A stretch of DNA of 64,000 nucleotides from Chloracidobacterium validum (GTDB taxonomy: Bacteria; Acidobacteriota; Blastocatellia; Chloracidobacteriales; Chloracidobacteriaceae): NCBI RefSeq assembly GCF_018304825.1, contig NZ_CP072648.1:851501-915500 (forward strand), written 5' to 3'. The notes beneath the pieces were generated by a model. The model saw only the letters and a program-made list of their open reading frames with translations, was not told where the DNA came from and did no database searches. Positions 1 to 64,000 of this stretch are shown here, piece by piece (the stretch's first letter is position 1; every line of letters begins with the position of its first letter). A program made the translations under genes and the position numbers.

Positions 1-1913
1 TGGAAGCCGTAGAAGTGATGCGTGGGGCTGGCTCGGTGCTCTACGGCACCGAGGCGCTGGGCGGCACCATCAACTTCAGGACTCGTCCCCCGGCGACCAC
101 CGATGGTGGGATTCGGGTCAGCGGCGTCGTTGATCCCTTCTTTACCTCGAACGGTCCAGGTGGGCGCTATGGTGGCAGCCTGGGCTTTGCCACCCGGCGA
201 TTGACCGTCCGCGCGCGGCAATCCTTCGAGAACTTCAGCGATTACACCTCCGGCGGTCCCGTCGAAACGGGCTACGCTTCGGTCACGCCCCAGTTCAACC
301 CGGTGACGCGCGTGGTGACCGGTTCAACCTACCGAACCAATGCGACCCGCGTTGAAGGTCGCTTCTTCGTTACCGAGCAAATGTTCATTCGGTCGAGCTA
401 TGAGCGGTTTCGGGCAGCGCCCTACCAGTACCCACTCCAGGGAACGTTCAACTTTTTGTTCAGCAACCGTGACAAGGTCAACGCTGGTTTGGTCGTGCGT
501 GAACTGTCACCGGTTGTGGCCAGCATACAGGTCAGTGGCTATTACCAGTGGCAGCAGCGGCGTGACCAAGTGACGGTGCGCGCCCTCCCGGCGCTCTTTC
601 AAGTGACCGACCGGCAAATCAACCCGACGACAGGCGGCTTTGATGGCCAGGTTGTGCTGACGCCCTGGCGCAATCACGTGATCACGGCCGGGGTCAGTTT
701 TTACCGTGACACAAGCGCCGATGACCGCATCGTCCTGCGCGGAACCTTGCCGACGCCGCCCGGTGGACTCACGCCGGCGCAAGCCCAGGCCCAAGCGGCA
801 CAAATCCGCACCGACCCAGCGGCTCTCCGCGCACTGCGCGCCGCCCAGCCACGGCGTGATGTGCCCAACGCCAACTTTCAGGATGTCGCTTTCTTCGCCC
901 AGGATGAAGTCATCGTCAATCGCTATGTGCGGTTGATTGGTGGCTTGCGGATGGATCACTACCGTTCGCGGGCGCTCGATACGCCGAGCTACGACATCTT
1001 CAACCTCGTGCCGCCGGGGACGGCGGGCATCACCGGGCTGGCCTCGCTCCGCCACGCAAACACGGCCCTTACCGGGTCCGGCGGCATTGTCGTCAGCCCC
1101 ATCCAGAACATCAGCTTGGTGGCGCGGCTCGCGCGCAGTTACCGCGAACCAAACATCTTTGACCGATACAATGCCGGGGCATCGCATACGATCAGCCCGA
1201 CGACGCGCAGCGTGACAATTCCAAACCCAGACCTCAAACCTGAAACAGGTGTCAACCTGGATGTTGGTTGCAAGGTGCGTTTTACGCGATTTGCCGGCTC
1301 GTTGACCTACTTCCGAAATCGCTACAGCAACTTCATCAGTAACTTTGGTGCGCCGGTGCCAGGGTTGGCGCCAATTCCCAACCCGATTCCCGGCGGCGCG
1401 CCCCTGGCTGTGCTCCAGCGCCAAAATCTGGGACAGATTCGCATGCAGGGCATCGAAGCCGACGTTGAAGCGCCCTTCCGCTTGCCAGATGCCTTGCGGT
1501 CGTCGTTTGTGACCTTGCTCGGCAATATCAGCACGACGCGCGGGGACGATCTACAGACGAACCAGCCGGTTGATCCGTTCAACTTTCCTGTCGTGCCGGT
1601 CAAGGCCGTGGTGGGGATGCGCTGGAACTCGGCCACCAATCGCTACTGGCTGGAGTACCGGAGTCGTATCGTCACGACGCAGCGCCGACTCCCGCCGGGA
1701 AGCCTCTACGCACAGCCCGGCACGGCGCGGTTGGGCTTCACGGTTCACGACCTGCGGGGTGGCATCAACCTTGACCGTGAACGCTATGGCGTTGCAGTGA
1801 CGCTTGGCATCGAAAACCTAAGCAACCGCTTTTACCAGGACCTGTTTTCACTCTTTGACGCGCCGGCGCGCGGACGCGCTTTCGTCGCCGGGGTGCGGTT
1901 TCGATTTTTCTAA
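1..1913 (+). CDS. TonB-dependent outer membrane receptor, probable heme receptor (5' truncated by window edge)
   Basis: The frame is open at the left edge (codons from base 3), so the signal peptide, TonB box and most of the plug lie outside the window. The first visible residues (EAVEVMRGAGSVLYG, then LGGTINF) match the end of a TonB receptor plug. About 600 residues of alternating amphipathic beta-barrel sequence follow, ending in an aromatic C-terminus (VRFRFF) as expected for BAM-inserted barrels. An NPDLKPETG segment resembles the NPNL-type motif of heme receptors, and YREPNIF sits where heme receptors have FRAP. The genes downstream are HmuS, HmuT, HmuU and HmuV, so heme is the likely substrate. 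Receptor class is certain; the ligand is inferred from context. Confidence 0.9.
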   Translation, partial: EAVEVMRGAGSVLYGTEALGGTINFRTRPPATTDGGIRVSGVVDPFFTSNGPGGRYGGSLGFATRRLTVRARQSFENFSDYTSGGPVETGYASVTPQFNPVTRVVTGSTYRTNATRVEGRFFVTEQMFIRSSYERFRAAPYQYPLQGTFNFLFSNRDKVNAGLVVRELSPVVASIQVSGYYQWQQRRDQVTVRALPALFQVTDRQINPTTGGFDGQVVLTPWRNHVITAGVSFYRDTSADDRIVLRGTLPTPPGGLTPAQAQAQAAQIRTDPAALRALRAAQPRRDVPNANFQDVAFFAQDEVIVNRYVRLIGGLRMDHYRSRALDTPSYDIFNLVPPGTAGITGLASLRHANTALTGSGGIVVSPIQNISLVARLARSYREPNIFDRYNAGASHTISPTTRSVTIPNPDLKPETGVNLDVGCKVRFTRFAGSLTYFRNRYSNFISNFGAPVPGLAPIPNPIPGGAPLAVLQRQNLGQIRMQGIEADVEAPFRLPDALRSSFVTLLGNISTTRGDDLQTNQPVDPFNFPVVPVKAVVGMRWNSATNRYWLEYRSRIVTTQRRLPPGSLYAQPGTARLGFTVHDLRGGINLDRERYGVAVTLGIENLSNRFYQDLFSLFDAPARGRAFVAGVRFRFF

Positions 1914-1955
1914 CCATTTCGATTTGGGCTGAGCCAGTAAAGGAGCTTGCAACCC

Positions 1956-2213
1956 ATGGACATCGAGTCGCTCTTTCGCTTACCGGAAGACCCAGACCAA
2001 GTTTCGGTGCCGGCCCGGATGTGGCTGTGCCCAGATTGTGGCAACGTTCATCTTGCGCTTGGAGGCGCGTACTACACGTTTTCGCCGGAGCAGTTCCGCT
2101 ACTTCGTCAAAGCGGTCAATGCGTGCGCGGTTCACTATGGGTTGAGCCAAGTCGGGTTTGCTGAAACCCTGCGCCGGTGCTGTGAAACCAATGCCTTTGG
2201 ACGGCAAAACTAA
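1956..2213 (+). CDS. Small conserved-looking protein with one CPDC pair, heme operon
   Basis: An 85-residue protein. The ATG at 1956 is chosen because AGGAG lies 10 bases upstream (1941-1945); the TTG at 1947 in the same frame is too close to that site. It contains WLCPDCGNVHLAL near residue 25, a single zinc-ribbon-like CxxC, and a CC pair near the C-terminus, which could together bind one metal ion. No signal peptide or membrane segment is seen, so it is probably cytoplasmic. It lies 42 bases after the receptor and 20 bases before the ferredoxin remnant, so it is probably part of the heme operon. I do not recognise a named family. A metal- or heme-handling accessory role is only a guess from position. 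Confidence 0.7.
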   Translation: MDIESLFRLPEDPDQVSVPARMWLCPDCGNVHLALGGAYYTFSPEQFRYFVKAVNACAVHYGLSQVGFAETLRRCCETNAFGRQN

Positions 2214-2233
2214 CGGGTTCTGGTGCGTTACCG

Positions 2234-2532
2234 ATGGCGCAAGTCCAGGAACGATTTCCAGAAAACACTCATGGGCCGTTCGACGTGGACGCGCGGCGCA
2301 TTGACTGTGATGGTTGCCGTTCGATTGTGCCGGAGGTCTTCGCGCACCATGATCGTCGGGCGCCGGCTTACGCGCTGCGCCAGCCTGAGCCTGAAGACGA
2401 AAACAGGCAGACGAACGCTACCAAGCGGCCCTGGCGTCTTGCCCGGTTGAAGCCATCGGCGACGATGGCGAGCCAGAAAGCGCCCCGCCTATGCAAACTG
2501 ACCTGACACCTCATAAGGAGCAACCTGTATGA
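2234..2532 (+). pseudogene. Ferredoxin-like gene with apparent -1 frameshift
   Basis: From the ATG at 2234 the product reads as a single-cluster ferredoxin: a PENTHGPFDVD entry, then RIDCDGCRSIVPEVF, then a QPEPEDE segment. At the A-run 2400-2403 the frame must change. Reading on from 2404 gives QADERYQAALASCPVEAIGDDG, the typical C-terminal half with the last cysteine in SCPVEAI, and it stops at 2530-2532. That stop overlaps the hmuS start as ATGA, which suggests the second frame is the native one. One extra A in the run would restore the gene. The first of the usual three N-terminal cysteines is also Arg (CGC instead of TGC). This is a decaying gene, a sequencing error, or a programmed slip; the cysteine loss favours decay or a changed cluster. 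Confidence 0.75.
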
Positions 2533-3617
2533 CCGCATCCAACTCAGTCATCGAACCAACCACCGACGCCGGATACACGGCAGAGGACATCGCCCGCGAG
2601 TGGGCCGCGCTGCGGCAGACCGAACCCAAACTACGCATTCGTGATGCCGCGTCAAAGCTCGGCGTCAGTGAAGCCCAACTGGTGGCGCTTGGCTGTGGCA
2701 CGACGGCCACGCGCTTGAACGCCGACTGGGGTGACGTTATCCGGCAACTCGAAGCCCTGGGCCCGGTGATGGCGCTGACGCGCAACACCGTCGTCGTCAG
2801 CGAGAAGGATGGCCAGTATCGGAATGTCGAAATTTTTGCCGGCCACACGCGCATGGGGCAGGTGCTCGACAGTGGCATCGATCTCCGGCTGTTTCTCGAC
2901 CGCTGGGCAATCGGCTTTGCCGTGCGCGAGGAATCGCCCCGCGGACCGCGGCGCAGCTTTCAGTTCTTTGATGCGACCGGAACGGCCGTTCACAAGACCT
3001 ACCTGCGCGAAGCCAGTGACGTTGCCGCGTTTGAAGAACTGACGGGCCGGTTTGCCAGCTCCGATCAGAGCCGTGAGCAGGCTGTTGCCGCGCCGCCGCC
3101 ACCGGCTGCCGAAATCCCGGACGCCGAGGTGGATGTGGATGGCTTCCGGCAGGCCTGGCGTGAACTCAGAGATACGCACGATTTCGTGCGGCTGACACAT
3201 CGGTTCAAGGTCAGTCGAACCCAGGCTCTCCGGTTGGCCGACCCGGACATGGCGTGGCGAATTCGCCCGGATAGCTTGGCGCAAGTTCTCGAAAACGTCG
3301 CGGCCGCCAAGGAAAATCTCATGGTGTTTGTCGGCAATCCCGGCTGCATTCAAATCCACAGCGGCCCGGTGCACAACGTCAAGCTCATTGGGGAGTGGCT
3401 CAACATCCTTGATGACGGCTTCAATCTCCACGTTTACGAACCGGGCGTAGCCAGCGCTTGGGTCGTCAAAAAGCCAACGGCGCGTGGATTGGTCACGGGG
3501 GTCGAGTTTTTCGACGCGCAGGGTGAGCAAATCGCCATTCTCCATGCCAAGCGTCGGGAGGGCGAGCCGCCATCCACCTTCTGGGCTGACCTCTGTGACC
3601 GATTGCCGCGCATTTGA
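2529..3617 (+). CDS. hmuS: Hemin-degrading factor HmuS/HemS family
   Basis: 362 residues, the usual size of HmuS/HemS proteins, which are built of two repeated halves. The N-terminal half (about 20-180) has the LGVSEAQLVALG helix-turn segment and then the ALGPVMALTRN...VSEKDGQYRNVEIF sheet. The second half (about 200-355) repeats it with FKVSRTQALRLA and ENLMVFVGNPGCIQIHSGPVHNVK. The family binds cytoplasmic heme and transfers or degrades it, releasing iron. The start codon overlaps the stop of the ferredoxin frame (ATGA), implying coupled translation. The next gene, hmuT, is 172 bases away behind a terminator-like hairpin. Family assignment is from motif order and context. Confidence 0.88.
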   Translation: MTASNSVIEPTTDAGYTAEDIAREWAALRQTEPKLRIRDAASKLGVSEAQLVALGCGTTATRLNADWGDVIRQLEALGPVMALTRNTVVVSEKDGQYRNVEIFAGHTRMGQVLDSGIDLRLFLDRWAIGFAVREESPRGPRRSFQFFDATGTAVHKTYLREASDVAAFEELTGRFASSDQSREQAVAAPPPPAAEIPDAEVDVDGFRQAWRELRDTHDFVRLTHRFKVSRTQALRLADPDMAWRIRPDSLAQVLENVAAAKENLMVFVGNPGCIQIHSGPVHNVKLIGEWLNILDDGFNLHVYEPGVASAWVVKKPTARGLVTGVEFFDAQGEQIAILHAKRREGEPPSTFWADLCDRLPRI

Positions 3618-3660
3618 TGGGTTTTGCCGCGCAAGGCGTTACTCCTGAGCTTTGCGCGGC

Positions 3661-3728
3661 CGTCGGGGCGCGGACGGGGTATTGGTTGGTCAGGTCGCAT
3701 ACTTCGCAACTCGCCCCCGACGTTTTTT
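3661..3728 (+). terminator. Intrinsic terminator-like hairpin between hmuS and hmuT
   Basis: CGTCGGGGCG at 3661-3670 pairs with CGCCCCCGACG at 3712-3722 (10 bp with one bulged C) and is followed directly by six T (3723-3728). A second inverted repeat, GCCGCGCAA (3626-3634) with TTGCGCGGC (3652-3660), lies immediately 5', so two stems abut. The loop of the terminator stem is long (about 41 bases). Placed inside the operon, it may lower expression of hmuTUV relative to the receptor and hmuS, or act as an attenuator. Confidence 0.55.
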
Positions 3729-3789
3729 CTTCGTCACCGCTTTGGGAGCCGCTGCGGCGGATTCCGAAATTACTTGAGGAACATAAGCC

Positions 3790-4716
3790 ATGACCATCAA
3801 ACGTTTGTGCGCGCTGGTTGTCGCCATCGGATGTGGGTTGGGATGGTGGGCCGGCACGAGTGGGTGCCGGCGAGAAACGACGACTCAGGCGGCCGCTCGC
3901 GCGGTGCCGGACGCGACGGGCCAACCGGTTGCGATTACGGACATCTCGCGGGTTGTCGCCGCCGGCGGCTCCGTTACCGAGATTGTCTATGCCCTTGGGG
4001 CTGATGCGCTGCTGGTGGGATGTGACGCATCGAGTCTTTACCCGGAAGCGGCCGCGAAGTTGCCGCAGGTGGGCTATGTCCGCGCCTTGTCGGCCGAGGG
4101 GGTACTGTCATTGCGGCCGACGCTGGTCCTCACCGTGCCTGAAGCCGGACCGCCGGAGGCGCTGGCCCAGTTGCGCAACAGTGGAACGCCGGTTCTCGTC
4201 GTCCCGGCTGAAACCTCGCTCGACGGCGTCAAGCGTAAGATTCAGACCGTTGCCCAGGCGCTCGACCGCCAGGCGCAAGGCGACCAACTGATTGCGCAAC
4301 TGGAGTCCGATCTGGCGCAGGCACGCGCCTACCTGGCCGGACGTTCAGACCGCCCCAAGGTGATGTTCATCTACGCCCGTGGGCAAGGTGCGGCCAACGT
4401 TGCCGGACGCGACACGGCCGCCGCCGAGATGATTCGGCTGGCCGGCGGCATCAATGCCTTCGACTTTGAAGGCTACAAGCCGTTGACCGCCGAAGCTGCC
4501 GTTGCCGCTGCGCCGGATGTCATTCTCCTACCATCGCGCGGGCTGGAAAGCTCCGGCGGGATAGACGGGGTGCTCGCCATGCCGGGTGTGAAACAGACGC
4601 CCGCCGGACGCAACCGGCGCATCGTGGCCGTGGACGATCTGTTGCTCCTTGGATTTGGTCCGCGAACCGGACAGGGCGTCCTTGAACTATCGCGTCTCCT
4701 GCATCCCGCAACGTAA
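3790..4716 (+). CDS. hmuT: Heme ABC transporter periplasmic binding protein
   Basis: 308 residues. The N-terminus has KR, a hydrophobic stretch and then a Cys in TSGC near residue 26, consistent with export and perhaps lipid anchoring, although the lipobox is not ideal. The body fits the BtuF/HmuT class: RVVAAGGSVTEIVYALGA near residue 55, RALSAEGVLSLRPTLVL near 105, and a C-terminal lobe with KPLTAEAAVAAAPDVILL. These proteins pass heme from the periplasm to the permease. hmuU follows 7 bases later and hmuV overlaps hmuU, so the three form a standard importer. An alternative ligand such as a siderophore or cobalamin is unlikely given the adjacent HmuS. Confidence 0.88.
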   Translation: MTIKRLCALVVAIGCGLGWWAGTSGCRRETTTQAAARAVPDATGQPVAITDISRVVAAGGSVTEIVYALGADALLVGCDASSLYPEAAAKLPQVGYVRALSAEGVLSLRPTLVLTVPEAGPPEALAQLRNSGTPVLVVPAETSLDGVKRKIQTVAQALDRQAQGDQLIAQLESDLAQARAYLAGRSDRPKVMFIYARGQGAANVAGRDTAAAEMIRLAGGINAFDFEGYKPLTAEAAVAAAPDVILLPSRGLESSGGIDGVLAMPGVKQTPAGRNRRIVAVDDLLLLGFGPRTGQGVLELSRLLHPAT

Positions 4717-4723
4717 GCGCGTC

Positions 4724-5806
4724 ATGACCGGTGTCACAACCCTGACAACCAGCGCTTCAGCGCACCGACTCACACGCGGATGGCTCATCGGTGGACTGGC
4801 CGGCACGCTCGCCCTCGTGGTCTTGTTTGCCAGTGGCATTGGGGCGGTTGCCATCACGCCCATGCAAAGCCTGGCTATCCTGGCCGAGTGGCTCGGCGTT
4901 GACCTCGGCGTGCCCTTCAGCGAACAGCAAAAGGCCGTGTTGCTGACCATTCGTCTGCCACGGGTGCTGTTTGGCGTCCTGGTTGGCGCCGGGTTGGCGT
5001 TGGCCGGCGCGGTGATGCAGGGTGTGTTTCGGAATCCACTGGCCGACCCCGGCATCATCGGCGTTTCGAGTGGCGCGGCGCTGGCCGCCGTTCTCTGCAT
5101 TCGCGCCAACGGATGGCTGTTTGGCAAGTCAGGTGGCTGGTTGGCGGTCTATCAACTGCCCATCGCGGCCTTTCTTGGCGGAAGTCTGGCGACCTTCGTC
5201 GTGTATCGGTTGGCGCGGCGCGAGGGGACGCTTTCCGTTGGATTGCTGTTGTTGGCTGGCATCGCGCTGGCGATGTTGACCGAGGCGCTTCGCGGCGCGC
5301 TGATCTTCGCGGCTACCGACGATCAGCTACGCAGTGTGACCTTCTGGAGTCTCGGTAGCTTGGGCGGGGCGTCGTGGAGCCACCTGGCGGTCGTCGCCCT
5401 GCTGGTTTTGCCGGCGATGGTGTGGTTAGGGCGTCTGGCGCGTCCGCTCGATGCGTTGCTGCTGGGGGAGTCTGAGGCGCGGCACCTCGGATTTGACGTG
5501 ACCACCGTCACCCGGACGGCCATGGTGGCGGCGACGTTGATTGTCGGCGCGGCGGTTGCCTTTGCCGGCGTCATCGGTTTCGTCGGACTGGTTGCGCCGC
5601 ACCTGATTCGCCTGGCGGCCGGGCCGGGGCATCGTACGTTACTGCCGGCCTCGGCTTTGCTCGGCGCCGGTTTGGTGGTGTTGGCCGACTTGTTGGCGCG
5701 AACCGTGGTCAGCCCGGCCGAGATGCCCCTTGGGGTCGTCACGGCCAGCTTGGGCGCGCCCTGTTTTTTATGGCTCCTGCTCAGGGAGCGAGGGTTTAGG
5801 TCATGA
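4724..5806 (+). CDS. hmuU: Heme ABC transporter permease (FecCD family)
   Basis: 360 residues from the ATG at 4724, seven bases after the hmuT stop; earlier in-frame starts lie inside hmuT. It has about ten hydrophobic segments and the FecCD/BtuC signatures: LTIRLPRVLFGVLVGAGLA, GAVMQGVFRNPLADPGIIGVSSGA and, near the end, VGFVGLVAPHLIR, with the coupling region after GESEARHLG. The protein forms the membrane channel for heme, probably as a homodimer with HmuV. Its stop codon overlaps the hmuV start in ATGA, so the two are probably translationally coupled. Confidence 0.93.
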   Translation: MTGVTTLTTSASAHRLTRGWLIGGLAGTLALVVLFASGIGAVAITPMQSLAILAEWLGVDLGVPFSEQQKAVLLTIRLPRVLFGVLVGAGLALAGAVMQGVFRNPLADPGIIGVSSGAALAAVLCIRANGWLFGKSGGWLAVYQLPIAAFLGGSLATFVVYRLARREGTLSVGLLLLAGIALAMLTEALRGALIFAATDDQLRSVTFWSLGSLGGASWSHLAVVALLVLPAMVWLGRLARPLDALLLGESEARHLGFDVTTVTRTAMVAATLIVGAAVAFAGVIGFVGLVAPHLIRLAAGPGHRTLLPASALLGAGLVVLADLLARTVVSPAEMPLGVVTASLGAPCFLWLLLRERGFRS

Positions 5807-6672
5807 TGCTTGAAGCGCGTCAGATTGGCGTCGCCTGGGGCGGCAAGCCGCTGCTCGATCAGGTGTCGGTGAAGTTTGTCCCAGGGGAAGTCACAGCCCT
5901 GCTGGGACCAAATGGCGCCGGGAAGTCAACCCTGCTCAAGGTCCTGTCGGGCGATCTCGCGCCGACGCAGGGAGCGGTCTATCTGGACGGCCGGCCGCTG
6001 GCTAGCTGGTCACTGCTTGAGCGGGCGCGCCGCCGAGCTGTTTTGCCCCAGGAATCGTCGCTTGCCTTCCCGTTCACGGCGTTTGAAGTCGTTTTGCTTG
6101 GGCGCGCCCCCCATGTCGCCTTGCGTGAAACACCGCAGGACGCCGAGATTGCCCGACAAGCCATGAAACAGACGAGCACTGAGCATCTGGCGGGGCGAAG
6201 CTATCCTTCCCTTTCCGGCGGGGAACGGCAGCGCGTCCAGTTTGCGCGGTCGCTTGCCCAAATTTGGGATGCCCTGCCGGATGGCGCGGCCCGCTGGCTG
6301 CTCCTCGATGAACCGACCGCCAGCCTTGACCTAGCGCACCAGTATGAAGCCATGGCCGTTGCGCGCCAGCTCGCGCAGGATGGGGTTGGCGTGATTGTCG
6401 TACTTCACGATCTGAACCTGGCCGCCTATGCCGCAGACTACGTGGTGCTGCTCGAACGCGGGCGTGTGGCGGCCGAAGGCCGGCCCGAGGAAGTCTTGAC
6501 TGCCGAACGCATCCGGTTGGTGTTTGGCCTGGAGGTGCTGGTGAGTCGCCATCCGCGCCACGGGCAACCCTGCATTGTCCCCCTTCCGCCCAGCCTGCCA
6601 AGCCGCGAGCGGCGCGCCGCATCCCAGCCGACGGCCGCGCAGGTCCTCCGGTTTCGGCTGCTTGCGCCGTAG
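5803..6672 (+). CDS. hmuV: Heme ABC transporter ATP-binding protein
   Basis: 289 residues, with a complete ABC ATPase: Walker A GPNGAGKST near residue 35, Q-loop around LPQESS, signature LSGGERQRVQFARSLAQ near 137, Walker B WLLLDEPTASLD and switch HDLNLAAYAAD. The C-terminus carries about 30 extra residues beyond typical HmuV. It powers heme import through HmuU on the cytoplasmic face. It is the last gene of the operon; the next gene (ABC-F) is convergent and 102 bases away. No clear terminator was seen in that gap. Confidence 0.93.
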   Translation: MMLEARQIGVAWGGKPLLDQVSVKFVPGEVTALLGPNGAGKSTLLKVLSGDLAPTQGAVYLDGRPLASWSLLERARRRAVLPQESSLAFPFTAFEVVLLGRAPHVALRETPQDAEIARQAMKQTSTEHLAGRSYPSLSGGERQRVQFARSLAQIWDALPDGAARWLLLDEPTASLDLAHQYEAMAVARQLAQDGVGVIVVLHDLNLAAYAADYVVLLERGRVAAEGRPEEVLTAERIRLVFGLEVLVSRHPRHGQPCIVPLPPSLPSRERRAASQPTAAQVLRFRLLAP

Positions 6673-6774
6673 GCACATGCAATGGCTGCGGCCATGCCTG
6701 GTTCCGGTCAGGCTGTCAACGCCCGATAGGACGCGGGGCCGGCAAACCGGCCGCGCGGTCTGCCCCAGGGGCCT

Positions 6775-8700
6775 TCACATCCCCGTCGCCGCCGCTTCTT
6801 CCCATTCGGCGTAAAGCCCTTCGAGCTGCTGCGTGAGGGTTTCGTACTGCCGGTGCCATTCGCCATACCGGACGGGATCGGCGGCGACTTCGGGCGTCGC
6901 CAGGGCGGCTGAGATGCTCGATAAATCCGCTTCGGCGCGGGCAATGTCGGACTCGATGGTTTCGACGCGGCGTGACTTCCCCTTGGGTTTCTTCTTCGTC
7001 GCCGGTTTGCCGGTTGTCGCCGATTGGGCTACCGGAGGCGCTAGGTCCGGCGAAGGCGCGGTAGCCGGTTTGGCTCGCCGGGCCATGTCCCGCTGCTCTG
7101 CCTGCCGGATTTCCCACAGCTCGCTGTAACTGCCGTCAAAATCACGGCTGCTGCCCGGTTCGAGCCACAGTAGGCGCGTCGCTACGTTGTCGAGAAAATA
7201 CCGGTCATGTGAAACGATCAAGCAGGTGCCCGGATACTGCACGAGCGCCATTTCCAGTGCCTCACAGGAGGGAATGTCGAGGTGGTTGGTCGGTTCGTCG
7301 AGGATGAGCACGTTTGAGCGGCTGTAGATCAGTTTCGCCAGCGCCAGGCGTCCCCGCTCGCCCCCGGATAGCACCTTGATGGGCTTGAGAACGTCATCGC
7401 CGGTAAACAAAAACTGGGCAAGAAACGACCGCAGCTCAAGCTCGGTGGCCGATGGGTTGAGGCTCTGGAGTTCGGCAAAAATCGAGTTGGCCAGCGTCAG
7501 CGATTCCAGCCGTTGATCGTAGTACGCCGTCTTGACACCGTTGCCCCAGCGTAGCGCCCCCGTCACCGGCGGCAGGACTCCGAGCAGGGTTTTGAGCAAG
7601 GTCGTCTTGCCCGCGCCGTTCGGCCCGACGATGCCCAGCTTTTCACCCCGGCGCACCACTAGGTTGAAGGGACCGGCAACGGCTTTGCCCTGATAGCCAA
7701 CGCGGAGGTCTTCCAAGGTCAGAACCCACTCGCCAGAGCGCGGGACGTGCTTCATCGAGAAGTTGCCCTGGGCCGCGTCCACGGTGGCGGCTTCCAGCCG
7801 CTCCATCCGGGCCAGCAGGTTACGCCGCGACTTGGCTTGCTTGGTTTTTTGACCGGCTATGTTGCGCCGGATGAACTCTTCCTGGCGGGCAATCTCTTCC
7901 TGCTGCTTTTCGTAGTGGCGCTGCTGGATTTCGCGCAGGGCGTCCCGTTTGGCAATGTATTCCGTGAAGCCCCCTTCGTAGGAGAGGGTTTTTCCGCGGT
8001 CCAGCTCGATGGTGCGGGTCGTCACCTGATCGAGGAAAAAGCGGTCGTGCGAGATGACGAGATAAGCCGCTTCGTAACCGTTGAGGAAGTTCTCCAGCCA
8101 CTCGATAGCGCGCAAATCGAGGTGGTTCGTGGGCTCATCGAGCAACAAAATGTCCGGCTGTCGCAGCAGGAGCATCCCCAGATGTAAGCGCCCTTGCTGT
8201 CCACCACTCAGGCGGACGGCCGGCTTAGAAAAATCATCCTTAGTAAAGCCCAGTCCAAGCAAAACTTCCTCGGTGCGGGCTGGGTAGGTGAAGCCACCCT
8301 GTTCTTCAAAGCGGTGCTGGAGGTCGCTGTAGCGGTCGAGTGTGGCGGCCAGGTGGTCTGGGTCGGCACCCGGCTCGGCCATGTCGTGTTCGAGTTGGCG
8401 CATGGTGCGTTCCATCGCCTGTAGCTCGGCAAAGACGCTCAGGGCCGCTTCGATGACCGTCACCTCCGGTGGAAAGTGTGGGTGCTGTTCCAGAAGGCCG
8501 AACGACAGGTTGTTCATGCGGGCGACGCGGCCACGGTCGGGTTGGTCAAGCCCGCACAGCAGCCGGAGCATGGTGGATTTGCCCGCGCCATTGCGTCCCA
8601 CCAGACCGATCTTTTCGCCGGCATTGACTTGGCAGGTGACGCCCCGGAGGATGTCATGTCCGCCGTAGCTTTTGTGTACGTCTTCAAAGCGAAACAACAT
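6775..8700 (-). CDS. ABC-F family ATPase (Uup/YheS-like)
   Basis: 641 residues with two ABC domains and no membrane segment, the mark of ABC-F ribosome-associated proteins. The first domain has Walker A GRNGAGKST (about 37) and LSGGQQGRLHLGMLLL; the second has GPNGAGKTT and LSGGERGRLALAKLI, each followed by an LLLDEP or LILDEP Walker B with TNHLD. A charged coiled linker (EIQQRHYEKQQEEIARQEEF and on to MERLEA) joins the domains as the tRNA-contacting arm. A C-terminal coiled coil after a basic KKKPKGKSRR stretch resembles Uup. Known members act on ribosomes in stalling relief or antibiotic protection; the exact role here is unknown. The gene stands alone and converges on hmuV. Confidence 0.9.
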   Translation of the reverse strand: MLFRFEDVHKSYGGHDILRGVTCQVNAGEKIGLVGRNGAGKSTMLRLLCGLDQPDRGRVARMNNLSFGLLEQHPHFPPEVTVIEAALSVFAELQAMERTMRQLEHDMAEPGADPDHLAATLDRYSDLQHRFEEQGGFTYPARTEEVLLGLGFTKDDFSKPAVRLSGGQQGRLHLGMLLLRQPDILLLDEPTNHLDLRAIEWLENFLNGYEAAYLVISHDRFFLDQVTTRTIELDRGKTLSYEGGFTEYIAKRDALREIQQRHYEKQQEEIARQEEFIRRNIAGQKTKQAKSRRNLLARMERLEAATVDAAQGNFSMKHVPRSGEWVLTLEDLRVGYQGKAVAGPFNLVVRRGEKLGIVGPNGAGKTTLLKTLLGVLPPVTGALRWGNGVKTAYYDQRLESLTLANSIFAELQSLNPSATELELRSFLAQFLFTGDDVLKPIKVLSGGERGRLALAKLIYSRSNVLILDEPTNHLDIPSCEALEMALVQYPGTCLIVSHDRYFLDNVATRLLWLEPGSSRDFDGSYSELWEIRQAEQRDMARRAKPATAPSPDLAPPVAQSATTGKPATKKKPKGKSRRVETIESDIARAEADLSSISAALATPEVAADPVRYGEWHRQYETLTQQLEGLYAEWEEAAATGM

Positions 8701-8931
8701 AGGCCAATCGTAATCCGGTCAAAAGCGCGCTTTCTCAATCAAAATACCAAAGCGACAATTGTGACCTGCCAAGGGCGGTTTCGGCAAGTAACTACTGCAC
8801 CGCAAGACCAAGGCGAGCTGAATCCGGGGCGAAAGGTAAGCTTGAGGCGGTTAAAACCTATCGCCGAACGCGCGCGCTTTCATCATGATGACAACAGCCG
8901 CCAATGCCGTTTCTATGTGGAGTTTTGAACC

Positions 8932-9168
8932 ATGTCCAATGCAGCGTTACCTTCCTCGGTTGCCGTCGTCATCAGTCTCACTGCCGACTACCGCGAGCGG
9001 ATGTCCGAAGTCGTTGCGGCCTTGCGCGTTGCCGGGTTGAATGTCACGCGCCAGTTGCATTCGCTCGGCCAAATCACCGGCACGGTGTCCCGTGAACGCC
9101 TGACCGACCTGGAACGGGTTCCGGGTGTTGCCTATGTTGAACAATCGGGCGAATATCATGCGCTGTAA
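8932..9168 (+). CDS. Small hypothetical protein, possible inhibitor-I9-like fold
   Basis: 78 residues from the ATG at 8932. The pattern (VVISLTADYRERMSEVV near the start, then LRVAGLNVTRQLHSLGQITGTVSRERLTDLERVPGVAYVEQSG) is beta-alpha-beta-beta-alpha-beta. It resembles the small ferredoxin-like fold of peptidase inhibitor I9 propeptides, where the GVAYVE strand is characteristic. No signal peptide is seen. It precedes the DHH phosphoesterase gene by 46 bases on the same strand, so they may be cotranscribed. The fold is inferred from pattern only and no function is assigned. Confidence 0.6.
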   Translation: MSNAALPSSVAVVISLTADYRERMSEVVAALRVAGLNVTRQLHSLGQITGTVSRERLTDLERVPGVAYVEQSGEYHAL

Positions 9169-9214
9169 TGAAGACTGTGGTCATTGACCCCGACTGGTGG
9201 TGAGTTTCTCGTCC

Positions 9215-10189
9215 ATGAGAGTGAAAGTTTTCTACCACGACCACTGCTTTGATGGCGCGTGTTCGGCGGCGGTTTTCGCGTGCTTTTATCGCCGGGCTTT
9301 TGATGCGCAGGCTGAGTTTAGCTATGCCGGATTGATGCATCGTCCTGGTGGCAGTTTTGGCGACATGCGCTTCGATGCCGATGAGCATGCCATTCTGGAT
9401 TTCAAGTTTCATCCAAGCGAAAGAATCACCTGGTGGTTTGACCATCACCAAAGCGCTTTCCTGACGGTTGTGGACGAAGCCCTGTTTCGCGCCGACACAA
9501 GCGGCAAGAAGTTTTTCGACCCAAGTTATAAATCCTGCACGAAGTTCATTGCCGACATTGCCCAGGCGCGTTTTGGCGTGGATTTGCCAGAGCTGAGCGA
9601 GTTGGTTTACTGGGCCGACATCATTGATGGCGCGCAGTATCCAGACGCTGAAACGGCCGTCAACTTGGCGGCTCCGGCGATGCAGTTGACGCTGGTTCTC
9701 GAAGGCTCGAAGGATCACAGGCTGCGTCAATTTATCGTTCGCGCGCTTCAGTCGGCATCGCTGGCCGACGTTGCGGCCGAGCCGTCCGTGCGGGCCGCGT
9801 TTGAACCGATTCGAGCGCGTCATGAGCGCGCCATTGAAATCTTTCGGCGCGTTGGCGAGTGTCACGACGGCGTGGTGTTTTTCGATTTGACCGACCAGGA
9901 TATTGAAGGTTACAACAAGTTCATTGCTTACTGGCTTTACCCGCAGGCACGCTATAGCGTGAGCGTCAGTCGCGGCGGGCATCGGTCGAAAGTTTCGGTT
10001 GGTTACAATCCGTGGAGCGGACGCCAACGCGACCACAACATCGCCAGCATTTGTGAGCGGTATGGCGGTGGCGGCCACGCAGTGGTTGGGGCCGTTTCGC
10101 TTGCCCCGGAGGACCTGGAGCGCGCCAAGGTGATTGCCCGCGAAATTGCCGCCGAGTTACGGGATGACCATTGCGCTACGTCGAGTTAG
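9215..10189 (+). CDS. DHH-family phosphoesterase
   Basis: 324 residues from the ATG at 9215 (a GTG at 9197 would add six residues). The N-terminus VKVFYHDHCFDGACSAAVF supplies the first metal-binding Asp/His set of DHH proteins. WWFDHHQSAF supplies the DHH triad near residue 83. RYGGGGHAVVGAVSL near residue 290 is the DHHA1 GGGH substrate motif. Relatives include RecJ, nano-RNases and cyclic dinucleotide phosphodiesterases, and the substrate cannot be told from sequence. It is cytoplasmic, follows the small gene at 8932 and lies 10 bases before nnr, suggesting one operon. Confidence 0.85.
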   Translation: MRVKVFYHDHCFDGACSAAVFACFYRRAFDAQAEFSYAGLMHRPGGSFGDMRFDADEHAILDFKFHPSERITWWFDHHQSAFLTVVDEALFRADTSGKKFFDPSYKSCTKFIADIAQARFGVDLPELSELVYWADIIDGAQYPDAETAVNLAAPAMQLTLVLEGSKDHRLRQFIVRALQSASLADVAAEPSVRAAFEPIRARHERAIEIFRRVGECHDGVVFFDLTDQDIEGYNKFIAYWLYPQARYSVSVSRGGHRSKVSVGYNPWSGRQRDHNIASICERYGGGGHAVVGAVSLAPEDLERAKVIAREIAAELRDDHCATSS

Positions 10190-10199
10190 GTGAACCTTC

Positions 10200-11804
10200 A
10201 TGCAGCCCATTCTTTCTGCTGCTCACATGGCCGACGTTGATCGGTTGACCACTGAGCAGTTCGGCATTCCGGGTTTATTGTTGATGGAAAACGCTGCCGT
10301 CGGTGCCGTTTTGGCCATCGAGCAACAGTTTGGGCCAATCCAAAGGCGGCGCGTCCGAATCTTTTGTGGCAAAGGCAACAATGGGGGCGATGGCGCGGCG
10401 GTTGCGCGTCAACTCTGGATGCGCGGCGCGCGCGTCGAAGTTCTCCTGTTTGGAAAGCGTGAAACCGCCCGCGGCGATGCGCGCGTCAATTTTGACATTG
10501 TCGCGCGGTTGGCCGAGGCTTCATCACGGCTCCGCATGGTCGAGGTGCAGAATGAGGCCGAGTTTACCTCGGTTTTGGAAAGCAGTAAGTCCCGTTTCAA
10601 TCTGCACATTGATGCCCTGTTCGGAACCGGACTCACGCGCGGGCTGGAAGGCCTGTTTGTCAAGGTCGTAGAGTACATCAACAGCACCCGGGCTTATATT
10701 CCGGTCTGCGCGCTCGATTTGCCCTCTGGGTTAGCGGCCGATTCGCCGCACCCGGTCGGGGTTCACGTGATTGCCGACCTGACCGTGACATTTACGGCCC
10801 CGAAGATCGCCAACATTTTGCCTCCGGCCGGTCATGTCAACGGCAAGTTGCAGGTTGTGGACATTGGCTCTCCACCGCACCTAGCACGTGCAACCGAGCG
10901 TCATCGCGCCACCTATTACCGTATTACCGAGCTTGGCGTACGGGACTACCTCATCCGTACCTGCCGGATGCCGGATGCCCACAAGGGCCACCTCGGCCAT
11001 GTTTTGCTGCTTGCTGGCTCACGTGGCAAAACCGGCGCGGCGGCGCTGTCTGGGGAGGCAGTGTTACGTGCCGGGGCCGGGTTGCTCACGATTGCGATCT
11101 CGGCGAGCGCTCAGGCATTGCTGGTGAGTCAATGCTTGCCGGAAGCCATGACGCTGCCCCTGCCGGATGACGGCCAGGGACAGTTGACCGAGGACGGGCT
11201 GCAAGCCGCCTTTGCGGCTGCCAACCAGCATACGGTGTGCGCCGTTGGCCCGGGGCTTGGAACCGAGCCGACCACGCGCCGCCTGGTGCAGCGGATTGTG
11301 CAGGAAGGTCAAGTGCCAACGGTGCTCGATGCCGATGCGCTCAACTGCTTGTCGCCCTGGCAGTCCGGGCGCGGCACGGCGGAGCGTCCGATCATCCTCA
11401 CGCCGCATCCAGGGGAAATGGCGCGTCTGCTTGGCGTACCGGTCAATGACATTCTGGTTGACCGGCTGGGCGCGGCGCGGCGACTGGCGACGGCCTATCA
11501 CCTCTTCGTGGTGCTCAAGGGCTACTATTCGCTCGTTGCTACCCCGGAAGGTGATGTGTATATCAATCCCACCGGCAATGCCGGGATGGCAACCGGTGGC
11601 AGTGGGGACGTGCTGACCGGTATCCTCGCCGGACTTCTGGCGCAAACGCCCCACCTGCCGCTCGAAGCAACGTTGGCGGCGGTGTACCTGCACGGCCATG
11701 CGGGCGACCTTGCCCAGGAAGCCTTGGGTGAACGGGCATTGGTAGCCTCCGACATCCTGCGGTTCTTCCCGCAGTCTCTCAAGCATCACACCCAAGTGAG
11801 CTAA
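10200..11804 (+). CDS. nnr: Bifunctional NAD(P)H-hydrate epimerase and dehydratase
   Basis: 534 residues, the fused YjeF_N plus carbohydrate-kinase-like layout. The epimerase half (about 1-225) has MENAA and the glycine-rich FCGKGNNGGDGAAVARQL, then FGTGLTRGLEG and DLPSGLAAD. The dehydratase half (about 240-530) has KGHLGHVLLLAGSRGKTGAAALS, GPGLGTEP, DADALN, TPHPGEMARLL and the catalytic NAGMATGGSGDVLTGILAGL. The enzyme repairs hydrated NAD(P)H. It lies 10 bases after the DHH phosphoesterase and 18 bases before the thioredoxin-like protein. Confidence 0.95.
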   Translation: MQPILSAAHMADVDRLTTEQFGIPGLLLMENAAVGAVLAIEQQFGPIQRRRVRIFCGKGNNGGDGAAVARQLWMRGARVEVLLFGKRETARGDARVNFDIVARLAEASSRLRMVEVQNEAEFTSVLESSKSRFNLHIDALFGTGLTRGLEGLFVKVVEYINSTRAYIPVCALDLPSGLAADSPHPVGVHVIADLTVTFTAPKIANILPPAGHVNGKLQVVDIGSPPHLARATERHRATYYRITELGVRDYLIRTCRMPDAHKGHLGHVLLLAGSRGKTGAAALSGEAVLRAGAGLLTIAISASAQALLVSQCLPEAMTLPLPDDGQGQLTEDGLQAAFAAANQHTVCAVGPGLGTEPTTRRLVQRIVQEGQVPTVLDADALNCLSPWQSGRGTAERPIILTPHPGEMARLLGVPVNDILVDRLGAARRLATAYHLFVVLKGYYSLVATPEGDVYINPTGNAGMATGGSGDVLTGILAGLLAQTPHLPLEATLAAVYLHGHAGDLAQEALGERALVASDILRFFPQSLKHHTQVS

Positions 11805-11822
11805 CTCGAAAGGAGCCTCACC

Positions 11823-13190
11823 ATGAGCCGGTTACGCTGCCTGTGGCGTCTTTCCTTGTTTGTTGCGCGTTGTTTGTCACGTCATCCCTATTTGGCAACT
11901 GCCCAGGAAGCGTCTCGCAAGATGGAACATCAAGTGCCGACCGCACTGGCAGAAAGAGCGTTACGTGTGTCTGTGTTACCGACTGTGGCGTTTTCTTCAT
12001 GGGTTGCGATCAGATCGCTGCGCGGGTGTCAATGGGTGGCCAGCGTTTTGATCGGGGTGGTGCTGTTCTGGAGCGGAACGGCCGTGGCCCAAACTGCGCT
12101 CGCGCCCGAAGAAGCCAGAAAGATGATGACCAACGTCGTCGAGACGTACCGGGGACTGGCGTCCTACCGGGCCACCGTCAAGGTGGGCAGCTCGGTCTTT
12201 GGAACACCTGATGCCGAAGTCTTCGTCGGTGTCAAGGACCAGACGCGCCTGGCGGTGACCATCAAAACGGCTGAGGCGGAATGGCGGAGCGTGTATGGAC
12301 CCGAAGGACTGTTTAGCTACTCGACCAAGGACGCTGGCCGGTACGTCCGGCATCCCATGCCCGACGCCGCCGACGTGACGGTTGAGAAGCTCTATGGTCT
12401 GTCTGAGTTGCGGGGTTTGTATTTCACGCTGGATATTTGGTCTGGACAGAACCCGATGGACGCCCTGGCCAATAGTCTTTTGGAAACGACCGTCGCGCGT
12501 TCGCCGGATCGGCCACTCACCACCATCACCTGTGTCTTGAAGAATCCGAACGGTCAAGTGGCCTTCACGTTTGACCATGAGCGGAACTGGCTTCAGTCAG
12601 TACGCAGTGAGGTACGGACTGGGAAAGGTCCGCCGGTCGTGTTTACGGAAGTGGTAATGGCGTTTGAGCCGATGGCCACCGAAGCCGATGTGGCCTTTGC
12701 GCCTCCGCCGACGGCCGAGCGATTTGAGATTCCGGCCCCGCCTGGCAACTATGACCGGGCGCTCAAGCCAGGCGCGAAACCTTTTGCCTTCGAGGCGAAA
12801 GACACGAACGGCAAGTCGGTATCGCTGGATGATTACCGCGGCCGCGTCGTGCTGATTGACTTTTGGGCGACTTGGTGCAGCCCCTGCGTCGCCGAGGTGC
12901 CGGTTTTGAAGGCCGTTTACGAAAAATACAAAGCCCGGGGCTTTGAGGTGTTGAGCATTTCGCTGGATGATGAAGACACCCAACCGGGGGTGGCGGCTTT
13001 CGTCAAGCGGAACAAGATGGATTGGCGTCACATTTGCGATGGGCAGGGTTGGAAAACCCCGATTGCCCAGCGATACGGCGTACGCGCCATTCCATTCACC
13101 GTGCTGGTTGGGCGGGATGGTCGCATCACGGCGGTCAACGTGCGGGGTGAGAGCCTCGAACCGGCCGTGAAAGCGGCGCTGGCAAAGTAG
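11823..13190 (+). CDS. Secreted TlpA-like thioredoxin-fold protein with N-terminal lipoprotein-carrier-like domain
   Basis: 455 residues from an ATG with an excellent AAGGAG eight bases upstream. The first 70 residues are odd and basic. A hydrophobic segment with AVAQT follows near 75-92 and looks like the real signal peptide, so the start may be downstream or the N-terminus long. Residues about 95-300 resemble the DUF2092/LolA-like sheet seen before thioredoxin domains. Residues 310-455 are a TlpA/ResA thioredoxin: PFAFEAKDTNGKSVSLDDYRGRVVLIDFWATWCSPC, with CSPC as the redox pair and AIPFTVLVG carrying the cis-Pro. It is probably an exported thiol-disulfide reductase; the client is unknown. 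Confidence 0.82.
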   Translation: MSRLRCLWRLSLFVARCLSRHPYLATAQEASRKMEHQVPTALAERALRVSVLPTVAFSSWVAIRSLRGCQWVASVLIGVVLFWSGTAVAQTALAPEEARKMMTNVVETYRGLASYRATVKVGSSVFGTPDAEVFVGVKDQTRLAVTIKTAEAEWRSVYGPEGLFSYSTKDAGRYVRHPMPDAADVTVEKLYGLSELRGLYFTLDIWSGQNPMDALANSLLETTVARSPDRPLTTITCVLKNPNGQVAFTFDHERNWLQSVRSEVRTGKGPPVVFTEVVMAFEPMATEADVAFAPPPTAERFEIPAPPGNYDRALKPGAKPFAFEAKDTNGKSVSLDDYRGRVVLIDFWATWCSPCVAEVPVLKAVYEKYKARGFEVLSISLDDEDTQPGVAAFVKRNKMDWRHICDGQGWKTPIAQRYGVRAIPFTVLVGRDGRITAVNVRGESLEPAVKAALAK

Positions 13191-13230
13191 TCTTTGTTCA
13201 TCGCCACACCCCAGGGCCGGGGGTGGCGGC

Positions 13231-13734
13231 TCACGCTGTTGCTTGACTGGCTTTGGCCTTGAGCCGAGCTTCAACGATTGGCGGGACAAACTGTTTGACC
13301 GACCGTCCCAGGAAGAAGATTTCCTTGACCAGCCGTGAACTCACGAAGCTATAGGTATCCGCCGACATCAGAAAAACCGTTTCGATATCGGGTTGCATGT
13401 GGCGGTTCATCTGCGCCATTTGGAGTTCGTACTCGTAGTCCGAGACGGCGCGCAGGCCCCGGACGATGCAGTTAGCCTGTTTGCGTTTGGCGAAGTCCAC
13501 GAGCAGGCCATCAAAGCTTTCGACCTCGATGGTCGTGCGCGTCGTCTCGGCCAGTGGGGCGACGACGGCGCGAATCATCTCGATGCGCTCCGCGACAGTG
13601 AAGAGCGGGCTTTTCTGGTCATTGTTGAGAACGCCGACCGTGATGTGGTCAAACAGCGTACAGCCCCGGCGAATGATGTCGAGGTGTCCATTCGTGATTG
13701 GGTCGAATGACCCTGGATAGACAGCGCGGCACAC
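13231..13734 (-). CDS. coaD: Pantetheine-phosphate adenylyltransferase
   Basis: 167 residues from a GTG at 13734. AAAGGG lies upstream at good spacing, and CRAVYPGSFDPITNGH then starts where CoaD proteins start; a TTG at 13743 would add three residues. The nucleotidyltransferase motif TNGH, the GLRAVSDYEYELQMAQMN segment and SSRLVKEI near the end are diagnostic. It adenylates 4'-phosphopantetheine, the fourth step of coenzyme A synthesis. It is convergent with the thioredoxin-like gene 40 bases away. An imperfect GC-rich hairpin (about 13205-13228) sits between the two but lacks a T tract. Confidence 0.95.
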   Translation of the reverse strand: MCRAVYPGSFDPITNGHLDIIRRGCTLFDHITVGVLNNDQKSPLFTVAERIEMIRAVVAPLAETTRTTIEVESFDGLLVDFAKRKQANCIVRGLRAVSDYEYELQMAQMNRHMQPDIETVFLMSADTYSFVSSRLVKEIFFLGRSVKQFVPPIVEARLKAKASQATA

Positions 13735-14023
13735 GGCACGCAACCCTTTCGAGCTGGAGTTGGGAAAGCCTCTGGACGGTTAGCCAGCCCGTAACTGTAT
13801 CGCGGCGGGGTAGGGATGTCGAATACTTGTTGGATGACCGGTTGGATGCCCAGGACGCTGCCCGCAAGAACCGACTAGGCGAAAGCCGGGCCTGGTGGGA
13901 CAATCGTGGGCATTCAGAGAACACCGGCTGCGCGGCGGGCGGCCCTCTAAACTGGGTCATGAGCGAGGCGCGCGGCCCAGGCAAGCTTTGCGCCGTCACG
14001 AATGCCGGCTTCCAAGGTGTGGG

Positions 14024-15316
14024 TTACGTTTGAGCCAGGCGCTGATGCGCCTGTTGCGCGGCGGCCCGCGCCTCTTCCGGAAAGCACAGCCGATGCAACC
14101 GGTAGGGACGTAGCCCGGCTACCGCCGCCGAAACTTCGGAAATTTCGCGCAAGCGCGGATTTGCGCGCCCTTCCTCCACCACAATGCGGCGATCCGGCGC
14201 ATCCGGCGCATAGGGCCCAAAGTAGGGAACGTCGCCGGCGTCGTCTTCCAGTAAGTAACACTCCGGGGCCAGTCCATGCGCAAGCAAAGCGTCGGCAATG
14301 GCCGCGCGCAGGTCTGCCCTCTGCTCCGGCGCCAGATCGGAGACATCCAGCGACTTGAACAGCCGCCGTTCCAGAAAGCGCCGCGCCAAGTCGGAAAGCG
14401 TCGGGTCGGGTTCGCGCTGCCACTGCTTGATGTGAAACAGCACGTCGGCGTCGTCCAGGCTGAGATACTCCAGCGGCGTCAGCGGGCGCGTCGTAAGAAG
14501 CTTGTCCATGGCCGATTCCGGCAGGCGAAACACCAGGCTTCCCGCTGCTGCCAGCGCCACCGCCCGCCGAAACATCGCTACCAGCATGTTTTCGGCCGCG
14601 CGCAGCGCATGGTGAAAATAGACCCGGCGAAACATGTGGTAACGCGCAAAGAGGTACTCTTCGACGGCTAAAACGCCGCGCGCCCGGACGATCAACTGCC
14701 CAGTAGCGGCGTCCACCGCCAGGGCATTCAAAATCCACGGCAGGTCGTAGCATCCATAACTGACGCCGGTCATGAGGCTGTCGCGGAGCAGGTAGTCAAA
14801 CCGGTCACAGTCGAGTTGCGACGCCACCAGTTGGGCCACGAACCGGGGCTGAAACGCGCCGGCCATCAGGTGAGCCAATCGCTCCGGCAGGGTCGGTTCA
14901 TGGGCGGCAAGAATCCGGTGAACGGCGGTTTCTGGACTCAGCAGAATGCGCGCCGTCCAGTCCTCGTGCCGCTGGCCGAGAACCTTTTCCATGACGTGTG
15001 AAAACGGCCCATGCCCAAGGTCGTGCAGGAGCGCTGCCGCGCGCGCGCAAAGCCGAACCTCAGCCTCCAGCGCCACACCGCTGCGCTGCAAAGCGTCGAG
15101 CGCCAGGGTCATCGTGTGCATCACACCCAAACTGTGCGCAAAACGGCTGTGCTCGGCGCCCTGGAAGGCAACAAACGCCAGGCCAAGCTGCCGGATGCGG
15201 CGCAGTCGTTGAACCTCTGGCGCGTCAATCAGCGCCATCAACAGGCGGTCGGACGGCTCCTCGCGGTCAAGCGTAATGATGCGGTGTACTGGGTCACTGT
15301 ATCGGCGCGGCGCCAT
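14024..15316 (-). CDS. HD-domain phosphohydrolase (dNTPase/SAMHD1-like)
   Basis: 430 residues. RIRQLGLAFVAFQGAEHSRFAHSLGVMHT near residue 40 gives the first His of the HD fold, ALLHDLGHGPFSHVME near 95 the HD pair, and LVASQLDCDRFDYLLRDS near 165 the last Asp. This arrangement matches the YwfO/SAMHD1-like group of nucleotide phosphohydrolases. The C-terminal 200 residues are variable. Cytoplasmic; the substrate is not determinable. It lies 35 bases downstream of the flavin reductase-like gene on the same strand, so the two could share a transcript. The 289 bases between this gene and coaD hold no convincing gene. Confidence 0.88.
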   Translation of the reverse strand: MAPRRYSDPVHRIITLDREEPSDRLLMALIDAPEVQRLRRIRQLGLAFVAFQGAEHSRFAHSLGVMHTMTLALDALQRSGVALEAEVRLCARAAALLHDLGHGPFSHVMEKVLGQRHEDWTARILLSPETAVHRILAAHEPTLPERLAHLMAGAFQPRFVAQLVASQLDCDRFDYLLRDSLMTGVSYGCYDLPWILNALAVDAATGQLIVRARGVLAVEEYLFARYHMFRRVYFHHALRAAENMLVAMFRRAVALAAAGSLVFRLPESAMDKLLTTRPLTPLEYLSLDDADVLFHIKQWQREPDPTLSDLARRFLERRLFKSLDVSDLAPEQRADLRAAIADALLAHGLAPECYLLEDDAGDVPYFGPYAPDAPDRRIVVEEGRANPRLREISEVSAAVAGLRPYRLHRLCFPEEARAAAQQAHQRLAQT

Positions 15317-15350
15317 AGATAACGCCCCCTTTCAATGCGCCGGTCAGCGC

Positions 15351-15845
15351 TCAGTAGTCAAACCCGTTCTTCCGAATGCGGATCATCGGCTCCCCGTCGG
15401 TGGTGACGTCTCCGGCCACGACCTCGCCCAAAAAGAGCACGTGATCGCCGGCAGTCACCTCCTGCCGGAGAACGCAATCCAGGTAAGCCATCGCTTCGGG
15501 AATCACCGGCACGCCGGTCACGGCCGGTTCATGCGCAATCCCTTCAAAGGCCGGCTCGTCGAGTGGGAAGCCCTTGGCAAAGTGCGCCACGAGCTTACCA
15601 TTCTGCTTGTGACAAACATTGACGGCAAACGCGCCGCTTTCCCGGATGCGCGTCAGAATCGGTCGCCCCTGCCGAACGGCCGCCATAATCATCGGCGGAT
15701 GAAAACTCACCTGCTTGATGAATGACGCCAGCATGCCAGTGGCTTTGTCGCCCGCGCCGGTCGTAAGAATGAAAATGCCGCTGGAAACACGTCCCAGCGC
15801 TGCGCCAATGGCCGCCTGATCGGTGATTCGCGCCGTGTCGGTCAT
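15351..15845 (-). CDS. Flavin reductase-like FMN-binding protein
   Basis: 164 residues forming a split-barrel flavoprotein. LGRVSSGIFILTTGAG, then GMLASFIKQVSFHPPMIMAAV and the later GDHVLFLGEVVAGD are the strands that hold FMN in the flavin reductase and diflavin-linked families. Such proteins supply reduced flavin or act as small oxidoreductases. No partner monooxygenase is nearby, so the physiological role is open. The gene is transcribed toward the HD phosphohydrolase. About 225 bases separate it from the divergent membrane protein gene at 16072. Confidence 0.87.
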   Translation of the reverse strand: MTDTARITDQAAIGAALGRVSSGIFILTTGAGDKATGMLASFIKQVSFHPPMIMAAVRQGRPILTRIRESGAFAVNVCHKQNGKLVAHFAKGFPLDEPAFEGIAHEPAVTGVPVIPEAMAYLDCVLRQEVTAGDHVLFLGEVVAGDVTTDGEPMIRIRKNGFDY

Positions 15846-16071
15846 GCCTGTTTACTCCTTGGAACGAAATGATTAAACGTCGCCCGACAAGATTTTCGTT
15901 GTGCGCCGGGGCATGGATTGAGTACGCTAGGGGCACCTCTGTGCTGAAGCATCGTTTCCAAACGGCGTCCCCGACACAACCCAAAATCGCGTCCGACCCT
16001 CACCACGCCCTGGCTCCGCCTCGTCGAGATGGATGCGACCGTTAGTTTTTCGTGCGAGGTACGCAGTCGTT

Positions 16072-16446
16072 ATGAGCGAATCCACTACCCTTCCGCCTGT
16101 CACTGAACGCGGCTTTACAAACTTGATGATCACCGGTTTTGTGTACCCGATGACGGTCTTGCCGGTGACGCCGCTCCTGGGAATTTACCGTTCCGGCAAG
16201 GAAACCTACCGCTTCCTTGAAAGTACGCCCTTTGGCAGCAATGATCTCGTTCGCCTGGCAGTAACCGTCTTGGCCACACCGTTTGTGGCGCTGGTCATGC
16301 TCTGGCCGTTCGGGATTATCGAGGGAACCGAGTTGATTTCCAACCAAGTCGCCCGCCTCGGCCTCGACAAAGCCGTGGAAAACACCATCCACGGGGTTGC
16401 CGACAGCGTCTTTGGTACCATCGGCTCACTCCTTCCAAAAGAGTAA
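16072..16446 (+). CDS. Small membrane protein of unknown function
   Basis: 124 residues from the ATG at 16072. GAGGT lies about 11 bases upstream, and an earlier in-frame ATG at 16033 lacks a ribosome site. Two hydrophobic stretches are visible: a weak one (ITGFVYPMTVLPVTPLLGIY, about 18-37) and a strong one (LAVTVLATPFVALVMLWPFGII, about 62-84). A soluble amphipathic tail follows, ending in GSLLPKE. No family recognised. It stands alone, convergent with aroG. Confidence 0.65.
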   Translation: MSESTTLPPVTERGFTNLMITGFVYPMTVLPVTPLLGIYRSGKETYRFLESTPFGSNDLVRLAVTVLATPFVALVMLWPFGIIEGTELISNQVARLGLDKAVENTIHGVADSVFGTIGSLLPKE

Positions 16447-16488
16447 ATCCAAACGCATCAGCCGTTGGGCAACACTGGCGCGGGTGGC

Positions 16489-17556
16489 TCATCCCTGCGC
16501 CAGTGCGTGCCGGCGGGCGCGGACGGCCTGAGCCAAGTCCGCCAGCAGGATTTCTGTTTCTTCCCACCCAATACAGGCGTCGGTAATGCTCTGCCCATAA
16601 ACAAGCGGCTGACCGGGAACATGGGCTTGCTTCCCCTCGACGAGGTGGCTTTCGAGCATCGTCCCGATAATCGCACGATTTCCTTCGGCGACTTGCGCCA
16701 TCACGCTCCGGCACACCACCGCCTGCCGCCGATGGTCCTTGGCTGCGTTGGCGTGGCTACAATCAATCATAATGCGCGCCGGTAGCCCTGCGCTCTCCAT
16801 GAGCTGTACGGCCTCGGCGACATGATGAGCATCGTAGTTCGGCGTCCGCCCGCCGCGCAGAATGATGTGGCAGTCAGGGTTGCCGGTCGTGCGGAAAAGT
16901 GCCGAACGCCCATCTTTCGTGTGCGACAGGAAGGCATGCGGCTCGCGCGCCGACCGAACGGCATCCACCGCGATTTGAATGGTGCCGCCGGTGCCGTTCT
17001 TGAAACCAACCGGACAGGATAACCCCGAAGCCAACTCGCGGTGGGATTGGCTTTCTGTCGTGCGCGCCCCAATCGCGCCCCAACTGACGAGTTCGGCGGT
17101 GTATTGCGGCGAAATCAAATCCACGAACTCACTGCCGGCCGGAACACCCATTTCGGCGAGCTGGACAAGCAACTGGCGCGCCAGCCGCAGCCCCTGTCGC
17201 ACGTTGAACGTGCCGTCCAGACCCGGATCGTTGACCAGCCCTTTCCAGCCAACGGTCGTGCGGGGCTTCTCGAAATACACCCGCATGGTCACAACCAGGT
17301 AGTCGGCATACTCCTGGCACAGAGGCCGTAGCCGCGAGGCATATTCAAGGGCGGCTGCGGGATCATGAATCGAGCACGGACCAACCACAACCAACAGGCG
17401 GTCGTCGTCGTGGTGGAGGATCCGTTTGATGGCTTCACGAGTGAAATAGACGGTTTGGGCAGCCTGGTCGCTGATCGGGAACGCTTCACGCAGTTCGTCT
17501 GGTGTCGGTATTGCCTCAAACGATTGGATACGAACATCATCGAGTAGGTGGCGCAT
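16489..17556 (-). CDS. aroG: 3-deoxy-7-phosphoheptulonate synthase (type I DAHP synthase)
   Basis: 355 residues from the ATG at 17556; a TTG at 17577 would add seven residues. Conserved blocks appear in order: VVVGPCSIHDPAAALEYA, MRVYFEKPRTTVGWKGLVNDP, GVPAGSEFVDLISPQYTAELVSWGAIGARTTESQSHRELASGLS, PVGFKNGTGG, ILRGG and MIDCSHANA. The enzyme condenses phosphoenolpyruvate with erythrose 4-phosphate, the entry to aromatic amino acid synthesis. The residues match the AroF/G/H class, which is usually feedback regulated. It is convergent with the membrane protein gene, and the upstream rsmI gene lies on the same strand 95 bases away. Confidence 0.96.
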   Translation of the reverse strand: MRHLLDDVRIQSFEAIPTPDELREAFPISDQAAQTVYFTREAIKRILHHDDDRLLVVVGPCSIHDPAAALEYASRLRPLCQEYADYLVVTMRVYFEKPRTTVGWKGLVNDPGLDGTFNVRQGLRLARQLLVQLAEMGVPAGSEFVDLISPQYTAELVSWGAIGARTTESQSHRELASGLSCPVGFKNGTGGTIQIAVDAVRSAREPHAFLSHTKDGRSALFRTTGNPDCHIILRGGRTPNYDAHHVAEAVQLMESAGLPARIMIDCSHANAAKDHRRQAVVCRSVMAQVAEGNRAIIGTMLESHLVEGKQAHVPGQPLVYGQSITDACIGWEETEILLADLAQAVRARRHALAQG

Positions 17557-17651
17557 GGCGGAAAAAGCCCTAAGCAATACTGAAGCAATGACTCGTGGGG
17601 GCTTGGGAAACTAAACTCTCACAACTGGCAAAGGTAAACAACACATCGCCG

Positions 17652-18518
17652 TCAGTGACCCGTTCCGCGCTCACCTTCCGCGCTGGGGCGGTCAGAGCGC
17701 CGGAGCCACTGCTGATAGACTTGTCGGCGGGGCAGCCCGTAGCGCCGCGCCGTCTGTTTGACGGCTTCCATCGCACTCAGTCCCTCCTGGGCGACAAGCC
17801 GGGCGACTTCGGTCATCAGCGCCGCTTCACTCGGCGGCGGGAGCGCCTCGGCGGTTTTTCCGGCGATGAGCAGTACCAGTTCGCCACGCGGGGGCGTGGC
17901 CTCGAAATGGGCAAGGATGTCCGTGAGCGTGCCCCGCACATAGGTTTCATGCAGCTTGGTGATCTCGCGCGCGGCCACGGCCGGGCGTTCGCCCAGAACC
18001 ACCTGGGCGTCGCGCAGGAAGGTCTGGAGACGATGGGGGGCTTCGTAAAACACGAGCGTGACTGGTTCATCTGCCAGGGCTTCGAGCGCCATCCGTCGCG
18101 CATTGGCTTTGGCTGGAGGAAAGCCGACAAAGCGAAACCCTTCCGTTGGCAGCCCGGACGCGCTCAACGCCGTGACCGCCGCGCACGCGCCCGGCAGCGC
18201 GGTGACCGGTAGCCCCTCGGCAAGAGCAGCTTGAACCAAGTGCGCGCCGGGATCGGAGATCAGTGGCGTTCCGGCATCGCTGACCAGCGCCACGGAGAGT
18301 CCGCTTCGCAATCGCTGGAGCAAGTCGCGCGTTCGGTCGCGCTCGTTGTGCTCGTGATAGCTCACCGTGGGCGTGGTGATGCCGTAGTGGTGCAAGAGGT
18401 GGCGCGTCCGGCGGGTGTCTTCGCAGGCAATCAGGTCGGCTTCACGTAGCACCCGGATGGCGCGGTAGGTGATGTCTTCCAAGTTGCCAATGGGCGTGGG
18501 AACGACGTAGAGCGGCAT
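17652..18518 (-). CDS. rsmI: 16S rRNA (cytidine1402-2'-O)-methyltransferase
   Basis: 288 residues. The N-terminus LYVVPTPIGNLEDITYRAIRVLREADLIACEDTRRTRHLL is the RsmI signature, followed by LVSDAGTPLISDPG and PGACAAVTALSASGLPTEGFRFVGF of the tetrapyrrole-methylase fold. It methylates the ribose of C1402 in the decoding centre. It is the third gene of a tight run in which the YebC-family gene, an alpha/beta hydrolase and rsmI are 10 and 6 bases apart. Length and motifs are normal. Confidence 0.95.
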   Translation of the reverse strand: MPLYVVPTPIGNLEDITYRAIRVLREADLIACEDTRRTRHLLHHYGITTPTVSYHEHNERDRTRDLLQRLRSGLSVALVSDAGTPLISDPGAHLVQAALAEGLPVTALPGACAAVTALSASGLPTEGFRFVGFPPAKANARRMALEALADEPVTLVFYEAPHRLQTFLRDAQVVLGERPAVAAREITKLHETYVRGTLTDILAHFEATPPRGELVLLIAGKTAEALPPPSEAALMTEVARLVAQEGLSAMEAVKQTARRYGLPRRQVYQQWLRRSDRPSAEGERGTGH

Positions 18519-18524
18519 CGGGCG

Positions 18525-19388
18525 TCAGGCGCGCAGAAAGCGTTTGGCAAGCTGGTTGAACTGCGCGGCCTGCTCGTCGTGCGGAAGCAGCGCGCAAGCG
18601 TCGAAGAGCGCCAGTTGCGCATCTGGCTTCCGCGCCAGAAAATCTTCAGCCTGGCGCGCTGGCGTCGTCCGGGCCTGCTTGCCCCATACCAGTTGCACCG
18701 GATGGGAGAGCCGCCCGAAGCGGTCGCTGACGTCACAGTTGGCCATGCCCGTCAGAAAAGCGACCGGCGCATATTTGGCATTGTTGGCGCGCATCGTCCG
18801 GTAGAGATAATCCGCGTGCTCTGGCGTGAAGCACGCCGGATTGTGAAAGCCCTGCGTCGTCATGAAGTAGCGGATGACCGGGCGGGTCCTCAGGAGTCTG
18901 AAAAGCAGAGTTCCAACCGGTGAGAACAAGATGGTACGCAGGGCACGCCGTAAGCGCGTCGGGCGCTCATCGGCCAGGGCCCGAATCCCGGTCGGCACAA
19001 TGAGGATGAGCTTCTCAAACAGTTCCGGGGCCAGGCTGGCGGCCCGGATGACATAGGCTGCCCCCAGTGAACTGGCAATCACATGGCAGGGCATCCCAAT
19101 TCGGTCACGGCAGAAATCTAGGATGAAATCCACATACAGCGGTGCCGTGTAATCCATCCGCCGCCGTTCCGATGCCCCAAAGCCGGGCAAGTCTGGGGCA
19201 ATGACGTCGAAGGCGTCTTCCAGTCCAAGAAAGACCCGGCGCATCTCATAGGCTGAAGCCGCGGCGTTGAGGCTGTGAACAAGCAGGACTGGCGGGCCGT
19301 CACCGCGGCGGGCGTAGTGAATGCGCTGACCGCGCCACGTCCAGATGGACGTCAGCGCATTCACGGGTGGTTCAGCGAGTGACGACAT
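18525..19388 (-). CDS. Alpha/beta hydrolase
   Basis: 287 residues. The oxyanion strand LLVHSLNAAASAYEMRR is near residue 35. The nucleophile elbow HVIASSLGAAYVIRAA near residue 108 carries Ser. HPVQLVWGKQARTTP gives the acid region, and the His is probably DEQAAQFNQLAKRF or HDEQ near the C-terminus. The elbow reads ASSLG rather than the common GxSxG, with Ala replacing the first Gly. No signal peptide. Substrate unknown. It is sandwiched between the YebC-family gene and rsmI and probably cotranscribed. Confidence 0.83.
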   Translation of the reverse strand: MSSLAEPPVNALTSIWTWRGQRIHYARRGDGPPVLLVHSLNAAASAYEMRRVFLGLEDAFDVIAPDLPGFGASERRRMDYTAPLYVDFILDFCRDRIGMPCHVIASSLGAAYVIRAASLAPELFEKLILIVPTGIRALADERPTRLRRALRTILFSPVGTLLFRLLRTRPVIRYFMTTQGFHNPACFTPEHADYLYRTMRANNAKYAPVAFLTGMANCDVSDRFGRLSHPVQLVWGKQARTTPARQAEDFLARKPDAQLALFDACALLPHDEQAAQFNQLAKRFLRA

Positions 19389-19398
19389 AGGGTGATGA

Positions 19399-20145
19399 CT
19401 ACTTCAGCTTGTCGAACTCGGCATCATCCATCTCGAAGTTAGTGGAAATCTTCTGTACGTCATCGTGATCGTCGAGCGCGTCATAAAGCTTGAGCATCTG
19501 CTGGGCATCCTTGCCTTCGAGCTTGACCAGTGTCTTTGGGACGCGCGTCAGATCGGCCGAGAGGGTCGGTATGCTGGCTGACTTCAGCGCCGTCAGGACG
19601 CTCTCGAAGGCTTCCGGTTGGGTTTGAATTTCCCAGTAGTCGCCCAGGTCGCGCAGGTCTTCGGCACCGGCACCAACCGCAATCTCGAAGAGTTCTTCTT
19701 CGGACTTCACATCCTTGTCGAGGGTGATGACGCCCTTGGGATCAAACAGCCAACTGACACTCCCGGATTCACCCAGATTCCCACCATTCTTGGAAAAGAG
19801 GTGCCGCAGCTCGCTCACCGTGCGGTTTCGGTTGTCGGTGGCGGCTTCAAGTAAAATCGCCACACCGGCCGGGCCGTACCCTTCATAAACGATTTCTTCG
19901 TAGGTCGCCCCTTCGATCTCACCTGTGCCGCGCTTGATTGCGCGCTCAATGGTGTCGTTCGGGATGTTTTCAGCCTTGGCATCCGAGATGGCTTTGCGCA
20001 AGCGCGGGTTGGCGGCCGGATCGCCCCCGCCAACCCGCGCCGCAACGGTCAGCTCCTTGACCAGCCGCGTCGTAATCTTGCCGCGTTTGGCGTCGAGCGC
20101 GCCTTTTTTGTGTTTGATGGTGTGCCATTTACTATGACCAGACAT
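19399..20145 (-). CDS. YebC/PmpR family protein
   Basis: 248 residues, the family's normal length. MSGHSKWHTIKHKKGALDAKRGKITTRLVKEL is the invariant N-terminus, followed by NPRLRKAISDAKAENIPNDTIERAIKRGTGE and YEGYGPAGVAILLEAATDN. Members have been described both as transcription factors and as ribosome-associated factors that ease stalling at proline-rich stretches. First gene of the run leading to the hydrolase and rsmI. Confidence 0.95.
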   Translation of the reverse strand: MSGHSKWHTIKHKKGALDAKRGKITTRLVKELTVAARVGGGDPAANPRLRKAISDAKAENIPNDTIERAIKRGTGEIEGATYEEIVYEGYGPAGVAILLEAATDNRNRTVSELRHLFSKNGGNLGESGSVSWLFDPKGVITLDKDVKSEEELFEIAVGAGAEDLRDLGDYWEIQTQPEAFESVLTALKSASIPTLSADLTRVPKTLVKLEGKDAQQMLKLYDALDDHDDVQKISTNFEMDDAEFDKLK

Positions 20146-20304
20146 GACTTTTGGTCTTCCTCAGCAAAACGATGTTGAAAAGGTGGTCCGTGAATTCGAC
20201 TTTAGCATGGCCAGCAGGGTCACCGCTCACAACGGCGAGCCGGCGGGCGCGGCGCACAGCCGTCGCTCCCGCGGGTTTGCGGCGCGCTTGGCGCATCCTT
20301 GGGT

Positions 20305-21456
20305 TCAACTCTGTGGTTGAAAATATGGTGGGAGGTGGTGCTTCTCGTCGGGGATCAACCGTTGGTGGCTGCCGCTGTACTTGGCAGCCGCGGTGGCGGC
20401 GCGTTCCGTATAGCGTTCACGGATTTGTAAAATCTTGGGCAAAATGGACTTAAATGTTTCAACCAAGTCAGGGTCGAAGTGCTTGCCACTTTGGCGGTCG
20501 AGTTCAGCAATGACATCTTCGACCGGCCAGGCCTGCTTGTAAGGACGCTCCGTCGTCAGCGCGTCGAAAACATCGCAGAGCGCCACGATCCGTCCGACGA
20601 TAGGAATCTCCTCGCCCTTGAGACCCTGTGGATAGCCTGAGCCATCCCACTTTTCATGATGCGACAGGGCAATCTCCATGGCCATTTGCATCAGCGGCGA
20701 CGTGGAGCCGCTAAGAAGTTCCGCGCCAATGGCCGCATGCGACTTCATCACCTCCCATTCTTCCGCCGTAAGCTTGCCTTCCTTGAGCAAAATCCGGTCG
20801 GGAATGCCAATTTTGCCAATATCATGCATCGGGCTCGCGTGAAGCAGCATTTCGCAGGCTTCTTCTTTCCAACCAATCGCGCGGGCCAGTTCGGCACAGT
20901 AATGACTCATGCGAATGACATGCATGCCGGTCACGTTGTCCCGGTATTCGGCGGCCCGTCCCAAGCGGCGCACAATTTCGAGTTGTGTCTCGCGGAGCTG
21001 GTGGGTGCGCTCGCGCACCTTTTCTTCAAGATGCCGGTTCTGTTCGCGGACATCGTTGTGCAGTAGCCGCACCTCAATCATGTTGCGGATGCGCGTCAGT
21101 GCTTCGATGTGCTCAAAGGGTTTGCTGAGAAAGTCGCGGGCGCCAGCCTCAAGGGCGCGAAGCCGGGTGGCGTGGTCGGGTAGTCCAGTCAACACCAGCA
21201 CCGGAATGTACGAATCCCGCTCAATCTCACGGAGGTCTTCCATGACCTGAAAACCATTCCGATGCGGCATGTGGAGGTCGAGCAGCACTAGGTCGGGCGA
21301 CAGTTCACGGTAGAGTTCCGCAACCTGTCGCGCATCCGTCGTGCTGAAAACCCGGCGGTAGCCAGCTTCCGCGAGCAGATTTTCCAGTAGCTTGATGTTT
21401 AGTTCGAGATCGTCAACAACAAGAATCCGAGCGTCCCGAATGCGCGCCTCATCCAT
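20305..21456 (-). CDS. Response regulator with HD-GYP c-di-GMP phosphodiesterase domain
   Basis: 383 residues. The receiver domain (about 10-130) has ILVVDDLELN, the phosphoacceptor in LVLLDLHMPHRNG, and the Lys in LSKPF. A coiled linker (about 140-170, EQNRHLEEKVRERTHQLRETQLE) joins it to the HD-GYP domain. That domain has HASPMHDIGKIGIPDRIL, then SHHEKWDGSGYPQGLKGEEIP and RIVALCDVFDALTTERPYK. The signature is GSGYP. It is probably a phosphorylation-controlled c-di-GMP hydrolase; no partner kinase is adjacent. It lies 70 bases downstream of sppA on the same strand. Confidence 0.93.
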   Translation of the reverse strand: MDEARIRDARILVVDDLELNIKLLENLLAEAGYRRVFSTTDARQVAELYRELSPDLVLLDLHMPHRNGFQVMEDLREIERDSYIPVLVLTGLPDHATRLRALEAGARDFLSKPFEHIEALTRIRNMIEVRLLHNDVREQNRHLEEKVRERTHQLRETQLEIVRRLGRAAEYRDNVTGMHVIRMSHYCAELARAIGWKEEACEMLLHASPMHDIGKIGIPDRILLKEGKLTAEEWEVMKSHAAIGAELLSGSTSPLMQMAMEIALSHHEKWDGSGYPQGLKGEEIPIVGRIVALCDVFDALTTERPYKQAWPVEDVIAELDRQSGKHFDPDLVETFKSILPKILQIRERYTERAATAAAKYSGSHQRLIPDEKHHLPPYFQPQS

Positions 21457-21525
21457 GGTTTTCAGCTCTCTTGCGGGCGAAGCGCTGTCTCTGGGTTTGG
21501 CGCAACTCGCCCACGGGGGAATGCT

Positions 21526-23346
21526 TCAGTCGAAGCGGAGTGTGAACGGTAAACGTGCATATACACCAAGTGGGTCGTTGAGTGCAGCCAGTGCTGCCGT
21601 TTCAGTCCACAGGCGCTCCAACTCGCGCTGGAGGGGCCCCTGCACCAGGCGGTCTGGCTCTTCATCGGCGAATATCTTGGCAAGTTGTTCCGCGAAGTTG
21701 CGTCGCTTTGGATATTCGGCAATCTTCCAGTCAGCGCCAAGCTTGGCCAACTCACTGGCCGCCTGGATGGCGGCTTCCATCCCCCCAAGCTCGTCAACCA
21801 GTCCAAGCCGCTTGGCTTCGGCGCCAGACCAGACGCGCCCCTGGGCAATCTCCTGGACGGTTTCCTTGGGCAGTTTCCGGGCCTCGGCCACGCGGGACAG
21901 GAATTCGTCATAAATCCGGTCCACATTGGCTTGAATGAGTTTGAGTTCATCGTCGGTCTTGGGACGGGTAATCGTGCCCAAGTCAGCGTAGCGGTTGGTT
22001 TTGGCCGTGTCCCACTTCACGCCGTAGTCACCGGCGAGCTTTTGAATGTTGGGTAAAATGCCAAACACACCAATCGAGCCGGTAATGGTGTTTGGAGCGG
22101 CAAAGATTTTGTCGCTGGCCGTTGAAATCCAATACCCGCCCGAAGCCGCAACCGTTCCCATCGAGATGACAACCGGCTTGCCGGCGGCGCGGATTTCCGC
22201 CAGTTCGCGCCGAATCACTTCTGACGCCAAGGCGCTGCCGCCAGGGCTATTGACGCGCAGGACAAAGGCTTTGATTTGGTCATCCTGCCGGAGCTTGCGA
22301 AGCTCCTTGGCGAGCCGGTCACCGCCGATCTGGCCATCGCTGCCCGGTCCGTCCACGATATCCCCTTCGGCATACACCACGGCGATGATGTTGCGCGAGG
22401 TGCGCTCCATGCCCAGTGAGCGCCGTGACACCCGCGCATAGGTCGCCAAATTGACCTGGCGGAACGGTTCGTTCGCGTTGGTGACCCCGCTCAACTTGCG
22501 CAGATCGGCCAGCACCTGATCGAAATAGGCCGTTTGATCCACAAGTTTGGACGCCACTGCATCCTCGCCAACTAGAACGGCTTTTTCATTGGCCAAGCGC
22601 TGGATGTCGTCGGGCGTCAGTTGGCGGGCGGCAGCGACGCTGCCGACAAACTCGCCCCACACATCATCGAGCAACTTCTGCGTCTGTTCGCGGCTTTCGG
22701 GACTCATCTTGTCGAGGATGAGCGGCTCAACAGCCGACTTGTATTTGCCGACGCGCGTCACCTGGATGCCCACGCCATACTTTTTGAAGGCGTCCCCGAG
22801 AAACATCATTTCCGAGGCCAAGCCGTTCATTTCAATGGCGCCAAAGGGGTTGAGGAAAATTTTGTCGGCGACCGACATCAGGTAGTAGTCCCGCTCGCTG
22901 TACACTTGGTTGTAGGCGTAAATCGGCTTCTTGGAGGCTTTGAAGCGGAGGAGCGCTTCGCGGACTTCGCGCAGCGCAGCAAAGCCGGAGCCGTAGCCTT
23001 CGGTCGCAAGGTTGCCGTGGAGGTAAAGCCCCACCACGCGCTTATCGTTCGTCGCCTTGTCGAGGCAGTCCAGTGCCGTACTCAGCGGCAAGACGCGCCC
23101 GCCACTGCCGCGCAGGAGCCGCTGAACATCCACCTCGCGGCCGTCGTCACTGGGCGCGATGTCGGAAATCGTCGCCGAAAGATCAAAGACGAGAATGGTT
23201 TTGTCCTGGACGGTAGGGTCGCTGCTACGCCCACCCGACAGCGAGGCGAGTGAGGCCAAGAGCAAGAGCCCGACCCCAACGATGAGTCCGAAAAAAATCA
23301 GCGTACCGGTCAGGCTGGCAAAAACATACTTCAGAAAATCTCGCAT
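21526..23346 (-). CDS. sppA: Signal peptide peptidase SppA, 67K type
   Basis: 606 residues from the ATG at 23346 (MRDFLKYVFASLTG); an earlier in-frame start adds 16 residues that do not look like this family. One N-terminal membrane anchor (about 8-35) precedes two tandem ClpP-like domains, as in long SppA. The Lys of the dyad is in TRVGKYKSAVEPLI in the first domain. The Ser is in MGTVAASGGYWISTASD in the second, followed by GSIGVFGILPNIQ. It degrades leftover signal peptides in the membrane. Confidence 0.94.
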   Translation of the reverse strand: MRDFLKYVFASLTGTLIFFGLIVGVGLLLLASLASLSGGRSSDPTVQDKTILVFDLSATISDIAPSDDGREVDVQRLLRGSGGRVLPLSTALDCLDKATNDKRVVGLYLHGNLATEGYGSGFAALREVREALLRFKASKKPIYAYNQVYSERDYYLMSVADKIFLNPFGAIEMNGLASEMMFLGDAFKKYGVGIQVTRVGKYKSAVEPLILDKMSPESREQTQKLLDDVWGEFVGSVAAARQLTPDDIQRLANEKAVLVGEDAVASKLVDQTAYFDQVLADLRKLSGVTNANEPFRQVNLATYARVSRRSLGMERTSRNIIAVVYAEGDIVDGPGSDGQIGGDRLAKELRKLRQDDQIKAFVLRVNSPGGSALASEVIRRELAEIRAAGKPVVISMGTVAASGGYWISTASDKIFAAPNTITGSIGVFGILPNIQKLAGDYGVKWDTAKTNRYADLGTITRPKTDDELKLIQANVDRIYDEFLSRVAEARKLPKETVQEIAQGRVWSGAEAKRLGLVDELGGMEAAIQAASELAKLGADWKIAEYPKRRNFAEQLAKIFADEEPDRLVQGPLQRELERLWTETAALAALNDPLGVYARLPFTLRFD

Positions 23347-23459
23347 CTGACTCGTTTCCCTCGCTCCACGTGAACTAGCTATGAACCCGGCCACGGCATC
23401 CGCGAAAGACCGGCAGCGCCTGAGCCAAGTTTAGTTGCGCGGACTATACAGGTGACGAC

Positions 23460-24665
23460 TCACCGCTGCCGAATAAAGTTGGCAAGTTTGGCATAGACCT
23501 CGCGCAACGTATCGGGTGGGGGTAAGAAAACGATGCGGAAGTAGCCGTCGTGCGGATTCAGCCCAAAACCAGAGCCATGGACAAACAGCACGCCGGTGGC
23601 CCGCAGGAGCGCCAGCACGAAGGCTTCGTCAGTTTGTCCCTTCAAGTCTTCGACCTGTCCCATGACATAGAATGCCGCCTGCGGCGCGACACAGTTCACG
23701 CCCGGAATCGCGTTCAGCAGTTCAACCGTGATGGTTGCCCGCAGCTTCATTGCTTCAATCAGTCCCGGCAGATGCTGTTGATCCGCCAGTGCGGTTGGGA
23801 GCACCTGTTGCGTCGGGAGTGGGCTGCAAATCCGAGCCTCAGCAATCTTGCGGGTAGCCGCGATGACGTCACCAAAGCGCTGGGTGTTGGTGTAGGTCAT
23901 CCAGCCAACGCGCCAACCGGGAACAAGATGTGATTTGGAAAGGCTTTCCAGGGTGACGACCGGCACATCCATCCCGGCGGCAAGCTGCGCCATCGGTGGC
24001 GGTGGCGGGCCGTAGGTCAATCGGCAGTACACTTCGTCAGCAATGACGACCAACTGATGCTCTTCGGCAATGGTCAGCAGCTCCATCAGCAGTCGGGCAT
24101 CGTAAACCGAACCACAGGGGTTGTTGGGATTGATGATGACGATGGCGCGGGTGCGCGGCGTGATCTTGGCCCGAATGTCGTCCGGGTCGGGCGTCCACCC
24201 CTGCGCCGGGTCAAGCCGATAGTAGTTTTCACGCGCGCCCAGCTTGGCCGTAATCGCCGTGTAGAGCGGATACGTCGGGCAGGGGGTAAGCACGTCGTCA
24301 CCGGGTTCAAGGAGCGCGCTCAGGAGCATGTCGGCGGCTTCCGACGCTCCGGAACTGACCACCACATCGTCTGGGGAAAGATAGACCCCACGCGCTTCGG
24401 CATCCCGAACGATGGCTTCGCGGGCCGCCACGGTGCCAACGGAGGGCGCATAGCCGTTGTGCCCCTCCCGGACGGCGCGCGCCATGGCTTCCATCAGGGA
24501 CGCCGGCGGCTGCAAGCCGTACAGGACCGGATCGCCGATGTTGAGGTACGTGACCGAACGCCCTTCGGCTTCGACGGCCTTGGCCGCCGCCACAATGTTG
24601 CGAATCGCATAGTTGTAATTTTTCGTCCGTTCGGCCGGACGAAACAGGGTCGCCGTCGTCATCAT
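23460..24665 (-). CDS. Class I/II PLP-dependent aminotransferase (AlaA-like)
   Basis: 401 residues. NYAIRNIVAAAKAVEAEG and YLNIGDPVLYGLQPP match the alanine/aspartate aminotransferase AlaA group. IINPNNPCGSVYD binds the PLP ring region, VIADEVYCRLTYG follows, and TLESLSKSHLVPGWRVGWM carries the Schiff-base Lys. The Arg binding the substrate carboxylate is in GYFRIVFLPP near the C-terminus. Likely reaction is amino transfer between alanine and 2-oxoglutarate, but specificity is not provable from sequence. GAGGT lies before the start. It is not in an obvious operon. Confidence 0.9.
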   Translation of the reverse strand: MMTTATLFRPAERTKNYNYAIRNIVAAAKAVEAEGRSVTYLNIGDPVLYGLQPPASLMEAMARAVREGHNGYAPSVGTVAAREAIVRDAEARGVYLSPDDVVVSSGASEAADMLLSALLEPGDDVLTPCPTYPLYTAITAKLGARENYYRLDPAQGWTPDPDDIRAKITPRTRAIVIINPNNPCGSVYDARLLMELLTIAEEHQLVVIADEVYCRLTYGPPPPPMAQLAAGMDVPVVTLESLSKSHLVPGWRVGWMTYTNTQRFGDVIAATRKIAEARICSPLPTQQVLPTALADQQHLPGLIEAMKLRATITVELLNAIPGVNCVAPQAAFYVMGQVEDLKGQTDEAFVLALLRATGVLFVHGSGFGLNPHDGYFRIVFLPPPDTLREVYAKLANFIRQR

Positions 24666-24783
24666 GCTTTACCTCACGGCAGCCGCATGTGCCAAACCGC
24701 TGCCGAAATTCTTACAAGCCATAGCCTGGATGGCTACGTTGTAGCGAAATCGTGCTCTAATCGCAACTGACGACCTTGGTTGT

Positions 24784-24833
24784 CCTGTCATGAGAGACAG
24801 GTTCCGGAACGGTTTGCGCGACCGTTCCGGAAC
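24784..24833. repeat. Two adjacent hairpins, including a perfect 13-bp inverted repeat
   Basis: GTTCCGGAACGGT (24801-24813) and its exact reverse complement (24821-24833) flank a 7-base loop. Just before it, CCTGTC (24784-24789) pairs with GACAGG (24796-24801). The structure lies 22 bases past the stop of the minus-strand regulator gene at 24855. It may end that transcript, although neither side has a strong T tract. An operator for the aminotransferase gene is the alternative. Confidence 0.6.
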
Positions 24834-24854
24834 GTCTCCCCGAAAAGGACCGTC

Positions 24855-25997
24855 CTACACAACAAGCGAGCTTTCGATTTGGTTGAGCTTGTGCCGCGCG
24901 AGCGCCAAATTGCCGGTGTCTTTTTTGATGGCAACGTAAAAAAACAGATTCGGCGCACTTTTGACCATTCTGATGAGGTGGTACTGGGTGTCGAGCGTAA
25001 TGAGAATGTCCTCAACCGTTTCCTTGAGGTTGAGGTTTGCGACAGCTTTCATCTTGGCGCGGACAACCTCGGTGTTGCCGGCGGCTGCGATTTCGAGATT
25101 GTACGTTGGCGTGCCGCCGATGGTGCCAAGGCACATGCCGCTTTTCCAATCGGCGAGCGCCGCGCCAATGCAGCCTTCGATGTCCATGACTGCCGTGAGT
25201 GATTCCTTGATGTTAGCCATGTTGTAGGTCTCCTGTGAGGTGGTTGTGGATTGGCGAGGACTTGCCTCGTCCATCGAAAAAGGTTCAGTTAGGGTCGCCT
25301 GGGGAACAGTTCCTTCGCGCTGTTGCTCGTCGAAAAGGCGGTGAGCGTCGAGCAGCAACTGGTCAAGGTCGGCATGAACCGTGCGTTGAGAAGGTCTGGC
25401 TGCCGGGTGCAGCGCAATCTCCGGGCTTTCCCACGCGACGATGACATGGGCAGCCGCCTCGCCCTGCAAGTCGCCCACCACCGCATGGACAACCTGCCCC
25501 TGTTCAAACCATAGCTCGCCAACTTGGGCGGCTTGACGGATGACCAGGCGGCAGGACTTGCGCTCGAGGCCCAGAAGCTGAAGGAAGCTGGAAAGGCTAA
25601 TCCCCTGCAAATAGCCGCCAGCGCGCTGGGCAAGCGCCTGGCGCAAGCTGTTGGCAAGTGCCTGGAGGTCAATCGGCTTTTCAATGTAATCGGCAATCCC
25701 ATGCCGACGAACTCTGCGTTCGATATCCGCCGTGCCAAAGGCCGTCATCACAATGACGGCCGGTGGCGCTGGTCGTTGTGTCAACTGCGCCAGCAACTGA
25801 AAGCCATCCACGACCGGCATTTTCAGGTCGGTTACCAGAGCGTCCACTGGAGATCGTTCAAGCTGGTGCAGGGCTTCTTCGCCGTGGTGGGCCTTGAGAA
25901 AGGTGACGCCCGGAAGCGCAGCGGAAAGCCCCTCAACCACACTGTCGAGGAAGAATGACTCGTCATCTACGATGAGCACGGTAGGCATGGTCGGCAT
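24855..25997 (-). CDS. Response regulator fused to PATAN (DUF4388) and roadblock/LC7-like domains
   Basis: 380 residues. Residues 5-125 are a receiver (VLIVDDESFF, phosphoacceptor in ALVTDLKMPVVDG, Lys in YIEKPID). About 130-205 resembles DUF4388/PATAN (GYLQGISLSSFLQLLGLERKSC, then GELWFEQGQVVHAVVG). About 260-380 resembles a roadblock/LC7 protein (LTAVMDIEGCIGAALADWKSGMCLGT, and HLIRMVKSAPNLFFYVAI). An internal ATG at 25220 (MANIKESL) has AGGAG nine bases upstream, so the roadblock part may also be made alone as a 121-residue protein. Such modules are used with small GTPases and motility or polarity systems; no GTPase gene is adjacent. The output is unknown. Confidence 0.85.
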   Translation of the reverse strand: MPTMPTVLIVDDESFFLDSVVEGLSAALPGVTFLKAHHGEEALHQLERSPVDALVTDLKMPVVDGFQLLAQLTQRPAPPAVIVMTAFGTADIERRVRRHGIADYIEKPIDLQALANSLRQALAQRAGGYLQGISLSSFLQLLGLERKSCRLVIRQAAQVGELWFEQGQVVHAVVGDLQGEAAAHVIVAWESPEIALHPAARPSQRTVHADLDQLLLDAHRLFDEQQREGTVPQATLTEPFSMDEASPRQSTTTSQETYNMANIKESLTAVMDIEGCIGAALADWKSGMCLGTIGGTPTYNLEIAAAGNTEVVRAKMKAVANLNLKETVEDILITLDTQYHLIRMVKSAPNLFFYVAIKKDTGNLALARHKLNQIESSLVV

Positions 25998-26139
25998 CTC
26001 AGGGATGAACTGGCTGCCTTACCTATGGGCAACTGCCGTGCCACCTTTTCCCCAACGCGCAAAAAAGGCGTCAACAGGTTGTAGAGCAAGTACTTAGACT
26101 TTTTGCAGCGGTGATGTGACGCGCGCTTGCCAGAGCCGC

Positions 26140-26160
26140 GCTATGTCAACCTGACATAGC
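26140..26160. promoter_or_regulatory. Perfect 21-bp palindrome, candidate operator
   Basis: GCTATGTCA, a 3-base spacer, then TGACATAGC. It lies 143 bases upstream of the start of the minus-strand regulator at 25997 and past the end of the LolA-like gene. No T tract follows, so an operator is more likely than a terminator. The bound factor is unknown. Confidence 0.4.
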
Positions 26161-26212
26161 AAGCTGAAACGAGTGTTCACTTTTGCACAGATTCGGAGCC
26201 AAGCGGGACAGG

Positions 26213-26947
26213 CTATGGCGTAGCGCGTTGCGCGCCAGGCGGTGGCGTGAACTCAAAAAGCGATTCCGGCAGAACCGGATTTTCAACGATATTTGAGAGC
26301 AGGAAGTCGTCGCGGTCGCCGGTGGCGCTCAACAGTGCAATGCGCGTCAACTCAAAGTTGGTCGGGTGGCACTCTACCAAAACGGCGGTCACAAGCTCGA
26401 TTCGTTCGCGCGGCGTCAGTCGCAGCACGACGTACCCGGCGCGCGTAGGCGGGTCGGCGGCACGTTCCACACGAGTGAACAGCCGCGCGGCGCGCTGGTC
26501 GCCAAGGAGGAACAAAAACGGCGTGCGTGGGTCGCGGCTGGCGCGAACCGGCTCAACGGTGTAGCGCTGCCGTGTCGCGCTGTAAAAGTAGGTTTGCTTG
26601 CCATCGCACAAAAACTGCTTGACGTTGGGAGCCGCGTAGTCCCAGCGCATCCGGCCGTTGCGTTTGAGCGCGAGCGTCCCCTGTTCGCGCAGCGTTTGCC
26701 GTCCTTGGTGAACCTGGATGAAATCAGCCGTCAGCGCCTTGAGCCGTCCGTAGCGCCGCAGGACACCGGCCAGCAGTTCGCGGGCGTCCTCCGGCGCGGG
26801 CCACGCCGCGTGGCTCACGGCCGACCGACCGGCCAGATTCCAGCCCACGGCGAAGCTGCCGCCGGCCCAGAGCGACTGGACAAGAAACCGCCGCCGCGCC
26901 GCACAGTCACCACTTGCAGCGCGGGCGCTACTTTTTGCGCTTACCAT
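26213..26947 (-). CDS. LolA-like outer membrane lipoprotein carrier protein
   Basis: 244 residues from the ATG at 26947, which overlaps the end of the VWFA gene by 20 bases and has GGGGG upstream. Longer in-frame starts run through the VWFA gene and are rejected. RRRFLVQSLWAGGSFAVG at about 18-35 is a twin-arginine-like export signal. The mature part fits LolA: LTADFIQVHQGRQTLREQGTLALKRNGRMRWDYAAPN, then DGKQTYFYSATRQRYTVEPV and a VECHP...ELTRI sheet. LolA ferries lipoproteins across the periplasm. A LolB-like partner or LolCDE is not visible here. Overlap with the previous gene implies coupled translation. Confidence 0.82.
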   Translation of the reverse strand: MVSAKSSARAASGDCAARRRFLVQSLWAGGSFAVGWNLAGRSAVSHAAWPAPEDARELLAGVLRRYGRLKALTADFIQVHQGRQTLREQGTLALKRNGRMRWDYAAPNVKQFLCDGKQTYFYSATRQRYTVEPVRASRDPRTPFLFLLGDQRAARLFTRVERAADPPTRAGYVVLRLTPRERIELVTAVLVECHPTNFELTRIALLSATGDRDDFLLSNIVENPVLPESLFEFTPPPGAQRATP

Positions 26948-28169
26948 TGTTGCCCCCTGGCTCGACATAGCTCCGGCGGTATTGGAGTTCCAACCGCTTG
27001 TTGTCGGGCTTGCCGTCGCCGTCAATATCCACCAGGACTTCAATCTTCCGGCGCTTGCCTTCGCGGCGCGGGTTGGTGGGTTCATAGCCGATGCTGTATT
27101 GGTTGCGCAGCAGCGCGTCAATCGAGCGCAGGGTGGTCGGCAGTTCACCCACAAAGGTCACCGGGAAGTAGCGCCCGCCGGAGCTATCGGCAAAGGTGCG
27201 AAGTGTGTTGAACGCCTGGAGAAAGGTCAGGTTGGTTTCCGGCGACAGGCGTGGGTCGTTGAGCTTGTAAAAGAGGTTGCCGATGCCAATGCAATAGACC
27301 GGCACGCCGGCGTTTTCGACAATCTTGCGCGCCTGGTCGTAGTTGATGCGGCTAAAGGTATCAATGCCGAGTGCGATGAGCAGAATGGCCGTGCGTCCCT
27401 GGACTTCTTCCAATCCGGTGTAATCCTCGCCGTCGAGCTTCCCGCCCTTGATGACAAACTTCAGCGTATCGAACAGGTTGCTTTCGGTGAACGCCGGGAA
27501 GTTGCGATACAGGAGCGCGATGCTCGACCGCAGTACGGCGGGGTCATTCGTGAAATCGGTGAGAACTTTTGGGCGAATGTCAAAGGGAACAATCGAGATG
27601 TAGTCGTTGGCCCGGACAAAGCGCTCGATGAACTGGGCAGCCGGTTCGAGCACTTCAAAGACCAGCGGGCCGATGACCCGGCTATACTCCAGGATCATCA
27701 CCAGCGTAATGGCGCTGTCGCCAACTTGAAAGTTGGTGATGTCCTGCTTGACCCCATCTTCCAAAATCGTGAAGTTGGCCGGCTTGAGGTCGGTAAAGAT
27801 GCGGCCGGTTTTTTTGTCGTAAACGACGACTTCCAAGTTGACGACATCGGTGGACAACACAATGATGTTACCTTCATCATCCGTGGTTGGGGCTTTGGTC
27901 GGAGGGCGACGGCGTGGTGTCCCCATGGGGCGGTTTGGGTCTTGCCCGTCCTGGGCGGCATCTCTGGGCGGCGCTGCCGGTTTCTCATCGGGAAGTGTCC
28001 GGTTGGGTTTGTCGTTTTCTGGGGATGGTGGAGGTGTTTTGCGAGTTGCGCCCGATTGCGCCTGGGCGGTCCGTGGCGGCACGACAGCCGGCAAGCCAAC
28101 GGAAATAAGGCACAAGATGATGGCGGCGTAACGGCCGGAGCCATAACCAAGGGACTGCATCAGGTTCAC
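26928..28169 (-). CDS. Secreted VWFA-related domain protein of the acidobacterial type
   Basis: 413 residues. The N-terminus is hydrophobic (about 12-37, YAAIILCLISVGLPAVV) and is followed by a Pro-rich acidic linker to about residue 100. The domain then starts with VVNLEVVVYDKKTGRIFTDLKPANFTILEDGVKQDITNF, the hallmark of the acidobacterial VWFA-related family, and continues with TAILLIALGIDTFSRINYDQARKIVENAGVPVYCIGIG. The usual DxSxS metal site is replaced by LEYSRV, so metal binding is doubtful. The C-terminus (QYSIGYEPTNPRREGKRRKIEV) is also typical. It is the main taxonomic marker in this window. It overlaps the LolA-like gene; function unknown. Confidence 0.88.
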   Translation of the reverse strand: MNLMQSLGYGSGRYAAIILCLISVGLPAVVPPRTAQAQSGATRKTPPPSPENDKPNRTLPDEKPAAPPRDAAQDGQDPNRPMGTPRRRPPTKAPTTDDEGNIIVLSTDVVNLEVVVYDKKTGRIFTDLKPANFTILEDGVKQDITNFQVGDSAITLVMILEYSRVIGPLVFEVLEPAAQFIERFVRANDYISIVPFDIRPKVLTDFTNDPAVLRSSIALLYRNFPAFTESNLFDTLKFVIKGGKLDGEDYTGLEEVQGRTAILLIALGIDTFSRINYDQARKIVENAGVPVYCIGIGNLFYKLNDPRLSPETNLTFLQAFNTLRTFADSSGGRYFPVTFVGELPTTLRSIDALLRNQYSIGYEPTNPRREGKRRKIEVLVDIDGDGKPDNKRLELQYRRSYVEPGGNNGKRKK

Positions 28170-28298
28170 GTCACTACCTCCAAATCAAAGATTCTCTTGG
28201 GTTTGTCGCAGGACTCGCCGCCGGCGTTGCCTGTTGTCGCCCCAGTTCCTCTTTTGTCACACCGGACCGGAAACGACAAGTGCCGCAAGTTCAGGGCA

Positions 28299-29471
28299 TT
28301 AGGCGCGGGTTGTGGCGCGCAGCCAAAACAACGCCAGCCAGGCGCCACCGGCGGCGACCCAGAAGGGAGCCGTTGGGTCGAGTTTTTCCCAGAGCAGTCC
28401 GGCAGTGGTACTGGCCACTACCACGCTCAGACTCGCCAGCATCGTTTGCAGGCCAATCGCTGCGCCCCGTTGCTCGGGTGGGACAATCTCTGCAATCCAG
28501 GCCTTGCTGACGCCTTCCGTTGCGGCGGCATAGAGTCCGTAGATAGCAAAGCACACCCAGGCCTGCCAGGCTTGGGTAAGCAGCGCAAAGCCAACGTACA
28601 CGGCAGCGTATAACCCAAGCCCCCAGCCGATGACCCGCCGTTTCCCCAAGCGGTCGGCAAGGTCTCCAGCCGGGTAAGCTGCCAGCGTATAGACGGCGTT
28701 GTAAAGCACATAACCACCAATGGCAGCGGTGTCTGAAAACCCCGCCTGCTTGGCTTTGAGAATGAGAAACACGTCGCTGCTGTTGACCAGTCCAAACAAT
28801 GTCAGAGCAATTACAAGGCGGCGGTAGTCGGGTGGCGACTGCTTCCAGTACGACAGCACTGCCAGGGGAGCAAAGCGCCGCGACGAGGCCGGCTGGAAGG
28901 GCACGTCTTGGACGCGCCACACGCACAGCACAGCCAAGATGCCGGGCAGAAAGGCCAGAAGAAACAGGGTTGCATAGTCACCTGGCCGTAAGGCGAGAAA
29001 AGCCAGCGCGGCCAATGGGCCCAGCACGGCCCCGGCAGTATCCATGGCGCGGTGAAAGCCGAAAACACGCCCCTGCGCGCCAATCGGAGCATGGCTTGCC
29101 AGCAGCGCATCGCGTGGGGCGCTGCGCAGTCCCTTACCCAGCCGGTCGGCCAGTCGGCCGAGTGCCACCGCCGAGGCCGCCGGCCACAGTCCGGGAAGCG
29201 GTTTGGAAAATGCCGACAGCGTGTAGCCGGCGCGGACAAACGGCGCGCGCGTTCCAAGCCGGTCTGACAGCGCCCCAAAATACCCTTTGAGAATCCCCCC
29301 CATGCCCTCGGCCAGGCCTTCCAGCAGGCCAACCAGGATCAACGACGCGCCCAGGGGACCGGTCAGATAAAGTGGAGCAATGGGGTACAGCATCTCGCTG
29401 GCCATGTCGGTCAATAGACTGACCAGGCCAAGCAGAATAATCGGCCGGGAGATTGGGCGCTGGGCAACCAT
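28299..29471 (-). CDS. MFS transporter
   Basis: 390 residues with about twelve hydrophobic segments. GLVSLLTDMASEMLYPIAPLYLTGPLGAS starts the N-terminal half and KGYFGALSDRLGTRAPFVRAGY gives the MFS A-motif-like loop (GALSDRLGTR); a second copy, GDLADRLGKRRVIGWG, lies in the C-terminal half. The sequence resembles MFS proteins with a SDMASEM first helix seen beside metal or drug genes; the substrate is unknown. The start shares its A with the stop of the upstream metallophosphoesterase (TGATG), so the two are coupled. Confidence 0.9.
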   Translation of the reverse strand: MVAQRPISRPIILLGLVSLLTDMASEMLYPIAPLYLTGPLGASLILVGLLEGLAEGMGGILKGYFGALSDRLGTRAPFVRAGYTLSAFSKPLPGLWPAASAVALGRLADRLGKGLRSAPRDALLASHAPIGAQGRVFGFHRAMDTAGAVLGPLAALAFLALRPGDYATLFLLAFLPGILAVLCVWRVQDVPFQPASSRRFAPLAVLSYWKQSPPDYRRLVIALTLFGLVNSSDVFLILKAKQAGFSDTAAIGGYVLYNAVYTLAAYPAGDLADRLGKRRVIGWGLGLYAAVYVGFALLTQAWQAWVCFAIYGLYAAATEGVSKAWIAEIVPPEQRGAAIGLQTMLASLSVVVASTTAGLLWEKLDPTAPFWVAAGGAWLALFWLRATTRA

Positions 29472-30229
29472 CAGAGTTCAAGCTGGAAGGGCGTGAAGTC
29501 AACGCTGTCGGCGCTGACGAGCTGGATGCGTGTCCGTCCGAGTCGCCCAGTGAAGGCGGTGGCAATTGCCGCGCCGTGGAGATGACCATACACGCACCAG
29601 TCGGCTTCGTAAGCTTCCAGCAACTGGGTAAATCCGCTTGGCTCGTGCCGCGCATTCATTGGTGGGTAGTGCAACATGACCACCAATCGGTCGAAATTCG
29701 CCCGTTGTTGATGGGCAGCCTCCAGCCCAAGGCGCAGTCGGCCGACTTCGCGCTCATAAATTTTCCAATCCTGAGCCGTGTACGCTTGACGCGGCTTCTC
29801 ACGACGGATGACCGCTTCCTGCCGCTCAAACGCATCCGTGCTCGGTTCATCGCCCGGACACTGCCAGCCGCGCGTGCCCACAAAGGCAATCCGCTGGATG
29901 ATGACACAGTTGGCTTGCAAGGGGATCACCGAGGAGTCAACCAACGCCCGCACCTTGGATAGGGAATGCCACCAAAAGTCATGATTGCCACGAATGATGA
30001 GCTTTCGTCCGGGAAGACGGGCAATCCAGTCGAGGTCAGGGCGAACATCGTCGCTGCGCATCGCCCAGGACAGATCGCCGACGAGCAGGAGTAGGTCGTC
30101 AGGCGTGCCGATCCGCGTCCAGGCCGCGGCAATTTTGTTGGCGTGATCGCGCCATTGCTCCCCGAAGATGTGCATGGGTTTGGGTTTGGCAAAGGACAGG
30201 TGAGGGTCGCCGAGAGCAAACACGCGCAT
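29471..30229 (-). CDS. Metallophosphoesterase
   Basis: 252 residues from the ATG at 30229; an upstream TTG at 30283 would add 18 residues without resemblance to the family. RVFALGDPHLSF gives the first metal ligands (GDxH), LLLVGDLSWAM the second (GD), IIRGNHDFWW the GNHD motif, MLHYPPMNARHEP the next His and CVYGHLHG the GHxH. The motif set is complete, so it should be an active cytoplasmic phosphoesterase. The substrate is unknown. Followed by the MFS gene with a one-base overlap. Confidence 0.9.
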   Translation of the reverse strand: MRVFALGDPHLSFAKPKPMHIFGEQWRDHANKIAAAWTRIGTPDDLLLLVGDLSWAMRSDDVRPDLDWIARLPGRKLIIRGNHDFWWHSLSKVRALVDSSVIPLQANCVIIQRIAFVGTRGWQCPGDEPSTDAFERQEAVIRREKPRQAYTAQDWKIYEREVGRLRLGLEAAHQQRANFDRLVVMLHYPPMNARHEPSGFTQLLEAYEADWCVYGHLHGAAIATAFTGRLGRTRIQLVSADSVDFTPFQLEL

Positions 30230-30455
30230 AGGCCGAAGTACTTGGTCAGCGAGCCGAAACTGATAGCCCACCGATTTGATCAAACTTTTTCACGTCCCAA
30301 CGTCTCAAAATGACGTAGCTTCTATGAGAAAGCAGGCTTTTTAAGAAAATTTGGTTGAAATTACCGCAATGAAGTAATGAAATCCTGGGTGGCATTCCGT
30401 AAGCTAGCCCGGTGATCAGGCATCATCGTTCGTTTCGTTATTATTGAAACAAAAC

Positions 30456-32018
30456 ATGTCACAAACAACACTGCCGCCGCTTGGGACTTCTTCATCGTCC
30501 ACCGCTGTCCCGTTTGTTCGTTCACTCCTACCTTCGGTTAGCGACACGACGTTTCACTCACTCGGCCACGTGGTCATTGCCGGGCTTCTGCTCTTTGATG
30601 CCCTGGCAGCCACCGGATCGCTGGCCGCTGGCATTTGGATTGCCTCGACGTTCTGGCAGGTTGAGCCATCTTTCACGCCTTATGTGCCTTTTTTGCCAAC
30701 CCTGCTCATCGTGCGGTTGCTGACGCTGCGGCACTACGGACTCTATCGGCTGCGGGGGGCATTTCGATACTCCGATGACCTCCTTGGCGCTTTCAAGGGG
30801 GTCTCGCTTGGTTGCATCTATGGCTTTGTCACCCTACTGTTTTTTCACCGGGGCATTCTTGACCAGCCGTTGTTTCTATCGCGGGTCGTCTTTGTTTGCG
30901 ACTGGGCATTGATGCTGTTTCTGGTCGTCGCCAGCCGGGTCATGCTGCGCCAGGCGCAGTCCTGGGTGCGCAATGAAGGCCATGATTTGATCCCAGCCTT
31001 CGTCGTTGGTGCCGGCGAGGAGGCGCGTGTCTGCATCGCTGAAATCAACGAGTCGCCGCGCCTGGGCTACAAGGTGCTGGGCGTGCTGGCAACCGATGAC
31101 CGCGTTTCCGACCTGCCGGATATGATCGAGGATGTGCCCGTCATCGGCACGTTCGACGACCTGCCGGAGCTGGCCCGCGCGCTGGGCATCAAGGAAGTCC
31201 TGATTACGGACGCCCATCTGCACCCACGGCGCATTTTCAACGCCATGATGAACGCCGGGCGGAAGCACCATCTCAACTTCCGTGTCGTGCCCAGTCTGTT
31301 TAACTGTCTGCCGGAAAAAACGCAGATTGAGCAACTCGGTTCGCTGCCGATGATCCAGCTTTTCCGCGATCCACTTTCGGGGATCAATCGGTTTCTCAAG
31401 CGGGGGCTGGATGTGATTGGCGCTGCTGTGGGTCTGATTGTGTTGTCACCCGTGCTGGCGCTCATCGCCATTGCCATCCGCCGCGAATCACCAGGCCCAA
31501 TTTTCTACCGGCAAGAGCGTGTTGGCATGGATGGACGGACGTTTCAAATGCTCAAGTTCCGCTCGATGTATGCTGACGCCACGGATGAAATTCATCGGCG
31601 ACTCATGGTTGAGACCATCAAGTATCCCTCCCGTGCCAATCGAGGAACGCGCGGGAAGCCACTCTATGGCAAGGTGTTCAACGACCCACGGCTGACCAAG
31701 GTCGGAAAGTGGATTCGCCGCTACAGCCTCGATGAACTTCCAAACTTGTGGAACGTCCTCAAGGGCGAGATGAGCTTGGTCGGTCCGCGTCCGCCAATCC
31801 CCTATGAAGTGGCCGAGTATCAAGACTGGCACCGCACCCGTTTCAGCGTGAAGGGCGGCGTGACCGGGTTGTGGCAGGTCTCTGGACGCAACCGGCTCAC
31901 CTTCGAGCAGATGGTGCGACTGGATGTGTACTACATTGAAAACTGGTCGCTGTGGCTCGACATCAAGATTCTGCTGCGCACCATCCCGGTTGTGCTTCGG
32001 GGTGACAACACGTACTGA
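30456..32018 (+). CDS. Polyprenyl glycosylphosphotransferase (WcaJ/WbaP type)
   Basis: 520 residues from the ATG at 30456; a TTG at 30444 gives four more. Four or five N-terminal membrane segments (to about 165) precede a CoA-binding-like domain (FVVGAGEEARVCIAEI, about 185-300). The catalytic C-terminus begins with the re-entrant helix RGLDVIGAAVGLIVLSPVLALIAIAI and has PIFYRQERVGMDGRTFQMLKFRSM, then RYSLDELPNLWNVLKGEMSLVGPRPP and GVTGLWQVSGRN. The enzyme starts exopolysaccharide or O-antigen repeat units by moving a sugar phosphate onto undecaprenyl phosphate. No other polysaccharide gene is adjacent. The AT-richer 226 bases upstream probably hold its promoter. Confidence 0.93.
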   Translation: MSQTTLPPLGTSSSSTAVPFVRSLLPSVSDTTFHSLGHVVIAGLLLFDALAATGSLAAGIWIASTFWQVEPSFTPYVPFLPTLLIVRLLTLRHYGLYRLRGAFRYSDDLLGAFKGVSLGCIYGFVTLLFFHRGILDQPLFLSRVVFVCDWALMLFLVVASRVMLRQAQSWVRNEGHDLIPAFVVGAGEEARVCIAEINESPRLGYKVLGVLATDDRVSDLPDMIEDVPVIGTFDDLPELARALGIKEVLITDAHLHPRRIFNAMMNAGRKHHLNFRVVPSLFNCLPEKTQIEQLGSLPMIQLFRDPLSGINRFLKRGLDVIGAAVGLIVLSPVLALIAIAIRRESPGPIFYRQERVGMDGRTFQMLKFRSMYADATDEIHRRLMVETIKYPSRANRGTRGKPLYGKVFNDPRLTKVGKWIRRYSLDELPNLWNVLKGEMSLVGPRPPIPYEVAEYQDWHRTRFSVKGGVTGLWQVSGRNRLTFEQMVRLDVYYIENWSLWLDIKILLRTIPVVLRGDNTY

Positions 32019-32033
32019 GGCAACACAGGCTAG

Positions 32034-32060
32034 CCTTCAGATAGAACCTTCAGATAGAAC
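32034..32060. repeat. Two-copy 13-bp tandem duplication
   Basis: CCTTCAGATAGAA occurs at 32034-32046 and again at 32047-32059, with one further matching base, in the 92-base gap between the glycosylphosphotransferase and xseA. The copies are identical. Confidence 0.85.
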
Positions 32061-32110
32061 TTTCCGCGGACAGCACCCTGCTCCTCGCATAAGCAATCGC
32101 GCGCGCACCA

Positions 32111-33502
32111 ATGCAGAACGTTCTAGAGCCACCGCCACCGCTTACGGTTTCCGCCCTGACTGCACAGATTCGGCGGCAACTAGAACGTGAGTTTGGCGAA
32201 GTCACTGTCGAAGGTGAGCTTTCAAACTTCGTTGCGCATACATCGGGCCACTGGTATTTCACGCTCAAGGATGCCCAGGCGCAAATCCGGTGCGCCTGCT
32301 GGAAAGGCACCAACTACCGGATTCGCTTTCGCCCGCAAAATGGCCAGCATGTCGTTTGTCGGGGGCGAATAACCGTCTATGCGCCAAAGGGTGAGTACCA
32401 GCTCACGGTCGAAGCCATGTCGCCGGTGGGCGTTGGGGCGCAGCAGATGGCCTTTGAACAGCTCAAAGCCAAGCTCAATCTGGAAGGGTTGTTCGCGCCA
32501 GAGCGCAAGCGCCCGTTACCGCTGATTCCGCGTCGCATTGGGATTGTGACCTCGTCCACCGGGGCTGCGCTTCACGATATCCTCAACGTGCTGCGTCGGC
32601 GAAACGATGGGGTAAGCGTTTTGCTTTACCCGGCGCCGGTCGAAGGCGTTGAAGCTGCGCCCCACATCGCGGCCGGCGTTCGGTGGTTCAGCGAGCACAA
32701 CGACTCAGGCTTTCCAGTGGATGTGCTCATCGTGGGGCGGGGCGGTGGGAGCGCCGAGTCACTGTGGGCGTTCAATACGGAGGAAGTCGCGCGGGCCATT
32801 GCCGCTTCTCGCATTCCGGTGATTTCGGCTGTCGGGCATGAGATTGACGTCACCATTGCCGACTTTGTTGCCGACCTGCGCGCCCCAACACCTTCGGCCG
32901 CGGCCGAGATGGTGGCGGCGCGGCGTGGCGATGTGCTGGCGCATGTGAACGCGCGTGCCTCGGCATTGGCCAAGTCCATGCGGATTCGATGGCTACAAGC
33001 ACGAAACAGAACGGAGTCCCTGGCCCACCACCCGGCATTTGCTGACACGCAGGCGCGCTTGCGCGACACGGTGCAGCAGTGCGATGAGCTGACGCTGGCC
33101 CTCCAGTTGGCAATACAGGGGAAGCTACGACTCGCAAGTTCGCGTCTGGAGCAACACGCGGGGCGTCTCCACCGTTACCCGTGGGAAACGACGCTTCAGG
33201 TTAGCCGCCAAGTCGTTGACAGACAGGTTGGCGCGCTGGTCAATGCTGCTCGGTTGCGGATGACGCGCGAACAGCACCGTCTGGGGCGCGCTCTTGCCCG
33301 GTTGGAAGCTCTGTCGCCCCTGCGGGTGCTGGCGCGGGGTTACGCGGTGGCGCAGCATCCTGATGGGCGCATCGTCCGCTCGGTTGATGACGTTCAGCCC
33401 GGTCAACCCCTGCGCATTCGCCTGGCGGACGGCTACCTGCACGGACGAGTTGAAAGCGTCGGGTCGCTGCCCGACGCCGAGGACGCGCCCCTGCGCCCGT
33501 AG
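32111..33502 (+). CDS. xseA: Exodeoxyribonuclease VII large subunit
   Basis: 463 residues. The N-terminal OB fold is clear (VEGELSNFVAHTSGHWYFTLKD, then GRITVYAPKGEYQL), as is the central nuclease part (IGIVTSSTGAALHDIL, GRGGGSAESLWAFNTEEVARAI, PVISAVGHEIDVTIADFVADLRAPTPSAAAE). A coiled-coil region and the C-terminal RGYAVAQHPDGRIVRSVDDV follow. ExoVII degrades single-stranded DNA with many small XseB subunits. No xseB-like ORF is seen next to it, so xseB must be elsewhere. The gene converges on the GGDEF sensor with only three bases between stops. Confidence 0.95.
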   Translation: MQNVLEPPPPLTVSALTAQIRRQLEREFGEVTVEGELSNFVAHTSGHWYFTLKDAQAQIRCACWKGTNYRIRFRPQNGQHVVCRGRITVYAPKGEYQLTVEAMSPVGVGAQQMAFEQLKAKLNLEGLFAPERKRPLPLIPRRIGIVTSSTGAALHDILNVLRRRNDGVSVLLYPAPVEGVEAAPHIAAGVRWFSEHNDSGFPVDVLIVGRGGGSAESLWAFNTEEVARAIAASRIPVISAVGHEIDVTIADFVADLRAPTPSAAAEMVAARRGDVLAHVNARASALAKSMRIRWLQARNRTESLAHHPAFADTQARLRDTVQQCDELTLALQLAIQGKLRLASSRLEQHAGRLHRYPWETTLQVSRQVVDRQVGALVNAARLRMTREQHRLGRALARLEALSPLRVLARGYAVAQHPDGRIVRSVDDVQPGQPLRIRLADGYLHGRVESVGSLPDAEDAPLRP

Positions 33503-33505
33503 GCT

Positions 33506-35785
33506 TTACTCATAGGACGTTGGTTTGTCTGGGCTGGTCAGCGCCGGCCAGCCGCCGCTCTGGAAACGCCATTCGCCGCTGGCGTAGGTCGTGACACGAT
33601 TGCCGCCGGCGCGTTTGGCGGCATACATCATTTTATCAGCACGCACGGTGAGTTCTTCCGCCGATTCTCCGGCGTACTCGACAATGCCAAAGCTGACGGT
33701 CACTTCGCCGTCGAAGCGCTCAAAGACGCCTCGGCAAATCCGTTCGCCAACGCGCCGGGCAGCTTCGGCCGGTGTTTCAGGCAGAATGAGAACGAACTCG
33801 TCGCCGCCATAGCGAAACGGTAAATCCACTTGCCGTCGGATGACCGACTGCACGAGTTGCCCGACCCAGCGCAGGAGCTCATCCCCGGCAACGTGGCCGC
33901 GCGTGTCGTTGAAGCGCTTGAACCCGTCTAAGTCGAAGTAGCATAGCGCAAAGGTCGCATCGCGGCGCTGCGCGCGCGCAATTTCACGCGGCAACAGGTC
34001 TTGGTAGTAACGTTTGTTGTAGAGTCCGGTCAGCTCGTCCGTAATGCTGAGTTTGAGCAGTTGTTCCTGCTGGGCGCGGCGTTCGGTGACATCAAGCAGC
34101 ACGAACAAAAAACCCTCGCTGCGCTTGGCCCGTAGCCGGTGAACCGACAGGCTGGCATAAAAACTCTCGCCGTTACGACGTTTGAGTTCCACATCGCCTT
34201 CGCCAAAGCGAACCGATTGCCCGGACAGAAGTCGGTCCAGGTCGGACGCGATGCTCGAATCCTGAAAAATCGGCGTGATGGATTGCCCGACGACTTCCTT
34301 GTCATCGTAGCCAAACATCATTTCCGCACCACGGCTGAACGTTACAATGTGTCCGGCGGGATCGGTTGAGATGATGGCCGTGTCCACCGCGACATCGAGC
34401 ACGGTTTGCAGGTATTCGTGCTCGGCCTGAGCTTGGTGGTAGAGGCGCGTGTTGCGGATCGCGGCCGAAACTTGCAGCGCAAGGTCCTCGGCGATGGCGC
34501 AGTCATCCTCGTCGAAGGCGTTGAGGCGCGCGCTTTCAAACTCCAACACGCCCTCGACCCGACCTTCCAGCCAGATGGGCGTCGCAATCTTGGAGCGCGA
34601 CAGCGTTGAGTGCCCACACCAGTCTGGCAACTGCCGCAAGTCGCGGCACAGAATCGTTTCACCGCTTGCCATCACCTCTTGAATGAGGCCGGCGTTGCCC
34701 TGCACCGTGGTGGTAATGAAGCTCGTTCTTTCTTTCAGCGTTGAAGCGATGTGAAAGTTTTCGCCCTTCGGGCCCGTCAAATACGGCGTGTAAATCGCGA
34801 CCACCTCGCACTCCATGTAGCGCTGCACCTGCTCGACGATGTGATCAATCACCGTCTCGAGGTCAAGGTTCCGCATCATTTGCCGTGTGACTTCATTGAT
34901 CAGAAAAACCTGTTCGCGCTTGCGTTGGACGGCGTGGTGCTGAAGTGCGTTGTCGGCGGCTTGGGCAAGATGGCGGGCCAACTGCCGCAATCCATCCACT
35001 TCTGCAGCCTTGAGCTTGATGCGGCGTGGGTAGCTCAGCATGGCGACGCCCCGCCAGCGACCGCCCTGCCGCAAGTTCAGGTGGAGGCGGTTGTCATCGG
35101 CGTAGGTCAGCGTATCGTCCGTTGCCGATAGGGCATCGATTTCGGAAAGGACAGTCTCAGTCGGAAGGGGTTGGATGACCGGTTCGCCGGTGGGTGACAG
35201 ACCGGCGCTGTAGCCAAAGCGTCCACCTTCGCCAGCAACCAGTAGTCGAATCATGGTGCACGGGGTGATGTGAAACAGGGCGTCAATGGCTGTGCGCGCC
35301 AGTGTCGCGAGGTCCAGGCTGGCATGAAACCTCAGGGCCAAGTCGCTGATGGCACTTGGCGAGAGCGTTTTGTCGGCTTCTTCCTCACGGCGCTCCGCGC
35401 GCGCAATGGCGCGGCGCAAGCGGTCGCCGGTGAATGGGGGCGTCAGGAGCTGGGTAACGCCTTCACTCCTGGCCCTGGCTGCCAGCGCCGTGTCGTCATT
35501 TGGCAGGCATCCCACAATCGGAAGTTGCGGATTGACCTGGTGAATGTAAGCCAAATGGCCCCACGTCACCGGGTCATCCTCTAGCGCAAGCAAGACGACA
35601 TCAAACTCATATTCGGCCATCAGGGCAATGAGTGATGTTCCATCCGCTGCGACCGTCAGTTGCAGCGTCCGACTTCGCTGAAGCAAGGTCTCCAGCGCGT
35701 CCCCTGCCAGTGTGGGAGCCGGCACGAACAAGACCTGCTTCTTGAACTCCACACGCGACATCTGGATGGTGGCAGGCGCGGGCAT
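33506..35785 (-). CDS. Multidomain diguanylate cyclase (receiver-like, GAF, PAS, GGDEF)
   Basis: 759 residues from the ATG at 35785 (other starts at 35806 and 35761). The first 125 residues look like a receiver without a clear phosphoacceptor Asp (DVVLLALEDDP). About 140-290 and 310-455 are GAF-like regions, the latter clearly so (DLETVIDHIVEQVQRYMECEVVAIY). About 465-590 is a PAS domain (TVLDVAVDTAIISTDPAGHIVTFSRGAEMMFGYDDKEVVGQ). The C-terminus has RYGGDEFVLILPE with the product-inhibition motif RQVD five residues before it. It should make c-di-GMP. Together with the HD-GYP protein at 20305 it forms opposite sides of that signal in this window. No membrane segment seen. Confidence 0.92.
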   Translation of the reverse strand: MPAPATIQMSRVEFKKQVLFVPAPTLAGDALETLLQRSRTLQLTVAADGTSLIALMAEYEFDVVLLALEDDPVTWGHLAYIHQVNPQLPIVGCLPNDDTALAARARSEGVTQLLTPPFTGDRLRRAIARAERREEEADKTLSPSAISDLALRFHASLDLATLARTAIDALFHITPCTMIRLLVAGEGGRFGYSAGLSPTGEPVIQPLPTETVLSEIDALSATDDTLTYADDNRLHLNLRQGGRWRGVAMLSYPRRIKLKAAEVDGLRQLARHLAQAADNALQHHAVQRKREQVFLINEVTRQMMRNLDLETVIDHIVEQVQRYMECEVVAIYTPYLTGPKGENFHIASTLKERTSFITTTVQGNAGLIQEVMASGETILCRDLRQLPDWCGHSTLSRSKIATPIWLEGRVEGVLEFESARLNAFDEDDCAIAEDLALQVSAAIRNTRLYHQAQAEHEYLQTVLDVAVDTAIISTDPAGHIVTFSRGAEMMFGYDDKEVVGQSITPIFQDSSIASDLDRLLSGQSVRFGEGDVELKRRNGESFYASLSVHRLRAKRSEGFLFVLLDVTERRAQQEQLLKLSITDELTGLYNKRYYQDLLPREIARAQRRDATFALCYFDLDGFKRFNDTRGHVAGDELLRWVGQLVQSVIRRQVDLPFRYGGDEFVLILPETPAEAARRVGERICRGVFERFDGEVTVSFGIVEYAGESAEELTVRADKMMYAAKRAGGNRVTTYASGEWRFQSGGWPALTSPDKPTSYE

Positions 35786-35867
35786 GAATGACGACGAAAA
35801 ATGCAAGGTGATGCGGGCGCGCCGGTAGTGTAAGCGAAGTTGTAGGACTGGTACAGCCTTTTGCTCG

Positions 35868-35908
35868 AATAAAGACGCCTGCCACCATCAACGCGACGGC
35901 GGCAGGCG
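35868..35908 (-). terminator. Intrinsic terminator of rnpB
   Basis: On the minus strand CGCCTGCC (35908-35901) pairs with GGCAGGCG (35883-35876) and is followed by TCTTTATT (35875-35868). It starts a few bases past the 3' end of the RNase P RNA, where a terminator is expected. Confidence 0.7.
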
Positions 35909-35913
35909 CATAG

Positions 35914-36337
35914 TTGGGACGGATGTGTAAGCCGAATTCTGTTCCGTCAAATGACGGTGACGGTCATTCATCTAGGCAGCCAATTGCTCGACTGCTCAAG
36001 CGACCTACCCGGAGATGCGTTTGCCGAAGCAACCTTGGGCGAGCAACCCTCGAGCATCCCCATATTTGGTCTTGCACCACGAGGAGTTTGCCTAGCCGAA
36101 CGTGTCACCACGCTCGCTGGTGCGCCTTTACCGCACCGTTTCACCATCGCCACTCCTGCGCCTGAAGGGCGCATAAGTCAGGCTGTCTGTTCTCTGTTGC
36201 ACTTGTCGTCGCGCCCGCGCGATGTTGCCATCGCCACGAACGCGCCCGGCCGTTAGCCGGCTCGCTGCTCTATGGTGTTCGGACTTTCCTCTCCCCACCA
36301 GTCGTTGGTTGCGACCGACGGGCAGCGACCGTCCCAT
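35914..36337 (-). ncRNA. rnpB: RNase P RNA, bacterial type A
   Basis: On the minus strand the universal 5' block GAGGAAAGTCCGAACACCA is read near 36290-36272. The 3' block AGAATTCGGCTTAC lies near 35941-35928, just after the GATGAATGACCGTC segment. The ends pair: TGGGACGG at the 5' side (36336-36329) with CCGTCCCA at the 3' side (35922-35915), forming helix P1 and fixing the limits to about 424 bases. ACAGAGAACAGACAG and GACAAGTGCAACAG follow in the expected middle part. This is the catalytic RNA that trims tRNA 5' leaders. Two tRNA genes lie directly upstream on the same strand. Confidence 0.95.
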
Positions 36338-36375
36338 CCGCCCCAAACACAAAAAGTTGAATCCGTCCTGGGAGC

Positions 36376-36465
36376 TGGCGGAGGAGGAGGGATTCGAACC
36401 CTCGATACAGTTTCCCGTATACAGCATTTCCAATGCTGCGCCTTCAGCCACTCGGCCACCCCTCC
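36376..36465 (-). tRNA. tRNA-Ser(GGA)
   Basis: 90 bases including an encoded CCA. Acceptor GGAGGGG pairs with CTCCTCC (one G-U), discriminator G. The anticodon loop TTGGAAA between ATTT-like arms of GCAT/ATGC gives anticodon GGA. The long variable arm (TATACGGGAAACTGTATC) marks a type II serine tRNA, and the T arm has GGGTTCGAATCCC. Confidence 0.96.
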
Positions 36466-36476
36466 AATCATAGACA

Positions 36477-36502
36477 CAGAATGCCGGGACAGCGGCATTC
36501 TG
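36477..36502. repeat. 10-bp hairpin between the two tRNA-Ser genes
   Basis: CAGAATGCCG, a six-base loop and CGGCATTCTG form a perfect stem in the 52-base spacer between the two tRNAs. No long T tract follows on the minus strand (TGTCTATGATTGG), so it may be a weak terminator or a processing structure. Confidence 0.6.
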
Positions 36503-36517
36503 CGTTTGGCGTAACAA

Positions 36518-36607
36518 TGGCGGTGAGGGTGGGATTCGAACCCACGGTACAGTTACCCGTACATCGGTTTTCGAGACCGACCGATTCAGCCACTCTCGCA
36601 CCTCACC
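36518..36607 (-). tRNA. tRNA-Ser(CGA)
   Basis: 90 bases with encoded CCA. Acceptor GGTGAGG pairs with CCTCACC, discriminator G. The anticodon stem TCGGT/ACCGA encloses loop CTCGAAA, anticodon CGA. The variable arm is long (GTACGGGTAACTGTAC), as in serine tRNAs. It begins seven bases after the tadA stop, so tadA and the tRNAs probably share a transcript. Confidence 0.96.
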
Positions 36608-36614
36608 GCAAGCT

Positions 36615-37085
36615 TCAAAGAACGACCGACCCCCGCCGCTGACGGAAGAAGTCACGCAACAGTGCGCCACACGCATCAGCCAGGATACCACCTGTCACCA
36701 CCAGACGGTGGTTGAGGATTTCGGTCGTGCAGAGCCTGAAGTGGCTCACGACCGCACCGGCTTTGGGATCGGTTGCCCCAAAAACCAGCCTTTGCACGCG
36801 CGCCTGAACCAATGCCCCCGCGCACATCGCGCAAGGTTCGAGCGTCACATAGAGCGTCGTTCCGGTCAAGCGATAATTGCCTACTTGGTGGGCAGCGTCA
36901 CGGAGTACGACCATTTCAGCGTGCGCGGTTGGGTCACAGTCCGTGCGAGTGCGGTTGCCGGCCTTGGCAACTAGCCGGTTGTCGGCGATCAGGACCGCCC
37001 CGACCGGGACTTCATTCCGCTCTAAACAAGCCTGGGCTTCAGCAAGCGCCAAGCGCATCCACGTAATGTCGTCCGTTTGTTCCAC
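36615..37085 (-). CDS. tadA: tRNA-specific adenosine deaminase
   Basis: 156 residues from a GTG at 37085, which has AGGA eight bases upstream and gives the family's usual short lead before WMRLALAEA. A TTG at 37103 would add six residues. Zinc and catalytic motifs are complete: HAEMVVLRDA and PCAMCAGALVQARV, with VPVGAVLI earlier. The enzyme converts A34 to inosine in tRNA-Arg(ACG). It is the first gene of the minus-strand run tadA, tRNA-Ser(CGA), tRNA-Ser(GGA), rnpB. Confidence 0.95.
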   Translation of the reverse strand: MEQTDDITWMRLALAEAQACLERNEVPVGAVLIADNRLVAKAGNRTRTDCDPTAHAEMVVLRDAAHQVGNYRLTGTTLYVTLEPCAMCAGALVQARVQRLVFGATDPKAGAVVSHFRLCTTEILNHRLVVTGGILADACGALLRDFFRQRRGSVVL

Positions 37086-37566
37086 AGTCTTGTTCCTAAC
37101 CAACGCTCTTTGAGCCTGGCGGGGCCAGCGCGCCGAATCACCTTTCGCCTGGAGTCCCGTCTGGGGCGCTTTTCAAACGCGCACCCTGTATTGCACCTTG
37201 AAATGGACGATGACGGCGTTCCCAACCGCGTGAGTGATGAATACACGGCTTGGCGCTCGTCTGAAAAGTCCCGTAAGGCCAGTTTACGATGCGGTTGAAT
37301 AGTATCGGGTGAACCGTCACGAATGCCGCCACCTCGCCATCCAGTCCGTCAGCCGCTTCGACATCGCGGTGCGCTCCAGCTCGTAACGCGGTATGACCAG
37401 GGTGCTTGGTCGGGGCGGCGGGCGCGCTGGCGCTGCAATAGGGGCTTCATTTCAGGTCTGGCTTGCCAAATGGTCGCGCGGCGACCAAAATCGCTGCTTT
37501 TCCCACTGAGGATACTGGCGCAACGCTCAATTAGCAGCGGAATCTCGTTTGTTAGGTCAAAGCATC
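37086..37566. other. 481-base intergenic region, no gene found
   Basis: Divergent spacer between tadA and topA. Reading frames here are short, lack ribosome sites and show no recognisable motif. It must contain the promoters of both neighbours, but no confident -35/-10 pair could be chosen. The last 50 bases before topA are AT-richer. No clear inverted repeat or RNA element was seen. Confidence 0.5.
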
Positions 37567-40134
37567 ATGGCAAAAGGGCTGGTTATTGTTGAGTCTCCGG
37601 CAAAGGCCAAGACGATTACGAAGTATCTTGGCAAGGATTTCACGGTGCTGGCTTCCTATGGTCACATCAAGGACCTCCCAGAGAAGGGCTTGGGGGTGGA
37701 TGTCGAGCATGGGTTCGAGCCAACCTATGAGATCATCCCTGATACCAAGAAACGCAACAATTCCAAGACTGTGCGCGAGTTGAAGTCGGCTGCCCGAACG
37801 GCCGCAGCCATCTACCTCGCGGCTGACCCCGACCGCGAGGGAGAGGCGATTTGTCAGCATCTGCGCGAAGAACTCGTGGATGACAACGCCCGGAAGCCAG
37901 TGTATCGCCTGCTTTTCAATGAAATCACGAAAGATGCGATTCAGTCTTCACTGGCGCAGCCGAAGCAAATCAACCCGGCGTTGGTGGAAGCGCAGCAGGC
38001 ACGGCGCGTGCTCGATCGGCTGGTTGGCTATCAAGTGAGTCCGATGCTCAACCGACGCCTGGGCGGCGGTAAAATGGCGCTTTCGGCCGGGCGGGTGCAA
38101 TCGGTGGCGCTGCGTCTGGTCGTCGAGCGCGAGCGCGAGATCCAAGCCTTCCAGTCAACGGAGTACTGGACGTTTGCCGCGCGGTTTGCGGCCGCGCTCC
38201 CCCCAGAGTTCACGGCTAACCTGTATGCCATTCAGGGGGAAACGCTCAAGACCGGCGACTTTGAAAAGCTGCGCAAACATGAGCGGCATATTCGTGACGA
38301 GGCGCAAGCGCGTGACATCGAGCACCAACTCCGAGCGGTCACCGAGTGGCGTGTTGCCACGGTAACGACCAAGGAGAAAAGGCGAAACCCGGTCGCTCCA
38401 TTTATCACGTCGACACTCCAGCAGGAGGCCGCGCGCAAGCTGTCCTTCTCGGTCAAAAAAACCATGCAGATCGCCCAGAAGCTCTATGAGGGCGTCGAGC
38501 TGGGAGAGGAAGGCAGCGTGGGGCTGATTACCTATATGCGGACTGACTCGACCCGTACGGCAGACTCCGCGCTCAATGAAGTGCGCGACTTCATTCTGGC
38601 CCAGTACGGGCGCGATAAGTTGCCTCCCAAGCCCAACCAGTACAAAAACAAAAAAGGCGCGCAGGACGCCCACGAAGCCATTCGTCCAACATCCGTGTTG
38701 CGCGCGCCTGACCGCGTCGCCCCTTACCTCGAGGCCGATGAACTCGCGCTCTATCGGCTGATCTGGCAGCGCTTCGTGGCCTCGCAAATGATGCCCGCCC
38801 TGTTTGATGCAACGACGGTTGACATCGAAGGCGGCGACGGTTTTGTGTTTCGCGCCACGGGATCGGTTCTGCGGTTTGCCGGTTTTCTGGCCGTTTATGA
38901 AGAGGGCAAAGACGAGCGGGACGCTGACGACGAGGCGCTGGCGCTCAAACTGCCGAAGGTCACTGCCGGAGAAGTCGTCACCTGCCGTGGACTCGAAGCC
39001 AATCAGAGCTTTACCAAGCCGCCGGCGCGCTACACCGAAGCCACGTTGGTCAAGACGCTGGAAGAGCGGGGCATTGGGCGACCTTCGACCTATGCCCAAA
39101 TCCTGTCGGTCATCCAGTCCCGCGAGTACGTCGAAAAACGCGAAGGGCGATTCCATCCCACGACGATTGGCATGGTCGTCGCGGATGTCTTGACTGAAAA
39201 CTTTACTGACCTCTTCGATCCGGGCTACACCGCCGCTTTGGAAACCCAGCTCGATGAAATCGAGGAAGGGAAGCGCAACTGGCGGGATGCGCTCGATGAC
39301 TTCTATGAGAAGTTTCGGGCAGATTTGAAAGCGGCCGAAATCAATATCAAAAAAGCCAAGGATGGCGTGGCCACCGATGAACGGTGCCATGTGTGCGAGT
39401 CGCCAATGGTGCTCAAGCTTGGGCGCTTTGGCAAGTATCTGGCCTGCACTAACCTGGAATGTAAGGCCACCCGCGACTATGGGACGCCGCTGCCGGACTC
39501 GACGCCATCTGTCACCCCACCAATGGATGTGACCTGCGAGGTGTGCGGGCGTCCGATGGCGCTGAAAAAGGGACGGTGGGGCGACTTCCTGGCTTGCACC
39601 GGCTATCCGGAGTGCAAAACGACGCGCAAACTGACCAAGGCGGGCGCTCCCAAGCCGGCCGACGTCCTACTCGAAGCGTCCTGCCCCACCTGTGGCCAAC
39701 CGCTGGCCGTCAAGCACGGACGTTTCGGGGAGTTTACGGCCTGTTCGACCTACCCGAAGTGTAAATACGTCAAGCGCGAGGTCCTGATGCCTTGCGCCCG
39801 ACCCGGTTGTGGCGGCGACATCATCGAGCGCAAATCCAGCCGTGGACGTATTTTTTATGGCTGTGCAAACTATCCCAACTGCCAGGTCGTGTACTGGGAC
39901 AAGCCAGTCCTCGCGCCTTGTGCGGGCTGCGGCGCTCCATTTACGCTCGAAAAAAGCACCAAGCGGGATGGCACCTATCGCTACTGCGCTGACAAGGAAG
40001 GCTGTGGCTGGACGGAAGTTGCGTCTTCAGTTGCGAAACGCAAAAGCGACGCCGCAAGTCCAACCTCAAAGACCAAGAACGAAACAACCAGGAAAGAACC
40101 AACGTCGAAGCGGTCGGCGGCCAGTGTTGCCTGA
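37567..40134 (+). CDS. topA: DNA topoisomerase I
   Basis: 855 residues from the ATG at 37567 (MAKGLVIVESPAKAKTI). The Toprim domain has the Glu of VESPAKAKT and the ADPDREGEAI metal site, and the active Tyr lies in VGLITYMRTDSTR near residue 322. Five C-terminal zinc-ribbon units follow from about residue 608 (first pair CHVC, then CEVC, CPTC, CARPGC, CAGC, each with a second Cys pair), one or two more than in many bacteria. A Lys/Ser/Thr-rich tail ends the protein. It relaxes negative supercoils. The LEA-like gene follows 64 bases later. Confidence 0.96.
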   Translation: MAKGLVIVESPAKAKTITKYLGKDFTVLASYGHIKDLPEKGLGVDVEHGFEPTYEIIPDTKKRNNSKTVRELKSAARTAAAIYLAADPDREGEAICQHLREELVDDNARKPVYRLLFNEITKDAIQSSLAQPKQINPALVEAQQARRVLDRLVGYQVSPMLNRRLGGGKMALSAGRVQSVALRLVVEREREIQAFQSTEYWTFAARFAAALPPEFTANLYAIQGETLKTGDFEKLRKHERHIRDEAQARDIEHQLRAVTEWRVATVTTKEKRRNPVAPFITSTLQQEAARKLSFSVKKTMQIAQKLYEGVELGEEGSVGLITYMRTDSTRTADSALNEVRDFILAQYGRDKLPPKPNQYKNKKGAQDAHEAIRPTSVLRAPDRVAPYLEADELALYRLIWQRFVASQMMPALFDATTVDIEGGDGFVFRATGSVLRFAGFLAVYEEGKDERDADDEALALKLPKVTAGEVVTCRGLEANQSFTKPPARYTEATLVKTLEERGIGRPSTYAQILSVIQSREYVEKREGRFHPTTIGMVVADVLTENFTDLFDPGYTAALETQLDEIEEGKRNWRDALDDFYEKFRADLKAAEINIKKAKDGVATDERCHVCESPMVLKLGRFGKYLACTNLECKATRDYGTPLPDSTPSVTPPMDVTCEVCGRPMALKKGRWGDFLACTGYPECKTTRKLTKAGAPKPADVLLEASCPTCGQPLAVKHGRFGEFTACSTYPKCKYVKREVLMPCARPGCGGDIIERKSSRGRIFYGCANYPNCQVVYWDKPVLAPCAGCGAPFTLEKSTKRDGTYRYCADKEGCGWTEVASSVAKRKSDAASPTSKTKNETTRKEPTSKRSAASVA

Positions 40135-40198
40135 GTCGGCGTTGGGCGCGTTACTGAGGGTTTGCGTCGCAGGTGACCGCTGGCCTAAAACATGCGCT

Positions 40199-40765
40199 AT
40201 GCGTGACGATAGATACCATCGGCGGCACTTCCTCCATAGCTCGGCATCGGCGCTGTTCGGCTTGGCGGTGACCGGCAACGTTTTCGCGCTTCCACCGGAT
40301 GATGAGGGAAAACTACCCAAAGGCTTTCGTGAGCCAACGCTGACGCTGAACAAGCTTCAAGTGGAGCAAGTTGATTACCCGACGGCGCATCTGCGCGCCG
40401 ACATCACCATTGACAACCCCAACCGGTCGCTCACGCTGACCAAGCTAACCTATCGGATCGTCCTCAACGAGGTTGAATGTGGAACCGGGCAGCATCCAGA
40501 GAAATTCACGCTGCCCAAGAAAGCGCCGTTTGACCTGTGTCTGCCGGTGACGGCTGATTTGTCGGCCGTGCCGCAGCTTGGTCTGAACACCATCCTGCAA
40601 GCTCGCTTGGGCGAAGGCGTGGCGATCAACTACGTGATCCACGTCGCATTTGACGTAGGCGTCCTGTGGCTTTTCAAGCGCCATATCAAGGCGACGCTAA
40701 CCGGGCGCTTACCGCTTCAGGACGTCGTTGGCAAGGTTTCCCTTGGCCGGAGACGCGGCACATAG
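40199..40765 (+). CDS. Exported LEA type 2 (WHy-domain) family protein
   Basis: 188 residues from the ATG at 40199. RRHFLHSSASALFGLAVTGNVFALP is a twin-arginine-like or Sec signal. The mature part is a WHy/LEA_2 fold: PTLTLNKLQVEQVDYPTAHLRADITIDNPNRSLTLTKLTYRI, then PFDLCLPVTADLSAVPQ. The NPN motif is characteristic. Such proteins are linked to stress or envelope stability, but function is not proven. A longer frame that runs back through topA is rejected as an overlap artefact. dtd follows 45 bases later. Confidence 0.78.
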   Translation: MRDDRYHRRHFLHSSASALFGLAVTGNVFALPPDDEGKLPKGFREPTLTLNKLQVEQVDYPTAHLRADITIDNPNRSLTLTKLTYRIVLNEVECGTGQHPEKFTLPKKAPFDLCLPVTADLSAVPQLGLNTILQARLGEGVAINYVIHVAFDVGVLWLFKRHIKATLTGRLPLQDVVGKVSLGRRRGT

Positions 40766-40810
40766 CGCACTTGGCTCGCCTTGACCCAAGCCATTACTGG
40801 AGACATCCCC

Positions 40811-41272
40811 ATGCGACTGGTCATTCAACGGGTCACGCAGGCTTCGGTCACAGTCGGTGGCGATATGGTCGGACGCTGCGGACGCGGCCTGTGCATTCTG
40901 GTCGGCGTAACCCATCAGGATACGGAAGCCGACGCCGATTGGCTGGCGGAGAAAACTGCCAACTTGCGTATCTTTGAGGATACCGCCGGCAAGATGAACC
41001 AATCGTTGCTGGAGATTGGGGGCGGGGCACTGGTTGTTTCGCAGTTCACGCTCTATGGCGACGCGCGCAAGGGGCGCCGGCCGTCATTTACCGAAGCCGC
41101 ACCACCGACGCTGGCCGAGCCGTTGGTGAGGCGCTACGCCGATGCGCTGCGACTGCTCGGCGTTCCGGTCGAAACCGGTGTCTTTGGCGCGCTGATGCAG
41201 GTTGAAATCCACAACGACGGGCCCGTGACGCTCGTCCTGGAGCGCTCGTCCCTGGCGTCAGTTGGCGCGTAG
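40811..41272 (+). CDS. dtd: D-aminoacyl-tRNA deacylase
   Basis: 153 residues from the ATG at 40811 with GGAGA seven bases upstream; this start gives the usual [15 protein letters not shown]. The catalytic [17 protein letters not shown] and the C-terminal [10 protein letters not shown] (the NxGPVT cis-Pro motif) are intact. It cleaves D-amino acids and glycine from mischarged tRNA. Its 3' end overlaps that of the convergent secreted-protein gene by 15 bases. Confidence 0.95.
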
Positions 41273-42682
41273 GTCGAGCAGGTAGGTATCAGAAACATAA
41301 CCGTCTGGGTTCATCACCTGGAGGCTGACATACGGCTCGCGCGCAACCTCCGTGGGCAGGCGGAAATACACCCGCTGGTTGAGCAATCCGCGCAACGATT
41401 TTTTGACGCTAGATGTGACTTCCACGCCATTGACGATGAGCGTTGGGGTGTCACCCAATCCTTGTCCGCGAACGAATAGTCCGACCGTCGGGGTAGCCGA
41501 CCGACTCGGCAGGTGAACGCGCGCCACATTGGTCACCTGGATATTACTGCAAATCACCGTTTGGGTATCGGTAAGCTGTTGTCCTTGGTCATCGGACAAC
41601 CAGACCGTGTAGCGCCCAAGTTGGGGCGGTAACTCAAACAGTCCCAACTGTCCTGACCAGGCCCGGAAGGGAAGGCTCAAGAATGCACCATCTTCAGTCA
41701 GGAGCGAGACTCGTGTGGCGCGTTCGAGGTGGTCGCCTAACAGCATGACGCGCCGGTTTTTGAGCGTGACGAAGTTGTTGACAAAGCCGCGCAGCCGGGT
41801 TTCCGCCGCTGTGGTCTTGGTTGAAACTTCAACTGTCGTGGTGAATGGCGTCCAGGTGCGCTCATCGCCGAGCGCACCAACGATGAGCGCGCGCCCAGCC
41901 TGAGCGCCCTGTAACGCAATGGTGCTGTTGGAAAACGTGCCTTGAACGCAAGCTGGGTCCAGGCTCAAAACCGCGAAGTCAAACACCGGAAGCCGACCGG
42001 CCAAGGACCGTGCGAAACCCGTCCACGTGACCCGCTCGCCAACATACAGCGGTAAGCGGGTGGGCGGCGGTTCAACCTTGATACCCGGCTGAGTCGTTCC
42101 ATCCTCAGCGGTACTGGCGATCACGCGAATGGTCGAGAGCTGAGACGCCACCTCCCCATCTGGCATCCGACTCGCGCAAACGGCCAGAATGCCAGCCACG
42201 CCGACCCGGCGCGCCGTCACCCGCCACGTGACTTCATCTGGCGCTTGGCTTGGCAGAACATCAATATCGAGGATGGTAGAAAGGCGGCTTCGGTCGGCAG
42301 TAATCCGAGCTGAGGAGTAAAAAATCGCGTCGCGGATAGGATGTGACTCAAACGCCATGGCTCCGGCAAGTCGAGCGGAAACCCCATCCCCGGCGAAGCG
42401 GAAGGTAACAGTCCGCACATCACCCACCCGCATCAGGGCGGACAAACCTTCAACCGTAATGGCAGCCGCGCCTTTGGGCAAGGCGTCGAATACTCGAAAA
42501 TCGGCCAAGGTGCGCATCGAGGAGGTGCTAGCCAAGGTGTAGCCTGGAGCAAACGAAAAGCGGGGCTCCACCGTCATGTCAGCCTGTGCCGTAAGGAGTG
42601 CGCTGAGCAAGAGAAGGAGCGCGGCAGGAAACGTCCATTGCTTCGACGAGAAACCGGATCGTCGGTTGACTACAGCGCCCAT
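41258..42682 (-). CDS. Secreted protein of unknown function with Ig/TIG-like repeats
   Basis: 474 residues from the ATG at 42682, chosen because it places a Sec signal ([19 protein letters not shown]) at the start; longer frames begin before it without a signal. The mature protein is beta-rich. The C-terminal half has segments such as [25 protein letters not shown] and [33 protein letters not shown], which resemble IPT/TIG immunoglobulin-like repeats. No enzyme motif. Probably periplasmic or surface exposed. Its 3' end overlaps dtd. A hairpin-like A5/T5 sequence flanked by GGTC and GACC lies upstream (42757-42782) in the divergent spacer. Confidence 0.65.
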
Positions 42683-42809
42683 AAGCAAGTTACCTCGACC
42701 AAGCGAAGGATTACACCTAAATTGAACGTTGTGGGTCATGTAACACAGCCAGCGAGGTCTGCAAAAAGGCTTTTTTTGACCAACCAGACACCCTAGTATC
42801 GAGTTGACG

Positions 42810-43646
42810 ATGACCATTTCCGCTGCACCCCTGATAACCCAGTCTGCGCCATTGCAGATATTACACATAACCGACACCCACTTGTTTGCTCAGCGAGATG
42901 CCCGGCTGCTCGGTATCACCACCTACGATTCACTGCGGGCAGTCCTGGCCGAAGCCGTGGCTGACCCACCGCAAGCAGTTTTGGCCACGGGTGATCTGGC
43001 GCAGGATGGCACGGCGGCGGCTTATGAGCACCTGACCGAGCTGCTGTCCGACTTTGCACAGAACTGTCCGTCCCCGCCGCCGGTCTATTGGTTGCCAGGC
43101 AACCATGACGAGCCAGAGGTGATGCGCGCCACGCTGACGCGCGCGCCGCTCTGTCCGGTTCAGGAAGTCACTATCGAGGGGTGGTATGTCGTGCTGCTGG
43201 ACTCAACTATTCCTGGGCAGGTCGGTGGCGCGCTTTCCGAAGCTGAGTTACAGCGCCTTGAAGCTGGCCTTGCGTCCCATCCCCAGTGTCCGGCGCTGGT
43301 TTGCCTGCATCACAACCCGGTTGCAACCGATGCCCGGTGGATGGATGCCATTGGGCTGGCAAATGCCGACGCTTTTTTTGCTGTCCTGGATCGGCATGCC
43401 AATGTCCGTGGCGTGGTGTGGGGGCATATCCACCAGGAAGTTGATCAGGAACGAAACGGCGCGCGTCTGCTGGCTTCGCCCTCAACCTGCATTCAATTCA
43501 GACCAAAAACGGATACCTTTGGCCTTGACCAGCGCGCTCCCGGCTACCGAAGGCTCTGGCTATACCCGGACGGACGGCTGGAAACACAGGTTTTTCGCGT
43601 TACCAACTTCACCGGTTGCGCTGATGTCAACGCAACCGGTTACTGA
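42810..43646 (+). CDS. CpdA-like metallophosphoesterase (cyclic nucleotide phosphodiesterase family)
   Basis: 278 residues from the ATG at 42810. ILHITDTHLFA gives DxH, VLATGDLAQDG gives GD, YWLPGNHDEP gives GNHD, LVCLHHNPV the next His and VVWGHIHQEV the GHxH. The order and the THLF/DLAQDG wording are closest to CpdA 3',5'-cAMP phosphodiesterases, and the C-terminal SPSTCIQFRPKTDTF also occurs in that family. Cytoplasmic. It stands alone and converges on the His-rich gene. Substrate inferred. Confidence 0.85.
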   Translation: MTISAAPLITQSAPLQILHITDTHLFAQRDARLLGITTYDSLRAVLAEAVADPPQAVLATGDLAQDGTAAAYEHLTELLSDFAQNCPSPPPVYWLPGNHDEPEVMRATLTRAPLCPVQEVTIEGWYVVLLDSTIPGQVGGALSEAELQRLEAGLASHPQCPALVCLHHNPVATDARWMDAIGLANADAFFAVLDRHANVRGVVWGHIHQEVDQERNGARLLASPSTCIQFRPKTDTFGLDQRAPGYRRLWLYPDGRLETQVFRVTNFTGCADVNATGY

Positions 43647-43684
43647 GTAAAAGTTCGGTTGGTGTCGTTGCCGACGATGCGGCG

Positions 43685-44020
43685 CTAAAGGACGGTGACG
43701 GGGCCGTGGTCGTCGCAGTGTCCGTCGTGGACGTGGTGCAGGCGGCCGTCCACCAAGTAGTCCACATGGTCGCCATGGGGAATGGCTTCGTGTCCACAGT
43801 CTGGCCCGTGGACGTGACTGCAAGCGGCAGCGGCTGGCACACACCCAGCGGGATTAGTCGCGCTGATGGCAATCACATGCTCGTCGTAGTGGTCGCCATG
43901 TTGGAAGTGAAGATGCCCGTCGTGAAGGTAATCCACATGGTCATCATGCTGAATGCGGGTATGGCCACAGTCTGTGCCGTGGACGTGCTGGTGGTTTGGG
44001 TGAGTTGTGCAGTTCGACAT
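43685..44020 (-). CDS. Histidine-rich metal-binding protein with two internal repeats
   Basis: 111 residues, with AAGGAG eight bases before the ATG. Two copies of one unit are visible: HVHGTDCGHTRIQHDDHVDYL (about 12-32) and HVHGPDCGHEAIPHGDHVDYL (about 69-89), each followed by a DGxLH...H...DxH stretch. Roughly one residue in four is His, with single Cys in each DCGH motif, so it should bind zinc, nickel or copper. No signal peptide. It lies 97 bases downstream of an ArsR/SmtB-type repressor gene on the same strand and is probably under its control. A metal buffer or chaperone role is inferred. Confidence 0.8.
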   Translation of the reverse strand: MSNCTTHPNHQHVHGTDCGHTRIQHDDHVDYLHDGHLHFQHGDHYDEHVIAISATNPAGCVPAAAACSHVHGPDCGHEAIPHGDHVDYLVDGRLHHVHDGHCDDHGPVTVL

Positions 44021-44117
44021 GGAATGACTCCTTTCAAGTCAAGTGGCAAATAATCAATGCGCCAGAATCTTGTGACCGAGCGCGTCCAACGTCCACTGCC
44101 GCGTACTCGTATGCCGC

Positions 44118-44450
44118 TTACTCGTGGCGCGCATGGGCAAGTCCCTGGTGAAAAAGGTTGCGTATATGCTCGTCGGCCAGTGCGTAGTAGGCGTGCTTTC
44201 CCTCGCGGCGAACGGTGACGACCCCAAGTGTTCGCAGCAAGCGGAGCTGGCTCGAAATGGCCGGCTGGGACATGCCCAGAACCAGACACATTTCACCTAC
44301 GCACAGTTCACTGGTGTCAAGGAGCGCGATGATTTTCACGCGCGTTGGGTCGGCAAACGCTTTGAAAATGTCGGCGACCCGCCAGGCGAGCCGCGCTTCA
44401 AGGACATCTTGGTTAGCCGGATGGTGTTCGGTGGTGCAGGTGGATGCCAT
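44118..44450 (-). CDS. ArsR/SmtB-family metal-sensing repressor
   Basis: 110 residues. A winged helix is clear: ADIFKAFADPTRVKIIALLDTSELCVGEMCLVLGMSQPAISSQLRLLRTLGVVTVRREGKHAYYALAD is the ArsR core, with the recognition helix in SQPAISSQLRLL. The ELCVGEMC cysteines sit where ArsR/CadC-type sensors bind soft metals. CTTEHH near the N-terminus and HARHE at the C-terminus could form further sites. A perfect 12-bp inverted repeat lies six bases upstream of the start, so autorepression is likely. It precedes the His-rich protein gene. No Shine-Dalgarno sequence is seen before the ATG. Confidence 0.92.
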   Translation of the reverse strand: MASTCTTEHHPANQDVLEARLAWRVADIFKAFADPTRVKIIALLDTSELCVGEMCLVLGMSQPAISSQLRLLRTLGVVTVRREGKHAYYALADEHIRNLFHQGLAHARHE

Positions 44451-44456
44451 GGTTAT

Positions 44457-44488
44457 CTAAACATATAAGCATTTGATTATATGTTTAG
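44457..44488. promoter_or_regulatory. 12-8-12 inverted repeat operator of the ArsR-family gene
   Basis: CTAAACATATAA, eight bases, TTATATGTTTAG: a perfect inverted repeat typical in shape of ArsR/SmtB operators. On the minus strand it contains TATAAT, a consensus -10 hexamer, so repressor binding would block the promoter. Transcription would start within about 25 bases of the ATG at 44450, giving a very short leader without ribosome site. No convincing -35 box at 17 bases was found. Confidence 0.75.
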
Positions 44489-44526
44489 GACATAAATGGG
44501 CGTGCGTCAAGATGGTTTTTTTTCGC

Positions 44527-46047
44527 TTATGAAGTTGCGCTTGGACTGGTTGGGTGATGCGGTTGAGCTGATTCGGCCTCGGCCTGTTCGAGAATGGCTG
44601 CCAAGTACTGGGCTGGCCGCGTGCCCCGGATGAGCGCATCGCCTAGGTTGGTATCCCCGGTCAGATTGACGAAAGCATGAAAACGGGCGACCTGTCCGGT
44701 GATTTCGATGACTTGGCAGGTCTCGCAGGCGAGGAGTTCGATTTGCGGAGCGAGCAGGCAAAAGTGACTCCCAAAGTGGTGACGGCGGACTGGCTCGACT
44801 TCGGTCGTCACCCGCAGGGCAGATGCCTTGGGGAGTCCCGTCCATAGGGAACTGGGCAACCGCGCCGCCAAAACGTCGAGGTAATCGCGTCCTGGTGCCA
44901 GCTTCGCATGAAGTGTGGACACCAGACGAAGGTGCGTTGGGGTCTGCTCCACGCTGGACAGTGTTTCGAGGTCAAGCGAGCCATAACCGGCCACCTGCCC
45001 AAGGTCGTTCCGGGTGGCGTCAACGAAAAGCAGATGCTGGTTGGCGGCGACTTCATCATCGGCAAGTTCGGCCGCAGCCAGCGACATTTCAAACTCGGTG
45101 TTGCTGGCTGGTCGCTCGTGTGTGGCAACGTAAGCGCGGAGGGTATCGTCTTCGCCCCGAACCAAGTTGTTTGCCGCGCCGCCGAGTAGGGTGAGGTTGC
45201 CAGAGCGAAAAAAGAACGTGCCGAGTGGTTCTGGAGACATGCGGAGCAAGCGGTACGCCGCAAAGGGCGCGGCCCTGAACGGACGCTCCAGCCGCTGGGC
45301 GAGGGTGACACTATCCAGTCGCCCAGCGGTAATCTGTTGCTCGACGTGCTCGGCCGCGCGGCGAAACTGTTCCGGCGTGAGTGGGCTGACAATCGCGCGT
45401 GTTCCACTGCTTGTTGTGGGTGGTGGCTCTGGAAACGAACCATCAAGTTGCTGTCGTAAGGTGCGCAGACGGTCGCAGGCCTGCTCATACTCCGATTCAA
45501 GGCGCTCGGTGCGTCCATCCGTTGCAACGTTGACGACGAGCTGCAACTGCTGGCGCAGGTGGTTGAAGACGACGACCGTTCCAAAGGAAGCGAGGATGCC
45601 TTCCACGGTTGGCGGTGTTCGCCGTGGCCCATCGTAAAGTTGGTAAGCCAACTCATGCGCCAAGTAGCCAAACGCCCCGCTGACCAGTTCTGGCACATTG
45701 GCGAGTCGCGCCGGGATGTCAGCCCGCAAGCGGCGCCGAGCCGCTTGAAGCAGCGTTTCCGGTCGTTCAAGGGTGGCATGGGATGTCCGTAGCTCGACCT
45801 TGCCATCCTTGCCGGTGACAACCCAGCGCGGGGACAAGCCAAGGAAGGTGTAGGGCGGGAGTCGGCGGTCCAGGCGATGGTTCTCAAACAAACAAGCGTC
45901 GGTGGCGTCACCGGCCAGTTTCAAAAAAACACCGACGGGCGTGTGAATGTCGGCGGGCAGGCTGAGGGCAACCGGCACGACGGTAGCTTCCTGGGCCAGT
46001 CGCAAGAACGCATCATAGGTTGCCGGGTTGAACTGCATCGCACTCAT
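44527..46047 (-). CDS. TrpE-like chorismate-binding protein with degenerate active site
   Basis: 506 residues from the ATG at 46047. The fold is that of anthranilate synthase component I: SGAFGYLAHELAYQLYDGPRR near 122, VDATRNDLGQVAGYGSLDL near 342, and a SSLWTGLPKASALRVTTEVEPVRRHHFGSH block near 399. Key residues are missing. The PxAGTR loop is absent (LRAYVATH instead), the catalytic His of the MHLVS motif is Arg (HLRLVS), and the C-terminal IRT and GAGIV motifs are not recognisable. It may be a pseudoenzyme or act on another ligand. No glutaminase TrpG is adjacent; hisIE is directly upstream. A 20-bp tandem duplication covers its start. Confidence 0.75.
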   Translation of the reverse strand: MSAMQFNPATYDAFLRLAQEATVVPVALSLPADIHTPVGVFLKLAGDATDACLFENHRLDRRLPPYTFLGLSPRWVVTGKDGKVELRTSHATLERPETLLQAARRRLRADIPARLANVPELVSGAFGYLAHELAYQLYDGPRRTPPTVEGILASFGTVVVFNHLRQQLQLVVNVATDGRTERLESEYEQACDRLRTLRQQLDGSFPEPPPTTSSGTRAIVSPLTPEQFRRAAEHVEQQITAGRLDSVTLAQRLERPFRAAPFAAYRLLRMSPEPLGTFFFRSGNLTLLGGAANNLVRGEDDTLRAYVATHERPASNTEFEMSLAAAELADDEVAANQHLLFVDATRNDLGQVAGYGSLDLETLSSVEQTPTHLRLVSTLHAKLAPGRDYLDVLAARLPSSLWTGLPKASALRVTTEVEPVRRHHFGSHFCLLAPQIELLACETCQVIEITGQVARFHAFVNLTGDTNLGDALIRGTRPAQYLAAILEQAEAESAQPHHPTSPSATS

Positions 46048-46068
46048 GTGAACTGCATCGCACTCATG
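46029..46068. repeat. Two-copy 20-bp tandem duplication at the TrpE-like start
   Basis: TGAACTGCATCGCACTCATG occurs at 46029-46048 and 46049-46068 without mismatch. On the minus strand each copy holds an ATG (46067 and 46047). The copies are out of frame with each other, so the first opens a seven-codon ORF (MSAMQFT) whose TGA overlaps the second ATG. Confidence 0.9.
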
Positions 46069-46078
46069 TTGGTTGGAC

Positions 46079-46891
46079 TCACTCTGGAAGCGGACGGCGT
46101 TTACCGGCCCGGCTGCGGAGAACTTCGGCAACATCGTCGGGCGTCAGGTCGCAGGCTGCCATCAGCACTAGCAAATGATAGAGCAAATCGGCCATCTCGG
46201 CTGCCAGTTCGAGGCGCTGCTCATTTTTAGCCGCAATGATGGTTTCGGCCGCTTCCTCGCCCACTTTTTTGAGAATTTTGTCGAGTCCGGCTGTGAACAG
46301 GTAGGTCGTGTAAGCGCCTTCCGGGCGTTTCGCCTTGCGGTCACGGATGAGTTCGTACAACTCATCGAGCAACACCCCCAGTTCGAGCGCGCTGTGCGGG
46401 ACGAGCTTGACCTCTGGGGGGGTGATGGGTGATGCGGGCGAGACCGGAACGGCTCCATCTGGAGGCCAGCCGGGAGCTTCGGCGCTCACTGTCTCTGACC
46501 CCGCGCTCGGTGGGAAGACCGGTTGAAAAAAACAACTCCTTGCTCCGGTATGGCAGGCCGGGCCACGCGGTTCGACCCGAACGATAAGCGCATCCTGGTC
46601 ACAATCGAGTCGCATTTCGACGACGCGCTGCGTGTGGCCCGATGTCGCGCCTTTGTGCCACAGTGACTGACGAGACCGGCTCCAGAGCCAGACTTCACCT
46701 GTTTCACAGGTGAGCTGGTAACTGGCAGCATTCATGTAGGCAAGTGTCAGGACTTCGTTGGTTGTTGCATCCTGGATGATGACTGGCATCAATCCGTTCG
46801 CATCAAAGCGCATAGACTGGATGAGGGGATGATTCACGACAACTCGCAAAAGATTTGGCGCGACCGGCTTATCAGGCGAAGAGCGTAACAC
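46079..46891 (-). CDS. hisIE: Bifunctional phosphoribosyl-AMP cyclohydrolase / phosphoribosyl-ATP pyrophosphatase
   Basis: 270 residues. The HisI half (about 25-125) has [37 protein letters not shown] and the zinc ligands [12 protein letters not shown] and [14 protein letters not shown] Pro/Ala-rich linker of about 45 residues follows. The HisE half (about 170-262) has [35 protein letters not shown] and [14 protein letters not shown]. It performs the second and third steps of histidine synthesis. No other his gene is nearby. The TrpE-like gene starts 31 bases downstream. Confidence 0.95.
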
Positions 46892-46920
46892 ATCTCCCGT
46901 TGTGATGCCGTGTGGTCAGC

Positions 46921-47871
46921 CTAGCCGTGACGCGCGAGCAAGTAGTCACCAACTTCCGTCAGACGGGAAAAATTTCTAGGTATGCGTAACTGTGCCACGG
47001 GCAACGCCCCAGCCAACTGAGCCAGCAGGTCGAGCGCTGCGACCTGGGCTTCCGGTAGCGGCAGCCAGCTCGGATAGACGTTGGCGAGCAGCCGGCCGAC
47101 GGCCACCCCCGGACTTGTGGGGAGACTCGTAAGTGCTGCCTCATCTGAGGCTGACTCTAGTAAATAGATGGCTGTGAGCGGCGCGGCTTCGACTGGTTCG
47201 TAATCATCCAGTAGCCGATACTGTTTCGGCCAGTGCTCGGAAATGCGCGGCAGGGCATCTGGGCGCCCGTAGAGTGCCACGACCGAGGGCGGCCACAGCC
47301 GGATGGCGCGCGGGCCGAGGTGAACATAAAATCTCTCGCCGCGTGGTTCAATGGTAGCGACGTCTTCCGTGATGAGCTGCGCCCCACGCTCCACCAACAC
47401 CGCTGCCAGGGTAGATTTACCGGCTCCATTCGGGCCGACGAAGGCCAGCGTGGACCGGCCCAGAGCAACCACGCTAGCGTGCAAGCAGACCCGGTGCTGG
47501 AGTTGGAGGAGGAATCCCAGAATCGGCCCAATCAAATAGGTGCATGTGTCCTCGAAAGTTTGCGGCTTTGACCAAGATGCTGTTAGTTGGCGGGCGCGAC
47601 GCTTGTAAGTAAAAGTGGTTCCAACTTGGTAGTGGAAGTAGAAGGTATCGTGAACCGGGTCGCAATACCCGACCATTTCCGGTACTCGGCCGGGGCTAGG
47701 GAGTTGACTTTGATACCAAGGCACACCGGCCACTTGGAAAGAAGACGTCAGTGCTTCTTCAAATAGTACGGAGCAGTCTGGCTGCAACCCATCGGCAAGC
47801 GCCAACTGAAGAAATGGAATCGGGTCGCTCGTCGCCAACCGCAACCCGTACACCGCCTGGATCAACATCAT
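46921..47871 (-). CDS. HPr-kinase-like protein of the lasso peptide cluster
   Basis: 316 residues. HASVVALGRSTLAFVGPNGAGKSTLAAVLVERGAQLITEDV (about 150-191) gives the HPr-kinase P-loop GPNGAGKST and the following acidic ED. The N-terminal 120 residues are unlike HPr kinase but like the family found beside lasso precursors. In paeninodin-type clusters such kinases phosphorylate the C-terminal Ser of the precursor. Here the precursor ends in VSR, so the only candidate Ser in the tail is the penultimate residue. It is the last gene of the cluster, 27 bases after the precursor stop. Start chosen at the first of two ATGs; ribosome site weak. Confidence 0.85.
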   Translation of the reverse strand: MMLIQAVYGLRLATSDPIPFLQLALADGLQPDCSVLFEEALTSSFQVAGVPWYQSQLPSPGRVPEMVGYCDPVHDTFYFHYQVGTTFTYKRRARQLTASWSKPQTFEDTCTYLIGPILGFLLQLQHRVCLHASVVALGRSTLAFVGPNGAGKSTLAAVLVERGAQLITEDVATIEPRGERFYVHLGPRAIRLWPPSVVALYGRPDALPRISEHWPKQYRLLDDYEPVEAAPLTAIYLLESASDEAALTSLPTSPGVAVGRLLANVYPSWLPLPEAQVAALDLLAQLAGALPVAQLRIPRNFSRLTEVGDYLLARHG

Positions 47872-47873
47872 CG

Positions 47874-47906
47874 AGCAGTGGTCAGCGGGTAGCAGTGGTC
47901 AGCGGG
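47874..47906. repeat. 17-bp tandem duplication at the lasso precursor stop
   Basis: AGCAGTGGTCAGCGGG occurs at 47874-47889 and 47891-47906 (period 17). It covers the last codons and stop of the precursor and most of the spacer to the kinase gene. Removing one unit leaves the precursor unchanged and shortens the spacer from 27 to 10 bases, so this looks like a spacer expansion. Confidence 0.85.
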
Positions 47907-48099
47907 AGACTCGATTCGGTGCTGGACCTATCCGATCAGCCCGAATGCCACCCGAAGTTGCCTGGGTTAGCTCAAGCAATGTGCCATAGTCCGTCAACGT
48001 GGGACGTTGGTAGGGCTTTTTGTGGGGCAATGGCGCGGTCGAGGTGCTGGTAGGTGAGTTCATGCCTGAGTTGGGTAAGGGCTGCAAAGAGGAATTCAT
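47899..48099 (-). CDS. Lasso peptide precursor
   Basis: 66 residues from the ATG at 48099, which has GGAG eight bases upstream; a longer frame from 48156 overlaps the cyclase gene and is rejected. Residues 30-45 read YQRPTLTDYGTLLELT, an exact YxxPxLxxxGxxxxxT leader motif, the B1 recognition element with Thr at position -2. Cleavage after Gln46 gives a 20-residue core, ATSGGIRAD then RIGPAPNRVSR, with a nine-residue ring between Ala1 and Asp9. Other starts would need a ring closed from Thr2 (eight) or Ser3 (seven). The core is strongly basic with four Arg. It lies 14 bases after the cyclase gene and before the kinase gene. Confidence 0.88.
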   Translation of the reverse strand: MNSSLQPLPNSGMNSPTSTSTAPLPHKKPYQRPTLTDYGTLLELTQATSGGIRADRIGPAPNRVSR

Positions 48100-48113
48100 G
48101 TCAGTCTCCAGAG

Positions 48114-49973
48114 CTATGCTGAATGTTGAGATAGACAACATTGATATTGCATCCATTTGTATAGACTTAGCGGGCTGAGGTCAACAAAAGATTGATCCTC
48201 TGGTTGTGCATTCCACAGCAGGGGACGGCCAACGATGGCTTCGTCTACAAAGTAGCTCAGGCTTTGCCAAGCCTCATCCGCAGCAAAGATCTGTGCCCAG
48301 GCTGTGCCATGCCGCGCGATGTAGCCGCTGATGGGGAACTGCCGGAGTGGAGTTTTGGCGCGGCGGACAACCGCGCGTGGCAGTCGTCTGCTGAGAGCCT
48401 CGCGGAAGAGCCACTTGTCCAGGCAAAACGGCACTGGCGGAATGGCGAGCAGAAATTCAATCACCCGTTGGTCAAGAAGTGGGTAGCGCATTTCAACCAA
48501 GGCCCCAGTAAAGGCCGGATCGCCGTACTCGTGGTCATTGGCCAGGTGAACGCGACTGAGGAAACGGACGGCCAAGCTGCGAAAAGGATGCTGGGGCAGT
48601 TCCGCGGCTGGCAAGTTACCGCGTAGATGTTCGACGTAACCGGACTGGCGCAGCCGGTGGGCAAAATCCGCCGCCAACCACCGGGGGGGGGTGGGCGGCT
48701 GCGCGGCAGACTTCCGTCCAAGCCGGCGGCGGATTGCGTAAAAGCCCTGACGCCCATCGCTGATGACGTAATCGAGCACGGCTCTGCCGAAAGCCAATAG
48801 CTGGCGCTGTGCCAGCAAATGCCGCAGGTAGGGAGCGGTTTGTTGCGCCAGGACCTCGTCACCCCATTGTCCGGTCAGTAGTAGGCGCGCGTGCCTTGCT
48901 ACTTGCCGATAGCTTTCAGTGATCCCATTCCAAAAAGGTTCGTGAACCGGTTCTGGTGGGGGGTGTAGCACGTCTGGATGCGGGACATAGGGCTGCCAGT
49001 CATCGTGACGGATGAAGGTGATTGGGATGCCGTGGGCCTGGGCTGCTAGCCCGGCAAAGTACCGTTCGTCATCGGGAATGAGTTGATCGAAGACATTGGT
49101 GAAAGCGTGGAGCGCTGTCGTTGGAGTGAACTGACGCGCCGCGTGAACCACGACGTTGGAGTCAAGTCCGCCGCTCAGAAAAACTGCTGCGCGGGGCGCG
49201 CGCAGGCGGTCGGCAACTGCTTGTTCAAGGAGGAATTGAAAATGCTCAACGTAGTCACGCGGATGAGCGTGGCGAAGGCAGCCATCGGTTGGCCAAGTCC
49301 AGTATTGCCACTGCCGCAGCGTGCCGTTTTCCAAACAAAACGCCGAAGCGCGCCGCAGCCGCCGGATGGCGCGGTAGATGGTGGCGTCCTCATCCATTTT
49401 CATGCCATGGATGAGAAAGTCGGCGATGGCGAAGTCATCGAGGTCGGTGGGAATGGTCGTCGGCACGCTTGGGTGCGCCCTGACCGTATCGAGCGCGCTG
49501 GCTGCAATCAACAAGTCCTGTTGGTGGTGGTAATACAGCGGCTTGATGGCGAAGCGGTCGCGCGCGCAAAAGAGACGCTGCCGAGTGGCATCCCACAGGG
49601 CAAAGGCGAAATCACCGCGCAGGTGCTGAAGGCAGTCCAAACCCCAAGCTCGATAAGCCTGCCAAAGTAGCCTGGCATCCGGCATGTCGAGTGAAGCGTC
49701 AAAGCCGGCTGAACGGAGCGCCCGGCAGAGTTCAGAACGTGCATCAAGCCGGATGTCGGCAGCCAGCCAGATCGCTTCGTCAAACGTAAGCGGCGGCACT
49801 GTTTGCGTGAGGTCATCCACCGAGAGGTGGGCATAACCCAGCGCAATGTGCTCATAAGTCCATTGTGACTGTCCATCAGGACCACGCCAGGCTAACGATT
49901 GAAGCAGCCGATTCGCTATCGCTGAATCAATTGGGCGTCCCGGTGGGTTGGCAACGACGAAAAAACTACTCAC
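48114..49973 (-). CDS. Lasso peptide cyclase (asparagine synthetase-like, C protein)
   Basis: 619 residues from a GTG at 49973 overlapping the B2 stop (GTGA). The N-terminal class II glutaminase-like part (LAWRGPDGQ, GYAHLSVDD, WLAADIRLDARSEL, LRGDFAFALWD) lacks the nucleophile Cys2: it starts MSSFF, as in lasso cyclases that do not use glutamine. The ATP-pyrophosphatase part has VFLSGGLDSNVVVH near 265 and LLTGQWGDEVLA near 372, ending in RYPLLDQRVIEFLLAIP and RRAKTPLRQFP. It should adenylate Asp9 of the core and close the macrolactam. A run of nine G (48683-48691) lies within the gene. Confidence 0.93.
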   Translation of the reverse strand: MSSFFVVANPPGRPIDSAIANRLLQSLAWRGPDGQSQWTYEHIALGYAHLSVDDLTQTVPPLTFDEAIWLAADIRLDARSELCRALRSAGFDASLDMPDARLLWQAYRAWGLDCLQHLRGDFAFALWDATRQRLFCARDRFAIKPLYYHHQQDLLIAASALDTVRAHPSVPTTIPTDLDDFAIADFLIHGMKMDEDATIYRAIRRLRRASAFCLENGTLRQWQYWTWPTDGCLRHAHPRDYVEHFQFLLEQAVADRLRAPRAAVFLSGGLDSNVVVHAARQFTPTTALHAFTNVFDQLIPDDERYFAGLAAQAHGIPITFIRHDDWQPYVPHPDVLHPPPEPVHEPFWNGITESYRQVARHARLLLTGQWGDEVLAQQTAPYLRHLLAQRQLLAFGRAVLDYVISDGRQGFYAIRRRLGRKSAAQPPTPPRWLAADFAHRLRQSGYVEHLRGNLPAAELPQHPFRSLAVRFLSRVHLANDHEYGDPAFTGALVEMRYPLLDQRVIEFLLAIPPVPFCLDKWLFREALSRRLPRAVVRRAKTPLRQFPISGYIARHGTAWAQIFAADEAWQSLSYFVDEAIVGRPLLWNAQPEDQSFVDLSPLSLYKWMQYQCCLSQHSA

Positions 49974-50434
49974 GCTGCACTGAGGGGAGTATCAAAGACG
50001 GCATAGCGCTGCCGCACGTCTGGAGCTTCCATGAGCGGCGCACCCTGCCATTCAACCCAAGCATGGGCTTCAAGTGAGGCTGGCGTTTTGGCGACGCCAA
50101 GGATGATGTCACCAACGACACCCCGCCGAGCCAGTAAAAACCACAGTGTCATGGCCCGAACCAAGCACGTAGCTGGAACCGGGCAATAACGAGCTGCGCA
50201 GTGAACGAGTTCGACTTGACGGCAAATCCAATCGGTCGGTGGTGGCGATGGAGCGGCACCCATGGTAAGCCACCGCAGGCAGCCCAAGCTGGCACGCACG
50301 CCAATCAGCCGACACAGTAACCGAAGGCAAAGGAGCAGGACCCAAGCCAGCAACAGTCCGCCACGGTCGTCAGGCGGAAGCCGTCTGAATGTGCTCAACC
50401 GGTGGAGCCAACGGGTCGGCTGTGAAGGTAGCAT
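49970..50434 (-). CDS. Lasso peptide leader protease (transglutaminase-like, B2 protein)
   Basis: 154 residues. A hydrophobic segment (about 26-46, LLLAWVLLLCLRLLCRLIGV) precedes the cysteine protease fold, whose triad is visible: Cys in PVPATCLVRAMTLWFLL, His in LEAHAWVEW and the acid in MEAPDV. This is the split B2 protein that cuts the leader after the -1 residue when B1 presents it. It lies 6 bases after B1 and overlaps the cyclase start. Size and motifs match the family. Confidence 0.92.
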   Translation of the reverse strand: MLPSQPTRWLHRLSTFRRLPPDDRGGLLLAWVLLLCLRLLCRLIGVRASLGCLRWLTMGAAPSPPPTDWICRQVELVHCAARYCPVPATCLVRAMTLWFLLARRGVVGDIILGVAKTPASLEAHAWVEWQGAPLMEAPDVRQRYAVFDTPLSAA

Positions 50435-50440
50435 GTGCGT

Positions 50441-50740
50441 TTACTGGGAAAGTGGCTGTTCTGGTGGCTGCAGTTCAAGCAGTTTGGCCTGTAGGAGTTG
50501 CCGAATCAGAGACTCAAAATCGCGGAGCAGTTCCTCCGCGTTGACATCATATTCCTTCAGCAACTGTTCGACGGCTGTTTTGAGGTTGGGGCAAGTCGTA
50601 GCGTGCCGCATCATACTGGTAGCCACACTATCCAAAGTGTAGTAATGCTCCGTGTCAAGGTTGAGTAAAACGGCTTCGTCGGCAACCGTACGAACGACGA
50701 CGTGGGAAGGAATAAAGGCACGATTGGTTAGTAGGCTCAT
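50441..50740 (-). CDS. Lasso peptide leader recognition protein (PqqD-like, B1 protein)
   Basis: 99 residues with a PqqD/RRE winged-helix pattern: VVVRTVADEAVLLNLDTEHYYTLDSVATSMMRHA gives the three strands and first helix, then LKTAVEQLLKEYDVNAEELLRDFESLIRQLLQAKLLE. B1 binds the YxxPxL leader motif and delivers the precursor to B2. It is the first gene of the minus-strand lasso operon, so the promoter must lie in 50741-50887. Confidence 0.9.
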   Translation of the reverse strand: MSLLTNRAFIPSHVVVRTVADEAVLLNLDTEHYYTLDSVATSMMRHATTCPNLKTAVEQLLKEYDVNAEELLRDFESLIRQLLQAKLLELQPPEQPLSQ

Positions 50741-50887
50741 CAGGTTGCTTTGTCTAGAGATTTGTTATGTTTCTAAAGGTATAGCCAATCAGCCCCAAAC
50801 CGTCTAGTCATGGCGCATGACGGCTTGTGCACTGATCGTCGGCCTGTCTATGGTTGCGGCTTTGAAAACCCTCATTCAGTAATCATT
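50741..50887. promoter_or_regulatory. Divergent promoter region of the lasso operon and methyltransferase gene
   Basis: 147 bases between B1 (minus) and the likely methyltransferase start (plus), AT-richer than its flanks. On the minus strand GCTATACC and AACATAACAAAT are possible -10 regions, but no pair with a good -35 can be fixed. The sharing of one regulatory region is the only evidence of coregulation. Confidence 0.4.
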
Positions 50888-52048
50888 ATGTACGCTGACT
50901 ACATTGCGTTGACCTATCACGCCTCACTGATTGCCGATGAAGTCCGAGTTCGCGCGTTCCAGTCAGCCATTGAGGCGGTCGTACGTCCTGGCGATATCGT
51001 GGCGGATGTTGGCTGTGGCACGGGCATTTTGACGCTTTTGGCCTGCCGAGCCGGCGCGCGCCATGTGTACGCCATTGATGAAGGGCCAATCATTGAACTT
51101 GCTAAACAGATCGTGGAACAGAATGGTTATGCTGCCCAAGTAACGCTGATCAATCGTCCTTCCCGCCGCGCGAACTTGCCTGTCCCGGTGGATGTCATTG
51201 TCTCGGAAACAATCGGCAACTACGGTGCCGAAGAGCTGATCCTGTCCACCCTTTCGGATGCGTGCCGGCGATGGCTGAAGCCGGGCGGAAAGGTGATTCC
51301 GCAGAGGCTGGAACTGTACTGCGCCCCAATTGCTTGGCCCAAAACGGAAGCTTCCCTGTCCATCTGGCATCAACCGGTATGCGGTTTTGACTTCTCACCC
51401 GGCCTAACGTTTGCCGTCAATCAGCAATACCCCCGCGACCTGTGTCCAGCGCACCTGCTTGCCCAAGGGATTTGCTACCACCGCTTGGAGCTGTCGTCGG
51501 CGGTCCTGGCGGCTGAGTCTCTGCCCAAAGTCAGTGGGACGGCCCGGTTCAGCATAACGCAGCCGGGTGTCATGGGCGGGGTTGGCGCCTGGTTCAACGC
51601 TTGGCTGACAGACCACGTACACGTGACCAATGATCCGCGGCGCGCGAAGACGAGTTGGGGTCACCTCTGTTTGCCCATTGCCGAGCCGCTACCGGTGACG
51701 GTTGGCGATGAAGTGGACATCACCTTGCGGGCAGTCGGTGGGGGCAGTCTCCTGTGCTGGGAGGTGGTGTGGCGGGGCGTCAACGGCCAATCTCGCGCAT
51801 TTCGGCACTCCGATTTTGAGGGCTGGCTGTCCACGCCGGAGCAGTTGCACCCGCTCGCCCCCACGGCTGCTCCTGGGCTTGGGGTAGATGGACGGATTCA
51901 ACTTTTTCTTCTGACCAAGCTCGATGCCGGGTGGACGATTGAACAAACTGCGCGCGGATTGCATGAGCAGTTCGCGGCTGAGTTTCCGACGCTTGAAGAC
52001 GCGCTCATCTATGTGAAGGCCCGGGCGCTCAAGGTGACCAAGCCGTGA
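50888..52048 (+). CDS. PRMT-like SAM-dependent methyltransferase
   Basis: 386 residues from the ATG at 50888 (MYADYIALTYHASLIADEVR); the ATG at 50810 would add 26 residues of no clear character. Motif I VADVGCGTGILTLLACRAGA, motif post-I VYAIDEG, and a double-Glu loop SETIGNYGAEE follow the protein arginine methyltransferase pattern (SExxGxxxxE). KVIPQRLELYCAPI follows as in that family. The clear THW motif of eukaryotic enzymes is not found, so the substrate is uncertain. It is divergent from the lasso operon, whose predicted core has four Arg, which makes peptide methylation a possible role. Small-molecule methylation is the alternative. Confidence 0.8.
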   Translation: MYADYIALTYHASLIADEVRVRAFQSAIEAVVRPGDIVADVGCGTGILTLLACRAGARHVYAIDEGPIIELAKQIVEQNGYAAQVTLINRPSRRANLPVPVDVIVSETIGNYGAEELILSTLSDACRRWLKPGGKVIPQRLELYCAPIAWPKTEASLSIWHQPVCGFDFSPGLTFAVNQQYPRDLCPAHLLAQGICYHRLELSSAVLAAESLPKVSGTARFSITQPGVMGGVGAWFNAWLTDHVHVTNDPRRAKTSWGHLCLPIAEPLPVTVGDEVDITLRAVGGGSLLCWEVVWRGVNGQSRAFRHSDFEGWLSTPEQLHPLAPTAAPGLGVDGRIQLFLLTKLDAGWTIEQTARGLHEQFAAEFPTLEDALIYVKARALKVTKP

Positions 52049-52083
52049 CCGGCGCCGCCTGGAAGCCCAGTCCTGCCGGTACT

Positions 52084-53229
52084 TCATTCGTCGTCGTCGT
52101 CCGTCTCGATGGGCTGCCCATCGCCGTGGCGGTCGCTCAGGGCCACGCGAAAGCCAAGAATGGTGAGCAAGTCTTCACGGTGTAAACCTTCCCGAATCGA
52201 GCACCGGCAGCCATCGGGTGCGGACGACCAAGCGCCCCCACGAATGACGCGGGACTGTCCTGCCTCATCTTGGCGCACACTGCGCACCGGCGCGCCCAGC
52301 GCATGGGTTCCGGTGAGCCGCGGCACATAGGCGTCCAAGCACCACTCCCGAACATTGCCGTGCATGTCGGCCAAACCAAAGGCGTTGAAGCCAAGCGAGC
52401 CGGCCGGCGTTGGTTTGCGGCGCGCGGGCACGGCCGGTTCGTCGCCATAGGGCAGGGAACTATCATAGTTTTCGAGGGTTGGCGCAAGCACCGCACCGTA
52501 GGTAAACATTCCGCTTGTGCCAGCGCGGCAGGCATATTCCCATTCGGCCTCGGTCGGCAGCCGGTATGGGCGTCCGGTCTTTTTCGTGAGCCGCCGGCAG
52601 AACTCGACCGCTTCATCCCACGTGATGCTGTCCACTGGGAGGTCATCGCCTTTGAACTTGGAGGGATCAGGTGGCAGGTCACGCTCAATTTTGGGCCAGC
52701 CAGCTACGACACGCCACTGCGCCTGGGTCACTTCGGTGCGTCCCATGTAAAAACCAAACACCCGCGCCCGGATGGGCGGTTTCTCGTTTTCGTCGGCTTC
52801 GTCGGCCCTGGACGATCCCATGGTGAAACATTCGCCCGGTATGGCGACCAGTTCCAGCGACACTTGGTCGCTGAGTCGTTCTGTGAAGCGCTGGGTTTCT
52901 TTGTTGAGCGTTTCGATAACGTTGCCGCGCGCGTCAAGGCGCGGTGTTTCAAAGGTGAGTGTAGAACGTTGTTCAGTCGGCAAGGTGACGGTGGGCAGCA
53001 GTGGACTGTCGGGGCAAGGCGGTCCGGCGGGCCGGGATGGTTTTCCGCCGCCGCTACTGGTGCGCCGGACGCCACTGTTTTTTTTCTCTCCGGCTTCGAC
53101 GGGTGGCTTGCCCCCGACGCTGGTGCTGCGTTCCTGCGCCCTGGCATCGAAGCCGGCCAGGGACTGCATCAGAAAGACACTCAACATCAGAAGCCGGCAC
53201 CATTGCCACTGCACATTTGACTGGGCCAT
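52084..53229 (-). CDS. Exported SUMF1/formylglycine-generating-enzyme-fold protein
   Basis: 381 residues from the ATG at 53229 with AGGAG a few bases upstream; a frame that begins at 53715 runs through the permease gene and is rejected. A signal peptide (QWCRLLMLSVFLMQSLAGFDARAQ) leads a Gly/Pro/Lys-rich linker. The FGE-sulfatase domain has LVAIPGECFTMGSS, RTEVTQAQW, PVDSITWDEAVEFCRRLTKKTGRPYRLPTEAEWEYACRAG, and MHGNVREWCLD with RVIRGGAWSS. The first catalytic Cys of true formylglycine enzymes is Ser here, so sulfatase activation is unlikely. The tail is DDDDE. No sulfatase is adjacent. Function unknown. Confidence 0.83.
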   Translation of the reverse strand: MAQSNVQWQWCRLLMLSVFLMQSLAGFDARAQERSTSVGGKPPVEAGEKKNSGVRRTSSGGGKPSRPAGPPCPDSPLLPTVTLPTEQRSTLTFETPRLDARGNVIETLNKETQRFTERLSDQVSLELVAIPGECFTMGSSRADEADENEKPPIRARVFGFYMGRTEVTQAQWRVVAGWPKIERDLPPDPSKFKGDDLPVDSITWDEAVEFCRRLTKKTGRPYRLPTEAEWEYACRAGTSGMFTYGAVLAPTLENYDSSLPYGDEPAVPARRKPTPAGSLGFNAFGLADMHGNVREWCLDAYVPRLTGTHALGAPVRSVRQDEAGQSRVIRGGAWSSAPDGCRCSIREGLHREDLLTILGFRVALSDRHGDGQPIETDDDDE

Positions 53230-53399
53230 AACGCTCCTGCTTGTTTCAGGATTGATTTCACACGGTGGCATACCTTGGCTGATGAAGTGTAACAGGCCCT
53301 TGGTTGCCTCCAAACACGACCTTGACTGAAAGCTTGGAGTCCCCAAGGCACAAGTCTGGTGCACCATTGCACCGTGTGTGGGACAACCACGGGCGATGG

Positions 53400-54251
53400 T
53401 CATTGCTCCTGCCGTGGAGCATGCGCATGCCGCATCCGGGCAGCAACGAATACGGCAATGCTTACGCTGCCGATGAGAAGCAGCGTGATGGCCGAACCAA
53501 ACGGCTGATTGCGCTGGAAAAATTGATTCCAGATGACGTTGCCGAGCAAGATGCTTCTCGCGCCACCAAGGAGGTCGGCGACGACGAAATTGCCCAAGCT
53601 GGGGACAAAAACCAGAATGCTGCCGGTCATCAGTCCGGGCCTGGCCAACGGGAAGACGACGTTCCAAAAGGTCGCCCACGGTGTTGCGCCCAGATCGGCT
53701 GCCGCGTCGAGCCATCGCCGGTCGAGTTTATCGAGACTGGAAAGTAGGGGGATGATCATAAAGGGGAGTTCGCCGGCAACCAGTCCGATGAAAACTGCCA
53801 GGTTGTTGTAAAGCAGCGGCAGTGGCTCGCGGATGAGTCCCCAGTTCAGCAGCGCCGTATTGATGACTCCTTCGGTGCGCAGCAAGTGGGTCCAGGCAAA
53901 GGTACGGACGACGAGACTGGTCCACAGCGGCACAACGGTCAGTGTCATCAGGAACGGCTTCCAGCGAGCTGAAACATAAAAGGCAAGAAAGATGGCTACC
54001 GGGTAGCTCAAGAGGATGCAAACTACGGTGACGACGGCAGCCATCCAAAGCGAGCGCCAGTAAATCGCCAGGTAAATCGGCTCTAGGGCCTGTTGGAAGT
54101 TGGCCAGGGTCCAGGTCCAGGCAATGTTGCCGTAGGTTGTCCGACTCGCAAAGGCCTGCCTGGCCACGATGACAAGTGGCAGAAAGCTCAGTAAAAACAG
54201 CCAAATGGTCGCCGGCGCCACCAATCCGGCGCGCCATACCAAACGTTGCAC
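53400..54251 (-). CDS. ABC transporter permease, PotB-like (polyamine type)
   Basis: 283 residues, six hydrophobic segments (about 12-32, 65-90, 100-125, 150-172, 205-225, 255-275). The EAA-type coupling loop is DAAADLGATPWATFWNVVFPLARPG, and FVPSLGNFVVADLLGGARSILLGNVI is characteristic of PotB/PotH spermidine or putrescine permeases. No ATPase, second permease or binding protein of that system lies next to it, so it is an orphan within this window. It starts close to the divergent gene at 54378. Substrate inferred from similarity. Confidence 0.87.
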   Translation of the reverse strand: MQRLVWRAGLVAPATIWLFLLSFLPLVIVARQAFASRTTYGNIAWTWTLANFQQALEPIYLAIYWRSLWMAAVVTVVCILLSYPVAIFLAFYVSARWKPFLMTLTVVPLWTSLVVRTFAWTHLLRTEGVINTALLNWGLIREPLPLLYNNLAVFIGLVAGELPFMIIPLLSSLDKLDRRWLDAAADLGATPWATFWNVVFPLARPGLMTGSILVFVPSLGNFVVADLLGGARSILLGNVIWNQFFQRNQPFGSAITLLLIGSVSIAVFVAARMRHAHAPRQEQ

Positions 54252-54377
54252 GGTTGGCCTCGTTCACCTCGGTTTTGCACATGGGATGTATAGTCCAGTG
54301 ACATTATGCTTTTGGCGCTCGTTTGAAAAGCCCGACCTACCCAAGCGCTGGCTTTGGGACGTTTCGGAAGCCGACCC

Positions 54378-55907
54378 ATGCCCATCGTTGCTGATCTTGC
54401 AGCCGATCTCCACGCTCTGACAGTGGAGCTTACCGCACTTGAGGCGGCCGGTGGTCCGCTCTGGGTTCAAGCCCTGACGCCAACTAGCGTGACCGGCGGG
54501 GCTTACGAGGTAGCCTTTGCCGTGAGTTATGGAAAGCTGACCGTGACATACTGGGCTGCCCACGGCTCGGCCTGCTGGCGCGTCGAGTGTTATCACTTCT
54601 GGGGCGACCGCCTTGAACTGGACGTTTCACGGCGGCTTGGCGGCGAACATGGACGCCTCATCATCGCGCCTCTGTCTGCGCCTGCCTCAACGATGAAGGC
54701 CGCACCAGACGCGACACAGTGGCGGCAGTTCGTTCGGAACTGGTTGCCGCGGCTGCTCCCACCGGGCGCGTTGGTGAAAAGGGTCAGGCAACGGCCCGGG
54801 CCGGTCGTTGGGTGGCAAGCATCCCACACTGACGCCACATGGCTGATCTTGACAACCTCGCATCCAGATGAATTGGCTGTCCGTCAGCTCCTGGGGCAAG
54901 CATTACAGGCGCTCGGTATGCTTCCGACTGCAACCTGTCTGTGCCTGGTGCTGCCGCCCGGCGCATTCACCCAGGCCGCGCCTTTTCTGTCATTGCTGAC
55001 CCTGCCGCAACTGCGCCTCTATGAAGCCACGGCTGACTGGTCGAGCTTACGCCAGGCAGCGGTCGGACATCAGTTGCCGCTGGTCACGGAACCCATCCGC
55101 CGGTGGCAACATATTCCGCCCACAGAAGCTGAACTTGACGAACTCCGTACATGGTTTGGCGACGCCTTGGCGTCGCACTGCGAGGTCGTCCCGGTTGGGA
55201 CAAGCATCTTATCTGTCCGGTGGTATGGCTTGGCGTGCGCTCGATTACGACGTGCCACACCGGAGAGCCGTTCACCGGCGCTGCGCTTCGGTCTGACAAC
55301 GCTGGGCGAGCCGGAGCGTCCGCTCACGAGCCGGAATCGGGCTGACTTTCAGGCACTTCTGGCCGCGCTGGCGCGCTACCGTAGCCCGGCGGCGCGTGAG
55401 GTTCACCATCCGCTCTATCGGGCGCACCCGGAACGCTGGCTGGATGTCGTCATTCGGCGCAACCTGCCCGTCGTTGATGATGCCTTGGAACCGGCGCACA
55501 TCTGGGGGCAATCCCCACATTTCGGCCGCGATGCCGTTGGACTGGCGGACTTTGTGACGCTGACCCGCGGCGGGCAGTTGGCCGTTGTGGAACTCAAGGC
55601 CGTTGCCGACCCAGACCTGATCTGGCAGGGCTTGACATACTGGCTACATGCCGTCCATCACTGGCGGCAGGGGGATTTTGTGCGGCGGGGCTATTTCACG
55701 ACGGCACAGCTTGACCGGCGTGCTTTGCCACGGCTCTACTTGATTGCGCCAACGCTGAGGTTTCACCCGGTCGTCCGGGCCGTGGCGCGCCGGTTGAATC
55801 AGACCGTACCGCTGACGCTGATCGGCATCAATGAGCGATGGCGACGGTCGTTACGGGTTGCCTTCCGAGAAGACTTTGGCCCCGTGGATAGCAAGTCACC
55901 AGAATAG
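54378..55907 (+). CDS. Unknown protein with C-terminal PD-(D/E)XK nuclease-like domain
   Basis: 509 residues from the ATG at 54378; an in-frame TTG at 54354 adds eight. The N-terminal 330 residues show no family I know. The C-terminal part has HPERWLDVVIRRN, then DAVGLADFVTLTRGGQLAVVELKAVADPDLIWQGLTYWLHAVHHW, the Asp...(Glu)xLys and Gln...Tyr pattern of PD-(D/E)XK nucleases (VELKA as the core motif). It may cut DNA or be an inactive relative. No methylase or defence gene is adjacent. Cytoplasmic, with no signal or membrane segment. Confidence 0.65.
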   Translation: MPIVADLAADLHALTVELTALEAAGGPLWVQALTPTSVTGGAYEVAFAVSYGKLTVTYWAAHGSACWRVECYHFWGDRLELDVSRRLGGEHGRLIIAPLSAPASTMKAAPDATQWRQFVRNWLPRLLPPGALVKRVRQRPGPVVGWQASHTDATWLILTTSHPDELAVRQLLGQALQALGMLPTATCLCLVLPPGAFTQAAPFLSLLTLPQLRLYEATADWSSLRQAAVGHQLPLVTEPIRRWQHIPPTEAELDELRTWFGDALASHCEVVPVGTSILSVRWYGLACARLRRATPESRSPALRFGLTTLGEPERPLTSRNRADFQALLAALARYRSPAAREVHHPLYRAHPERWLDVVIRRNLPVVDDALEPAHIWGQSPHFGRDAVGLADFVTLTRGGQLAVVELKAVADPDLIWQGLTYWLHAVHHWRQGDFVRRGYFTTAQLDRRALPRLYLIAPTLRFHPVVRAVARRLNQTVPLTLIGINERWRRSLRVAFREDFGPVDSKSPE

Positions 55908-56119
55908 GTCACTTTTCACGGCCAGGCGTCCCGTGGCGGATGCCAACGATGGCGAACCGCCGGCGCTGGCAAAACCCGTCACCACAAGGCCTGCTCCTGG
56001 TGGGCGAGGGTATGAACTGCGGGAGAGGTTGAGACCGAGACACGCTTTTGAAAACGGCTCGAATCACTGAAAACTACAAAACGAGCCACGAATTTTTCGA
56101 ATCTTTGGCAGCCGCGACA

Positions 56120-56755
56120 ATGCAACTTCATTTCCCAACCTGGCAACTGCCTCCGGTGTACCCCATTACGTCCCCAAGCGTGGGTCATTCACTCCCGGCG
56201 TTGGTGGATGCGCTCATGGCCGGCGGCGCAACGCTGATTCAGCTTCGGGATAAACACGCTGACGCTCGAACGCTCTACGAAGCCGTGTGCGCTGTGTTGG
56301 CGCTGGCGCGGCCGCGTGGCGTGCGGGTGATTGTCAATGACCGAGTTGACATAGCCTATGCGGCCGGGGCCGACGGCGTCCACCTTGGGCAGGACGACCT
56401 CGACCCACGGGCCGCGCGTGCGCTGTTGGGACCATCGGCCGTGATTGGCTATTCGACGCACAACGTCGCGCAGGCGGTGGCCGCCGAACAGTTGCCGGTG
56501 GACTACATCGCCATCGGACCGGTTTTTGAAACGCAGACGAAAGCGAACCCCGATCCGATTGTTGGACTCGATGGCGTGCGGCGCGTTCGCGCCGTGACGA
56601 CCAAACCGTTGGTTGCCATCGGCGGCATTGACGACCGAAGCCTGACGGATGTTCGTGCGGCCGGGGCCGATGCGGTGGCGCTCATTTCGACGCTATATAT
56701 CGCCCCTGACGCCATCCCGGAACGAATGGCCGCGCTGCTCGCCCTGGCCGGCTGA
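56120..56755 (+). CDS. thiE: Thiamine phosphate synthase
   Basis: 211 residues from the ATG at 56120; an upstream TTG at 56048 would add 24 residues that do not fit. The TIM barrel motifs are clear: LIQLRDKHADARTLYE (pyrophosphate), VIVNDRVDIAYAAGADGVHLGQDDL, IGYSTHN, YIAIGPVFETQTK and VAIGGI. It joins HMP-PP and thiazole phosphate to thiamine phosphate. No other thi gene is adjacent. The 212-base gap upstream was searched for a TPP riboswitch and none was recognised. Convergent with galE. Confidence 0.93.
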   Translation: MQLHFPTWQLPPVYPITSPSVGHSLPALVDALMAGGATLIQLRDKHADARTLYEAVCAVLALARPRGVRVIVNDRVDIAYAAGADGVHLGQDDLDPRAARALLGPSAVIGYSTHNVAQAVAAEQLPVDYIAIGPVFETQTKANPDPIVGLDGVRRVRAVTTKPLVAIGGIDDRSLTDVRAAGADAVALISTLYIAPDAIPERMAALLALAG

Positions 56756-56771
56756 CGACTTGGCCGGTCAG

Positions 56772-57773
56772 CTATCGGCGTGCAGGTTCGGTTTTGGGAT
56801 AGCCCTCTGGGTAGCGGCCATGCCATCGCCAGGCGGACGCTATGATTTGCTCCAGACCAGAATGCGCGGGCTGCCAAGCCAAGTACGCTTGGGCTGCGCG
56901 TGGATCGGCAATCAGTTGCGGCGGGTCGCCGTCCCGCCGCGCGCCCAGGCGGATTGGAATCGGATGACCTGTCACGTGCCGGGCCATTTCGATGACTTCC
57001 AACACTGAATATCCCCGTCCGGTTCCCAGATTCAGGAAGGCGGACGATCTGCCATCCAAAAGCGCATCGAGCGCGGCGATGTGGGCAGCCGCCAGATCGC
57101 GAACGTGGATGTAGTCTCGGATGGCTGTGCCATCCGGTGTCGGATAGTCCTGCCCATAGACGGTCACGGCTTCGGTCTTTCCCTGGGCGACGCGCAAGAT
57201 GTTGGGAATGAGGTGGGTTTCCGGTTCGTGGTCCTCGCCATGCACGGTTGTCGCTCCGGCGGCGTTGAAGTAGCGCAGCGCCACAAACCGAAGCCCATAG
57301 GCCTGGTCGTAATCCGCCAGCATGCGCTCCGCGAAGAGTTTCGACCAGCCATAGGGCGTAATGGGCTGTTGAGGATGGTCTTCGGCAATCGGTATGCGCT
57401 GCGGCAAGCCGTACGTCGCGCAGGTCGAGGAAAAAACAAAGCGCCGGATGCCAGCTTCCCGAAGCGTATCGAGCAAGACCTGGCACTGGTGGACGTTGTT
57501 GTCGTAGTAACGGGCTGGATGGGTGACCGATTCCGGGACAAGCGCCAGCGCCGCAAAATGAATGCAGGCGGTGATGTCGCGTTCGCGTAGAATGCGGCGG
57601 ACAAGGTCGCGGTCGCCGATGTCGCCGACGTAGAGTGGAATGGTCTCCGGGACGGCCGCCCGGTGGCCGCGGGAGAGATTATCCAGAACAACAACCGGGC
57701 GTCCGGCTTCGTGGAGTTGCTCGATGGTAACGCTGCCAATGTAGCCGGCGCCACCGGTGACTAAAATCGTCAT
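56772..57773 (-). CDS. galE: UDP-glucose 4-epimerase
   Basis: 333 residues. The Rossmann motif [14 protein letters not shown] is at the start, and [12 protein letters not shown] supplies the Ser/Thr. The catalytic YxxxK lies in [15 protein letters not shown] near 150, and [26 protein letters not shown] with [19 protein letters not shown] completes the GalE signature. It interconverts UDP-glucose and UDP-galactose, supplying polysaccharide precursors. It converges on thiE and is divergent from the RNase H gene. Confidence 0.95.
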
Positions 57774-57890
57774 GGATGTGTTGGGTCAGTGAGGTTTCAC
57801 CGCCTGGCTCGAACCTGTTGTCAGCCGATGTGCGGTCAGCCTATCTTGCCGTTCCGCGTCAGGAACGACAAGTCGGTTGCAAGGTCAAGT

Positions 57891-58364
57891 ATGGCAACGC
57901 TTCCAGAAGTTTACATCGTGTGCGACGGCTCCAGTCTGGGTAATGGGCGTGAAGCGCCGGCCGCGGCGGCGGCAGCCCTGTTGGAGCATGCCGGCCGGAA
58001 TGGACTGACACGCAAGCTGGTTGTCGAATACCTTGGCCCGGCCACGAACCAACAGGCTGAAATTGTCGCGGCCTGCCTGGGGCTGGAGTCTTTATCGCGT
58101 CCCTGCCACGTCGAATTGGTTACAGATTCGCGCTACGTCGTTGAGACCATGAAGGGCAAATTTCGCCGCCGCGCCAACCATGCGTTTTGGGAACGGCTTG
58201 ACCGGGCGGCTGCGCCGCATCGCGTTACTTGGCAGTGGACCCGCGGCCATGCCGGTCATCCAGCACAGGAAATTTGTGACAAGGCCGCGCGCCATACGGC
58301 CGAATGCCGTGGCCGCGACGAATCCTTCTTGCAGCAGTTGCTGGCTACGCTGCCAAACCACTAA
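57891..58364 (+). CDS. rnhA: Ribonuclease HI
   Basis: 157 residues from the ATG at 57891 with AAGGT upstream; a longer frame from 57789 adds 34 residues without resemblance. The four acidic ligands are present: YIVCDGSS, TNQQAEIVAACLGLE, LVTDSRYVVE and AQEICDKAAR, with WQWTRGHAGH before the last. It removes RNA from RNA-DNA hybrids. The histidine phosphatase gene starts four bases after its stop, so the two are cotranscribed. Confidence 0.93.
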   Translation: MATLPEVYIVCDGSSLGNGREAPAAAAAALLEHAGRNGLTRKLVVEYLGPATNQQAEIVAACLGLESLSRPCHVELVTDSRYVVETMKGKFRRRANHAFWERLDRAAAPHRVTWQWTRGHAGHPAQEICDKAARHTAECRGRDESFLQQLLATLPNH

Positions 58365-58368
58365 CGAG

Positions 58369-58998
58369 ATGCCCACGATTTGGCTTCTGCTTCGGCATGG
58401 CAAGACCGACAACCCTGAGCAGCGTTGTTATGGTTGGCGTGACGTGCCACTGCATCCCGACGGTCAGGCGCAAATGCAGCAGTGCGCCGCCAAGCTACAA
58501 GCTGTCAGGCTTGCCGCCATTGCAACCAGCGACTTGGTCCGCGCGCGCGACAGCGCGCGCTACTTTGCCCTTCCACGGTCACTCGACGTCCAGGTGTTTG
58601 CGGCGCTCCGCGAAATTGACTTCGGCCAGATTGAAGGGCTGACATTTCGTGATGTCGAAGAACATTACCCGGTCACGGCGCGGGAGTGGGTAGCGGCTCC
58701 GGCCGCCGTGCGTTTTCCCGGTGGCGAGTGCTTTGCCGACGTGCGTGCGCGCGTCATCCCGTGGGCAAGGAACTGGCTTCGGGACTGGGAACAGCAAACG
58801 ACACTCCTGGTCATCCACAGTGGCACCATGCGGGCCCTACTCCAGTGGATGACCGGTTGCGAGCCACATGCCACGCTCATGGTCAAGATCGGCTATGGCG
58901 ACATCCTGCGCTGTACCCAGGAACACCTAGACGCCCCCTGGCAACTCGAAGCCATGCCCTACGGCGCGACGGCCTTCACGTCCGTCGCGCTTGAATAG
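58369..58998 (+). CDS. Histidine phosphatase family protein (phosphoglycerate mutase-like)
   Basis: 209 residues from the ATG at 58369, four bases after rnhA. LLLRHGKTDNPEQRCYGWRDVPLHPDGQAQM carries the RHG phosphohistidine, IATSDLVRARDSARYFA and REIDFGQIEGLTFRDVEEHYP follow, and LLVIHSGTMRALLQWM carries the second His. The layout is that of CobC/GpmB-like phosphatases. No cobalamin genes are near, so the substrate is open. In some bacteria an RNase H domain and such a phosphatase are fused in one protein; here the two adjacent genes reproduce that pairing. Confidence 0.9.
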   Translation: MPTIWLLLRHGKTDNPEQRCYGWRDVPLHPDGQAQMQQCAAKLQAVRLAAIATSDLVRARDSARYFALPRSLDVQVFAALREIDFGQIEGLTFRDVEEHYPVTAREWVAAPAAVRFPGGECFADVRARVIPWARNWLRDWEQQTTLLVIHSGTMRALLQWMTGCEPHATLMVKIGYGDILRCTQEHLDAPWQLEAMPYGATAFTSVALE

Positions 58999-59010
58999 CC
59001 GGGCTTTGGG

Positions 59011-59874
59011 TTAGCTCTGGGCGGGGGTTAAGCCCTGGGCGGCTGCCCACGCCGCAAAGGACTGTTCGAGTTCGTCAAAGGAAGCAATCTCAAAGAGTTG
59101 TTCCTGCATGTGGTGGATTTCAACCGGCGTTTCGGTCACCTGCTCAATGTCGAAGGGGATTTTTTTCACGCGGTCAGAGAGCGCGTATTCGATTTCCCCA
59201 ACCGATGAGCTGATGCCGGCACCGTAGATTTTGGTCAGGCCGGGATCACGGTCACGACCGGCATGCGCCGTCGGGTTGATCAGTCCAAATTCAACGGTGT
59301 ACCAGTAGATGCGCCCTAGTTTGAGTGTATCCGCTTCGTTACGGGCATGGATGCCGGCCAGCCCAAACTTGTGGAAAAACGAGGCAAATCGAGGATTGGT
59401 GATCATGGGCAAGTGGCCCATGAGATCGTGGAACATGTCCGGCGCCGGCGTGTATTCCAGCTCGGTTGGATGCCGCAGAAAGTCAGTGCACGGAAAAAGC
59501 TGCTGCGCCAGCAGCAAAAAGAAGGTCGCCTCTGGAACGTAGCCTTCCACCCGTACGCACTGCCAGCCGGTGCAGGCGCGCAGCCGCTCGCTCAAGTCGG
59601 CCAGGTGCGGCACCCGTTCTCGTTCGTAGCGGAGCTTGTCACGCCCGGCGAGGTATTCGTCGCAAACGCGCCCCAGAATCGCTGCCGCCTGTCGGTCGTA
59701 TAGCCGCCGCCAAGTTTCATGCTGAACCGGCGCATAGACCGGCGGCCGAATATCACGCCCAATCGTGCCTTCTGGGGATGGACTCGGCGCAAGGGGAGGC
59801 GATGGTTTCGCCTTGAAGACGACTTCCGTGGAGAGCTTCTGAGGAAGGGGTTGGAGGACCGCTGTTGCCGACAT
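59011..59874 (-). CDS. phhA: Phenylalanine 4-monooxygenase
   Basis: 287 residues from the ATG at 59874 with AAGGAGAG upstream; a longer frame from 59982 is rejected. After about 40 linker residues, the aromatic amino acid hydroxylase core has the iron ligands in DMFHDLMGHLPM (two His) and YWYTVEFGLI (Glu), with FPCTDFLRHPTELEYTPAPD before them and YGAGISSSVGEIEYAL after. It uses tetrahydropterin and oxygen to convert Phe to Tyr. No pterin dehydratase gene is adjacent. Confidence 0.95.
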   Translation of the reverse strand: MSATAVLQPLPQKLSTEVVFKAKPSPPLAPSPSPEGTIGRDIRPPVYAPVQHETWRRLYDRQAAAILGRVCDEYLAGRDKLRYERERVPHLADLSERLRACTGWQCVRVEGYVPEATFFLLLAQQLFPCTDFLRHPTELEYTPAPDMFHDLMGHLPMITNPRFASFFHKFGLAGIHARNEADTLKLGRIYWYTVEFGLINPTAHAGRDRDPGLTKIYGAGISSSVGEIEYALSDRVKKIPFDIEQVTETPVEIHHMQEQLFEIASFDELEQSFAAWAAAQGLTPAQS

Positions 59875-60054
59875 CGTACGCTCTCCTTTCCATGCAAGGG
59901 TGTGACTTGGGGACGCCAGCCAAACGCTACCGAAGGATGGCGTTAAGACCAACGGCCACCCGCCATAAGTCGTCCCAACCAATTAGTAACGCTGCGTCCT
60001 GGCAAATGTGCCCAGAAAAATAGCCCGAAAAGACACCCTTAGAAAAATCTGCCC

Positions 60055-60088
60055 AAAAGAAACGCGCCTGCCAAAAGCGCAGGCGCGT
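60055..60088 (-). terminator. Intrinsic terminator of the Rieske-cytochrome b operon
   Basis: On the minus strand ACGCGCCTGC (60088-60079) pairs with GCAGGCGCGT (60071-60062), a perfect 10-bp GC-rich stem followed by TTCTTTTGG. It lies 25 bases beyond the cytochrome b stop. Confidence 0.75.
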
Positions 60089-60113
60089 CAGCTCTGGGTA
60101 TGTCGGCTAGAAA

Positions 60114-61544
60114 CTACTTGAGGGTGTGAATCCACTCAGCAATTGCCGCCCGTTCTGCCGCCGAGACTTGTGGCATCGGCGGCATCTTGGAGGCGTCATA
60201 GGCAGATGGATTCTCAATCAGCCCGGCAATCTCTTCTTTGCTCCGTCCTGGCTTTTTGGCGATGCCAACCAGCTTTGGCCCAGCCGGACCGCCGGCACCA
60301 TTTTCACCATGACAAACGGCGCAATTCTTGACGAAAGCTTCGGGTGGTGGCGCGACGGCAAGTGACTTTTGGCTCGTGTCTTTTGGCTCAAACGGCTCTT
60401 TCAAGAAACGTGCGCCTTCTTCCTCCTGTGCCTTGAGCTGGGCAGCAAAGTTCTGGTTGTCGTCCTGCTTGGCCAGCAGGTGAAGCGCGCCAATCGCCAC
60501 CAGCAAAGCCAGCGTGCCCAACATAACAAAGGGACGCTTGAGCGGATGCCGTTCTGGATTCCGGTCAAGGAAGGGGAGGAACGTGATGATGGCCATAACG
60601 ATGCCCGGAATGATCAACGAACCAATGATGGCAGTTGAGCCGGGGAAATACTTCAAAAGCTGGAACAGAAAAAGGAAGTACCACTCCGGTCGCGCAACAT
60701 ATTGCGTTTGCGACGGGTCAGCCTTTGGTTCAAGTGGCGCAAGGGTTGCGAAGGAAAGGTAAGCCAGGATGGCGAAGACCACCAATGAAAAGACGGCATC
60801 CTTGAAGACCTGTCCCGGCCAAAAAGGCTCAACCTTGAACATGGCTTCCTGTTCCGTCATGTTGAATGGACCCGCCGGCTGCGCTTTGCGGAACAAGTAA
60901 AGGTGAGCAGCAATCCCGCCGGCCGTCAGTGCCGGGAGCAGAAATACGTGAACCATGAAGAAGCGTGAAATGGTAATCGTACCCATCTCTGTTCCACCGA
61001 TGATGATGCGCTTGATCATGTCCCCGAAGATGGGTACCTCACTGGCGATGCCTACCGTAACAACCGTCCCGTAGTACGCTTTCATGTCCCACGGCAACAG
61101 ATAGCCGGACAGTGAAAACGCCAAAACGAGTTGAAATAATCCAGCCCCCACTAACCAAAGCAGTTCACGCTTTTGCTTGTATGCACCCCAAATGACGATT
61201 TGGAGAATATGCAGCACCACCATGATAACCATGGCACTGGAACCGTAGTGGTGCATGCCACGCATGAAGGCTCCGAAAGGAACTTCCTTCATGATGTATT
61301 CAACCGATTTGTGCGCATCTTCAGCGCTCGGCACGTAATACATCGCTAGGAAAACGCCAGTGATGGATTGCAGCGCAAAGATAAAAAGCAATGCGCTGCC
61401 AAAAGCGTAGGCATACTTCGTGCCACCTGGAATCGGTTCGTCAAGCAACTCGTGCATGATTTCACTGATGCCAGCGCGCTCATCAACCCAATCGTAGATT
61501 TTTCCTAGCGTACCGTTGAACTGTGGAATTGCCGGAGAAGCCAT
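60114..61544 (-). CDS. Cytochrome b (b6/subunit IV-type, full length) fused to a C-terminal cytochrome c domain
   Basis: 476 residues with AAAGG before the ATG. Residues about 1-230 form the b6-like part with heme His pairs in MHHYGSSAMVIMVVLH and MVHVFLLPALTAGGIAAHLY. About 250-370 is the subunit IV-like part with the quinol-site motif RPEWYFLFLFQ. About 370-476 adds a mono-heme cytochrome c (CAVCHGENGAGGPAG, with Met ligand near MPPMP) after a charged linker. It oxidises quinol in the membrane and passes electrons through the Rieske protein; the fused c domain probably replaces a separate cytochrome. It follows the Rieske gene by 119 bases. Confidence 0.93.
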   Translation of the reverse strand: MASPAIPQFNGTLGKIYDWVDERAGISEIMHELLDEPIPGGTKYAYAFGSALLFIFALQSITGVFLAMYYVPSAEDAHKSVEYIMKEVPFGAFMRGMHHYGSSAMVIMVVLHILQIVIWGAYKQKRELLWLVGAGLFQLVLAFSLSGYLLPWDMKAYYGTVVTVGIASEVPIFGDMIKRIIIGGTEMGTITISRFFMVHVFLLPALTAGGIAAHLYLFRKAQPAGPFNMTEQEAMFKVEPFWPGQVFKDAVFSLVVFAILAYLSFATLAPLEPKADPSQTQYVARPEWYFLFLFQLLKYFPGSTAIIGSLIIPGIVMAIITFLPFLDRNPERHPLKRPFVMLGTLALLVAIGALHLLAKQDDNQNFAAQLKAQEEEGARFLKEPFEPKDTSQKSLAVAPPPEAFVKNCAVCHGENGAGGPAGPKLVGIAKKPGRSKEEIAGLIENPSAYDASKMPPMPQVSAAERAAIAEWIHTLK

Positions 61545-61640
61545 AAGAAAACCTTTCTAGCTGAAATTCTTCTAGCTAAACGTCAATATGGATGCCGAGG
61601 CGTGGGGGCTGTCGCCGGCTACGACGGCCAAAGCCGCCGC

Positions 61641-61672
61641 ATGTTCTTCACGAAAAATGTTCTTCACGAAAA
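61641..61672. repeat. Two-copy 16-bp tandem duplication at the Rieske gene end
   Basis: ATGTTCTTCACGAAAA occurs at 61641-61656 and 61657-61672 without mismatch. The stop codon of the Rieske gene lies in one copy, so the duplication extends the 3' end without changing the protein. A diverged 15-bp repeat (TTCTAGCT core) lies nearby at 61555-61584. Confidence 0.85.
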
Positions 61673-62197
61673 GACTTCCTTGGTTGGAAGCAAGTTCTTG
61701 AACTTTTGAAAAACAACCTGAAGCTTACCATCGGAAACGCGATATTCGAGTGTATCCAACCCACGCGCCGAGGCTGCGCCAGGCTTTTTCTCCCCAGTCA
61801 CTTCAAAGGCGCTATTGTGGCAAGGGCAAAAGTACTCACTGCGCTCTGGAACCCAGTTGACCTTGCAGCCAAGATGTGGGCAAGTTGCCGTGAAGGTGAG
61901 AAACTCATTGCCTTTTTTCACTACCCAAATGGTTTCATCTGACGACGATTTAACCCATCCATCACGAATCTCAATCGTGATTTTCTTGGCAGTGGGTTTA
62001 CCTTCCTCAAACTCGGATGCAGAACCCAAGTCAATCCAGTCTTTACTATCCCCATCGTCTGCCGTTTTTAGTGCGTTCCCAACGGCAAATTGGAAAATTG
62101 GATAGGCCAGTGCGCCGCCAATGCCAGCGCCAATCACAATTGAACCAAGCCCCATGAAAAGGCGCTTAGTTTTGTCCACTTCGGACAGGTCGGACAT
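61664..62197 (-). CDS. Rieske iron-sulfur protein
   Basis: 177 residues with AAGGAG upstream of the ATG. An N-terminal membrane anchor (about 14-35, LFMGLGSIVIGAGIGGALAY) is followed by the Rieske domain. The cluster ligands are in CPHLGCKVNWVP and CPCHNSAF, giving the usual CxH and CxxH pairs with the extra disulfide cysteines. A GAASARGLDTLEYRV segment closes the fold. Partner of the cytochrome b-c fusion immediately downstream; together they form a quinol-oxidising complex. The 188-base gap upstream contains TATACT as a possible -10 element. Confidence 0.95.
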   Translation of the reverse strand: MSDLSEVDKTKRLFMGLGSIVIGAGIGGALAYPIFQFAVGNALKTADDGDSKDWIDLGSASEFEEGKPTAKKITIEIRDGWVKSSSDETIWVVKKGNEFLTFTATCPHLGCKVNWVPERSEYFCPCHNSAFEVTGEKKPGAASARGLDTLEYRVSDGKLQVVFQKFKNLLPTKEVFS

Positions 62198-62385
62198 ACG
62201 AACTCCTTACGAGTCAAGCAAAAGTCAAAGGTACTGCTCTGGTAACATGCGCTGGGGAATACGCTATCGCGCTTGTGGAGGATAACTGAGCGCGAGTATA
62301 GCGATGGACTGATGCGGTGTGTGTAAGCAACCTTACAAAGCTTTTGCGTTTTCACCAGGTGGAGTGGCTAGGGTGATTTGAGCCA

Positions 62386-62571
62386 CTACGCCGGCTCAAC
62401 CACCACGCTCACTTCATCTAAATCGGGATTGAGACATACACGAAGCACATTGGGTTGGCAGCAGACAGCGCAATCTTCGATATATTGCTGCCGCCGTCCG
62501 GCGCTCCAGTCAGGAAGGGTGACATTCAGCTCGCCACAGTAGGCGCACGGGTAGGTTGCCGTGTCTTGCAT
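62386..62571 (-). CDS. CPXCG motif-containing cysteine-rich protein
   Basis: 61 residues. YPCAYCGELNVTLPDWSAGRRQQYIEDCAVCCQPNVLRV holds two cysteine pairs in the spacing of the small CPXCG family, in which YIEDCxVCCxPN is invariant. It probably binds zinc; function unknown. It lies eight bases after lepB on the same strand. Confidence 0.9.
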   Translation of the reverse strand: MQDTATYPCAYCGELNVTLPDWSAGRRQQYIEDCAVCCQPNVLRVCLNPDLDEVSVVVEPA

Positions 62572-62579
62572 GGTGGTGA

Positions 62580-63716
62580 TTACTCGGCCGGGGGCAACTC
62601 GCGTTGCGGCTCCATCCGCCGCAGCGACCGGAGCGGCTCAAGTGTGGTTGCTTCATCTTCAATAAAGCCAATTTCGCTCACTGGCCAGTAGCGATAGACC
62701 GCTTTGCCGTAAATGTACATTTCGGGCACCAGTCCCCAATTGCGACTGTCATTGCTGGCATCCCGGTTGTCACCCATCACGAAATAGTGGTGCGGCTCGA
62801 CGATCCAGGTGCGCGGTGGGCTGACAATGGTCGTGTAGTCACTTGACAAGTAGGTTTCAGGAACCAGCTTGCCGTTGATGTAGAGCTTGCCGCCTGACAG
62901 TGTGACCTCGTCGCCGGGCAGCCCAATGACACGCTTGATAAAACTCTCCTGGGGGTTTTTAGGGTAGTAAAACACCACGATGTCCCCCCGCTCGATGTTT
63001 GAAAAATTATAGATGAAGCGATTGACGAAAAGGCGTTCACCCTCGCGCAGCCGGGGCAGCATGCTTGTCCCCTTGACATAGACGGGTTGAATGACGAAGA
63101 GGCCAATCAGCAGCGCAATCACGAGCGCCAACAGCATGTCCCGACCAATGCTTAGACCCTCCTTGACCCAGTGTTTCCAGCCTGGTGGCGCGCCGGTAAA
63201 CGTGGACACCACTACGCCACCCTCGTCTGTAAAAGCGTGCCCGGCTGAAAGTGGCTGGTTGGGCGCGACAGTCCACAGTGGGCGGAACGTGGGAAGGGTA
63301 AGGAGTGGATCCTGAGCGAATATAACTGCCTCATCCGCTTCATCCGCACCTTCCGGTTGCAACCCATCGGCCTGGGCTGGCGGTGCTTGAGCTAGGACTT
63401 CCTCGGTTGGAGGCTCTGACACTGAATTGGCACAAACCGGGTATTCAGTATCGTCGGCGGTAAGTTTCGGCTCTGTGCCAGATTCGCTTGGCGCCGTCAC
63501 GGATGAATCTTTCGCCAAAGCCTCCGCAAAAAGCACTTCCACAGGGACTTCGGCTGATGAAACCGCGGCTTCTCTCCCTGGCGTTGGTGAGGTGGTTGCT
63601 TCGGGGCCCAACGGGGTACTCGACTGGTGAGGCGAGTCGCTGGCCGGGGAGTAACCAGTTAGCGGAAGTGCCTGTGGAAATTCAACTATCTGGTTGTCGG
63701 AGAAATCATCGCGCAT
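62580..63716 (-). CDS. lepB: Signal peptidase I with long acidic N-terminal extension
   Basis: 378 residues. The catalytic part begins near 180: one membrane segment (about 194-213), then VKGTSMLPRL with the active Ser, GDIVVFYYP, KRVIGLPGDEVTL with the general-base Lys, and FVMGDNRDASNDSRNWGLVP. The first 180 residues are Ser/Pro/Glu/Ala-rich and low complexity, unlike usual LepB, which has at most a short leader. No second start nearby restores a standard length with a good ribosome site, so the extension may be real. It cleaves Sec signal peptides. Followed by the CPXCG gene. Confidence 0.92.
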   Translation of the reverse strand: MRDDFSDNQIVEFPQALPLTGYSPASDSPHQSSTPLGPEATTSPTPGREAAVSSAEVPVEVLFAEALAKDSSVTAPSESGTEPKLTADDTEYPVCANSVSEPPTEEVLAQAPPAQADGLQPEGADEADEAVIFAQDPLLTLPTFRPLWTVAPNQPLSAGHAFTDEGGVVVSTFTGAPPGWKHWVKEGLSIGRDMLLALVIALLIGLFVIQPVYVKGTSMLPRLREGERLFVNRFIYNFSNIERGDIVVFYYPKNPQESFIKRVIGLPGDEVTLSGGKLYINGKLVPETYLSSDYTTIVSPPRTWIVEPHHYFVMGDNRDASNDSRNWGLVPEMYIYGKAVYRYWPVSEIGFIEDEATTLEPLRSLRRMEPQRELPPAE

Positions 63717-63773
63717 CGTCGTTATCGTTGTTCAGTTCGTAAGCTTCCAGCCCAAGCTTCGGGACACTCAGGC

Positions 63774-64000
63774 CTATGGTTGGACAAGTTCAACGTTTCC
63801 AAACTTTGCCAATGCCGTTTGAAGTGTGGTGGACCCACCCTGAAGCACCACGAGCCGCCCGCGGCCAAGCATTTGGCTGGCCAAGGCCTGGCAGTCGGCT
63901 GGGGTTACGGCTGCCAACCGGGCTGGCAGATCAGCTTCGATGGTTGGACTAAGTCCGTAGGTTTCCAACCATACAAGTTGCTGGGCAATGTCCCGGTTAT
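63774..64000 (-). CDS. M16-family peptidase, C-terminal end (5' part outside window)
   Basis: The frame is open to the right edge. The visible C-terminus (AQQLVWLETYGLSPTIEADLPARLAAVTPADCQALA, then RLVVLQGG) matches the last helix-sheet part of the M16B C-terminal domain, in which YGL...VTPxDVQxxA is typical. The zinc-binding half, if in the same gene, lies beyond the window. Some such proteins are inactive partners of an active M16 subunit. It reads toward lepB on the same strand with a 57-base gap. Confidence 0.75.
   Translation of the reverse strand, partial: NRDIAQQLVWLETYGLSPTIEADLPARLAAVTPADCQALASQMLGRGRLVVLQGGSTTLQTALAKFGNVELVQP

What the first reader, a model, noticed from the sequence alone, without database searches (positions are those of the whole stretch)
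46921..50740. Compact lasso peptide cluster B1-B2-C-A-kinase without visible exporter
Five minus-strand genes with overlaps or gaps of at most 27 bases encode all lasso-forming functions plus an HPr-kinase-like tailoring enzyme. The precursor sits behind the cyclase rather than first. No ABC exporter and no isopeptidase are present in the window, so the product may stay intracellular or use a distant exporter. The cluster lies in an otherwise ordinary chromosome of a probable acidobacterium.
Basis: partly seen in the sequence, partly recalled or inferred. Interest (0 to 1): 0.8.

Follow-up and report, generated by a model that had tools for sequence, protein, structure and literature searches.

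The report
Lasso peptide cluster with PRMT-like methyltransferase
A phototrophic acidobacterium carries genes for a knotted (lasso) peptide plus two likely finishing enzymes, a kinase and, next door and missed at first, a relative of the enzymes that methylate arginine in animals and plants, so the tail of the peptide may be both phosphorylated and methylated.

Summary
In detail: 46921-50740 (-) encodes PqqD-like B1, B2 peptidase, asparagine-synthetase-like cyclase, a 66-aa precursor and an HPr-kinase-like protein. Precursor behind cyclase and no nearby exporter are both common among related clusters, so neither is remarkable. Seven precursors of the genus share Thr(-2), Ala1, Asp9 and a Ser-Arg end, predicting a 9-residue ring and 11-residue tail here.

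Homologs sit in lasso clusters in several phyla. Its ~75-residue C-terminal extension, weakly PqqD-like, occurs in 6 of 6 genus members and 40 of 47 lasso-adjacent homologs without the loop, but in 0 of 51 non-adjacent double-Glu homologs. It is therefore probably a lasso tailoring enzyme. Arginine as target is inferred: Arg-bearing tails go with double-Glu enzymes, Lys-Thr tails with one loop-less class, Cys-Leu tails with another, but independent cases are few and there are exceptions. I found no report of a PRMT-type lasso enzyme in the library I could search. Class known; tailoring enzyme probably new.

The parts
50441..50740 (-). B1, PqqD-like precursor-recognition protein, 99 aa
   Evidence: PF05402 E=1.2e-12, over cut-off; lasso_PqqD models E=7e-11 and 1.5e-8, below their cut-offs
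49970..50434 (-). B2, leader peptidase, 154 aa
   Evidence: NF033537 lasso_biosyn_B2 79.4 bits, cut-off 33; PF13471 79.6 bits
48114..49973 (-). C, asparagine-synthetase-like macrolactam cyclase, 619 aa
   Evidence: PF00733 115.9 bits; best NCBIfam match NF033535 lasso cyclase E=2.8e-81, below its cut-off; tree of 50 cyclases
47962..48099 (-). A, leader (46 aa) with YxxPxLxxxGxxxxLT motif
   Evidence: Alignment of 7 genus precursors; GGAG upstream of the ATG
47902..47961 (-). A, predicted 20-aa core ATSGGIRADRIGPAPNRVSR: ring Ala1-Asp9, tail of 11 (stop codon 47899-47901)
   Evidence: Thr(-2), Ala1, Asp9 and final Ser-Arg invariant in 7 of 7 genus precursors; cut site inferred from the Thr(-2) rule
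46921..47871 (-). K, HPr-kinase-like tailoring kinase, 316 aa
   Evidence: AlphaFold2 model, pLDDT 75; Foldseek best hit L. casei HprK/P, E=3.7e-7; H131, K152, E169-D170 in the H-K-D-D positions
50741..50887 (.). Divergent intergenic region between B1 and the methyltransferase (shared promoter region inferred)
   Evidence: ORF coordinates; a ~940-aa gene is inserted here in 2 of the 6 cluster-bearing genus genomes
50888..52048 (+). PRMT-family methyltransferase, 386 aa (longest ATG ORF starts at 50810; 50888 chosen by alignment with relatives)
   Evidence: phmmer PRMT6 E=2e-32; model pLDDT 88, Foldseek PRMT6 E=1.1e-28; neighbour of the cluster in 6 of 6 cluster-bearing genus genomes; start by alignment
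51203..51235 (+). PRMT double-Glu loop SETIGNYGAEE
   Evidence: Aligned to the PRMT6 SEWMG...E loop; both Glu in 6 of 6 genus members
51794..52018 (+). C-terminal extension shared with lasso-linked methyltransferases, weakly PqqD-like
   Evidence: HMM built without this genus, E=7.4e-15; hhalign of the extension family to B1, score 29.7 against column-shuffled maximum 16.1

Best explanation
The locus makes a lasso peptide. B1 binds the YxxPxL leader, B2 cuts after the residue following Thr(-2), and C joins the Ala1 amino group to the Asp9 side chain round the tail RIGPAPNRVSR. K, an HPr-kinase-like enzyme, phosphorylates the precursor, most likely at Ser19. The divergent PRMT-family enzyme, held to the precursor by its PqqD-like C-terminal extension, methylates an arginine of the tail, most likely in the N-R-x-S-R end. 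Export uses a transporter encoded elsewhere. Shown: gene content, families, conservation, and linkage of the methyltransferase family and its extension to lasso clusters. Inferred: cut site, threading, both modification sites, order of steps, extension as precursor binder, export.
For: Families and order. Precursor invariants: Ser-Arg end in 7 of 7, and the penultimate Ser is the only core Ser/Thr position filled in all seven. Kinase fold. PRMT by sequence, fold, double-Glu loop and T-x-W. Methyltransferase and orthologous cyclase occur in the same 6 of 10 family genomes. 60 of 121 homologs are lasso-adjacent by my criterion, including one supported clade of 17 that is all lasso-adjacent and one of 30 with 24. 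Extension in 6 of 6 genus members and 40 of 47 lasso-adjacent homologs lacking the loop, against 0 of 51 non-adjacent double-Glu homologs. Core tail tracks methyltransferase class.
Against: No product or activity is known. The genus methyltransferase branches with one lasso-linked and four non-adjacent homologs, weakly (92/44), not inside the lasso-only clades. Within the genus, linkage and co-occurrence may be one gain plus synteny. The 7 other lasso-adjacent double-Glu homologs lack the extension. The Arg/double-Glu link rests on 1-4 independent pairs and cannot reach significance; two double-Glu lasso loci left out of that count as ambiguous (L274, L154) have no Arg in the last five residues; 10 of 16 cores of the 'FEAG' class carry Arg there without the loop. 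K has Glu for the first Asp of H-K-D-D, and its Ser is penultimate, not C-terminal as for PadeK. Pfam PRMT_C was not found in the window protein at E<=1, though it is over its cut-off in 8 of 9 homologs scanned. PqqD likeness of the extension is modest (hhalign probability 69; Pfam PqqD below cut-off in 2 of 10 proteins and absent from the window's).
Confidence: 0.6

Rival explanations
1. The methyltransferase tailors the lasso peptide but not at arginine: it methylates a carboxylate (C-terminus or Asp) or another group, as the related lasso enzymes without the Glu loop presumably do.
For: Most lasso-linked homologs have lost the double-Glu loop and T-x-W, and several of their cores have no Arg, so the family can act on something else; known lasso methyltransferases act on carboxylates (passages of PMC8498205, PMC9266682, PMC13352647).
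Against: The genus enzyme keeps both Glu and T-x-W in 6 of 6, and Arg is in the last five residues of 7 of 7 genus cores.
Confidence: 0.25
2. The methyltransferase is an independent bacterial PRMT for a cellular protein and a neighbour by chance; the cluster is an ordinary phosphorylated-lasso cluster.
For: Nearest non-genus homologs include non-adjacent ones whose neighbours look unrelated by eye (L103, L123, L134); in 2 of 6 genomes a ~940-aa gene separates it from B1.
Against: The extension was otherwise found only in lasso-type homologs (0 of 51 non-adjacent double-Glu homologs); no match at E<=1e-30 in the 4 family genomes without an orthologous cyclase.
Confidence: 0.2
3. A decayed or silent cluster that makes no peptide.
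For: No exporter or isopeptidase nearby; no expression data.
Against: All genes are intact in the window, and B1, B2, C, K and the methyltransferase are retained at 53-73% identity in relatives; precursors keep their motifs while the rest varies, and two genomes have two copies.
Confidence: 0.08

Closest known systems
Phosphorylated lasso peptides (PadeK, ThcoK, SyanK, PsmK; BsfK): passages of PMC8498205, PMC9266682, PMC10368454
   Same: B1, B2, C, A plus an HPr-kinase homolog
   Different: Ser is penultimate (before Arg) instead of C-terminal; H-K-E-D instead of H-K-D-D; no adjacent ABC exporter; a PRMT-family gene beside it
Lasso methyltransferases StspM/LasF (C-terminal carboxyl) and PIMT-type LihM (aspartimide): passages of PMC8498205, PMC9266682, PMC13352647
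   Same: SAM-dependent methyltransferase encoded beside a lasso cluster
   Different: StspM was modelled on mitomycin 7-O-methyltransferase and LihM is a PIMT homolog; this one is PRMT by sequence and predicted fold, with a weakly PqqD-like C-terminal extension
Eukaryotic PRMT6 and other PRMTs
   Same: Predicted fold, double-Glu loop, T-x-W loop
   Different: Bacterial, lasso-linked, about 30% identical in the fold alignment, TSW for THW, extra ~75-residue C-terminal domain
Citrulassin peptidyl-arginine deiminase (passages of PMC8498205)
   Same: An Arg-directed lasso modification
   Different: Deimination by an enzyme encoded away from the cluster, not methylation

Membership tests
Lasso peptide biosynthetic cluster | B1 (PqqD/RRE), B2 peptidase and C cyclase encoded together | tested here: met
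   (B2 over its lasso model's cut-off; C and B1 best-matched or matched by lasso models but below their curated cut-offs)
Lasso peptide biosynthetic cluster | Precursor with YxxPxL...G....LT leader, Thr(-2), acid at core position 7-9 | tested here: met
   7 of 7 genus precursors have Thr(-2) and Asp9; the motif's Leu is Phe in one (L027 copy a)
Lasso peptide biosynthetic cluster | Threaded macrolactam product | not testable with these tools
   Needs MS or NMR
HPr-kinase-like lasso kinases (PadeK type) | HprK/P fold | tested here: met
   Foldseek HprK/P 1kkl E=3.7e-7, with PEPCK structures close behind; model pLDDT 75, residues 9-63 low; no PDB sequence match
HPr-kinase-like lasso kinases (PadeK type) | His-Lys-Asp-Asp motif (PMC9266682, passage) | tested here: inconclusive
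   H131, K152, D170 kept; first Asp is Glu169 in 5 of 5 genus kinases, also Glu in L091, L267, L268, L279
HPr-kinase-like lasso kinases (PadeK type) | Core ends in Ser | tested here: not met
   7 of 7 genus cores end in Ser-Arg; it may work like PadeK but is not filed as a C-terminal-Ser kinase (BsfK acts on Ser3, passage of PMC10368454)
PRMT family | PRMT sequence and fold | tested here: met
   E=2e-32 over 276 residues; Foldseek E=1.1e-28; but Pfam PRMT_C not found in the window protein at E<=1
PRMT family | Double-Glu loop | tested here: met
   E108 and E117 (first-row numbering), 6 of 6 genus members; the loop's role is recalled
PRMT family | THW loop | tested here: inconclusive
   TSW in 6 of 6: the His is Ser
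PRMT family | Arginine N-methyltransferase activity | not testable with these tools
   Needs an assay
PIMT lasso methyltransferases (LihM) | PCMT/PIMT domain (PF01135) | tested here: not met
   Not among the 16 Pfam families found in the window protein at E<=1
StspM-type lasso methyltransferases | Homology to mitomycin 7-O-methyltransferase | not tested
   StspM's sequence was not compared; of 76 PDB matches the 60 shown are labelled PRMT or arginine methyltransferase except one (8rbk, 'MGC151858 protein')

The most novel reading that the evidence does not exclude
A PRMT-family enzyme was recruited into lasso clusters, gained a PqqD-like precursor-binding tail, and split into classes that read different peptide tails: Arg (double-Glu kept, this genus), Lys-Thr ('SDLRG' loop) and Cys-Leu ('FEAG' loop). 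In this genus the enzyme class was swapped together with the tail, giving neighbouring phospho-Ser19 and methyl-Arg20 on one lasso tail, a two-mark pattern like that of eukaryotic proteins.
Probability: 0.3. Interest if true: 0.8.

Novelty: new variant of a known kind. Interest (0 to 1): 0.6.

Why it matters
If true it adds arginine methylation to the known lasso modifications and shows a PRMT fold recruited into peptide natural-product biosynthesis in several phyla. The class-specific tails make substrate choice directly testable by swaps. The loop and the extension give search handles for a tailoring family for which the NCBIfam scans gave no match over a curated cut-off (six proteins of the family); Pfam sees a PRMT_C domain in 8 of 9 homologs scanned but only general methyltransferase domains over cut-off in the window protein.

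Tried and rejected
Rejected: gene order or missing exporter as the novelty (both common in relatives). Rejected: the second B2-like gene of this genome (C1:2373510) as a second lasso cluster: it lies with a B1-like gene, a K-like gene, and, by eye, radical-SAM-like and nucleotidyltransferase-like ORFs, and no cyclase hit (L028). Rejected: PIMT-type aspartimide chemistry (no PF01135 match in the window protein). Led nowhere: PDB sequence search with K; seven of ten literature searches gave only off-topic papers or none (of only 20 of 87 papers and only 7 of 8 were listed), the other three gave background papers; the sign test on independent pairs has too few pairs.

Limits of counts. 'Lasso-adjacent' means cyclase within 5 kb, or K within 3 kb plus B1/B2 within 6 kb, or K within 100 bases, measured inside each fetched stretch. 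L098 is counted non-adjacent although it lies about 3.4 kb from the cyclase of L097, on a separately fetched stretch of the same contig; L093, L142 and L152 lie near contig ends; some of the 51 non-adjacent double-Glu homologs (L097, L157, L160) lie 7-10 kb from a cyclase, and some are on short contigs. Three loci from contigs already in the set were dropped as duplicates (L277, L278, L281). Cores were picked by hand from motif lists (part's listing was cut from view, as was part of the tree); loci without a clear precursor, and L146, L154 and L274 with ambiguous ones, were left out. Some placements of the cut site in other loci (for example L135, L264, L295) would give rings of 10 and are unsure; only the last five residues were counted. 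I fetched wide regions for the stronger MT and K hits only. The cyclase tree is a quick one.

Full report
OBSERVATION. The five genes are as described: B1 50441-50740, B2 49970-50434, C 48114-49973, A 47899-48099, K 46921-47871, all minus strand. Profile searches place B1 in PqqD and B2 in the lasso B2 family over the cut-offs; C matches asparagine synthase, with the lasso cyclase model as best NCBIfam hit though under its cut-off; the precursor matches a lasso model weakly, under cut-off. The host genome is 3.66 Mb in two contigs and has an FMO antenna gene, which fits Chloracidobacterium (genus recalled, no name was shown).

PRECURSOR. Six of seven genus genomes carry the cluster, and five give seven precursors (one contig ends inside C; two genomes have two copies). 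Aligned, the invariant columns after Met1 are Lys, Tyr, Pro, Gly and Leu of the leader, Thr(-2), Ala1, Asp9, and the final Ser-Arg. With the usual Thr(-2) rule (start of the abstract of PMC10368454) the core here is ATSGGIRADRIGPAPNRVSR, a ring of nine and a tail of eleven.

KINASE. K has no PDB sequence match, but its model (pLDDT 75, N-terminus poor) is closest to HprK/P and PEPCK. Of the four catalytic residues reported for lasso kinases (passage of PMC9266682), His, Lys and the second Asp are kept and the first Asp is Glu. Known enzymes use a C-terminal Ser (passages of PMC8498205) or Ser3 (BsfK, passage of PMC10368454). Here Ser19 is penultimate; it is the only core Ser/Thr position filled in all seven, so it is my predicted site.

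METHYLTRANSFERASE. The divergent neighbour at 50888-52048 (+) is a PRMT homolog: PRMT6 at E=2e-32, and 59 of the 60 PDB matches shown (of 76) carry a PRMT or arginine-methyltransferase label; Foldseek of its model gives PRMT6 at 1.1e-28. Pfam, however, gives general methyltransferase domains and no PRMT_C at E<=1 for this protein, while 8 of 9 homologs are over the PRMT_C cut-off. The double-Glu loop (SETIGNYGAEE) and T-x-W are kept in 6 of 6 genus members. In the family the gene occurs in the same 6 of 10 genomes as the orthologous cyclase, though this may be one gain.

LINK TO LASSO CLUSTERS. Searching 297 phylum genomes found the methyltransferase in 29 and K in 33, often on the same contig and close. 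Fetched regions and a collection scan showed homologs among B1, B2, C and K genes in Acidobacteriota, Nitrospirota, Myxococcota, Actinomycetota, Chloroflexota and Pseudomonadota (phyla as labelled). In a tree of 121 homologs 60 are lasso-adjacent. One supported clade of 17 ('FEAG' loop, 100/99) is all lasso-adjacent, another of 30 ('SDLRG' loop, 100/99) has 24. The genus forms its own clade beside L091 (lasso) and four non-adjacent homologs, with weak support (92/44).

EXTENSION. After the PRMT domain, many lasso-linked members carry a further ~75-85 residues. A profile built without the genus finds it in all 6 genus members (E 4e-14 to 3e-16), in 40 of 47 lasso-adjacent homologs lacking the double-Glu loop, in 7 of 10 non-adjacent homologs lacking it (L098, in truth near a cyclase; L093, L142 and L152 near contig ends; L269, L272, L273), in 0 of 51 non-adjacent double-Glu homologs, and in 0 of 7 other lasso-adjacent double-Glu homologs. 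The genus is thus the only group in the set with both the loop and the extension. Compared with B1 the extension family scores 29.7, against 10.3 reversed and at most 16.1 in 40 column shuffles, and it gives E>=0.34 against B2, K, C and the PRMT domain. Among 27,397 ORFs the only hits at E<1 that are not methyltransferases are two B1 genes (E=0.0043 and 0.026). I read it as a degenerate PqqD-like recognition domain, with moderate confidence.

TAIL AND CLASS. In the hand-picked cores, Arg is in the last five residues in 7 of 7 genus cores, in 2 of 2 other double-Glu loci counted and in L157 (methyltransferase 7.7 kb from the cyclase), against 2 of 18 'SDLRG' cores, where 12 of 18 have Lys-Thr; 15 of 16 'FEAG' cores end in Cys-Leu. 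Against a simple rule: 10 of 16 'FEAG' cores also carry Arg in the last five, two ambiguous double-Glu loci left out (L274, L154) have none there, and independent pairs number only 1-4, where Arg never went the other way but significance is out of reach. The cyclase tree puts the genus inside a supported clade of 20 with 11 'SDLRG' clusters (SH-aLRT 99); the 9 of those 11 with a found core all have Lys-Thr and no Arg in the last five residues (cores). The genus methyltransferase lies outside the 'SDLRG' clade. This suggests, but does not prove, that enzyme class and tail changed together.

EXPORT. No exporter-type ABC domain is in the window, and no isopeptidase over cut-off is in the genome. 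In 44 of 54 cyclase loci no ABC-like ORF lies within 5 kb (motif scan, several loci truncated), so this is common in the group and says little about where the peptide goes.

LITERATURE. In the held library, lasso peptide with PRMT gives 0 papers, with arginine methyltransferase 1 (passages read, unrelated), with Chloracidobacterium 0, with L11 methyltransferase 1 (listing only, a species description). 'Protein arginine methyltransferase' with the word-start 'RiPP' gives 87 papers, of which the 20 listed look off-topic. Passages of three reviews name C-terminal carboxyl and PIMT methyltransferases and no PRMT. Subscription papers are mostly missing and bioRxiv preprints are not held, so absence from print is not shown.

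VERDICT. A real lasso cluster of a known kind, with a probable new tailoring enzyme beside it.

Noticed in passing
G000:C1:2368001-2380000 (L028): Second PqqD-like plus B2-like set in the same genome, with a K-like gene and, by eye, radical-SAM-like and nucleotidyltransferase-like ORFs, no lasso cyclase hit.
   Followed up: partly
L024:5503-8319 and L025:9487-12309: A gene of ~940 aa sits between B1 and the methyltransferase in two genus genomes; function not examined.
   Followed up: no
L023:6158-7064 and L027:6403-7297: Two precursor genes with different cores, about 450-480 bases apart by their open frames.
   Followed up: partly
L154, L160, L285, L287: Loci with two methyltransferases of different classes in or near one lasso cluster.
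   Followed up: no
L117:6042-11678 and L120: PRMT-like domains inside very long ORFs whose flanking sequence looks, by eye, like nonribosomal peptide synthetase.
   Followed up: no
L269, L272, L273: Methyltransferases of the SDLRG clade with the extension; in L269 and L272 a B1-like gene is adjacent, no cyclase hit in any of the three stretches: perhaps another peptide class.
   Followed up: no
L288:7032-7775: Three tandem precursor candidates, each ending in Cys-Leu, in one cluster.
   Followed up: no
window 59011-59982 (-): ORF resembling an aromatic amino acid hydroxylase, by eye only.
   Followed up: no
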